A DNA stretch of 34,451 nucleotides, taken from the NCBI GenBank assembly GCA_018653605.1, contig JABHYY010000027.1, positions 1-34,451 on the forward strand, in the 5' to 3' direction. Positions 1-34,451 of this stretch are shown one piece after another. Each line of letters begins with the position of its first letter. The stretch's first letter is position 1. Source of the DNA: an archaeon. GTDB taxonomy: Archaea; Nanobdellota; Nanobdellia; SCGC-AAA011-G17; GW2011-AR17. The position numbers were made by a program, and so were the translations under genes. Under the pieces are notes generated by a model. That model had not been told where the DNA came from, did not search any database, and saw only the letters and a program-made list of their open reading frames with translations.

Positions 1-79
1 AGATTACATCAGCATCTTCTAAAGTATACAACCTTAAAACAATTTCATCATCAACAATTAATTCAACTGGAACAACCAT
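1..79 (-). CDS. Possible GNAT-type N-acetyltransferase, N-terminus only
   Basis: The first 26 codons of a minus-strand gene run off the left edge, starting at ATG 79-77. The translation begins MVVPVELIVDDEIVLRLYT and continues LEDADVI. The pattern of a short beta strand with L-R-L-Y followed by an E-D-A-D helix start is common at the N-terminus of RimI/RimJ-like GNAT acetyltransferases (typically 'LRLRPLTEEDA'). That resemblance is the only evidence; the acetyl-CoA binding motif would lie outside the window. It could equally be another alpha/beta protein. Confidence 0.4.
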   Translation of the reverse strand, partial: MVVPVELIVDDEIVLRLYTLEDADVI

Positions 80-140
80 ATAAAACCAAAATAAACTTCT
101 CTTATTTAAGCCTTTAGAACACTAAAAAAATAAAGAAAAA

Positions 141-1061
141 TTACTCTTCATCCCTTTTAACTTTCTTAATCTGATCCTTAAGATTCAACTTCTTCAAAAG
201 TTCTTTGTACCGATTCCGAATTGTAACTTCAGTAACACCAGCAATATCTGCAACCTCTCGCTGTGTTCTCTTCTCATTGTTAATCAGAGCAGCAACATAA
301 AGTGAAGCAGCAGCAATTCCAGTTGGTCCACGACCAGAAGTCAATTCAGAATTTTGAGCCATCTCTAAAATCTCAACAGCTTTAGATTGTGTATCAGCAG
401 TCAAACGCAAAGCACTAGCAAACCGAGGTATGTAATCAATAGGATTTGAAGGCAAAATTCTAATCTGCAACTCTCTTGTCACAAACCTATAAGTTCTACC
501 AATCTCTTTCTTATCAATACCAGAAGCTTCTGACAACTCATCAAGTGTCCTAGGAACCTCATGACGCCTACATGCAGCATACAAAGCACCAGCAACAACA
601 GACTCCATTGACCTACCCCGAACCAATCCTCTCTGTACAGCTAAAGTATAAATACGAGCAGCCTCTTCCTCAACACTCTTAGGCAACTTCAAATAAGAAG
701 CAACTCTTTTCAGCTCAGCAAGAGCCAACTTCAAGTTTCTCTCAATAGCAGTTGATATTCTATACTGCCATTTTCTCAATCTAAAAAACTTATTTTTACC
801 TTTCCCAGCCAACTTATAGATATCCTGCTTCTGACCAACATCAGTACCAAGACCTCTATCATATTTAGTATAACTCAAAGGAGCACCTGTTCTCCTTCTT
901 TTATTAGCATCATCAGAATCAAACTCTCTCCATTCCTGACCAAAATCAATCATTTTGTCTTCAATAACCAAACCACACTTTCTACAAGTAACTTCACCTT
1001 TATCAGCATGAACAATTAATCTTGTGTTTCCACATTCCGGACATTTTTTTATTTGTGCCAT
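141..1061 (-). CDS. tfb: Transcription initiation factor TFB (archaeal TFIIB)
   Basis: 306 residues, usual length for archaeal TFB, which bridges TBP on the TATA box and RNA polymerase. The N-terminal zinc ribbon has C7-x2-C10 and C26-x2-C29. It is followed by a B-reader/linker region around residues 40-85 containing DFGQEWREFD and GAPLSYTKYDRGLGT, both typical of TFB. Two cyclin-fold repeats follow (about 110-195 and 205-295); the second ends in a helix-turn-helix, EVADIAGVTEVTIRNRYKEL, that reads the BRE. ATG 1061 is the natural start because the zinc ribbon begins at residue 7. Two TATA-like boxes lie upstream. No abnormal features. Confidence 0.97.
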   Translation of the reverse strand: MAQIKKCPECGNTRLIVHADKGEVTCRKCGLVIEDKMIDFGQEWREFDSDDANKRRRTGAPLSYTKYDRGLGTDVGQKQDIYKLAGKGKNKFFRLRKWQYRISTAIERNLKLALAELKRVASYLKLPKSVEEEAARIYTLAVQRGLVRGRSMESVVAGALYAACRRHEVPRTLDELSEASGIDKKEIGRTYRFVTRELQIRILPSNPIDYIPRFASALRLTADTQSKAVEILEMAQNSELTSGRGPTGIAAASLYVAALINNEKRTQREVADIAGVTEVTIRNRYKELLKKLNLKDQIKKVKRDEE

Positions 1062-1088
1062 TTTTTATATAGAACCCCCAACAACAAT

Positions 1089-1126
1089 CTTTATAAACAG
1101 TTTTAATTCATCATTTATAAACTTTT
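1089..1126 (-). promoter_or_regulatory. Two TATA-like boxes upstream of tfb
   Basis: Read on the minus strand, TGTTTATAAAGA (1100-1089) lies about 34 nt before the tfb ATG and AAAAGTTTATAAATG (1126-1112) about 57 nt before it. Both fit the archaeal TATA consensus, the distal one with a purine-rich BRE-like lead. The proximal box would give a leader of under 10 nt. Which is used cannot be told from sequence. Confidence 0.5.
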
Positions 1127-1184
1127 CGGTTTGAGCTTGCATTCAAAGCGCCAAATACCCTCTAAAACACACAAATAGTAAGCT

Positions 1185-1562
1185 TTAAACAAGAATACCA
1201 TTCAAAACAGCTTCTTGACCAGGTCTAGAAGTAATTCGAACCTTACCCAAAGGAGTTTCAACAACAGCACCTTTTGTAACAATGTTCCTTCTTACAAAGT
1301 GCCTATTAGCTGCATTCTCTAGAATAGTTTTAACTTCAACTTTAGAATACTTTTTTTTCTTAGGATCAAAAACATTAACAAGCTTGTCACTCATAAGAGC
1401 TTTCTTTACACTACCACCAGCAATTCTTGTAACTTTAACTTTTCTTTCACCAATCTTAGTAAGCATAGGCCTATTCCTAATTTCAAAAACTCTCTTACCT
1501 CTATAAGCTTTATATCTAGCTCCAGTAGATTGTCTCTTTGATCTTTGTGATGTTAAAACCAT
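1185..1562 (-). CDS. rps8e: 30S ribosomal protein S8e (eS8)
   Basis: 125 residues, the size of the short archaeal eS8. The N-terminus (TSQRSKRQSTGARYKAYRGK) and the central stretch KVKVTRIAGGSVKKAL match the family pattern of a basic tail followed by a beta-rich core; the C-terminus carries TKGAVVETPLGKVRITSRPGQ, a hallmark of the protein. It is a small-subunit component binding 16S rRNA. The start is at the ATG 26 nt downstream of a TATA box, so the mRNA is probably leaderless. It is transcribed toward tfb but with a 123-nt gap containing the tfb promoters, so the genes are probably separate units. Confidence 0.97.
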   Translation of the reverse strand: MVLTSQRSKRQSTGARYKAYRGKRVFEIRNRPMLTKIGERKVKVTRIAGGSVKKALMSDKLVNVFDPKKKKYSKVEVKTILENAANRHFVRRNIVTKGAVVETPLGKVRITSRPGQEAVLNGILV

Positions 1563-1583
1563 ACCTATAACAAAAAAATAGCA

Positions 1584-1593
1584 CTTTAAAAAC
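1584..1593 (-). promoter_or_regulatory. TATA box of rps8e
   Basis: Minus-strand GTTTTTAAAG centred about 26 nt upstream of the rps8e ATG (1562). This spacing puts the expected transcription start on the start codon; no Shine-Dalgarno sequence is present. Confidence 0.65.
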
Positions 1594-1600
1594 TTTTGGG

Positions 1601-1912
1601 TTAAGGCCTATCTAATAAGAACCTAAAAGGTAACATTTTTCTTGCAAGGGATATCCCCATTCCTTCATTAACAGTATCAACAACATGTTGAGGAATTTCT
1701 TCAAAAGCCAACCTAGCCATATAATCATCTAATATTGAATCTGAATCAGCCTCTGAATGAACAACAGGCCTTTCAAGCATCATATCAAAAATTTCTTCCA
1801 TTGCATCAGATCTATTACTATCCATTTCAAATCTCCTTTGCAATCTTTGTTGATACCGGCTGCTAGCTTTACCACCAATACCACCGAACATATCTATATA
1901 AACATCTGACAT
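1601..1912 (-). CDS. Small hypothetical protein
   Basis: I do not recognise this protein. From ATG 1912 it has 103 residues, beginning MSDVYIDMFGGIGGKASS, with a basic stretch RYQQRLQRRFEMD and an acidic, helical remainder; no membrane segment, zinc site or known motif is visible. The frame is open 13 codons further upstream (ATG 1951), but a TATATATATAA box at 1942-1932 falls inside that extension and sits about 24 nt before ATG 1912. I therefore choose the shorter, leaderless start. It is divergent from the LSm gene, whose TATA box starts about 17 nt away, so the two promoters are packed back to back. Confidence 0.6.
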   Translation of the reverse strand: MSDVYIDMFGGIGGKASSRYQQRLQRRFEMDSNRSDAMEEIFDMMLERPVVHSEADSDSILDDYMARLAFEEIPQHVVDTVNEGMGISLARKMLPFRFLLDRP

Positions 1913-1931
1913 AAACAAATTAAAAAACCAC

Positions 1932-1942
1932 TTATATATATA
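1932..1942 (-). promoter_or_regulatory. TATA box of the small unknown gene
   Basis: Minus-strand TATATATATAA centred about 24 nt upstream of ATG 1912. It decides the start of that gene, because the longer reading frame would place the box inside coding sequence. Confidence 0.55.
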
Positions 1943-1958
1943 GCTTGCCATTAGAAAG

Positions 1959-1968
1959 CTTTAAAAAC
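1959..1968 (+). promoter_or_regulatory. TATA box of the LSm-eL37 operon
   Basis: Plus-strand GAAAG followed by CTTTAAAAAC, a BRE/TATA pair. The expected start near 1988 leaves a leader of about 20 nt that contains a strong AAGGAGG ribosome binding site at 1993-1999 in front of ATG 2008. Confidence 0.6.
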
Positions 1969-2007
1969 AATAACCTTTTTTTCATAGACATTAAGGAGGA
2001 TTTAAAC

Positions 2008-2235
2008 ATGGTTGAAACAGAAAGACCCTTGGACGCATTGAATCAGGCAAGAGGAAAAAGAGTAATAGTAGAACTAAAAAATAAGTTACAATTAATTGGA
2101 AACTTAAAGGCATTTGATATTCATATTAATACCGTTCTAGCAGAAGCAGAAGAATGGGAAAATGGTGAAATGAAAAGAAAACTTGGTACAACATTTGTTC
2201 GTGGTGACACAATTGTACTAATTTCTCCAGCATAA
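2008..2235 (+). CDS. LSm/Sm-like archaeal protein (SmAP1)
   Basis: 75 residues forming an Sm fold, expected to assemble into a seven-membered RNA-binding ring. Sm motif 1 is [30 protein letters not shown] and Sm motif 2 is [13 protein letters not shown]; the FDIHINTVL loop carries the Asp and Asn of the uridine-binding pocket. The start is ATG 2008, because AAGGAGG lies 8 nt upstream and the Sm fold begins right after it; the frame is open further upstream but that part would be the leader. The eL37 gene follows after 2 nt. The LSm-eL37 pair is a conserved archaeal gene order, so the call is firm. Confidence 0.95.
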
Positions 2236-2237
2236 AA

Positions 2238-2402
2238 ATGACAAAAGGAACACCTTCACAAGGAAAGAAATCAGGTAAGACTACTCACATCAGATGTAGA
2301 AGATGTGGGAAAGCATCTTACCACAAAATTAAAGGAGTTTGCTCTAGCTGTGGCTATGGTAAAACTGCGAAAATAAGAAAGTATACTTGGCAAAAGAAGT
2401 AA
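2238..2402 (+). CDS. rpl37e: 50S ribosomal protein L37e (eL37)
   Basis: A 54-residue protein starting [20 protein letters not shown]. It has a four-cysteine zinc ribbon, C20-x2-C23 and C35-x2-C38 (CRRCGK and CSSCGYG), embedded in basic sequence, the signature of eL37, a large-subunit protein. The ATG lies 2 nt after the LSm stop codon, so the gene depends on the LSm transcript and probably on translational coupling. It ends KYTWQKK, as typical family members do. The length is near the short end for the family but complete. Confidence 0.95.
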
Positions 2403-2463
2403 TTTTTTCTTAATTTTAAATTATATAACAAAGATTATTAAATAATAAAAACTCTATAATCTT

Positions 2464-3129
2464 ATGAAGTTAAACAAAGATTTTGTTTATTTAATTGGAA
2501 CTATTTATGGTGATGGTTATATTAAAGATGGAACCAAATCCAAAAGAGATTTATCAAGAGATTATAAAATTAGTTTTGAATTGACTGATATAAATTTTTT
2601 AGAAGAGATAATATTGCCCATATTTAAAACAATAATAAAAACAAAATCAAAAGTAAGAACTAGAAAAAGAAAAAACAAACAAAGGAGTGGTATTTTAGAA
2701 ATTAGAAATAAAAAACTATACCTTTTTTTAACTGAAAACCTCAAAACACACAAAGGTCCCAAAACAAGAGACGTTAAAATTCCTAAAATAATGAGAAATT
2801 GGCCTAATTCATTAAAATCTGAATTTATAGCTGGATATTTTGATACTGATGGAGGATTTAGAGGGAATACAATAGGTTTTTCAACAAAAACAAAAGATTT
2901 CCAAGAGTATACAATACAAATACTTAGAGAAAAAGGAATAATTTCTTCAAAAGAAAAATGGTTAAACAAAAAATATAATGAATATTATTATGGAATAAGA
3001 ATTAAAAAAGACAATATAGATAAATTTTTAAATACCTTCAGATTACGAAACAGTAAGAAACTAGAAAGTATCAATGCTAGATTCCCATGCACGGGTGCCG
3101 GAGCGGTCAAACGGGCTGGAAGATGTTAA
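2464..3129 (+). CDS. LAGLIDADG homing endonuclease overlapping a tRNA gene
   Basis: 221 residues with two LAGLIDADG helices: LIGTIYGDG at residues 10-18 and FIAGYFDTDG at 121-130. Each carries the acidic residue (D17, D129) that binds catalytic metal, so this is a single-chain two-motif enzyme of the intron/intein-associated family. Such enzymes cut a long asymmetric site and spread by break repair. The gene starts 61 nt after eL37. Unusually it is not enclosed by an intron: its last 13 codons (209-221) are read from the 5' exon and intron of tRNA-Leu, with the stop TAA at 3127-3129 inside the intron. The C-terminal tail CTGAGAVKRAGRC is thus tRNA sequence. Very high A+T. It appears intact, but whether it cuts the tRNA gene is inference. 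Confidence 0.85.
   Translation: MKLNKDFVYLIGTIYGDGYIKDGTKSKRDLSRDYKISFELTDINFLEEIILPIFKTIIKTKSKVRTRKRKNKQRSGILEIRNKKLYLFLTENLKTHKGPKTRDVKIPKIMRNWPNSLKSEFIAGYFDTDGGFRGNTIGFSTKTKDFQEYTIQILREKGIISSKEKWLNKKYNEYYYGIRIKKDNIDKFLNTFRLRNSKKLESINARFPCTGAGAVKRAGRC
3026..3035 (+). promoter_or_regulatory. Possible TATA box for tRNA-Leu inside the endonuclease gene
   Basis: TTTTTAAATA lies about 58 nt before the tRNA 5' end, which would give a 5' leader of roughly 30 nt to be removed by RNase P. It lies within the last 35 codons of the endonuclease, so tRNA expression either uses this internal box or reads through from upstream. In such AT-rich DNA the match alone is weak. Confidence 0.3.
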
Positions 3130-3201
3130 GTAATTAATGTCTGGCTATGCTTAGGACCCAGTGGCTTAGTGTCTACGCAGGTTCGAACCCTGTCCCGTGC
3201 A
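3089..3201 (+). tRNA. tRNA-Leu (anticodon UAG), intron-containing
   Basis: The acceptor arms GCACGGG (3089-3095) and CCCGTGC (3194-3200) pair fully, with A73 at 3201. The T arm is GCAGG-TTCGAAC-CCTGT. A long variable arm (TGGCTTAGTGTCTACG) marks class II, and the anticodon loop CTTAGGA (3150-3156) shows UAG, giving leucine. The gene spans 113 nt; removing about 29 nt restores a five-base-pair anticodon stem, CTGG+G with CCCAG, and an 84-nt tRNA. Its 5' part is shared with the reading frame of the upstream endonuclease. CCA is not encoded. Confidence 0.9.
3120..3148 (+). other. Predicted tRNA-Leu intron at a non-canonical site
   Basis: Excision of these 29 nt joins CTGG (27-30) to GCTTAGGACCCAG and restores a full stem and a normal anticodon loop. 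The junction would be 30/31, in the anticodon stem, not the usual archaeal 37/38. I could not draw a clean bulge-helix-bulge, so the ends may shift by a base or two. The intron carries the endonuclease stop codon. Confidence 0.55.
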
Positions 3202-3249
3202 GATCTTTTTTTAACAAAATATTTAAACTTAAAGAAGTATAATAATATT

Positions 3250-3438
3250 ATGGAAATTGAAATAATAAACTTAATTGTATCCATTTTAACAACAGTTCTA
3301 TTAATTATTTGTTATATATTAACTATAAGAAGTTCAAAAATGCTAAAAGAGATTAAACCTGAATTTGATGAACTAAATAAAAAATTAGATGAAATCCATA
3401 GCGACCTAAAAAAGCATATTTCTAAAAGCAAAACATAG
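3250..3438 (+). CDS. Small single-span membrane protein with coiled-coil tail
   Basis: 62 residues, family not recognised. Residues 5-27 (IINLIVSILTTVLLIICYIL and on) form one transmembrane helix, followed by a charged heptad-like helix KMLKEIKPEFDELNKKLDEIHSDL likely to be a short coiled coil in the cytoplasm. I chose ATG 3250; the frame continues upstream only into the tRNA, so a longer protein is unlikely. A TATA-like ATATTTAAAC lies near 3218-3227, giving a short leader. It could be a small scaffold or toxin-like peptide, but nothing in the sequence decides that. Confidence 0.55.
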   Translation: MEIEIINLIVSILTTVLLIICYILTIRSSKMLKEIKPEFDELNKKLDEIHSDLKKHISKSKT

Positions 3439-3461
3439 CCGTCAAAGCTTATACTAACCCT

Positions 3462-4022
3462 TCAAAAATAAAGGATCTTAATTCTTTTCTCAATTCTATT
3501 TGTCATTTCAGCAAGAACCTTTGGTTCATCAAAATTTACCCAAACATCATAAGGAATTAAAAAGCCTTCAACAATATAGGACACAATAACTCTTCTAACA
3601 AAATCATCATCATCTAACCCTACATGCTCTTTCAAATAAGATTTTATCTCTAAAAATTCCTTCAAACTAACATGGTCCCAAAAATCCCTATAAACCAATT
3701 CAAACTTTTTCTTATATTGATTCATGTCAACAATTTCTGAAAACAAAACAACCTTTGATTTACATCTTCTTTGCAATTCTTCTTTATATTTTTTAAAAGA
3801 AAAATTTTGTTTAGCAAGAATTGATGCATTTGTATCAGCAATAATTTTAACATAATTCTTACCAACAAACTTTTCTTCAATCTCCTTAAACTCTATAAAC
3901 TTAGGAAGTTCTGTAAATTCATCTAATCTTTCACCATTAAAAATTTTAGCTAAATCTACATCAAAATCTAACTTACCATTCTTCAACACCCTTGGTGGAC
4001 ATTCCCAACTAAAGTATATCAT
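3462..4022 (-). CDS. Cyclodipeptide-synthase-like protein, shorter paralogue
   Basis: 186 residues, paralogous to the gene just upstream. Both share an N-terminal strand ending in WECP (C8 here), a second strand ending IADTN (62-65), a basic helix, and a Y-x3-F-x5-Y-x2-F helix (NQYKKKFELVYRDF). The order resembles tRNA-dependent cyclodipeptide synthases (Rossmann fold derived from class I aaRS), where a G-x-S serine ends strand 1 and a D-T follows strand 2. Here Cys sits where the serine would be, and SYIVEGF (Y149, E152) sits where Y-x3-E is expected but with shorter spacing. This is my by-eye remote match, not a search result. The start ATG overlaps the upstream stop (ATGA), so translation is coupled. 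Confidence 0.4.
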   Translation of the reverse strand: MIYFSWECPPRVLKNGKLDFDVDLAKIFNGERLDEFTELPKFIEFKEIEEKFVGKNYVKIIADTNASILAKQNFSFKKYKEELQRRCKSKVVLFSEIVDMNQYKKKFELVYRDFWDHVSLKEFLEIKSYLKEHVGLDDDDFVRRVIVSYIVEGFLIPYDVWVNFDEPKVLAEMTNRIEKRIKILYF

Positions 4023-4771
4023 CTTCTACCTCCTTCATACAAAACAAATAACCATGGACCTCTATTCTTATTTCCTAAATAACAATTAGCTAAAACAGGA
4101 AATGTAAACATTGCCTCATTTGGTATTGCAACAGGATTTTGAAACCAAGCTTCACGAGATAAGGCCGTCCTAATAACATATTCTTCAGCAGCATAACTAC
4201 TAATGGTCCTTATCCCCAGTTCTATTAGTCTTTCATCCATTTCATTCACTCCAGTATGTTTTAATAATTCGTCTAATTCACCCTTAAATTTATTTTTTCT
4301 TAAATATTGAGTTTCAGGGACATTATCTCTCCTAAGAGCAAAACTATACTTAACTCTATTAAACACTTCCATATACTCCCTATTAAACTCACAAAGAATT
4401 TTAGAAAAAGGGAAAACTCTAATCACACCATTTGAAATCTCATCAGCCTTGTCTTGTAGTTGTTGAGAAAAATTTGTCATAAACCTACTAACCTGCCTTC
4501 TTTTAGTATCACTATCAACAGTTGCAGGATACAAAATCAAAGGGTTAGTATCAGCTAAAAATTTATAATAATTAACTTTGATTCCATCTTGCCTCAAAGG
4601 CAAAATGACTCTTTCAACAAACTCTCTTTCTAATTCAGATAATTTAACCATCCTAGTTTTTTCAACATCATCAACCCAATCACATTCATATTCTAAATCT
4701 CCTGCAACTTTCAAATCAGTTCTAATAGGACATTCCCAATTATAGAAAGTTATTGGCCTGCCATTATCCAA
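4019..4771 (-). CDS. Cyclodipeptide-synthase-like protein, longer paralogue
   Basis: 250 residues from a TTG start at 4771. Features in order: strand ITFYNWECP with C14 where CDPS enzymes carry the nucleophilic serine; acidic insert 20-40; strand YYKFLADTN (73-76); basic helix TKRRQVSRFMTNF; RVFPFSKIL; helix REYMEVFNRVKYSF; then GIRTISSYAAEEYVI with Y193 and E197 in the Y-x3-E spacing of CDPS catalytic residues. CDPS enzymes make cyclic dipeptides from two aminoacyl-tRNAs; this identity is a remote, by-eye inference. The start is uncertain: the paralogue begins at the same strand, supporting TTG 4771, yet the only ribosome binding site lies at 4886 in another frame (separate entry). It lies 166 nt downstream of hisS. 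Confidence 0.45.
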   Translation of the reverse strand: MDNGRPITFYNWECPIRTDLKVAGDLEYECDWVDDVEKTRMVKLSELEREFVERVILPLRQDGIKVNYYKFLADTNPLILYPATVDSDTKRRQVSRFMTNFSQQLQDKADEISNGVIRVFPFSKILCEFNREYMEVFNRVKYSFALRRDNVPETQYLRKNKFKGELDELLKHTGVNEMDERLIELGIRTISSYAAEEYVIRTALSREAWFQNPVAIPNEAMFTFPVLANCYLGNKNRGPWLFVLYEGGRR

Positions 4772-4886
4772 ATTACCAAGAAAAACTCTATCTTCAATAG
4801 CAGTTCTTTTTTCATTTAAAACAAAATAATCTCTTACGTCGATGAATACAATCAGTGCTCTGCACCTTAGCCTCAGTTACTTTCAT
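4772..4886 (-). other. Frame-shifted 5' extension of the CDPS-like gene / 24-codon mini-ORF
   Basis: GGAG lies 9 nt before ATG 4886-4884, the best start signal in this gap. That ATG opens a 24-codon ORF (stop 4812-4814) that contains STDCIHRR. In the +1 frame, the same DNA is open from about 4876 into the CDPS-like gene, reading ALIVFIDVRDYFVLNEKRTA and further with no ATG. A one-base shift near 4855-4862 would join MKVTEAKVQ to ALIVFID and the downstream gene. So this is either a frameshifted start, a recoding site, a leader peptide, or chance. Confidence 0.4.
4841..4854 (-). repeat. DCIH repeat, copy A
   Basis: TGATTGTATTCATC on the minus strand, embedded in AGCACTGATTGTATTCATCG. Within the mini-ORF starting at 4886 it reads S-T-D-C-I-H-R. 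Identical core to the copies at 4943 and 6371. Confidence 0.7.
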
Positions 4887-4937
4887 TTTACTTTCTCCTG
4901 CATTTTAAGTCTGCTTGACTTTTTAGAAAAATCTTTT

Positions 4938-6179
4938 TTAATGATGAATACAATCACAACTTTTAAGTTTCTCAACAACACCAGAAACATCTAACTTATC
5001 TTCAATACCAGTTTCCATATTCTTCAAACTAAACTTGGCAGCTTTCAATTCATTCTCACCAACTACCAAAGCATATGGAATACCCATCTTGTTAACATAA
5101 TCCAAATTTTTAGAAATACTTTTACCTTTCAAATCAATATCACACTTAACACCAGCCACCCTCAACTCCTTAACAATCTTCAAACTTTCATTAAAACATT
5201 TTATTGGAATAACATAAACTTCAGTAACAGACTTACGAACTTTTTCCTTCCTTTTCAAAATTTCATAAATCGGTTCCAAACCAAAACTAATTCCAACAGC
5301 AGGCACTTCACCTTTACCCAAAAAACCACCAATCATTTTATCATATCGACCACCACCAGCAACAGAACTATCCAGCTCTTTACACTGCACTTCAAAAACA
5401 GTTCCAGTATAATAAGCCAAACCTCTAGCTAAAGTAAAGTCAATTTTATAATCACTAACTCCAAACAATTTCAAAAAATCTTCTAACTCATTCAACTCAT
5501 CCAACCCTTCATTATTTTTCAAACTTTTTTGCTTAACAATATCTAAAACTTTTTCACCATCAATACCTTTCTCTTCAAACTCTTTCTTAACACCTTCCTC
5601 ACCAATCTTTTCCAATTTATCCAAAGTTAAAATCGCACTATCTCTTTTACCCTCTTCAACACCAGCCTCTTCCATCATTGCATCCAACACTTTTCTATTA
5701 TTTATTCTAATAACAACTTTCAATCCAACCTTCTTAAAAAAATCAGAAGCAATAGCAACCATCTCTGCATCTACAAGCATAGACTTACAACCAGCCACAT
5801 CAACATCACACTGCCAAAACTCTCTCATCCTTCCTAACTTAATAGGCCCATCTCTAAACACTTTCTCAATCTGATACCTTTTGAAAGGCATCCTTAACTG
5901 AGGATTCATTGCAATAACCCTACAAAAAGGAACAGTCAGATCATACTTCAAACCAAGCCTTCTATCACCTTGATCTCGCAACTGAAAACCCTCTTTAAGT
6001 ATTTCAGCACCACCTGCATACTTTGCAGATAAAACATCCATTCTTTCCAAACAAGGTGTCTCTAAAGGAGAATAACCATACAACTCAAAAATCTCTCTTA
6101 ACTGATCAACAATCTTCTGCCTTAAGATTTTTTCCTCAGGCAAGAAATCCTTTGTTCCTTTAGCATTTAGTATTTTCAT
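4938..6179 (-). CDS. hisS: Histidyl-tRNA synthetase
   Basis: 413 residues, class II synthetase charging tRNA-His. Motif 2 is FRDGPIKLGRMREFWQCDVD (about 108-127). The histidine signature LARGLAYYTG is at 250-259 with the VFE that follows; GGGRYDKMIGGF and motif 3 VPAVGISFGLEP (292-303) complete the active site. The C-terminal anticodon-binding domain is about 318-406. I chose ATG 6179 because GAGGTGG lies 5 nt upstream and the protein begins with the usual MKILNAKGTKDFLPEE; the upstream open frame is tRNA. The tRNA-His gene ends 23 nt before this ATG, so both are probably on one transcript. The last seven residues, SCDCIHH, extend past the usual end and contain repeat copy B. Confidence 0.97.
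   Translation of the reverse strand: MKILNAKGTKDFLPEEKILRQKIVDQLREIFELYGYSPLETPCLERMDVLSAKYAGGAEILKEGFQLRDQGDRRLGLKYDLTVPFCRVIAMNPQLRMPFKRYQIEKVFRDGPIKLGRMREFWQCDVDVAGCKSMLVDAEMVAIASDFFKKVGLKVVIRINNRKVLDAMMEEAGVEEGKRDSAILTLDKLEKIGEEGVKKEFEEKGIDGEKVLDIVKQKSLKNNEGLDELNELEDFLKLFGVSDYKIDFTLARGLAYYTGTVFEVQCKELDSSVAGGGRYDKMIGGFLGKGEVPAVGISFGLEPIYEILKRKEKVRKSVTEVYVIPIKCFNESLKIVKELRVAGVKCDIDLKGKSISKNLDYVNKMGIPYALVVGENELKAAKFSLKNMETGIEDKLDVSGVVEKLKSCDCIHH
4943..4956 (-). repeat. DCIH repeat, copy B, at the end of hisS
   Basis: TGATTGTATTCATC on the minus strand, within AGTTGTGATTGTATTCATCA. It encodes the last residues of HisRS, S-C-D-C-I-H-H, just before the stop. Confidence 0.7.
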
Positions 6180-6202
6180 TGTCCACCTCTTTGAATATAA
6201 AG

Positions 6203-6304
6203 GACACCGGGCGAGAGTCGAACTCGCGTCTCGGGATCCACAATCCCAAATTCTAACCAATATTCCCCAAAGGGCGAACCCTTAAAGTTTAAACTACCGG
6301 TGTC
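6203..6304 (-). tRNA. tRNA-His (anticodon GUG) with D-loop insertion
   Basis: Minus strand. The acceptor pairs ACACCGG with CCGGTGT, and the gene encodes G at position -1 opposite C73, the tRNA-His identity element. T arm GCGAG-TTCGACT-CTCGC; anticodon arm TGGGA-TTGTGGA-TCCCG shows GUG. The span is 102 nt, about 26 too long. The surplus lies in the D loop and contains a hairpin AAGGG-TTCG-CCCTT (6284-6271 region); removing it leaves D stem GTTT/GAAT and a loop ending GGTTA. I interpret it as an intron at an unusual D-loop site; A residues on both sides make the exact ends ambiguous. A TATA box lies 30 nt upstream and hisS follows after 23 nt. Confidence 0.85.
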
Positions 6305-6329
6305 ATATGTAAATAAAATATTCATCCAC

Positions 6330-6340
6330 TTATAAAATTT
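6330..6340 (-). promoter_or_regulatory. TATA box of the tRNA-His/hisS unit
   Basis: Minus-strand AAATTTTATAAGTGG, with TTTATAA centred about 30 nt upstream of the tRNA-His 5' end. Good spacing for a start at or a few bases before G-1. Since hisS has only 23 nt of spacer, it probably shares this promoter. Confidence 0.55.
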
Positions 6341-6356
6341 TCCAAGAAAGTTCAAA

Positions 6357-6407
6357 CTAACAAAGCCATCGATGAATACAATCACCACTTATATTGTTAG
6401 TTTTCAT
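6357..6407 (-). CDS. Leaderless 16-residue mini-ORF containing DCIH
   Basis: MKTNNISGDCIHRWLC from ATG 6407 to TAG 6357. A TATA box centred 28 nt upstream (6431-6438) places transcription start on the ATG, the arrangement used by several real genes in this window. The ORF ends 53 nt before tRNA-His. The shared S-x-D-C-I-H-R with the mini-ORF at 4886 and the HisRS tail argues for more than chance. It could instead be an untranslated RNA or a decayed copy of a 5' region. Function unknown. Confidence 0.35.
   Translation of the reverse strand: MKTNNISGDCIHRWLC
6371..6384 (-). repeat. DCIH repeat, copy C
   Basis: TGATTGTATTCATC on the minus strand within AGTGGTGATTGTATTCATCG; reads S-G-D-C-I-H-R in the leaderless mini-ORF. 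It shares TGATTGTATTCATCGA with copy A and GTGATTGTATTCATC with copy B. Confidence 0.7.
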
Positions 6408-6430
6408 AAAAACAATGGATGCAGAACTCC

Positions 6431-6438
6431 TATTTAAA
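6431..6438 (-). promoter_or_regulatory. TATA box of the mini-ORF upstream of tRNA-His
   Basis: Minus-strand GAAAGGTTTAAATAGGAG: purine-rich BRE followed by TTTAAATA, 28 nt before ATG 6407. It lies just past the end of the membrane-protein gene. Confidence 0.5.
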
Positions 6439-6465
6439 CCTTTCTACAGCCCCCTTATTAGTTAT

Positions 6466-7227
6466 TTATCTAATATATATAGCCTTAACAAACTTCTCTC
6501 TAATCAACCCAAGAATTAACACTAAAACCAAAACTCCAAGCACCATACCAACCCAAGCAAACCCAAAAAAGCTAGAAGTAATACTCCTAACAAACAAAAC
6601 TCCTAACAAAGCCAAAGCAAGACTAAAGCAAACAAACAAACCCAAGAAAGGAACAAACACCTTAACAAATCTCTTTCTAACCAATAATCTAAATCCTTTC
6701 AAACTCTTAATAACACTTTTCTTAACCAACAACACACCAAGAGTATACCATACAAAACTTATAACAAAAATCAAAATTAAATACACAGCAAGACTTAAAA
6801 AATCCCACCAAGAGTTAAATGAAAACAATAACAAAGTAAACACTTTATTCAAAATGTAAACAAGGACTACAACAAAAGGCAAACCAACTAAAAAATATTT
6901 TAAAAAATATCTCAAACTAAACTTCTTATCCAACAAAATAGAAAATGTTCTTCCTTGTGAAAGCAAAAATAACAAGTACCACCCCAATGGCAAAACTATA
7001 ATGATAAAAAAATAAGCTAAGTAAACAAGGCCAGAAAAACTTTGAACCAAAGTTTCAAACTGCATCAAAGTTGCATAAGTATTATCAGTCAAATTCAAAG
7101 AATCAAACTGGACAGTATACTCTTCAATCTGCCCCATCAAAATTCCAACTTTCATTTTAACATAAACAGCTAATAAGAAAGCCAATCCCAAGGCAACAAC
7201 ATCATACAAAAAAGGTCTCCACTTCAT
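6466..7227 (-). CDS. Polytopic membrane protein of unknown function
   Basis: 253 residues with about six hydrophobic spans: residues 9-24, 66-90, 108-132, 143-168, 193-215 and 221-243, separated by short basic loops (KKFSLRYFLKYF, KKSVIKSLKGFRLLVRKRFVK). An extracellular loop of about 40 residues follows the first span. No transporter or enzyme motif is visible. The ATG lies 56 nt after the stop of the 2312-residue surface protein, on the same strand; no clear promoter lies in that gap, so it is probably the last gene of the pilin-like/giant-protein operon. A role in exporting or anchoring that protein is only inference from position. Confidence 0.75.
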   Translation of the reverse strand: MKWRPFLYDVVALGLAFLLAVYVKMKVGILMGQIEEYTVQFDSLNLTDNTYATLMQFETLVQSFSGLVYLAYFFIIIVLPLGWYLLFLLSQGRTFSILLDKKFSLRYFLKYFLVGLPFVVVLVYILNKVFTLLLFSFNSWWDFLSLAVYLILIFVISFVWYTLGVLLVKKSVIKSLKGFRLLVRKRFVKVFVPFLGLFVCFSLALALLGVLFVRSITSSFFGFAWVGMVLGVLVLVLILGLIREKFVKAIYIR

Positions 7228-7283
7228 ACTAGAAAAAAAGATCTAAACATTTAAATTAATATCGCTATTAAAAAAGAATTATT

Positions 7284-10200
7284 TTAACTTGAAACAACTG
7301 CAGAACAAATTCCTTCTCTAGAACTTCCTAAGATTCTTACATCATCATCATTTTCTAGACCACCACTTTCACAATCTTCTTTAAATCCTTCCCACATTGT
7401 AGTCCCATATTCAAAGTGCCAAGCTTCTCTACTATATCTTACCCAACCAACCTCATACATAATATTAGTCAACTCATTACTAGAATCCATAGAATGCAAT
7501 TCACCATCAGAATCATAATACTGGATATCTACAGCTCCCCCCTGTACATGAGGACAACCACTTCCATCAGTACCAGGGTCACAAGCTATATTCCCATTTC
7601 CACTTTGATACAAATCCCAAAAGTATAATTGATCATCATAACTCCTATAAGCTGAAATAACATTAATATTATAACCCACATCTTCAAACTCTTCTTCAGC
7701 CACTAACAATTTTTCATAAGCTTCAGAAGTCAACATACAACCATCACCAGTACATTCAACTGAATCAATATCTACAACCACTACATTAAAAACTCCTTCA
7801 GAACCACCACAATAAGAGTTATACAATTCATCAACATCCTGAGCATTAACATTTTCAACATAATTAGGATCACCAGAACAAGCAACACTTCTATCACAAG
7901 AAGGCCAACCATTATAACCTCTTAACCCAGCATCCCAACCAGTATAAGTTTTTTTATTCCCTGATTGTCCACTATAACAACAGTATTCATTACCATCTTC
8001 ATACTGATCTTTTCTATATACCAAATGACCAATACCTAAAATAATATTACACTCCATATCATAAGCATTATCACCAGAAGAACAACTTTTACCATTAGTA
8101 GAAGCTTCAGTTAAAATTGCACCACCACTATTAAACCAATCACCATGTGAACCTAAGTTTAACTGCATTACACCATAATCATTAGTAGAACTTCCATAAA
8201 CTTCACTTTGAGAATCACAATCAATTCCACTATCATCACAATGTTTAAAACTTGATTCTTGTTGAGCAACTTTCAAAGCAAGTTTTTTTCCTTCAGCATC
8301 TAAACCCAATTCATCAGCAACTTCACAAATTTTCTGAACAATTAATTTTTGATTAGCAGTATAACTACTAGCACTAGCATCATTAGAACCACTAGAATCA
8401 CCAACCTCACTACAAACACCACCACTATAACTACAAACTTTACCAAACTGACTAGTACAAATTTCAGACTCACACCCCTCTTGATCATCACTTAAATCAG
8501 TACACTCATCAGCATCTTTACAAGAATAACAATAATCATCAACAGAATACTTCTTCTCAACATAATAACAAGTACTACCAACATCATGACAACTATCAAC
8601 ACCACAAAAACTAACCCAACCATCACCACAAGATTCACAATCAAAAACAATTTGTTCCTCAAGCTCTTCTGTGCTAAAAGACAAAGTCCTCTTCAACAAC
8701 TCACTATCATACCTATCCAAGACAAGCAACTCAACTTCATCATCTCTACTTCCTGCAGTATAACCACAAATAACCTTACCACTATCTTCCTCACACTCTC
8801 TGCCACCTATGTAAGCTTTATCATTAGCTAACAAATTAGTAAACTCAAATCTAAATTCATCACCAACATCAACAACAAACAATAAATCATTAGTTACATC
8901 CTCTTCATCAGACTGGCCCTGAGATATTTTTAATCCAGTGTATTCAATATCCCCTCTACCTTTAACTTCACAAGCACCAGGAACAAATGACACTGCTTCT
9001 GCAAGAGAATACTGACCAGCAGCAGCATACTCAAAACTCATTGTATCTTCAATAAACACACCCCATTTTTGAATTAAATCAACAACATTTTTACAATTTC
9101 TTTTCTCTTCATCTTTATGCTCAGCCAACAACCTAGTAAATTCTGAAGAACTTTCTTCATCAGCCAAATAACTATCCAACCCAAGTGCTTGCTTACTCAA
9201 GTCCCAATTAGTTTCAGCTAATTCATCAGCAACAATTTCATTTTTCTCAGCATCCCTAATACTAAAACTACCTGAGTTAAGCCAACAATAACCAAGGAAC
9301 CTTCCAACATCATCATAATCACAAGTACCAATCATTCCCCAATCACCAGAAATTCCTTGACCCTTTCCAGGATTATCAACACTACAAACTCTTTGCACAC
9401 CAGTAGACAAAGCACCAAATTCATAAGGCAACAAAGAAGCTCCTCCAACATTTGCATTAGAAACATCATTCAAAGCAGGACTCATAGTTGCAGCATCAGG
9501 ATAACACTGTTCAGCACTAGAAATATTTTTTAATACCTCTCCAGCAACTAAACTATCTTTCATATAATCCAATGCAAACGAAGTACTAACCATTCCAAAG
9601 CCACACTGTTCTTGACCATTAATTGTAATACATAACTCATCAAACCCACTCTGTGTTACACAGTCCATAGTTTCATCAGCCATTCCAGCCTTCTCAATTG
9701 TACCACTAGTACCACCACATTCACTAGTCAAACCATAAGTCTGACCAGTCAAAGAGTTTCTCAAATAAACAGAATAAACAACCCTATCAATGTTAGCATT
9801 ATCACCAGCATAGATATGATAGAAAACTTGGTAAGCACTCTGTCCTAAAGTTTCTGAATAAGGTTTAACAGTCATATGTCCAGTAAACTGAGTAGGATCT
9901 TCAGGTGTTGCAATTTGATCAATAAAATCTCCAAACCAAGGAGTCTTAGCATATATTGCTTGCTTACAAATTTCAGTACCAACCTCTTGCATACTTCTTC
10001 CTCTAAATGCAGCAAACGCTTGGTTAGAATATTCAGTTGTAAAGTAAGTAAATGAGGATTTCACATTTTCCATATTCTCTTTAAACTGGAAGAACTCTCC
10101 ACCACCAGCTTGATCACCAGCACCAAACATCTTACCACCAAGGAAATCAAGTATTCCACCACTACCCTGGAAAATTGCAACTATCTCTCTAGTAAACAAC

Positions 10201-13200
10201 TCACACATATACAAACTATAAATACTATCACAAATTCCAACATACTCACCATCGAACTTTGCTGTCTCTAAACATTGAACCATTCCATCCACTTGTGATT
10301 CCCAGAACTTCAAACTAGCAAGTACACCAGTTAAACAAATAGGAACAGGATCACCACTTCCTTGAGGAAGAACAACAGATCCAACAAACCCACTCTGAAC
10401 AACATCATCAACATACCATCTTCCACCCAAGTTAAACCTTGATGGTGGACACATTACAGGATCACAAACAGTAAACAACAATTTACAATCACTAGGATTC
10501 ATAACTTCATAACATCCAGCAACACTACCAGTTTGTACACCAGAAGATTTTCCACTACTTACAGGAAAATCATGATTATCAATTGTAACTCTAGTATTTT
10601 CATTAAACTCAGTTCTTACAAACTGATGTATATGTGAAACATATTCATTATACATTGTAGTACTCAAACTAATTTCCGTTTCATGATGCACTTGCACATC
10701 ATCAGTTGTACATAACTTTCCATCAGCACCAACATTCCAAACAGAGAACCTACTAGCTTCATTTGTTTTTGAATACTCTTCAATCTTAACAAAATTACCA
10801 TCTTCATGAGGCAAACAATAAGGCATTCCAGAAAATTCACCAGTTCCCCAAATTTCAATAGTTGCATCATCAGCCCAGGTTTGTCTCAACTCACCAGAGT
10901 TAAATGCTTCCTCTCCCATGAAAATAACTTCTTTAGTTGATGTTATATACAACTTCTGTCCACTTCTAGTAGCAAGCTCTTGACTAACTACTGAAGCACT
11001 TTGTAATACTGCAGAATCAAAAGCTGCAAGCTGAGTATCAATAGTTGTTATAATTCCATCATAACCTTCACAACTTCCAGCACTTGTTTTAGTATAAGTT
11101 GCTTTCCATTCAGTTAAATAAGTTTTCAAATCAATAGTACTCATAACACTAACTTCGACTGAAGAACCACTATCAGTATAAACAATTCTATCTCTTGTTG
11201 AAGAACCAGTAAATATCTTTCCTGCTGACCTTATTGTCGCACTTTCAGATTCACACTTTTTTTCAAATGTAACAATATCATTAAGTATTGGATAACCTGC
11301 AACATCAACATCAAGTTCACCACCAGAAACATGTTGTTCATAAATACCGTTAAACATATTTTCTCTAGCATCCTCATCCAAACCATCAGCATTTTCTAAA
11401 GCTTCAGAAGCAGCAATACAAGCAGTAGTTCTTTGATCTAAATTATTCCCACCATAACCAGTTGTTAAATCATTAAGATACTGTTCATTCCCCGGTTGCA
11501 TCTCAGCACTTAACCTATTTTGTGCACCATAGAAAGCTTGATATTCTTGTTTTGTAGCATCAGACATAAACACACCAGCACCAACATACTCTTCACAATC
11601 CTCCAAACTCCCATTAAACTTACCACTCAAATCACTTTCCCAATTACCATAAATCCCAGCATCAGCATCATCCCTAGCCTGTCCATAAGCATCCATATCA
11701 TTTTCAATATCACTTGAATGATCCAACATACACTCATCATAAGTATTATACTCTCTAGTAGAATAATCCCCACTACTTCTTTCATGACAATAAGACTGCC
11801 AACCACTAGCACCATCAGGTCCAGAGATTGCATCACCACGAGCTTGTGCAGAAGTTGAACCAAAACTACTCTTTAAAGTTACAAAAGCAAACACAGCATA
11901 ACAAACCTTATTCCAATTTGTAACAAGCTTATCCAAAAAGTCAACAGTTTTCTCTAACTTCTCTTTCAAACTTTTAAACTTCTCTAACTTTTCATCAATC
12001 TGTTCAGGGTTCAATTCAAAAGCTCTTTGCTCAATAGGAATATGAATTGAAAAATTAGTTTTACTTTTCAAAGTTTCACCAGAACCAGGAATGATAGTCA
12101 AATGCACTTCCTTCTTAACATCAATATCCTTAATTTGAATTTGATGACTACTCAATGTAGCAGTCCCACCCTCAGCAACACTATCTTTAGATTTACTAGA
12201 ACTATACCCTTGAGCATCTTCAAGAACCTCTTTAGTAAAATAAACATAATCATCTTTAATACTACTAATCAACCAATTTACATTCTCACCATTATCATAA
12301 ACAGCAGAAGTAAACAAGTAATCACCTTCATAATAAGTTTCACTAATTCCATTGTCACTAATCACAGCACTAGTTAACTCTTCATCACTAGCATGTTCAA
12401 TTCTTAACAACTTAACTTGAACTTGCCTTGCAGAATCATCAATAGTAACTTCACCATAACTAAAATCACCAGACATAGTATTCATTAACTCAACAACTTT
12501 AGCATTAATATCTGAATCACCAACATACTGTCCTCTATTATCAACACGAGTGTAATAGTGTAAAGCTTTTTCATTAGCAACCATCTTATCATTTGCAGAA
12601 TCAAAATTACTAGCTAACAACTCATACAACTCACCAAGTTTAACCTCACCAAGATCCAGATAAGAAACTCCTTCTAAAGTTTCTTCATCACTAAAATCTT
12701 CAACCAAAACTTTATACTCAGCAATTGCAGAACAAATCAACTGATTCAAAACATTATCATCCAACTGAGCACTCTCATCAAATACAGTAGGCAACTCATC
12801 TAAATAATAAAACCCAATATCATTACAAGGATCACCAGACCCATACTCTTCAATCACAATAGTTTCACCATCAATAGAATAAAAATATCCAACAGGCAAA
12901 ATACTAACCAAAACTTCTTTCACAGTATACCCATCAACCATATTAAACCTATTTGTAGAGTCTAAAGCATTAGCAACATTAGTAACATCAACTCTAACCC
13001 CATACTGATTAAACACACTATCCAACTCATTCACAGGAACAGAATCAATTGTTTTATCAGTATAAATTATACTATCTCCACTCCTTGCAGAAGAATAAAA
13101 CTGTCTATTCAAATCAGTAGACTCACCTGACATACCCATAACAGTTGTAATAGTTTTCTTGTTACCTTTTTTATCTCTAATCTCCAACACATACTCAGTT

Positions 13201-14222
13201 CCACCACTTCCTCTTTGTTCATACAAATTTGAAACAGTCCAAGTTGAACCAGGGAAAAGAGACATATCTTCATTCAAAACCATTTGATAAGAATCACCAT
13301 CTACCATAACACTAGCAACAGCTCTTTCCTTTGCAGGATCTTTCAAAGAATCCAACCTAACCCTAAACTTAGAATTAGTCAAAGCAACCTCTTCAAGATC
13401 ACCCAAGTCAAAATAATTTGAAGTTTCACCAACATTCAAAGTTAAATCAGCAATAGCTCGAGGAGCACCAATGATTGGCCAGAACAAATCTTTGTTACTA
13501 TAAATTGTCAAATCAACTTGATTATCCATGATCTCTTTAGCACGAATAATTCCTCTTCCACCAAAAAAAGTATACCTACTACCTTCAGACTGCAACTTAT
13601 CCTCCCACTCATCCACATCCTCATCCTCAGGCAAAACTAAATAAGTTTGAGCCAAAGTAAACAACCTTTGCGCTTCAGTAAAATGAATCTCTGCACTAAA
13701 AGTCAAATTAACTTCATCAGGCATTTCAATTTCATTCTCTTGTTGTTTCAATGTAATCACAAGATAACCCAAAGTATCCAAATCCTGCTCAAGTGGCTTA
13801 ACATACTTAGGCTCACCACGAACAGCATCTTTTGTTTGAATATCAGCAGGCTTAACTTTAACTTTTTCAACTTCAATACCACCATACAAAGGTTCAGTTC
13901 CATCTTCATACCCAGTCAAAGTATTAACTAAAGTACCAGCAGTCAAACCAGAAAGAAACGCATAAACTCGAACATCATTATCAGCAAGTAAATTAGAAGT
14001 CAAAATTGTAGGCTCATAACTTCGAACAAAAATAGGAATTGTATCACCAGTATCATCCTCTTCAAAATTTTGCAAAGCCCTTTGTTCTTCTTCATCTTCC
14101 CAATCTAAATTTTCACCAGCAACAGCCTCTAATTCTTCATCTGAAATATCATCAGCAACAGCAAATGGCATGCTTACTAACAAAACCAATACAAATATTG
14201 CTAACCACCTTTTTACATTCAT
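7284..14222 (-). CDS. Giant secreted protein with lytic transglycosylase and VanY carboxypeptidase domains
   Basis: 2312 residues. A signal peptide (1-23, KRWLAIFVLVLLVSMPFAVA) leads to an acidic ectodomain with no recognised fold to about 1850, a coiled-coil/hydrophobic stretch near 735-790, and a Cys-rich section (about 1850-1950). An SLT-type lysozyme-like domain spans about 1955-2138: catalytic Glu is E1989 in QQESSF, followed by YGVMQLN and the RGYNGW segment. A peptidase M15/VanY domain follows (2160-2275): SAYRS, zinc ligands H2225 and D2232 in HVQGGAVD, and WHFEYG with H2269. Such domains cleave the glycan and peptide parts of bacterial peptidoglycan, which archaea lack. The ATG overlaps the upstream stop by 4 nt. 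All key residues are present. Confidence 0.88.
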   Translation of the reverse strand: MNVKRWLAIFVLVLLVSMPFAVADDISDEELEAVAGENLDWEDEEEQRALQNFEEDDTGDTIPIFVRSYEPTILTSNLLADNDVRVYAFLSGLTAGTLVNTLTGYEDGTEPLYGGIEVEKVKVKPADIQTKDAVRGEPKYVKPLEQDLDTLGYLVITLKQQENEIEMPDEVNLTFSAEIHFTEAQRLFTLAQTYLVLPEDEDVDEWEDKLQSEGSRYTFFGGRGIIRAKEIMDNQVDLTIYSNKDLFWPIIGAPRAIADLTLNVGETSNYFDLGDLEEVALTNSKFRVRLDSLKDPAKERAVASVMVDGDSYQMVLNEDMSLFPGSTWTVSNLYEQRGSGGTEYVLEIRDKKGNKKTITTVMGMSGESTDLNRQFYSSARSGDSIIYTDKTIDSVPVNELDSVFNQYGVRVDVTNVANALDSTNRFNMVDGYTVKEVLVSILPVGYFYSIDGETIVIEEYGSGDPCNDIGFYYLDELPTVFDESAQLDDNVLNQLICSAIAEYKVLVEDFSDEETLEGVSYLDLGEVKLGELYELLASNFDSANDKMVANEKALHYYTRVDNRGQYVGDSDINAKVVELMNTMSGDFSYGEVTIDDSARQVQVKLLRIEHASDEELTSAVISDNGISETYYEGDYLFTSAVYDNGENVNWLISSIKDDYVYFTKEVLEDAQGYSSSKSKDSVAEGGTATLSSHQIQIKDIDVKKEVHLTIIPGSGETLKSKTNFSIHIPIEQRAFELNPEQIDEKLEKFKSLKEKLEKTVDFLDKLVTNWNKVCYAVFAFVTLKSSFGSTSAQARGDAISGPDGASGWQSYCHERSSGDYSTREYNTYDECMLDHSSDIENDMDAYGQARDDADAGIYGNWESDLSGKFNGSLEDCEEYVGAGVFMSDATKQEYQAFYGAQNRLSAEMQPGNEQYLNDLTTGYGGNNLDQRTTACIAASEALENADGLDEDARENMFNGIYEQHVSGGELDVDVAGYPILNDIVTFEKKCESESATIRSAGKIFTGSSTRDRIVYTDSGSSVEVSVMSTIDLKTYLTEWKATYTKTSAGSCEGYDGIITTIDTQLAAFDSAVLQSASVVSQELATRSGQKLYITSTKEVIFMGEEAFNSGELRQTWADDATIEIWGTGEFSGMPYCLPHEDGNFVKIEEYSKTNEASRFSVWNVGADGKLCTTDDVQVHHETEISLSTTMYNEYVSHIHQFVRTEFNENTRVTIDNHDFPVSSGKSSGVQTGSVAGCYEVMNPSDCKLLFTVCDPVMCPPSRFNLGGRWYVDDVVQSGFVGSVVLPQGSGDPVPICLTGVLASLKFWESQVDGMVQCLETAKFDGEYVGICDSIYSLYMCELFTREIVAIFQGSGGILDFLGGKMFGAGDQAGGGEFFQFKENMENVKSSFTYFTTEYSNQAFAAFRGRSMQEVGTEICKQAIYAKTPWFGDFIDQIATPEDPTQFTGHMTVKPYSETLGQSAYQVFYHIYAGDNANIDRVVYSVYLRNSLTGQTYGLTSECGGTSGTIEKAGMADETMDCVTQSGFDELCITINGQEQCGFGMVSTSFALDYMKDSLVAGEVLKNISSAEQCYPDAATMSPALNDVSNANVGGASLLPYEFGALSTGVQRVCSVDNPGKGQGISGDWGMIGTCDYDDVGRFLGYCWLNSGSFSIRDAEKNEIVADELAETNWDLSKQALGLDSYLADEESSSEFTRLLAEHKDEEKRNCKNVVDLIQKWGVFIEDTMSFEYAAAGQYSLAEAVSFVPGACEVKGRGDIEYTGLKISQGQSDEEDVTNDLLFVVDVGDEFRFEFTNLLANDKAYIGGRECEEDSGKVICGYTAGSRDDEVELLVLDRYDSELLKRTLSFSTEELEEQIVFDCESCGDGWVSFCGVDSCHDVGSTCYYVEKKYSVDDYCYSCKDADECTDLSDDQEGCESEICTSQFGKVCSYSGGVCSEVGDSSGSNDASASSYTANQKLIVQKICEVADELGLDAEGKKLALKVAQQESSFKHCDDSGIDCDSQSEVYGSSTNDYGVMQLNLGSHGDWFNSGGAILTEASTNGKSCSSGDNAYDMECNIILGIGHLVYRKDQYEDGNEYCCYSGQSGNKKTYTGWDAGLRGYNGWPSCDRSVACSGDPNYVENVNAQDVDELYNSYCGGSEGVFNVVVVDIDSVECTGDGCMLTSEAYEKLLVAEEEFEDVGYNINVISAYRSYDDQLYFWDLYQSGNGNIACDPGTDGSGCPHVQGGAVDIQYYDSDGELHSMDSSNELTNIMYEVGWVRYSREAWHFEYGTTMWEGFKEDCESGGLENDDDVRILGSSREGICSAVVSS

Positions 14223-16216
14223 CTTAACTCAGGTTCCACCATTCCTAATGAAGCTTCATACAAAGCATAAGCCTCTTCAACATCTTCAGCACTATCAACT
14301 TCCATTGGCGCTGCAATGTAAAATGTAACATGCGTTGCATCATAAAGATCAGCCCTGTTAGGCTCCCACACCAACTCAACACTACCACTCAACACACTAT
14401 CAAGCTCATAGTCACTCATATCAACATCAACACAACTTTCACCCATCCCAAATATTCCAGTCAACCCAGACACAGGATTTGAAGTACAACTTTGCAAAGT
14501 TTGCGCAGGCACATTAATATCAAACCCACCCTCTTGCATCATTACACCTTGAACATCATAAGTTCCAGGAATAATCTCCAAAACACCAGTACCATCATCA
14601 GGATAAAACACACTAGTTGAATAACCAGTACTCTGTTCAGTCAATCCAATGTAAGCTGTTTCATCACTCTTCAAACTTCTAGTATTTCCATCACCATCCA
14701 CAACCTTAATATCATAACTCAAATTCACTTCCTGCTCTAAAATCACAGTAACAGTACTTTCTTCAAAAGTTGAAACCATCTCTCTACCTTCAACATACCC
14801 TTCTTTGTTCACAACAACAAAACCATTAGAACAAACAGGGAACATTGCATAAAGAGAAGCATCACCAATTCTACCTGAAGTAATACCCATATCACAAACA
14901 TAGTTTATACACTCAAAACTAACATCAGCATCAACTAAATCAATAAGCCCACCATCACTCTCAACACCAGAAGCATAAACAGTCATTAGAGTAACAGCTT
15001 CATCACAAATAGCATCACTCTCAACCTCACCAAAATCTTCATACACAATTTCATTAGTTCTAGCTTGATTATTATTAATTATAACCATTGTAGCAAACTG
15101 AAAAACATACCCTGTATCATCATCACTTAAAGTAATCAAAACAGGAAACTTAACATCATAAATAAATTTGTAATCCTTCAAACAAAACAAACTTCTTAAC
15201 ACAGCACCAATCATACCAGAGTCACCACCAGAGTTAGAAGTCATAACACCATCTTCATTTGGATAAACACCCATCTCAAAAGGCCAAGAAGTAAAATACA
15301 ACAAATTTGCACTATACTCTTTAAACCCAGAACCTAACACATCCCACTCATAATAATTCTGCATAACTTCATCACTTATACTATAATCTAAACCACCAAT
15401 TTTAATGTAAGGAATATTATTTGCCAAACCTTGCTTCAACTCTTCCTGCACTTCTTCAACATCCCACTCTTCTTTATCACAATCAAAATTAGTTTCAGAC
15501 ATTGGAACACCCTCTTGAAGGAACATCACATCATAAGCCATATCTTCCAAATAAAAATCTTCATTCTCTTTCATTTGAATTGTAACTGCAGCTTCATACA
15601 TTTCACCCAAAGGCACATCAACACTTTCATAAAAATAAGGAAACTCAAAAACAAACTCATCCACTGCAACCTTAACAGGATAATCAACAGTAAACAAAAC
15701 TTCATCATTTAAAATTTCAACTTCAGTATAAACATCACCAGCAGAAATGTTATACTCTTCATACAAAGAAAAGTTTGAAGCACACCTAGCTAAGTTTTCA
15801 TCAACATAAACACCAAGCTCAACTTCCATCTCTTCTTTCAAAGGAATCTGTGAATATTGCACAGCATTAGAAGCTTCATAAAACCAATAAGTTGTTTTCA
15901 TACCAGAACCTTCAAAGATTTCTAAAGAATTTGAAAAAGGATTGTAAACAGTAGAGGGTATTGGATCATCAGGAAGATCAATATAACCACCCTGCATACC
16001 TAAAATATCAACAGCTTCAATAGTTAATTCTTCAACACAAGCACTAATAGACTCATGCACTTCTTCAGCTTGACTTGGAATTGCTAAACTATCAGCAAAC
16101 CCTTGTTCCCATTCAGATTGAAACAATTCAGCCCGAAAATAATAACCTAAAACAACTAGTGAAACTACAAGAATACCAATTATAATAAACAAAGTAACCT
16201 GCCCTCTTTTTTGCAT
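14219..16216 (-). CDS. Large exported protein with class III (type IV pilin-like) signal
   Basis: 665 residues from ATG 16216. The N-terminus MQKRGQVTLFIIIGILVVSL has the class III signal of archaeal pilins and archaellins: basic residues and Gly before a hydrophobic helix, with prepilin-peptidase processing expected after KRG. The rest is a long, acidic, Cys-containing ectodomain (for example CVEEL, ARCASN, CDKEEW, FPVCSNG) rather than a short pilin, ending in beta-rich segments with carboxypeptidase-regulatory-like pattern (GTYDVQGVMM). A TTG four codons upstream (16228) is in frame, but a TATA box 26 nt before ATG 16216 favours the leaderless ATG. The stop overlaps the start of the 2312-residue protein (ATGA), so they are made together and possibly act together. 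Confidence 0.8.
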   Translation of the reverse strand: MQKRGQVTLFIIIGILVVSLVVLGYYFRAELFQSEWEQGFADSLAIPSQAEEVHESISACVEELTIEAVDILGMQGGYIDLPDDPIPSTVYNPFSNSLEIFEGSGMKTTYWFYEASNAVQYSQIPLKEEMEVELGVYVDENLARCASNFSLYEEYNISAGDVYTEVEILNDEVLFTVDYPVKVAVDEFVFEFPYFYESVDVPLGEMYEAAVTIQMKENEDFYLEDMAYDVMFLQEGVPMSETNFDCDKEEWDVEEVQEELKQGLANNIPYIKIGGLDYSISDEVMQNYYEWDVLGSGFKEYSANLLYFTSWPFEMGVYPNEDGVMTSNSGGDSGMIGAVLRSLFCLKDYKFIYDVKFPVLITLSDDDTGYVFQFATMVIINNNQARTNEIVYEDFGEVESDAICDEAVTLMTVYASGVESDGGLIDLVDADVSFECINYVCDMGITSGRIGDASLYAMFPVCSNGFVVVNKEGYVEGREMVSTFEESTVTVILEQEVNLSYDIKVVDGDGNTRSLKSDETAYIGLTEQSTGYSTSVFYPDDGTGVLEIIPGTYDVQGVMMQEGGFDINVPAQTLQSCTSNPVSGLTGIFGMGESCVDVDMSDYELDSVLSGSVELVWEPNRADLYDATHVTFYIAAPMEVDSAEDVEEAYALYEASLGMVEPELR

Positions 16217-16236
16217 ATAAAAATTCAAGGTTTTTT

Positions 16237-16248
16237 ACTTTAAATAGC
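16237..16248 (-). promoter_or_regulatory. TATA box of the pilin-like/giant-protein operon
   Basis: Minus-strand GCTATTTAAAGT centred about 26 nt upstream of ATG 16216. It chooses the ATG over the TTG at 16228 and is the only promoter I see for the 9 kb three-gene operon. Confidence 0.6.
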
Positions 16249-16277
16249 TTTTGTTATTAAATAATTAAAATATATAA

Positions 16278-16907
16278 TTATAAGAGATATTTATGAACAA
16301 GGTCATCTAAATCACCTTTTTCCCAAGCTTTAACTCCATCTTCTCCAGCATCAACAATTCTAGTGTAAAAATCCTCACCAAGATGCCCATCAGCAAAAGC
16401 ATCTCGTACAGGACCTGAAAAAAATCTCTTCCTAATGTCATGCCAAACATTTCTTTCAATCCCATGCTTTCTTCCCACCCCTTTTACATAAAATGGTAAA
16501 CCAACTGAATAAGCACTTGATTGTGCAGCTTGTGCAACAGAACAAACAACAACTTTTGCACCTTCAGGAATTTTACCCTTAAGATGATCAAAATAAAAAG
16601 CAACAAAATCATCACATCCACTCCCAGGATGTCCAACATAATCCCTTATTTCAACTCTTTGACCTTCAACTAAATCTGCAACAAATCTCCCCAACCAATT
16701 TTTATCAGGACCACTCACATCTGGAACATCAGCATCCAAAACATATAAATCAAATTCCTGATCAGCAACAATTTCAGCACCTTCATTAGTATCAAAAGCA
16801 AGAGTTGTTCTTTGCATTAATTCAGAAAAACCAGGATGCAACCCTCTCTGCAACCAAGGCAAAAATATTGGATAATCATCCAACCAAAAAATTCTTTCAA
16901 AATCCAT
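16278..16907 (-). CDS. Receiver-domain-like protein
   Basis: 209 residues. The layout of acidic and conserved residues recalls a response-regulator receiver: IFWLDDYP with D10-D11 ending strand 1, FDLYVLDADVPD with D58/D60 at the phospho-acceptor position, KVVVCSVA with S123 at the Thr/Ser switch, and YVKG with K142. Spacing between strand 3 and strand 4 is longer than usual (about 60 residues). No DNA-binding domain follows; the tail ends in an acidic helix. No histidine kinase is visible nearby. It may be a stand-alone signalling or pseudo-receiver protein; the match is by pattern only. A TATA box sits 26 nt before the ATG, so it is probably leaderless and independent of tRNA-Val. Confidence 0.5.
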   Translation of the reverse strand: MDFERIFWLDDYPIFLPWLQRGLHPGFSELMQRTTLAFDTNEGAEIVADQEFDLYVLDADVPDVSGPDKNWLGRFVADLVEGQRVEIRDYVGHPGSGCDDFVAFYFDHLKGKIPEGAKVVVCSVAQAAQSSAYSVGLPFYVKGVGRKHGIERNVWHDIRKRFFSGPVRDAFADGHLGEDFYTRIVDAGEDGVKAWEKGDLDDLVHKYLL

Positions 16908-16927
16908 AATTAAAAAATAGAATAAAA

Positions 16928-16938
16928 CTATAAAAAGA
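16928..16938 (-). promoter_or_regulatory. TATA box of the receiver-like gene
   Basis: Minus-strand CTTTTTATAGT centred 26 nt before ATG 16907, placing the transcription start on the start codon. Confidence 0.55.
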
Positions 16939-16947
16939 TTATTGTGA

Positions 16948-17019
16948 TGGGCCTGCCAAGAATCGAACTTGGTACCTCTTCCACGTCAAGGAAACGTCAT
17001 ACCACTAGACCACAGGCCC
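16948..17019 (-). tRNA. tRNA-Val (anticodon GAC)
   Basis: 72 nt on the minus strand. Acceptor GGGCCTG/CAGGCCC with A73, D arm around GTCTAGTGGTATGAC, anticodon arm TTTCC-TTGACGT-GGAAG showing GAC, T arm CCAAG-TTCGATT-CTTGG. No intron; CCA not encoded. Confidence 0.95.
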
Positions 17020-17056
17020 TTATAAAAATTAATTTTTTTAACAATTAAAAACATTT

Positions 17057-18982
17057 CTATTCAGCAAAAAATAAGAAACTAAATAATCCAGTTATTGCAC
17101 CAGTTGCTCTTGGCCTTCTTTGTTGTTGAGTTCTTGAATCTGCAGTTGTAGAAGTTCTAGTTGGTCGTTCAGTAGTAGCTGTTCTTGTTGGAGCAGTTCG
17201 AGTAGGTCGATCTGCAGTAGCAGTAGCAGTTCGAACAGGTCGATCACTATCAGCAGTAGTCCTTGTAGGCCTTGTTGAAGTTGTACCATCAGCAACAGTT
17301 CGAGTTGGTCGATCAGTAGTAGATTCTACAGCTGGTCTTGTTCGAGTTGGTCTGTCAGTATCAACAACAGCAGTTCGAACAGGTCTATCACCAGCAACTT
17401 CAGGTCTTGCTTTCAAAGGAGTAGTACCAACACCTCTCTCTGCAAACTTAGCTTCTAAACCTATTTTCTCGCCCTCAAAACTTTCAACTTTTCTATCTTT
17501 AAACTGCATTTTACTTGTATCTCTGCCAGCCATTTCCATCTTTTCAAAAACAACATCAACATCACTTTCCAACCTTTCCTTAAACCTTGTATCACCCTCA
17601 CCAACCTCTTCAATCATTTTAGCTTTCATAGCCATTTCCCTACCACCACCAACCATTCCACCCACTTTTTTTTCTAATTTTTCAAACTGAACACTATCCA
17701 TTTTATCTTTATTTTTTTCAACAAACTTTTCACTTTTAGTAGCAGTCTTTGTCATCTTTCTATCAACTCTTTTCATATAATTAGAACACTGTTCATCTTC
17801 AGTTTCAACACACAATTGTTGAGCTTGTTTATACTCTCTTTCCCTCTCTTTCATCTGCTTTTCTAAAACTTTAGCATTACCTTCTTTAGTAACAGCAAAA
17901 GCTCTTTCAAAACCTTCATTCCAACTTTTCAAAAAACCAAAACTACTATCAGCACCAAAATTAACATCAGTATCTATATATTCAATACAATAACCTTCAT
18001 CACAATAAAATCCTTCAGAACAAGGATAAGCAGAATCACAATATTCCAAACCCTCGTCAGCCGCAACCTCTGAAGCCAAATCACAATACCCTTCTAAACT
18101 ACAAAAATAACCTTCATCACATTCAATATCATCAAAACAAACTTTTAATTCTTCTAACTCACAATAACCATCAACACAAAATTCTCCTTCATAACAATCA
18201 TACTCATCAACACAAGATAAATAAGAAGATTCATAATCAGTACTTGCAGAAGAAGAAGAAGAACTAGAAGTAACACTCTCTTGAACACAAACACCACTCA
18301 CACAATCTAAATCCTGATCACAATCTAATCTAGTCACACAAACAGCACCTTCCTCACCAGTTTCACAATCATCAGAACAATAATAGGGTGAGTTCACATT
18401 TTTTTCAGCACCTTTACAAAATCCATCACCACAAACAAACCCAGCACTTGTTCCAGAAGTAGCACAGTAACTTCCTTCACATTCATAATCATCACCATAT
18501 AAGGAAACACATTCAAAATCAGCTAAACACTCAGAAGGTTCAGTATCAAAAACAGCATCACTATATACACAAGCTCCAGCAGAACTGCAACTTGCACCAT
18601 AAATCCCATAGTATTCATAATAATAAGGACAATCATCATCAACAATACAACCTTTTGCATCAGCAATACAAGCACCAGCAGGAGAACACAAACCAGAACC
18701 TGAAGCAGTACAATCAGAATCAGAACTACACGCACTTGCAGAAATTTTTTCTTTTACAATACAATAATTATCACTGTCACAAATAGTTCCATAAATTTCA
18801 TAATAATCATAATAGTCATTACAATGAGAATCTTCATAACAAGTATACTCATCATTAATACATGCACCAGTTGGAGAACATAAAGGTGCACTTGGAGAAG
18901 TACATTCACTATCTTCAACACAAGCTAAAACTAAATTTAAACTTAAAACTAATACAAACAAAACTAATAACCCTCTTTTCAT
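17057..18982 (-). CDS. Cys-rich secreted protein with Arg/Thr/Pro repeat tail
   Basis: 641 residues. Signal peptide 1-20 (KRGLLVLFVLVLSLNLVLAC). Residues 20-330 hold many short disulfide-type modules of the form C-x4-5-D-C-x5-9-C-x5-C; one unit of about 58 residues is duplicated (CSPTGAC...CNDYYDYYEIYG and CSPAGAC...CPYYYEYYGIYG). A Ser-rich linker SSSSSSSAST follows CVQES. Residues 350-530 are a charged helical stalk. From about 535 to 625 come seven or so [DE]-R-P-[TV]-R-T repeats rich in Thr and Ala, possibly O-glycosylated. The protein ends TGAITGLFSFLFFAE, a short hydrophobic tail that might anchor or sort it. TATA 26 nt before ATG. Function unknown; adhesion is inference. Confidence 0.75.
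   Translation of the reverse strand: MKRGLLVLFVLVLSLNLVLACVEDSECTSPSAPLCSPTGACINDEYTCYEDSHCNDYYDYYEIYGTICDSDNYCIVKEKISASACSSDSDCTASGSGLCSPAGACIADAKGCIVDDDCPYYYEYYGIYGASCSSAGACVYSDAVFDTEPSECLADFECVSLYGDDYECEGSYCATSGTSAGFVCGDGFCKGAEKNVNSPYYCSDDCETGEEGAVCVTRLDCDQDLDCVSGVCVQESVTSSSSSSSASTDYESSYLSCVDEYDCYEGEFCVDGYCELEELKVCFDDIECDEGYFCSLEGYCDLASEVAADEGLEYCDSAYPCSEGFYCDEGYCIEYIDTDVNFGADSSFGFLKSWNEGFERAFAVTKEGNAKVLEKQMKEREREYKQAQQLCVETEDEQCSNYMKRVDRKMTKTATKSEKFVEKNKDKMDSVQFEKLEKKVGGMVGGGREMAMKAKMIEEVGEGDTRFKERLESDVDVVFEKMEMAGRDTSKMQFKDRKVESFEGEKIGLEAKFAERGVGTTPLKARPEVAGDRPVRTAVVDTDRPTRTRPAVESTTDRPTRTVADGTTSTRPTRTTADSDRPVRTATATADRPTRTAPTRTATTERPTRTSTTADSRTQQQRRPRATGAITGLFSFLFFAE
17140..17385 (-). repeat. 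Imperfect tandem repeats encoding (D/E)RP(T/V)RT
   Basis: Variants of GTTCGAGTTGGTCGATC recur on the plus strand at irregular 20-60 nt intervals. They encode the Arg/Thr/Pro tail of the Cys-rich secreted protein and are coding, not intergenic. Confidence 0.75.
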
Positions 18983-19002
18983 AAATAATTAATAGAATAA
19001 TA

Positions 19003-19013
19003 AGTATAAAAAC
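19003..19013 (-). promoter_or_regulatory. TATA box of the Cys-rich protein gene
   Basis: Minus-strand GTTTTTATACT centred 26 nt before ATG 18982 and directly after the stop of the FG-GAP gene, so the two surface-protein genes can be transcribed separately. Confidence 0.55.
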
Positions 19014-19014
19014 T

Positions 19015-21240
19015 TTACGCTATCAAACCAAACCATTTCAAAAACTTAATCCACATGGAATCATCAGGATTTTCAGCAGCAGCCATAGGAGGAGGAGTAT
19101 AATCACCACATGAGATTATAGTACACGATGCATCAGCTACAAGACCACTAGGAAGACAAGTGCAAGTATTACATCCATCACCTGCATCAAAAGTATCACC
19201 AGGAGTACAATAAACACTATCTGCTTCAGCTTGATTTTCCATCTCCTCTTCTATATTTCTATACTCTTGATAACCTTCATCCCTCTCAGAATCATCACTC
19301 GGATCAGAACAATCAGGATCAGGCAACAAATATCTTCCTTCTAAAATTTCACAATCTAAAGTGTAATTAACAACATAATGTGTTGTTATTGGAGGCAGTC
19401 CAGCACAACCATACTTCCCATTACACAATTCTTTTTGCATAGTTTCAGTTAATGGATCAATCCAACCATTTTGATCCAAATCACAACCACAAACATAATC
19501 AATTGCATAATCATGATCAACATCACAACCACCAGTAAAATCAGCAGTAAAATCCCAATCATTGTCTCTTCTATCACCACACCTATTCATTTCAGTTGTA
19601 TCATCATTACTTTCACAACCAGGATCACCATTAACATAATATGCATCATAATTTATTTTACAATATTCATTACATGAAAGCAAATCAACTTCACATTCTA
19701 AAGGTTCAACCATAATTTCACCATCAAAACAACCACCAGTAAAATCATAACCACCATCACCATCATTGTCAACACCATCACTACAAGCTGGAGTTTGTAA
19801 AGTTGGTTCTATCGTGAATATTGGTGCAAGATCAAGACTTTCAATTCCTTTATCTTCAATTATTGAAGCATCAGGATCATAAGAATAAACAAACCATCTA
19901 TCTCCCATCTCTGCCCTAGTACCAATAGCAAATTCATCCTTTCCATCGCCATCAACATCTCCAGTTGCAACAGCTGAAGGATAAGAAGGAATTTCATCAT
20001 CAGTAATCATGCAATCATAAGAAGAACTTCCTCCTCCACAAAACATTAGTTCTAAATTATTTTCAGAAAAATCATAAGCATACCATCTAGGATGACTTGA
20101 ACTCCAATCCAAATAATCAACAGTAACAATAAATTCATCAATATTATCTCCATCAATATCACCAAATTCAACACCATTTGCAAACCATCCTTCACCAAAA
20201 TCAAAAGTAAAGGCCCCACCATAGTATTCAAAACATTTTCCAGAAGCTTCATAATAAAAATTTAAGGAATCTGAAACATCACTTGTAACAACTCCTAAAA
20301 TAGGATTACTCCAACCCTCACCACCGAAAGCAATATCCAAAAAATCACCTTCAGAATTAATTTCACATATTTCGTCAATATCATCTTCAGTACTTCCTTG
20401 AAGAACAACTACTTTATTCCCCTCAGCACTAGTTTTTATTAAAGCAAACTCATCATTTCCAGTAGATCTACTAAAATCTCCTGTTGCAATTTTTGAAGTA
20501 TAATAATTTGAAAATTCAACACCAGTTGAAGTACATTCATTTGTTTTTGAAGTTGGAGCTCCACCACAAAAAAGCAAATCCTCCTCTGCACTCCCATAAT
20601 CATATACAAACCAATCTCCAACAGTATTTAAAGAAGTACTCATACCAACAATAATTTCTTCATCACCATCACCTTCTAAATCTCCAGAAGAAACACTTGT
20701 AGAATAACCATCATTCAAATCAACAATACTTCCCAGAAAACCTCCTTGGCCACCACTATAAACTCTAACTCTATCATTCTCATTAGTAAAAACAGTAATT
20801 AAAAGTTCTTCACCAGCTTGCCGATTATCAATTTCTCCAAAAACAATATCAACTGCATAAACCCCATCATCCCAACTACTACCAGTAGAAAGAATTTCTT
20901 CAAAATTCCTTTCTCCAGAACCAGATTTTATACCACTACCAAACATTTCAGAAGGAGAATAATCAACAACAAAAACACCTTTATCTAATTCGTCACTCTC
21001 AGAAATTGAAAAAGCTAATTCATCATCACTATCTCCATCAAAATCCCCAAATTCCATATCTTTTACATAATTATTATCCCAAGTTGAAGCATCATTATCA
21101 GTAGGACCTCCAGTCATAATTTTCTCAACTTTTAATTTCCCAATATAACTTCCACTTTTCCCTTCCTCAGCAGAAACCACCAAACTACAAAGAACCATAA
21201 AAGCTAAAATTAAAGCAACCTTTTTCATATTACACACCAT
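19015..21240 (-). CDS. Secreted FG-GAP/VCBS beta-propeller protein
   Basis: 741 residues with a signal peptide (MKKVALILAFMVLCSLVVSA, starting at codon 5). Six or more FG-GAP-like repeats each carry a calcium-type Asp loop: GDFDGDSDDE, GEIDNRQAGE, GDLEGDGDEE, GDFSRSTGNDE, GDIDGDNIDE and GDVDGDGKDE, spaced about 55-75 residues, as in integrin-alpha-type propellers that bind ligands outside the cell. After about residue 490 come Cys-rich segments with DNDGDGGYDF and DQNGWIDP calcium loops. It ends SMWIKFLKWFGLIA, an amphipathic or anchoring tail. The start may be ATG 21240 or ATG 21228; a TATA box lies 32 nt before the former. Neighbours are also surface proteins, so an adhesin role is plausible. 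Confidence 0.8.
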   Translation of the reverse strand: MVCNMKKVALILAFMVLCSLVVSAEEGKSGSYIGKLKVEKIMTGGPTDNDASTWDNNYVKDMEFGDFDGDSDDELAFSISESDELDKGVFVVDYSPSEMFGSGIKSGSGERNFEEILSTGSSWDDGVYAVDIVFGEIDNRQAGEELLITVFTNENDRVRVYSGGQGGFLGSIVDLNDGYSTSVSSGDLEGDGDEEIIVGMSTSLNTVGDWFVYDYGSAEEDLLFCGGAPTSKTNECTSTGVEFSNYYTSKIATGDFSRSTGNDEFALIKTSAEGNKVVVLQGSTEDDIDEICEINSEGDFLDIAFGGEGWSNPILGVVTSDVSDSLNFYYEASGKCFEYYGGAFTFDFGEGWFANGVEFGDIDGDNIDEFIVTVDYLDWSSSHPRWYAYDFSENNLELMFCGGGSSSYDCMITDDEIPSYPSAVATGDVDGDGKDEFAIGTRAEMGDRWFVYSYDPDASIIEDKGIESLDLAPIFTIEPTLQTPACSDGVDNDGDGGYDFTGGCFDGEIMVEPLECEVDLLSCNEYCKINYDAYYVNGDPGCESNDDTTEMNRCGDRRDNDWDFTADFTGGCDVDHDYAIDYVCGCDLDQNGWIDPLTETMQKELCNGKYGCAGLPPITTHYVVNYTLDCEILEGRYLLPDPDCSDPSDDSERDEGYQEYRNIEEEMENQAEADSVYCTPGDTFDAGDGCNTCTCLPSGLVADASCTIISCGDYTPPPMAAAENPDDSMWIKFLKWFGLIA

Positions 21241-21265
21241 CTTTTTATTAATTAATAGAAAAGAA

Positions 21266-21277
21266 CTATTTAAAGTT
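21266..21277 (-). promoter_or_regulatory. TATA box of the FG-GAP gene
   Basis: Minus-strand AACTTTAAATAG, centred about 32 nt before ATG 21240; gives a leader of roughly 5 nt to the first ATG or 17 nt to the second. Confidence 0.5.
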
Positions 21278-21296
21278 TATTGTTTAAAATAAAATA

Positions 21297-21368
21297 AGCC
21301 TCAGGAGAGAGTTGAACTCCCAACCTCTTGATTACAAGTCAAGTGCTCTACCATTAAGCTACTGAGGC
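21297..21368 (-). tRNA. tRNA-Thr (anticodon UGU)
   Basis: 72 nt on the minus strand. Acceptor GCCTCAG/CTGAGGC with U73, D arm GCTTAATGGTAGAGC, anticodon arm CTTGA-CTTGTAA-TCAAG showing UGU, T arm GGGAG-TTCAACT-CTCTC. U73 fits archaeal tRNA-Thr. No intron. Confidence 0.95.
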
Positions 21369-21460
21369 ATGTTCTAAAAAACAGATCAAATCCTTAAAAA
21401 GCTTTCTATGCCAAAAAATAGCAAGCCAACTACAACAAATTACTAATTTAAAAAAAACAA

Positions 21461-22039
21461 CTAAAGCTTTCTCAAAGCTCGAACATCCACATTTAACATA
21501 GGATGAATCTTCTTACATTCAGACCTAAGCTCTTTTTGCAAATTACCTTGCAAAATCATACCAACAATTTCAGAATATTCTTTTTCTTTACACAATTTAG
21601 CCATATGATCTCTTACTTTTTTACGCAAAGAAGTTTGAACAGAATGTTGAACAGTTGCTTTAATCAACAACATAGGTTTAAACCTAAATTTAACTTTATC
21701 TTTAGTCTCCAAAACAAAAGAATCATCAACTTTCCTTTTAGCTCTCTTAACTAACCTTTTAATAAAACCACCAGCCATCTCATAACCAACAAACTCAGTA
21801 ATACAATTATTACCTTTAACTTCAACAGTTTTGAAACTTACAGAAATATTATTCCCACGAACAGCCCGATTAACAACACTCAAAGCAATATTAAAAACTC
21901 TACCTTTCAACAAATCAGGATCACTTGCAGGGGTTTCACCAAAAATAATACTATTCAAAACTTTAGGAGCTTCAACACTATACCATCTCTTCTTCTTAAC
22001 TGAAATTCTAGATTTTTTAGTAATTTTTTTCTGTACCAT
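21461..22039 (-). CDS. rps3ae: 30S ribosomal protein S3Ae (eS1)
   Basis: 192 residues from ATG 22039. The sequence starts with a basic tail and KKRWYSVEAPKVLN, then FGETPASDPDLLKGRVFNIALS, both typical of eS1/S3Ae, a platform protein of the small subunit. The end KIHPMLNVDVRALRKL is also family-like. Another ATG three codons upstream (22048) overlaps the uS15 stop by 8 nt; ATG 22039 is one base past the uS15 stop codon and gives MVQKKITKKS. Either way the gene is coupled to uS15. Slightly short for the family but complete. Confidence 0.95.
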   Translation of the reverse strand: MVQKKITKKSRISVKKKRWYSVEAPKVLNSIIFGETPASDPDLLKGRVFNIALSVVNRAVRGNNISVSFKTVEVKGNNCITEFVGYEMAGGFIKRLVKRAKRKVDDSFVLETKDKVKFRFKPMLLIKATVQHSVQTSLRKKVRDHMAKLCKEKEYSEIVGMILQGNLQKELRSECKKIHPMLNVDVRALRKL

Positions 22040-22040
22040 T

Positions 22041-22496
22041 TTATGCAACTAATAATTTTGCCCTTGTCTTATCATACTTCCAATCTGCAGGCAAAACTCC
22101 TTTATTTTTATAATACTTAGCTAACCTTCTAACTTTAGCTTCAGTCAAACCCAATCCTCTCTTTGCAACCATATCATGCTTATTCTCTTCAAAATGCTTC
22201 ATCTCTCTGATATGTTTATGAATTAAAAATGTGATATCTTCAGGCAATTTCCTAGCAAGATCCTTCTCCTTCAAAACTTGAACAATCTTCTTACCAGTAA
22301 CAAGCTTAACATCAGGAATACCATAACTATCTCTAAGAACCAAACCGATCTTACTAGAAGTCATATCCTGCTTAGCCAACTTTACAATCAAAGCTTCAAT
22401 CTCTGCAGGCTTGTAACTAACCCAAGTAGGTTTATCCTTATTTACAGGCTTAGTACTACCAGCCTTTCCTCTCTTCCTTGAATACATTCTTGCCAT
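22041..22496 (-). CDS. rps15: 30S ribosomal protein S15 (uS15), archaeal form
   Basis: 151 residues, the archaeal/eukaryotic form with an N-terminal extension (MARMYSRKRGKAGSTKP). The core includes IGLVLRDSYGIPDVKLVTGKK and the helix-loop-helix LIHKHIREMKHFEENKHD, followed by RGLGLTEAKVRRLAKYYK, which binds the 16S rRNA three-way junction. It is followed directly by eS1, a sensible ribosomal operon. Its 96-nt upstream gap contains a TATA box and a possibly folded leader. Confidence 0.96.
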   Translation of the reverse strand: MARMYSRKRGKAGSTKPVNKDKPTWVSYKPAEIEALIVKLAKQDMTSSKIGLVLRDSYGIPDVKLVTGKKIVQVLKEKDLARKLPEDITFLIHKHIREMKHFEENKHDMVAKRGLGLTEAKVRRLAKYYKNKGVLPADWKYDKTRAKLLVA

Positions 22497-22592
22497 TTTA
22501 TATTTTTAAGATGTTAAACCAGAAACTTATCCCCGGCATGAGTCTGCTTCCACATTCTCATCCATCCTTTACTTCTAGGAAAAATCTGAGGT
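22497..22592 (-). promoter_or_regulatory. uS15 upstream region: TATA box and about 75-nt leader
   Basis: GGTTTATAAACC on the minus strand (about 22601-22590) overlaps the stop of the upstream gene and fits a TATA box; a start near 22572 would give a leader of about 75 nt, long for this window. The leader contains ATGAG...CTCAT (5 bp, 14-nt loop) next to GCCGGGG. A second AT-rich TAAAAATATAAA abuts the ATG. A regulatory leader is possible, not shown. Confidence 0.3.
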
Positions 22593-22820
22593 TTATAAAC
22601 CTTCCTCTTCTTTAGGACCATACCTTTCACCAGCTCTTTGAACAATCCCCAGTAAAAAAGGATACCCTAAAGTTGCCCCAACAGAATTAGGATCTAAATC
22701 TTCAACAGCCTTATCAAAATAAGCCTCACCTTCTCTCTCAATATCTACTGCAATTTGTGCAAATGCTTTACCAAAAGCGTTCTGAACCACTTCACCCAAG
22801 TCAAAATCAATATCAGACAT
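22593..22820 (-). CDS. Small acidic hypothetical protein
   Basis: 75 residues, unknown family. It reads as two or three amphipathic helices (GEVVQNAFGKAFAQIAVDIE, AYFDKAVEDL, LLGIVQRAGERYG) with an acidic KEEEGL tail; no signal, metal site or membrane span. GAGGTGAT lies 7 nt before the ATG, a good ribosome binding site, so the start is well supported. It is followed at 96 nt by the uS15-eS1 genes on the same strand and could be read with them, though a TATA box over its stop codon suggests a separate ribosomal promoter. Confidence 0.6.
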   Translation of the reverse strand: MSDIDFDLGEVVQNAFGKAFAQIAVDIEREGEAYFDKAVEDLDPNSVGATLGYPFLLGIVQRAGERYGPKEEEGL

Positions 22821-22891
22821 TTAATATCACCTCAAGAAAATCATAAACTAAATCACTTAAATATTTTGTGTAGGAAAATTATAAGCAATGA

Positions 22892-25800
22892 CTACTTTAG
22901 TAAATCATAAAGTTGTGTAGATATAACAGTTGGATGCACTGACCTTAGCTGTTCAGGTTTAATCAACACCTTCTTACCACTCATATCAACAAGTAAACCA
23001 CCAAACCCCTTTTTTGAAACAACAATCTCAACAACCTTACCAACAGTTTCACCATCAGCACTATATACATCATTACCCAACAACACTTCAGAAGACTCAG
23101 CCTTCTTTTTCTTAAACAACATTTTTTCAAGTAAATTTCTAAAGAACTCTTTAACCATTTCAAAACCATAAAGGAATTCAATTTTAATAAATCTCAAATT
23201 TAAAGAAACACCTTCATGCTGCATAACTTTTCTTCCAACAAACACTCCAACTACAATAAAAACAATAAATCCTAAAACATAATATATCCAACTAAAATTT
23301 TTAGAAGTTGGATCTCTAGGTGCCTGATAAACTAACTCACTCTCTTCAATTTTAATCTCACCACTAATAGCCTCAAATTGCACATGAGCTTGACCATTTT
23401 CAACTTTCTCCAACATAACAAACACATCAAAGAAACCATCACCATCCAAATCAAGATTCTGTCCCTGTCCAACACTTAAAGTAACTTCCTGAGAATCAAT
23501 CACAAAAGTTGCACTAGTTAACTGTAAATCAATAATCTCTAAAGGATAAGTTTCAATTGAATCTTCTTGAATAATCTTAAGATTAATCTCTTCTCCTTCA
23601 TCCATAATTTCAATTAATTCTTTTACTCCTTCCTCAACAACCTCTTCTATTTTCTCTTCCTCTTCTTCATCCCCATCACAAACAGTATTATTATTCTGAT
23701 CTAAACAACACTCAATCCCATGCCTTATGTAAGGAGGATCACAAACAACCTTTTGTGTTGCACCACCAGTAATTCCACTTCCACCACCACTACTTCCACC
23801 ACCAGAACTTTCAACAGCACCTTCAACAACAAAACTATCATAAGCAGGTGCAGTTCCACCAGCCCAAGTTACAATAATTCTAAACCTATAATCACCATTA
23901 CTTGAAGGAGAAGTTAAAGTTGCAGTAAAGTTAGTAGTACTATTTGAACCAACATAAATTGTTTGTTGACCAGAAGTATAATTTGTATCTTCAGCATCAT
24001 TAGTAATCCAATAATCAATAATAAAATCTTGACCAATATCAGGATTTTGATTAATCACTGAAACAACAGTATCAAAATCAACAGAAACATCAACAGAAGA
24101 TAAAGCATAAACAGTTGCATCAGCAGGACCACCATAACCAGGAATTCTAACAGTAGGTCTATTAGAATAGAACACAGTTAAATCAGTAGTAGTTGCAGTA
24201 CCCAAAGCAAACTGATGATTTGAATTACTTGCAGCTTTATCAATCAGAGTCAAATTAGACAACATTGAAGAAACACCTTCAGACAAATTCAAAGTAAAAG
24301 CAGTACCATTCAAATCAGTATCAACATAACTAAAATTAGCAATATCCTCACTTCCAGAATTATACAATGTAACTGAAACATTATATGTAACATTCAAAGA
24401 AGTTTCATTAACATAAACAACATTCTTTACAATAACCATTTGTTTTCCAGCTTCAGTATCAGGTATAGTCAAATTTAACTCAGTAGAATTTGCACTAATC
24501 ACAGTTCCAGAATAAGAATCAGTTCCATTCACAGTTGCCACAGACAACAACTGATAAACCAAAGTATCCTCTCTAGTAAAATTTGCAAGATAACTTCTAA
24601 CAACAGAAGAGTTTGCATTCACAGTAGACAAATCATAAGACCTTGGATCATCAGTTAAATTAACAGAAGTTGCATCAGCCAACCCTCTGTTAGTAACTCT
24701 CAAAGTAATATTATAATTAATAGTAGAATTAGAAATATTGAAAATTGTAGCAACTTTATCCAAAACAAACAATGCAGAACCACCAATTGAAAAAGTATCA
24801 ATACAAGGAATATCAGAACCTTGATAAGAAGTACTAGCATTCAAAGTATAACTACCAGCACTCAAATTATAAATTAAAGTTTCATAAGACCCATCATCAT
24901 CAGTTGTCAAATTACGAGAAATGTTCAAAACACCATCTGAATCATAAACACTTGCATTCACACCAGTTGCAGCCAACACACCAGAAGCATTTGAAACATC
25001 ACCCTGTACTAAAACCAAAGCACCTTGCTGATAAGGCCCACCAACATTACAAGTAAAATTCAAAGTACTTAAATTAAAAAATTGTATAGTAGAAGTATTA
25101 GTCCTTTCATCGTTAACAATAACAGTCCAATTATAAGCACCAGCATCAGAAATTTCCCAACTATAACTCAAAGTTGTACCATTAGTTTGATTATAAGAAG
25201 TGTTCAAAAGAGAATAAGTTCCACTAGCATTCCCCCCATAGAACCAAACTGTAAGATTATTTAACCCAGTATCAACATCATACACAGTTGCATTCAAAAG
25301 AAGAGATTCTACATTAGAAAAAAGAGAATTATTAGAAGGATAATTCATAACAATTGTAGGGGCAGTATTTCCTTGAATAGTAATTGACCTCTGTTCAGTC
25401 ATGTTCAAATTACCAAAACTATCATCAGCATAAACTTGATAAGAATAATTTGCATCATCTAAAGCAGAAGTTCCATCCTTAGATTGATTAACATATAAAC
25501 CCCACAAAGTAGAATTAACTTTATACAAATTAGTAAAATACAACTGAGAAACTTCTTCATCAGTCAAACCATAATCAAGTAAAACAAACTCATCTAAAAA
25601 ACCATCAAAATACTGATCAGACCCAGTGTACCACATTCCTAAATAAACATTATCAATTGAAGCAGGCAAATCCTTAGAAGTAGAACTTGTTCCTTCACTC
25701 ACACCATTAACATACAACTCATGATCAGTAGCATTTCTTGAAACAAAAACAAAATGATTCCAACCAGTTCTTGTTGCATCATCCTCATTAATCAAACTCA

Positions 25801-28800
25801 CACCATCATACCAAATCCTAACACCATTCCCACCAAAAGATTCATAAGGATAAAACGAAAATAAGTTACTTGCATCAGTTCCATCTCTAATTGCAAAAGC
25901 ACAAGCATTAGCACTATAGTCATCATCCCAAGCCCAGAAAGAAACAGTAAAACTACTTGCACTCTGTAAAGCAGTAATAGAACCCATATCAATATGATCA
26001 CCATCCCCACCATAAAGGAAACAATTTCCATACACACAAGAAGTATTAAGAACAACTCCACTTCCTGTTCCATTATTAGTATTCAAACCAATGTCAGCAA
26101 CCTGATTATCACTCTCACTCAAAGCACTTCTATTATCAAAATTCATCATAACAACAATTGAATCATTAAACATTGTATAATTTGTACCATTCCAATTATA
26201 AATCAAAGAACTCAAATCAGACTCAACAATTGAAACATTAGTAATTGCAAAATTATCCAAAGTTGTAACACCACTTGCTAAAGTAGGAGAAGTAAAATTA
26301 ATCAAAGGAGAATCAACATCAATAGAAAACACTGCAGACCCACTACCAATTGTATTATTAGTCAAGTTACAATAAACAGTCCAAGTGTTACTTCCAACAA
26401 CAGAACTCAAACCAGTAAAATTAATCCCATAGTCGACATAACTAGAATTAGTTGCCCCACCATCAATTGAATACCAACACACACTCAAGTTTTGTCCAAC
26501 AACAGTATAATTTAATTCAGTAACAGCACTTCCATATTCTCCAGCATGAACAGGATAACGAAGAGTAACAGTAGGAGGAGCAATACCAGTCAGGTTATTA
26601 ATTGTAACATTCCATTTTTCAGTAATTGCACCTATACTTAAATCTGAAGTTGTGTTAGCAAAAATAAAGAAAGTATAATTATTTCCAATAACACCAGTAG
26701 CATTTACATTCCAAGTTATAACTTGAGACTCACCATTATTCAAAGTTAAATTATAAGGATTTTGATTATAAGTATTAAAAGGAGTTGCAGATATGTTCAT
26801 TGACACCAACCCTGACTTAGAATCACCACCAACATAAATAACAATATCATCACTATCAGAATAAGATGAACCAGAAGACTCATCATAACCACAAGTTAAA
26901 GAAGTTGATGCAGCACTATAAATATTAATTGCCCTTATTGTATGATTACCAACAACATCATCTAATACAAAAGTTTTAGAATAATTCTTAAGACCACTAG
27001 CAATATCAACAGTCCTACCCATTTGCCTAAAATTCCCTTCACCAGCACTATCATTCGAATAAGCCCAAACAGCGTCTGGGCTACAACATCCAACACTAGT
27101 TGTAAATGTAACATTAACAGTATCACCACCTTCAAACTGAGAATTGTTTAAATCTTCAATGCTAATCCACCTAACTTGGAAAGGATAAGTACAAGTACTA
27201 CCATCAGCACAAGTATCAACAGTTCCATCACCACTTTCTTTACAACCATTAGCTAAACTACCAGAAGTATAAGGTGAACTGGTTGCCGAATCAACCTCAG
27301 GATCCAAACTCACATTAACAACACCACAATCAGTATTCGAACATGAAACATTCACACTAACAACAAATGATTTGTTCTGACTAGCATTTATATTACCAAT
27401 TGGAGTAATCATATTCAAATCCAAAATAGGACGAAGAGAAACATTCACAAACATAGAAGAATAATTAAAATTATTAGCAGTATCATTAACAGAAATATTC
27501 AACCAATACAACCCAACACCTAACAAAGAATTATTTTCTAAATAACCAGAACAATTAATTTTAAAATCACTATCATTCACACCAAAACAAGATATTGGAA
27601 AAGTATCATTCACACTAATTTGAACACCAAGAGAAACATTTTGATTAAGACTTTGATTTGTAATGTTAGTAAAAGCAGGAGAAGTCACATCAGGATTTAT
27701 TTCAATAGATCTATTACTACTCCAATTAAGATTTTCTAAAGTATCATAAACCAAACAATTCCAAGTGTAATTTCCATTTTCTAAACCAACAGTCCAAGTA
27801 ACTTCAGAACTCAAACCAGAAACAGCAGTAGACTGATTTGCAACAAAACTTGAATTTGTATTATCAGTAATATACAAACTAATATTTTTTACACCAAAAT
27901 TATCATAACCAGTACAATTAAAAGTAACATTTTTCACTCTATGATAATTAGTCGTATAAGTGGCAATAGGTTCATTCAAAGTAACATTAGGTTTTACAGT
28001 ATCCACAATAAATTTTACATCTTCACTACCGGTGTTTTGCCAACTATCATTACAATAAACAGTCCAATTGTTCCACCCTTGCAAAACATTAATACCCGTC
28101 CAATTTAAACCAGCACTTTGTGTTGTAGAATTCCAAAAACCAGAAGAGTTTGTCCACCAACAAGTATTAACTTGAACATTATCAGTAACAGAATAATTCA
28201 ATTCACTAACAAGATAAGAATAATTTGTTTTATTCAAAGGATAAGTAATATTAATTATAGGAGGAGTTCCATCAGTAACATTTGCAGTTATGATTGTAGA
28301 ATTTTGATGACCAACACTATCATTAACAGTAATATTCAACCAATAAAAACCAACAGTTAAAAGAGTATTATTTTCCAAAACTCCAGCAGTATTTATTTTA
28401 AAATTAGTAGTATCATTTACAGCAAAAGAATCAATTTTTCCATTATCAGTAGCATCAATGTCGTAAACTAATCCATCAGCATCATTAAATGTTTGATTTG
28501 CAATTGAACTAAAAGCAGGAGTATCAGTATCAACATAAAAAGTAATTGAATGATTATGAAGAGTGTTATCAGTCTGATTACAAAACAAAGTCCAATTATT
28601 CCATCCATCCAAACTTGTAACTCCTGCAAAATTTGTTCCTGCAGAAACAGCACTAGAATTAGCAGTAGAGTTTGACCACCAACAAGAATCCCAGGTAAGA
28701 TTTCCTACCAAAGTATAATTTAATTCAGTAACATTCAAATAAATTTCTTCAGCAACAGGGTAAGAAACTCTTGCTTTAGCTAAAAGATTTTCAACACCTA

Positions 28801-29956
28801 ACTGATAAAGCATATTATTAGTAGAACCAAAATAAAGAAACCCTCTTGCAACAACTGGTCCACCATTAATTGTTCCACCAGCAGTATAAGTAGAAATCAA
28901 GTGGCTTACATTAGTAGCATTAAACTGATACATAATATTAGATGCAGCAATAAAAACATAATCAGGAGTTACCAAAGCAGGTGTTGTCATATAAACCCCA
29001 ACACTATAATTTGCAATATGTTGAGAAATGTTAGAAGCATTAAACTGGTAAAGATTTGTACTACTCTCACCAAAGTAGATATAACCATTTCCTAAAACAG
29101 GTCCTCCTTTCCAAAGTAAATTTCCAAAATTATTGCTAGCAATTAATTGAGTTATATCTGAAGCATTTAGTTGAACAGTGTATGAACCAGCCAAATCATT
29201 CCCACAACTTTTATACACATAATCATCATCAACTGCAAATATTCCTTGATTATATGAAGAACAAGAATAATAACCAAAGTCCTGAGCTAAATTTGAAGCA
29301 TTCAACAAATAAATTCTACTAGATGAAGCCCCATAAGCATAACCATTCAAAACAGGAGTTGAATCATAGATCCTACTACCAGAACTATGAGTTGATTGTA
29401 TATGACTTATGTTAGAAGCATTGAATTGACGAATCTTAGGCCAATAATTTCCATCTCCAACATAAACAGAATTATCATAAACAGTTGGTGTTGCTTGATA
29501 AAATGCATCAGTAATAGATTCTGTATCAATTATTTGACTTAAGTTTGAAGCATTTATTTGCCTAAGGTTACTATCAACATGAAAAAATAAGGAGTCTCTA
29601 TAATGTGTCATAGAAGTAGTCATTTCATAAGTACCAGTACTCATAGCTATAATTTGACTAACATTAGAAGCATTTAATTCATAAGCTTCATCATAATTAT
29701 TACTATCAGGAATAATAAAAAGTGATTCTCCAACAATTACAGGACTGTTATCAACATCCTGCCCAAGAGTAATTGTTTTAACAGAGGCATTTGAAATATT
29801 AGCCGGTGCATTTGCAGTTGTATACCTATGAAAACCAGTGTCCCCTCCAAACATCCACCACTCATCAGCAGGAGAATCAGAAGTTGTAGGAAGAGCAGAA
29901 ACACAACTTACAAACAAAGTTACAAGAAGTATAATAAGCAAAAGATTCTTATTCAT
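22892..29956 (-). CDS. Giant cell-surface protein: propeller, lectin-like domain, TM helix and PRC barrel
   Basis: 2354 residues. Signal peptide 1-21. A PQQ-type beta-propeller (about 25-390) has seven blades ending in [LF]-N-A-[ST]-[ND]-x-[ST]-[QH]. Next come several beta-sandwich modules of about 90-100 residues with a C-W-[WY]...G-W-N-N-W-T-[VL]-[FY]-C-N pattern. A LamG/concanavalin-like lectin domain lies at about 1265-1478 (FTVSFWAWDD, WNHFVFV, FDGFLDEFVL). More CARDB-like beta modules, a Gly/Ser linker with GITGGA (about 2050) and an acidic helix follow. A transmembrane helix is at about 2222-2243, and a cytoplasmic PRC-barrel domain ends the protein (about 2292-2345, GNDVYSADGETVGKVVEIVV). 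N-x-S/T sequons are extremely dense. The ATG overlaps the stop of the RHH gene. Confidence 0.88.
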   Translation of the reverse strand: MNKNLLLIILLVTLFVSCVSALPTTSDSPADEWWMFGGDTGFHRYTTANAPANISNASVKTITLGQDVDNSPVIVGESLFIIPDSNNYDEAYELNASNVSQIIAMSTGTYEMTTSMTHYRDSLFFHVDSNLRQINASNLSQIIDTESITDAFYQATPTVYDNSVYVGDGNYWPKIRQFNASNISHIQSTHSSGSRIYDSTPVLNGYAYGASSSRIYLLNASNLAQDFGYYSCSSYNQGIFAVDDDYVYKSCGNDLAGSYTVQLNASDITQLIASNNFGNLLWKGGPVLGNGYIYFGESSTNLYQFNASNISQHIANYSVGVYMTTPALVTPDYVFIAASNIMYQFNATNVSHLISTYTAGGTINGGPVVARGFLYFGSTNNMLYQLGVENLLAKARVSYPVAEEIYLNVTELNYTLVGNLTWDSCWWSNSTANSSAVSAGTNFAGVTSLDGWNNWTLFCNQTDNTLHNHSITFYVDTDTPAFSSIANQTFNDADGLVYDIDATDNGKIDSFAVNDTTNFKINTAGVLENNTLLTVGFYWLNITVNDSVGHQNSTIITANVTDGTPPIINITYPLNKTNYSYLVSELNYSVTDNVQVNTCWWTNSSGFWNSTTQSAGLNWTGINVLQGWNNWTVYCNDSWQNTGSEDVKFIVDTVKPNVTLNEPIATYTTNYHRVKNVTFNCTGYDNFGVKNISLYITDNTNSSFVANQSTAVSGLSSEVTWTVGLENGNYTWNCLVYDTLENLNWSSNRSIEINPDVTSPAFTNITNQSLNQNVSLGVQISVNDTFPISCFGVNDSDFKINCSGYLENNSLLGVGLYWLNISVNDTANNFNYSSMFVNVSLRPILDLNMITPIGNINASQNKSFVVSVNVSCSNTDCGVVNVSLDPEVDSATSSPYTSGSLANGCKESGDGTVDTCADGSTCTYPFQVRWISIEDLNNSQFEGGDTVNVTFTTSVGCCSPDAVWAYSNDSAGEGNFRQMGRTVDIASGLKNYSKTFVLDDVVGNHTIRAINIYSAASTSLTCGYDESSGSSYSDSDDIVIYVGGDSKSGLVSMNISATPFNTYNQNPYNLTLNNGESQVITWNVNATGVIGNNYTFFIFANTTSDLSIGAITEKWNVTINNLTGIAPPTVTLRYPVHAGEYGSAVTELNYTVVGQNLSVCWYSIDGGATNSSYVDYGINFTGLSSVVGSNTWTVYCNLTNNTIGSGSAVFSIDVDSPLINFTSPTLASGVTTLDNFAITNVSIVESDLSSLIYNWNGTNYTMFNDSIVVMMNFDNRSALSESDNQVADIGLNTNNGTGSGVVLNTSCVYGNCFLYGGDGDHIDMGSITALQSASSFTVSFWAWDDDYSANACAFAIRDGTDASNLFSFYPYESFGGNGVRIWYDGVSLINEDDATRTGWNHFVFVSRNATDHELYVNGVSEGTSSTSKDLPASIDNVYLGMWYTGSDQYFDGFLDEFVLLDYGLTDEEVSQLYFTNLYKVNSTLWGLYVNQSKDGTSALDDANYSYQVYADDSFGNLNMTEQRSITIQGNTAPTIVMNYPSNNSLFSNVESLLLNATVYDVDTGLNNLTVWFYGGNASGTYSLLNTSYNQTNGTTLSYSWEISDAGAYNWTVIVNDERTNTSTIQFFNLSTLNFTCNVGGPYQQGALVLVQGDVSNASGVLAATGVNASVYDSDGVLNISRNLTTDDDGSYETLIYNLSAGSYTLNASTSYQGSDIPCIDTFSIGGSALFVLDKVATIFNISNSTINYNITLRVTNRGLADATSVNLTDDPRSYDLSTVNANSSVVRSYLANFTREDTLVYQLLSVATVNGTDSYSGTVISANSTELNLTIPDTEAGKQMVIVKNVVYVNETSLNVTYNVSVTLYNSGSEDIANFSYVDTDLNGTAFTLNLSEGVSSMLSNLTLIDKAASNSNHQFALGTATTTDLTVFYSNRPTVRIPGYGGPADATVYALSSVDVSVDFDTVVSVINQNPDIGQDFIIDYWITNDAEDTNYTSGQQTIYVGSNSTTNFTATLTSPSSNGDYRFRIIVTWAGGTAPAYDSFVVEGAVESSGGGSSGGGSGITGGATQKVVCDPPYIRHGIECCLDQNNNTVCDGDEEEEEKIEEVVEEGVKELIEIMDEGEEINLKIIQEDSIETYPLEIIDLQLTSATFVIDSQEVTLSVGQGQNLDLDGDGFFDVFVMLEKVENGQAHVQFEAISGEIKIEESELVYQAPRDPTSKNFSWIYYVLGFIVFIVVGVFVGRKVMQHEGVSLNLRFIKIEFLYGFEMVKEFFRNLLEKMLFKKKKAESSEVLLGNDVYSADGETVGKVVEIVVSKKGFGGLLVDMSGKKVLIKPEQLRSVHPTVISTQLYDLLK

Positions 29957-30105
29957 TTTTTAACCTTAACTCCTCTTTTTTTCAAATGTTCAACTAACAA
30001 CTTCTCAATCAATTTTGAAGAATTAACACACTCCTCATTAGCATACTTTTTCCAAACCTTAAGAATATCCTCTTCTATTGTTACACTAAGTACTTTCTTT
30101 ACCAT
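29953..30105 (-). CDS. Ribbon-helix-helix (CopG/Arc-like) DNA-binding protein
   Basis: 50 residues from ATG 30105 to TGA 29953. The order is a short strand KKVLSVTIEED, helix ILKVWKKYANEE, turn CVNSSK and helix LIEKLLVEHLKKRG, the ribbon-helix-helix plan in which a dimer puts the paired strands in the DNA major groove. Its TGA overlaps the ATG of the 2354-residue surface protein (ATGA), so both are co-translated. Its own start codon lies in a perfect inverted repeat (30104-30128), the expected kind of site for a self-repressing RHH dimer. The TATA box lies within the last codons of the topoisomerase gene. Family call by pattern; target is inference. Confidence 0.75.
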   Translation of the reverse strand: MVKKVLSVTIEEDILKVWKKYANEECVNSSKLIEKLLVEHLKKRGVKVKK

Positions 30106-30128
30106 AATATAAATAATATTTATATTAT
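30104..30128. promoter_or_regulatory. Perfect inverted repeat, probable operator at the RHH start
   Basis: Arms ATAATATAAAT (30104-30114) and ATTTATATTAT (30118-30128) are exact reverse complements, 11 bp each, with a 3-nt spacer AAT. It covers the presumed transcription start and two bases of the RHH start codon, and overlaps the topoisomerase stop. Position and symmetry suit a dimeric repressor. Pure A/T composition makes a chance palindrome somewhat easier. Confidence 0.6.
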
Positions 30129-31162
30129 TTAGTATTTAAAGCTTTGCTTTTGATTTTCTCAACCAAATTAGGTTCAATATAATGATTCAAAGTAACAGTA
30201 AAACTATCTTCCCACAACCCACTCTTCTTAGAAAACTTCTTATGCCCTAAACCCTGAGCCACTGACAAGAAAAACAAATTCATTTCATCCTTAGTACATT
30301 TCCTGTGCTCTTTCAAAAACTCCTTAGCTTTAGCAGTAGCATAATAAGACCTAATAATATGAGGATAAAACTCCTTCCCACAATAGTTCCTAAAAGCTAA
30401 CTTAAACATATGATCATTAAGAACATGTCCTCTATCACTAACAAAAACATAATCTTTACATTTTTTCAAACAGGCCTTCAACCTCTTAACATAAGAAGCA
30501 GGAAAAGTTTTTCTAATATTAATAGGAACACCATCTTTACCTATAAAATCAAAAACAACATCATTACCAACAATCTTAATATCCTTCTTCTTTAATGTTG
30601 CCAAACCTTTATGTTTATGTGCTTTGTAATAAATTTCATTCCCAACACGAATATGAGTTTTCAAAAGTGTATACATCGGCAAAGCCATATAATCTTCTTT
30701 GTTCCTTAATGCAGAAGTAACTTTCTTCTTTAATATAGGATAAACCTTTTCAAAAGCTTTAACTTTCTTATACTTTCTATCTTTAGCTTTAGCTTTTTTA
30801 TCCAAAGTGTAAACATAAGAATAAGTTCCACCTTTGTTCTGGTATATAACATCCCAATGCTCATTTGATGTTTGATCATGAACACACAAGTTTTTTGCAA
30901 ATAGAGAATAAGCTTTGTCTAACTTTCTACCATCTGGCAAAATGTTTATTCTAGCACCTTGTTCTTTTCCTTCTGAAAGCTGGCCCTTTAGAAACCTTGA
31001 ATCCTTTTTATCTATCAGAAAATCAAAGTTTTTATGAGCTTTGAAAAGTTTAATAACTTTTTTTGCTTCTGGGAAAGTATTTTTACTCTTTTTCCAAGAC
31101 TTTTTAGTTTTTTCATAAACTTGCAAATTTATTTTAATTCTAAGTGTTCCTGGTTGTAGCAT
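30125..31162 (-). CDS. Type IB DNA topoisomerase
   Basis: 345 residues, the size of bacterial and poxviral TopIB, which relax supercoils through a 3'-phosphotyrosine. The full active-site set is visible: R172 in KTHIRVGNEIYY, K209 in FIGKDGVP (the beta-hairpin lysine), R271 in HIIRSYYAT, H307 in GLGHKKF and the nucleophile Y328 in TLNHYIEP. The GLATLKKKDIK stretch between the first two also fits the family's GL-x-TL signature. The N-terminal DNA-clamp region (1-130) is rich in Lys. A tyrosine recombinase is the main alternative, but RVGNE and GKDG are TopIB features. The gene is preceded by a TATA box 25 nt before ATG, so probably leaderless. TopIB is uncommon in archaea outside Thaumarchaeota-type lineages. 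Confidence 0.85.
   Translation of the reverse strand: MLQPGTLRIKINLQVYEKTKKSWKKSKNTFPEAKKVIKLFKAHKNFDFLIDKKDSRFLKGQLSEGKEQGARINILPDGRKLDKAYSLFAKNLCVHDQTSNEHWDVIYQNKGGTYSYVYTLDKKAKAKDRKYKKVKAFEKVYPILKKKVTSALRNKEDYMALPMYTLLKTHIRVGNEIYYKAHKHKGLATLKKKDIKIVGNDVVFDFIGKDGVPINIRKTFPASYVKRLKACLKKCKDYVFVSDRGHVLNDHMFKLAFRNYCGKEFYPHIIRSYYATAKAKEFLKEHRKCTKDEMNLFFLSVAQGLGHKKFSKKSGLWEDSFTVTLNHYIEPNLVEKIKSKALNTK
30133..30140 (-). promoter_or_regulatory. TATA box of the RHH/giant-protein operon
   Basis: Minus-strand AAAGCTTTAAATACT: BRE-like lead and TTTAAATA, centred about 32 nt before ATG 30105. It overlaps the last codons of the topoisomerase gene (A-L-N-T). Confidence 0.55.
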
Positions 31163-31181
31163 AGTATTTGAATGTTGTAAT

Positions 31182-31192
31182 AATTTAAAAAG
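31182..31192 (-). promoter_or_regulatory. TATA box of the topoisomerase gene
   Basis: Minus-strand CTTTTTAAATT centred 25 nt before ATG 31162, implying a leaderless transcript. Confidence 0.55.
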
Positions 31193-31202
31193 TTTAGCTT
31201 AA

Positions 31203-31523
31203 TCACTCATCAAACTCTTTTTCAATATCACAATTTGCTTGTACCCATGCAACATCAACTTGAGATTCATAATAACTTTCACCACCAATAGTCATATAAC
31301 TTCTCTCCTCACTACAATCATCTACACAAGGTTCAGCATTTTCCCACCAATATTCAGGACAAGCTTGAATCAATTCAATACATTCTCCATCAACACAAAT
31401 ATATCCATCTCCACAGTTCTGATCCTCAAGACAAGAAGGCCCTATCTCTCCAAGACCAGGTTGTGTATTTGTACAACCCGATACTACAAGCAATCCAATC
31501 AGTATTAATATTATTCTTTTCAT
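31203..31523 (-). CDS. Small Cys-rich lipoprotein
   Basis: 106 residues from ATG 31523 (MKRIILILIGLLVVSGC). V-S-G-C at 14-17 is a lipobox, so the mature protein would begin with a lipid-modified Cys17. The ectodomain has a compact Cys motif CLEDQNCGDGYICVDGECIE, like the modules of the secreted protein at 17057-18982, then CPEYWW and CVDDC. An upstream ATG at 31535 is in frame but would put extra residues before the signal. A TATA-like CTATAAAAG lies about 35 nt upstream. Function unknown; ligand or surface binding is a guess. Confidence 0.7.
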   Translation of the reverse strand: MKRIILILIGLLVVSGCTNTQPGLGEIGPSCLEDQNCGDGYICVDGECIELIQACPEYWWENAEPCVDDCSEERSYMTIGGESYYESQVDVAWVQANCDIEKEFDE

Positions 31524-31584
31524 AGAATTAAACAAGTATAACTTCTTAATAAAGGCTTTTATAGGTTTAAAACAGATTGAAGTT

Positions 31585-31608
31585 TAGCCTCACCAGGATT
31601 CAATCCTA
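31585..31608 (-). repeat. Partial copy of a tRNA 3' end (possible att site)
   Basis: The 24 nt match the 3' end of the tRNA-Gln gene (32599-32622) at 20 positions, including the run CACCAGGATTC and TAGCC; T-loop and acceptor parts are recognisable (GGATT and GGTGAGGCTA on the minus strand). It is too short to be a tRNA. It lies on the same strand about 1 kb downstream of the real tRNA, the geometry left by integration at a tRNA 3' end. Confidence 0.5.
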
Positions 31609-31629
31609 ATAAAGAAAAAAGAATAAAAA

Positions 31630-32514
31630 TTATTCTTCAGGTAAAAGGTATTCCCTTAATTCAGCAGCACCTTCATAAGAAGGAATATTCCTAGAAACAG
31701 CATTTACAGTTTTATTCAAAGTTGCAACATCATCTCTGCATAATATTGTATCATTTCCTAATCCCTCTAAACTTCTTATTCCTTTTCTACCAATATGTTG
31801 ATGAACATGGTCAACTAATCCCTTCACAAGTTCTGCAGCCCTAGTCGCCCTTTCAATTGAAGGATCATGTATGCCTTCAAAAGTTACATAACTACCAGAA
31901 TGCTCTGTTTCAAAAGGATTATACATCAAAGGATCAGGAACTTCTTCTCCAATAAGCATAGCAAATAATAAATGCTCATATGCAGCTCTCCTATCTCCAC
32001 CATGATATGGAACAAGAGAATCTCTTCTAGGATGAACACCATCAACAATATAACCTCCAGTATGTGTCATAACCACATGAGTAATTTTCTCCACCCCTCT
32101 AGGGTCTTTTAAATCAGACAACTCCAAACCATCTGCAAATGTTTCCCATCCACCCATAGGAGAAGCAGGCCTAAATCCTCCAATACAAGAGACAAGCCTC
32201 CCAGGATTTTCAATAACATCTCCCTTAAAAAACCCTAAAGAACCAGTTAATTTTGCCGGCACTTCAGGCAAAGCTAAAACCCAATAAACAGCAGCAGAGT
32301 CCATCACAGATTTATATCTCATTTTTAAATCTACTGCGCCAAACCCAGTATAATCTGGAAGAAGAGCTTGCATAACCTTATCTATTTTTCCAATATCTCG
32401 CATCCCAGATTCAAATTCAACAGGTAAAGAATCACCTCCAAAATGTATAAGTGTACCATGAGATTTACTCCCATTATCATAAACAATATTTTCAACTTTT
32501 CTATTCGCATCCAT
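31630..32514 (-). CDS. Hypothetical protein between tRNA-Gln and its partial copy
   Basis: 294 residues, not recognised. No signal or membrane span, so cytoplasmic. Notable conserved-looking segments are LIHFGGDSLPVEFESGMRD, FGAVDLKMRYKSVMDSAAVY, SCIGGFRPASPMGGWE, THVVMTHTGGYIVDGVHP and DHVHQHIGRKG; the scattered His and Asp (MTHTGG, DGVHP, HVHQH) might bind metal, but no known signature fits. AGGAGG lies 8 nt before the ATG, so the start is secure. The gene fills the interval between tRNA-Gln and the tRNA-like fragment, which suggests it could be cargo of a small integrated element. Confidence 0.65.
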   Translation of the reverse strand: MDANRKVENIVYDNGSKSHGTLIHFGGDSLPVEFESGMRDIGKIDKVMQALLPDYTGFGAVDLKMRYKSVMDSAAVYWVLALPEVPAKLTGSLGFFKGDVIENPGRLVSCIGGFRPASPMGGWETFADGLELSDLKDPRGVEKITHVVMTHTGGYIVDGVHPRRDSLVPYHGGDRRAAYEHLLFAMLIGEEVPDPLMYNPFETEHSGSYVTFEGIHDPSIERATRAAELVKGLVDHVHQHIGRKGIRSLEGLGNDTILCRDDVATLNKTVNAVSRNIPSYEGAAELREYLLPEE

Positions 32515-32598
32515 TTTTTAAATCCTCCTATAACAACCTCTTTTAGTAAGGGATTTTAACAATAGTATATAAACTTTATCAAGAAAGATTAAAAAGGA

Positions 32599-32671
32599 TA
32601 GCCCCACCAGGATTCGAACCTGGGCCTTCACCTCCAAAGGGTGAAATCATTGGCCACTAGACTATGGGGCT
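32599..32671 (-). tRNA. tRNA-Gln (anticodon UUG)
   Basis: 73 nt on the minus strand. Acceptor AGCCCCA/TGGGGCT with A73, anticodon arm TCACC-CTTTGGA-GGTGA showing UUG, T arm CCAGG-TTCGAAT-CCTGG. No intron; CCA not encoded. Confidence 0.95.
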
Positions 32672-32728
32672 GTAATCCTAAGAAACAAGTTGTCATTTTT
32701 AAATTTACCTATACCAGCAAAAAGAACC

Positions 32729-33481
32729 CTACTTCAATTTACACAAAAAATAGACCTCAGTTCCAAACTTCTTCCTCTCTACAATGTTAGCAAACTCCTT
32801 AAACCACTTCAACCTTCGCTCACTAATAGTCTTCTTTCCACCAAGAGATTTAGTAGCAAAACTCACCAAAGCATAATCACAATCCAACTCAGCAAACATC
32901 TTCTCAGAAAACCCTCTCTCCAAAGCTTCAAACCCCTCCAACACCTTAAACAAAAACACAATATCAGTCTTAACAACCTTGTTAAAACTCAAAACATCAC
33001 CCCACCGAACACCACCAGTCAACCCATACCTATACATATAAGTGTTACAAAAATCAACATCATCCTTATTCACCTCAATACCATAATACCCAACCTGCCC
33101 AAGCCAAGGCATACTAAAAACATTAAACCCACACCCAATATCCAACACAGTACTAAACTCAACATTAGACCTCAACCACTTATACAACTTATCATAATAA
33201 TCTATTCTTTCCTTAGTAGACAAATGACAACCCAAAATATTTCTACAACCTTCTTTATCATCCCACCCAGCCAAACTTTCCAAAAACTTTTCTTTTTTTC
33301 TATATAGAGGGGTCCTGAACGCACCATAAAGATCTCTGAGTTTCGCTCTGACAACTTTCATAAGCTCTTTTTTTTGCTTTGGTAACTCATACTTACCTGA
33401 AAAGCTAACTATCACTCTTGAAACAAAATCATCATCCAAGTTTTTATACTCTTTCTTCCTTTTTACTTCATCTAATAACAT
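32729..33481 (-). CDS. 16S rRNA methyltransferase related to the Arm/Rmt (G1405) family
   Basis: 250 residues. An N-terminal helical domain (1-105) ends in HLSTKERIDYYDKLY (86-100), the H-x-S-T-x-E-R element of the FmrO/RmtB family. The class I SAM-binding fold starts with LDIGCGFNVFSMPW (113-126), then GYYGIEVNKDD, FKVLEGFEALE (178-188) and SFATKSLGGKK (207-217), which parallels the S-F-P-x-R-S-L-G-G-R of these enzymes. That family makes N7-methyl-G1405 in 16S rRNA and confers aminoglycoside resistance in bacteria. The same target in an archaeon is inferred, not shown; a housekeeping rRNA methylation is as likely. TATA 27 nt before ATG, so leaderless. Confidence 0.75.
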   Translation of the reverse strand: MLLDEVKRKKEYKNLDDDFVSRVIVSFSGKYELPKQKKELMKVVRAKLRDLYGAFRTPLYRKKEKFLESLAGWDDKEGCRNILGCHLSTKERIDYYDKLYKWLRSNVEFSTVLDIGCGFNVFSMPWLGQVGYYGIEVNKDDVDFCNTYMYRYGLTGGVRWGDVLSFNKVVKTDIVFLFKVLEGFEALERGFSEKMFAELDCDYALVSFATKSLGGKKTISERRLKWFKEFANIVERKKFGTEVYFLCKLK

Positions 33482-33502
33482 GTTTAGGAATAAACTGTGG
33501 TG

Positions 33503-33513
33503 CTATTTAAATC
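33503..33513 (-). promoter_or_regulatory. TATA box of the rRNA methyltransferase gene
   Basis: Minus-strand GATTTAAATAG centred 27 nt before ATG 33481. Confidence 0.55.
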
Positions 33514-33518
33514 TTTGT

Positions 33519-34259
33519 TCAGAAAGGTTCATGAGTTACAGTAATATACTCATTTTCAAATTCAAAAGTTTCAAAAGGTCTTTCTTCCCATGCCCCCATC
33601 AAAGCAGTTTCATAATCTCCTTGAGACCCACTAAGATTCCAAAGATTTAAACTATTGAAATCCTCTATTTCACTTGAAGGATTATACTTAGTTAAACCAA
33701 ATCCACAAGCAACATAATTAGTAAGAGACCCACCATTACCAACCAAATCTTTTCTCCAAGCATACAAACCAGCCATTGCATGAAAATCATACCTATTAGG
33801 AGAGCCAAGAATTAACAAAGAAAGATTACCAACCTCTGCTCTAAAAGGAATCTCTCCCCATCCTTCATCTTCAATAGACTCTCCAGTTGGCTCCAAAATA
33901 GAAGGTAAAGGAGGATGATAATGTGCAAAAAACACAGAATCATATTTTATAAGCAAACCTTCAATAAAATCATAATCCGGAAAAACTTGAGTAATCCCTT
34001 CACTAAAACTTTCCTCACCACCAACCTCAAGCCACATCCCTTCTTCAGGAATATAAGCAAAAAACTCTTCATAATAACTAGCATCCCAAATATTTTCTAA
34101 ATCCTCAATACCCTCATCAAAACTTTGAAAAGTAACAATTCTTTCAGTGTTCAAAGTATTACTTTCTAAATTACTTCTCAAATCCCAAATTCTTTCATCT
34201 TCAGGTGGAGTACAACTAGCTAAATATCCTAATCCTAACAAAAGTAATGCTCTTCTCAT
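33519..34259 (-). CDS. Putative lipoprotein of unknown function
   Basis: 246 residues. MRRALLLLGLGYLASC gives a short signal with an L-A-S-C lipobox (Cys16), so it is probably anchored outside the membrane. The acidic ectodomain contains SVFFAHYHPPLPS, an H-x-H-P with a following P-S and acidic residues (ESIED), faintly like the zinc site of JAB/MPN metallopeptidases; W-L-E upstream could supply the Glu. The spacing to the last Asp does not fit well, so I do not call an enzyme. FRAEVGNLSLLILGSP and YDFHAMAGLYAWRKDL look like core strands and a helix. A TATA-like AAAGCTTAAAA about 28 nt upstream suggests a leaderless mRNA. Confidence 0.65.
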   Translation of the reverse strand: MRRALLLLGLGYLASCTPPEDERIWDLRSNLESNTLNTERIVTFQSFDEGIEDLENIWDASYYEEFFAYIPEEGMWLEVGGEESFSEGITQVFPDYDFIEGLLIKYDSVFFAHYHPPLPSILEPTGESIEDEGWGEIPFRAEVGNLSLLILGSPNRYDFHAMAGLYAWRKDLVGNGGSLTNYVACGFGLTKYNPSSEIEDFNSLNLWNLSGSQGDYETALMGAWEERPFETFEFENEYITVTHEPF

Positions 34260-34282
34260 AAAATTGTGTTTAAAGAACTTTC

Positions 34283-34293
34283 TTTTAAGCTTT
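34283..34293 (-). promoter_or_regulatory. TATA box of the putative lipoprotein gene
   Basis: Minus-strand AAAGCTTAAAA centred about 28 nt before ATG 34259, just past the stop of the KH-protein gene. Confidence 0.45.
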
Positions 34294-34294
34294 A

Positions 34295-34451
34295 CTAACG
34301 ACCAAACTTAATCTTATTCTCTAACCATCTAAACACATTAGAATGTGGTGAACCTTCCAACAACATTTCCAAAGCCTGCTTAGCTAAAGCAACACTTTCC
34401 AATTCACCAATCAGAGCAACAGTTTTACCATAAACAACAATATGAGTTTCA
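34295..34451 (-). CDS. Pno1/Dim2-like KH-domain protein, C-terminus only
   Basis: The last 51 residues of a minus-strand gene that enters from the right edge: THIVVYGKTVALIGELESV, then ALAKQALEMLLEGSPHSNVF, then RWLENKIKFGR. The strand-Y-G-K-T-V-A-x-I-G turn, the A-x-x-A-x-E-M-L-L-x-G-S-P-H helix and the final V-x-R-x-L-E segment match the second KH domain of archaeal homologues of Pno1/Dim2, which bind the 3' end of pre-16S rRNA during small-subunit maturation. The start lies outside the window. Confidence 0.85.
   Translation of the reverse strand, partial: ETHIVVYGKTVALIGELESVALAKQALEMLLEGSPHSNVFRWLENKIKFGR

Follow-up and report, generated by a model that had tools for sequence, protein, structure and literature searches.

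A prfB-like histidine-codon module and an aaRS/CDPS-like gene pair in the hisS cluster of an archaeon

Introduction

A hisS cluster on a 34,451-nucleotide stretch of archaeal DNA (the window) raises the question of what two additional genes, P2 and P1, do behind the synthetase gene and how they are expressed. A sequence-only reading of the window regarded both as possible remote homologues of cyclodipeptide synthases (CDPSs) and proposed that, if so, histidyl-tRNA would be produced beside enzymes that could use it for a His-containing cyclic dipeptide or another aminoacyl transfer. In the present study, we examined the gene calls, protein family, and regulatory sequences of this cluster computationally.

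Results

The tRNA-His gene, hisS, P2 (250 aa), and P1 (186 aa) follow each other in one direction on the minus strand (Table 1), as the sequence-only reading had described, and its ATGA overlap lies between P2 and P1 at 4019-4022. Contrary to the short gaps that it reported, 166 nt separate the hisS stop from the first ordinary P2 start codon (TTG 4771). HisRS matched TIGR00442 above the cut-off (E 8e-108), and the start of hisS was corrected to 6179. ARAGORN reports merely 6202-6273 of the tRNA-His gene. In an ARAGORN scan, tRNA-His adjoined hisS in 12 of 19 hisS loci. This adjacency is ordinary in the lineage, and the unusual part is P2-P1 3' of hisS, a pair that was absent from the 117 archaeal relatives searched. 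P1 and P2 are real genes, as both have full-length homologues among CPR proteins (blastp E 1e-10 to 1e-22). Upstream, the open frame of P2 reaches 4876 with no ATG, GTG, or TTG before TTG 4771, and the hisS-P2 gap contains a conserved Shine-Dalgarno sequence and ATG at 4886 in a different frame.

Table 1. Features of the hisS cluster, in window coordinates
Feature	Positions	Strand	Remarks
Leader ORF MKTNNISGDCIHRWLC and stop; 0 frame of module copy 1	6357..6407	-	homologous element upstream of hisS in 22/30 loci, 11 families
Module copy 1: SD-like GGTGAT, 3 nt (TGT), slip ATT 6377-6375, His CAT 6374-6372	6372..6386	-	
+1 frame from slip site through tRNA-His gene	6176..6373	-	ends at TGA overlapping hisS ATG
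tRNA-His(GTG) gene, 103 nt	6202..6304	-	30-nt insertion in D-loop region (6259-6288); alignment to 72-nt tRNA-His of nearest relative G006
hisS, histidyl-tRNA synthetase, 413 aa	4938..6179	-	C-terminal end SCDCIHH and stop
Module copy 2, inside hisS 3' end	4943..4956	-	+1 frame to TGA (4885-4883) overlapping ATG 4886; arrangement repeated in relative G006
Short ORF MKVTEAKVQSTDCIHRRKRLFCFK and stop; 0 frame of module copy 3	4812..4886	-	Shine-Dalgarno AGGAGA 4899-4894; start region kept in G006
Module copy 3: slip ATT 4847-4845, His CAT 4844-4842	4841..4854	-	+1 frame = P2
P2, predicted class I aaRS/CDPS-like protein	4019..4771	-	250 aa from TTG 4771; 288 aa if made as a trans-frame product starting at ATG 4886
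P1, shortened paralogue of P2, 186 aa	3462..4022	-	ATGA overlap with P2

P2 and P1 have full-length relatives, termed B, in five CPR bacteria, and the closest homologues are bacterial. Members are rare, with 7 B-type sequences in 6 genomes, and the 21 invariant residues of the family are retained in P1 and P2. An AlphaFold2 model of B, the CPR homologue of P2/P1, from the 7-sequence alignment reached a pLDDT of 93.7 and pTM of 0.90, whereas P2 modelled from P2 and P1 alone reached a pLDDT of 46.7. The 50 best PDB matches of the B model in Foldseek, all with a probability of 1.00, were TyrRS (many engineered variants), TrpRS, or CDPS. The model of the CPR homologue has a class Ic aaRS-like HUP/Rossmann fold, and the remote homology to CDPSs held to this extent. 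However, the PF16715 family HMM had no match in the archaeon's own genome or four CPR genomes, and the profile comparison of the family with CDPS was weak (probability 11%). The CDPS catalytic Ser of G-x-S and the Y...E on a later helix were absent from the 7 sequences, equivalence being assigned by alignment order and secondary structure rather than by superposition. All 7 have Y..E and the Cys of WECP-R, an invariant residue that seems to stand where CDPSs have the catalytic Ser. The HIGH and KMSKS motifs of class I aminoacyl-tRNA synthetases are also absent from the family; therefore, P2/P1 are unlikely to carry out ATP-dependent amino acid activation. On the basis of the model, P2/P1 represent a previously undescribed family that is common to CPR bacteria and this archaeon and has a predicted class Ic aaRS/CDPS-like fold; membership of the CDPS family is not supported by sequence.

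Searches of the PDB by sequence gave no meaningful match. Viral contigs contained no relatives of P2 or A/B (A being the gene before B in the CPR loci), phages contained none of P2, and PHROGs and PADLOC gave chance-level matches only, among them a PADLOC methyltransferase match to B (E 0.014). The matches of an A1 profile in other archaea were weak (E 0.0015 and above) and look like chance.

The gene order in the CPR bacterium G664 is A-B-hisS-EamA, and its hisS is distant (27% identity). In three further CPR loci, a TrpR-type YerC/HisR family gene (TIGR02531, above the cut-off) precedes A-B; one of the three (L064) also has a HisR-like box upstream of A-B that matches 12 of 14 positions (4 of 2000 shuffles). 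The A-B-hisS operon and the position of YerC/HisR before A-B show that the link of the P2-P1 family to histidine is real. The tie to histidyl-tRNA that had been proposed for the cluster stands on these loci and on the His-codon module that hisS and P2 share in the window. The synteny is unique to this archaeon among the archaeal relatives, but A-B-hisS recurs in the CPR bacterium.

The module consists of GAGnTGAT, which pairs with the anti-SD, 3 nt, a slip codon NTT, a His codon, and an early stop, with the +1 frame leading toward the next gene. It occurs three times in the cluster, and a search upstream of hisS recovered it in 22 of the 30 loci examined, across 11 families. In all 26 copies (22 leaders, plus copies 2 and 3 from two genomes), an ATG in the 0 frame stands upstream, NTT is followed by CAT or CAC, and the 0 frame reaches a stop within 9 codons; every copy, including that inside hisS, is reached by ribosomes in the 0 frame. 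Anti-SD pairing is maximal at the slip site (-5.0 vs. a mean of -0.55 kcal/mol) and weak in copy 3 of the window (-1.3); the anti-SD GGATCACCTCC was found in relative G022. After the slip, the +1 frame is open to the hisS start in 17 of 22 leaders, mostly straight through tRNA-His, and it is open from the NTG of the module in 16 of 22 (shuffles: mean 0.46, maximum 3). P2 lacks an ordinary start and appears to be entered by frameshifting in copy 3; the putative trans-frame product brings the N-terminus back to about the length seen in the family (45 vs. 36-43 residues).

A homologous module in G022 (MINSRVDLVPNQ and stop) has a CCT codon and precedes tRNA-Pro-proS; its +1 frame stops within tRNA-Pro. 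Near 37 predicted tRNA genes, only these two modules, His and Pro, were found. A His-type match in G038 (L156), followed by neither a tRNA nor a long ORF, was taken as chance. Conservation of the repeat before hisS in other families speaks against a mobile element or a target-site duplication, and both readings were rejected. A His leader peptide read purely in the 0 frame is an incomplete description, since it is the +1 frame that stays open.

Discussion

We speculate, with about equal weight for and against, that the cluster forms an operon for His-tRNA homeostasis that acquired P2-P1 as an accessory pair, with expression set by a repeated prfB-like module. A ribosome would enter the module in the 0 frame, and the SD-like sequence would pair with its anti-SD, leaving the ribosome with NUU in the P site and the His codon in the A site. 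When His-tRNA is plentiful, the His codon would be read, followed by the stop. When it is scarce, the ribosome would slip by +1 from NUU to UUC. In copy 1, the shifted ribosome would read through pre-tRNA-His up to the hisS start and restart there; in copy 3, the slip would lead directly into P2. P2/P1 most likely bind or use His-tRNA(His), and the invariant Cys of WECP-R may possibly serve as an acyl acceptor in the putative reaction.

The expression of P2 and hisS may instead not involve a frameshift. The +1 frame may start at the invariant NTG of the module (TTG, GTG, CTG, or ATG), with the 0-frame MxRVDCIH ORF merely competing. Position 5 is variable and TG is fixed, CTG 4855 of P2 has GGTG 7 nt upstream, and the leader changes before the slip occur at positions more tolerant of them in the +1 frame, matching [LMV][IV][VIL]F, which also fits initiation at NTG. 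However, the fixed TG is also accounted for by anti-SD pairing, and in G031 (L039), as in the G022 proS leader, a TAG interrupts the +1 frame after NTG and before the slip; L039 is nevertheless open from the slip to hisS. The 0-frame entry of all copies and the change of the regulatory codon to Pro before proS also argue against NTG initiation, which we regard as unlikely, but worth serious consideration. A leader peptide governing an RNA hairpin by ribosome-mediated attenuation, also without a frameshift, is very improbable. The conserved short ORF ends with a His codon, in keeping with the synthetase encoded downstream, and a promoter-like TATA sequence lies immediately upstream of the leader; however, there is a single His codon, the hairpin is not conserved (3 predicted pairs, zero covariation), and the open +1 frame through tRNA-His is left unexplained. 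Rfam regulatory RNAs, including the T-box, gave no match at the gathering score.

The function of the pair also allows other readings. P2 and P1 may be CDPSs that use His-tRNA to form a cyclic dipeptide with His, as originally proposed, or a comparable amide. The predicted fold and linkage to hisS are consistent with this, and EamA, a transporter encoded after hisS in G664, may export a product. The missing PF16715 match and the replacement of Ser by Cys and of Y...E by Y..E speak against it. Moreover, under histidine or His-tRNA scarcity, expression would rise through HisR as well as through the His-codon module, a poor fit for an enzyme diverting His-tRNA into a side product. The cyclic dipeptide is not supported, and we consider a CDPS function unlikely. 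Horizontal transfer may also have placed P2-P1 beside hisS by chance; the bacterial affinity of the pair and its absence from every other relative searched are in keeping with this. This reading is already disfavoured and appears quite improbable: the adjacency to hisS arose independently in G664 with a distant hisS, YerC is present in three other loci, and the shared module precedes P2.

The preferred reading, a His-tRNA-responsive module driving hisS and P2-P1, has a bacterial counterpart. In prfB (RF2), a +1 programmed frameshift uses an NUU slip codon with an SD-like sequence 3 nt ahead of it, a slow A-site codon, and a near 0-frame stop, and the product feeds back. The archaeal module likewise has an internal SD-like sequence approximately 3 nt ahead of the slip codon (pairing is weak in copy 3, and the anti-SD was seen in a relative), NUU, a 0-frame stop soon after, and an open +1 frame, and its product would act back on the sensed signal. 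Unlike prfB, the A-site codon is a sense codon (CAT/CAC, or CCT before proS) rather than UGA read by RF2, and the module couples to the next gene, often via a tRNA gene. With his and trp leader peptides and attenuators, it shares a short leader ORF and a codon cognate to the operon, but it has one regulatory codon, a conserved +1 frame, and no conserved terminator/antiterminator hairpin.

A 2016 recoding review considered that starvation-induced ('hungry codon') frameshifting could yield functional trans-frame proteins, with no known examples (PMC5009743), and a 2021 review of archaeal recoding described one proven -1 case, with +1 confined to a halovirus (PMC8211752). If true, both gaps would be filled by the conserved +1 module, which carries a cognate codon before hisS and once before proS. 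We slightly favour the view that archaeal aaRS operons sense their own charged tRNA through such a natural 'hungry codon' switch, in which a single cognate codon would be the site of a prfB-like +1 frameshift and the shifted ribosome would read through the precursor tRNA into the synthetase start, and that the device was copied to drive a new aaRS/CDPS-like pair acting under His-tRNA scarcity. This would reveal the way in which minimal archaea adjust their synthetase levels and account for the open frame across a tRNA gene.

The P2/B family would be an unannotated branch of the class Ic aaRS/CDPS fold that is tied to histidine in archaea and CPR bacteria. It resembles CDPSs (PF16715), particularly ParcuCDPS of a Parcubacterium, in its predicted class Ic aaRS-like Rossmann fold, similar size, lack of HIGH/KMSKS, occurrence in CPR, and connection with histidine, and the Foldseek matches of the B model include the Fluoribacter and Rickettsiella CDPSs. 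It differs in the HMM result, in the active-site residues, and in coming as a pair beside hisS or HisR. The best fold matches of the B model are TyrRS/TrpRS (class Ic; E approximately 5e-6), from which the family differs in lacking HIGH, KMSKS, and an anticodon-binding domain. The HisR/YerC histidine repressors (PMC9413887) provide the comparison for the A-B loci of CPR bacteria: these share the TIGR02531-family gene and, in L064 only, a HisR-like box before A-B, but here the gene lies beside an undescribed enzyme pair and its regulatory role is putative.

Gene order and distribution of P2-P1

The minus-strand order tRNA-His, hisS, P2, P1 was confirmed in the window, and its HisRS is a clear member of TIGR00442. 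The organism is probably a DPANN archaeon, judging by its small genome and by the archaeal genes of the window. A tRNA-His gene followed by hisS is a common arrangement in this lineage, present at 12/19 scanned hisS loci; the Rfam tRNA model missed the window tRNA-His at the gathering score. In the nearest relative, G006, whose hisS is 71% identical, the order around hisS is the same and P2-P1 is absent; on the far side, a tRNA-derived frame occupies the place of the LAGLIDADG-type ORF and tRNA-like gene of the window. No other genome among 117 relatives harbored P2-P1, and when 371 genomes of the phylum were searched with a profile, the matches elsewhere were just weak and chance-like. Therefore, P2-P1 is an addition, and conservation of the gene order, raised as a check by the sequence-only reading, does not extend to P2-P1 in archaeal relatives.

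Features of the cluster and its surroundings in the window
Feature	Position	Strand	Remark
Module copy 1	6384-6371	minus	5' of tRNA-His
Module copy 2	4956-4943	minus	3' end of hisS
Module copy 3	4854-4841	minus	before P2
tRNA-His gene	6304-6202	minus	103 nt; 30-nt insertion relative to tRNA-His of G006
tRNA-His insertion	6259-6288	minus	D-loop region; GGG-TTCG-CCC hairpin
LAGLIDADG-type ORF	2464-3129	plus	runs into the tRNA-like gene
Class II tRNA-like gene	3088-3202	plus	ARAGORN match only with introns allowed (31-nt intron); tRNA-Pro(agg) call doubtful
Very large secreted-type protein, 2312 aa	7284-14222	minus	near cluster; C-terminal region resembles a peptidoglycan hydrolase or peptidase domain
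Very large secreted-type protein, 2354 aa	22892-29956	minus	near cluster
ORF	30125-31162	minus	resembles a tyrosine recombinase near the C-terminus; no PHROGs match

Protein family and predicted fold

P1 and P2 are paralogues (31% identity), and a scan of the genome collection found their relatives in CPR bacteria only: Wolfebacteria (L061), Doudnabacteria (L062 and L063), and Wildermuthbacteria (L064). A fifth CPR locus, in G664, came to light when 380 genomes of the phylum were searched. The CPR homologue B is matched nearly end to end by both P1 and P2 (E 1e-10 to 1e-22), and in 5/5 CPR loci it is preceded by A (about 225 aa), its distant relative (hhalign probability 85%, E 6.5e-6). Pfam, NCBIfam, PHROGs, and PADLOC gave no name for any family member tested.

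AlphaFold2 produced a poor model for P2 with P1 alone (pLDDT 46.7). The high-quality model (pLDDT 93.7, pTM 0.90) is that of a CPR homologue, B of L064 with seven sequences, rather than of P2 or P1 itself. Its best 50 Foldseek matches in the PDB were TyrRS or engineered relatives, TrpRS, and the cyclodipeptide synthases (CDPSs) of Fluoribacter dumoffii and Rickettsiella grylli; among viral models, the top matches were again TyrRS, TrpRS, and CDPS. The class I aaRS/CDPS-like fold predicted previously thus appears right for the family, which very probably adopts it. Membership of the CDPS family was not borne out by sequence: neither the window's genome nor the four CPR genomes searched contained a PF16715 match, and the profile comparison with seven CDPSs was weak. 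The HIGH and KMSKS motifs are missing from the family. P1, P2, and the CPR proteins share 21 invariant residues, including W-E-C-P-x-R, A-D-T-N, and Y..E. Whereas a CDPS strand ends in G-x-S-P, the corresponding strand of this family ends in WEC-P; therefore, judging from order and secondary structure, a Cys may replace the catalytic Ser.

Association with histidine in CPR bacteria

The gene order in G664 is A, B, hisS, and an EamA transporter gene, with B and hisS overlapping. Since this order differs and its hisS is only 27% identical to that of the window, the association between the family and hisS probably arose twice. A gene for a YerC/YecD TrpR-related regulator (above the cut-off) precedes A at three loci, L062, L063, and L064. 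YerC of Bacillus subtilis is the histidine repressor HisR, which requires L-histidine for DNA binding (PMC9413887). In L064, TACTTTACTATAGTAAAGCG just 5' of yerC fits the HisR box consensus at 12/14 positions (4/2000 shuffles). The Doudnabacteria loci share a palindrome at this position, unlike the HisR-like box of L064. In L063, it occurs as TATATC(A/G)TGCTAGCACGTTAGC before yerC and again between yerC and A (3505-3540 and 3888-4180), and a relative precedes yerC in L062; it is a possible YerC operator of Doudnabacteria. Overall, we consider a tie between this family and histidine to be likely.

A repeated module upstream of hisS

All three copies of the module TGATTGTATTCATC in the 0.96-Mb genome lie within the cluster. 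The element containing it precedes hisS in 22/30 loci of relatives, covering 11 families. Its 0 frame reads M-x-R-V-D-C-I-H, with variants, and stops 0-5 codons later; every copy keeps the His codon, as CAT or CAC. Between the module and the hisS start, the leaders contain 8 stops in the +1 frame, whereas the remaining frames have 103 and 175. The +1 frame is wholly open in 16/22 leaders (17/22 counted from the slip site), compared with a mean of 0.46 and a maximum of 3 for shuffled leaders, a test that overstates independence because the sequences, although from 11 families, are related. The open stretch crosses the tRNA-His gene in most genomes having it, and its stop usually overlaps the hisS ATG. 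In the window, the length of the tRNA-His insertion keeps this frame open. In L024 (G001), where tRNA-His does not intervene, the His leader lies immediately 5' of hisS; this suggests that the regulated gene is hisS, not the tRNA.

Evidence for a probable +1 frameshift

An upstream ATG allows 0-frame ribosome entry in 26/26 module copies, including those inside or after hisS in two genera. Archaeal anti-SD pairing (the 16S end GGATCACCTCC was found in the relative G022) is maximal exactly 5' of the slip codon, with a mean of -5.0 versus -0.55 kcal/mol over all offsets. In window copy 1, L042, L043, and L046, which have lost GAG, the following base is G and restores GTGAT. Every slip codon is NTT, followed by a codon with C in first place; a +1 slip would therefore move the tRNA to UUC and exchange wobble for a full pair at that position. 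This geometry is that of the NUU slip codon in the +1 frameshift of bacterial prfB. In two leaders, L039 and that of proS in G022, the +1 frame is shut by a TAG just 5' of the slip site, past which ribosomes initiating further upstream in this frame could not read; in L039, the frame is nevertheless open from slip site to hisS.

Near the 37 predicted tRNA genes of G022, modules were found only with CAT before tRNA-His-hisS and with CCT before tRNA-Pro-proS, whose product is ProRS (Pfam). The two leader types are similar (GTTCATAACCAGTAA in L039, GTTCCTAACCAGTAA in G022), and the codon switches to match the operon. The scan for other modules covered three genomes, 2.2 Mb in all: G022, most of the window's own genome, and two contigs of G038. 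The His form turned up elsewhere once, followed by neither a tRNA nor a long ORF, and was taken as chance. Taken together, these sequence features make a +1 frameshift at the module moderately probable.

Copy 3 bears on the start of P2. Homology to the CPR proteins begins slightly upstream of TTG 4771, and the frame 5' of this codon contains no ATG, GTG, or TTG, only CTG, ATT, and ATC. ATG 4886, with a good Shine-Dalgarno sequence, opens the 0 frame of copy 3, and a +1 slip at ATT-CAT would yield a 288-aa P2 with 45 residues ahead of TFYNW, versus 36-43 in the four CPR proteins having the extension. G006 has an SD-ATG ORF at the matching position; it contains ATT-CAC, and the +1 frame there spans about 55-60 codons. 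Initiation at CTG 4855 is a real alternative to the frameshift, being preceded by GGTG, and the anti-SD pairing of copy 3 is the weakest (-1.3). In L018 (1220-1490) of G006, the ORF 3' of hisS (MSSIEDNVRSTGRIH...) bears the same module; its predicted +1-frame product is about 70 aa with the C-terminus AEEFLYNLLN.

Proposed role

We envision negative feedback in which scarce His-tRNA would slow the reading of CAU, increase slipping, and raise HisRS; the chances that the frameshift responds to His-tRNA appear to be about even. In the window's genome, P2-P1 would also rise, and in CPR bacteria HisR would likewise free A-B at low histidine. Both arrangements point to P2-P1 and A-B acting under histidine shortage, which argues against a His-consuming secondary product such as the His-containing cyclic dipeptide suggested from sequence alone. 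Because of the modeled fold, tRNA-His binding or aminoacyl transfer would be the likeliest chemistry of P2-P1; the use of His-tRNA as a substrate is a tentative proposal that we consider somewhat doubtful.
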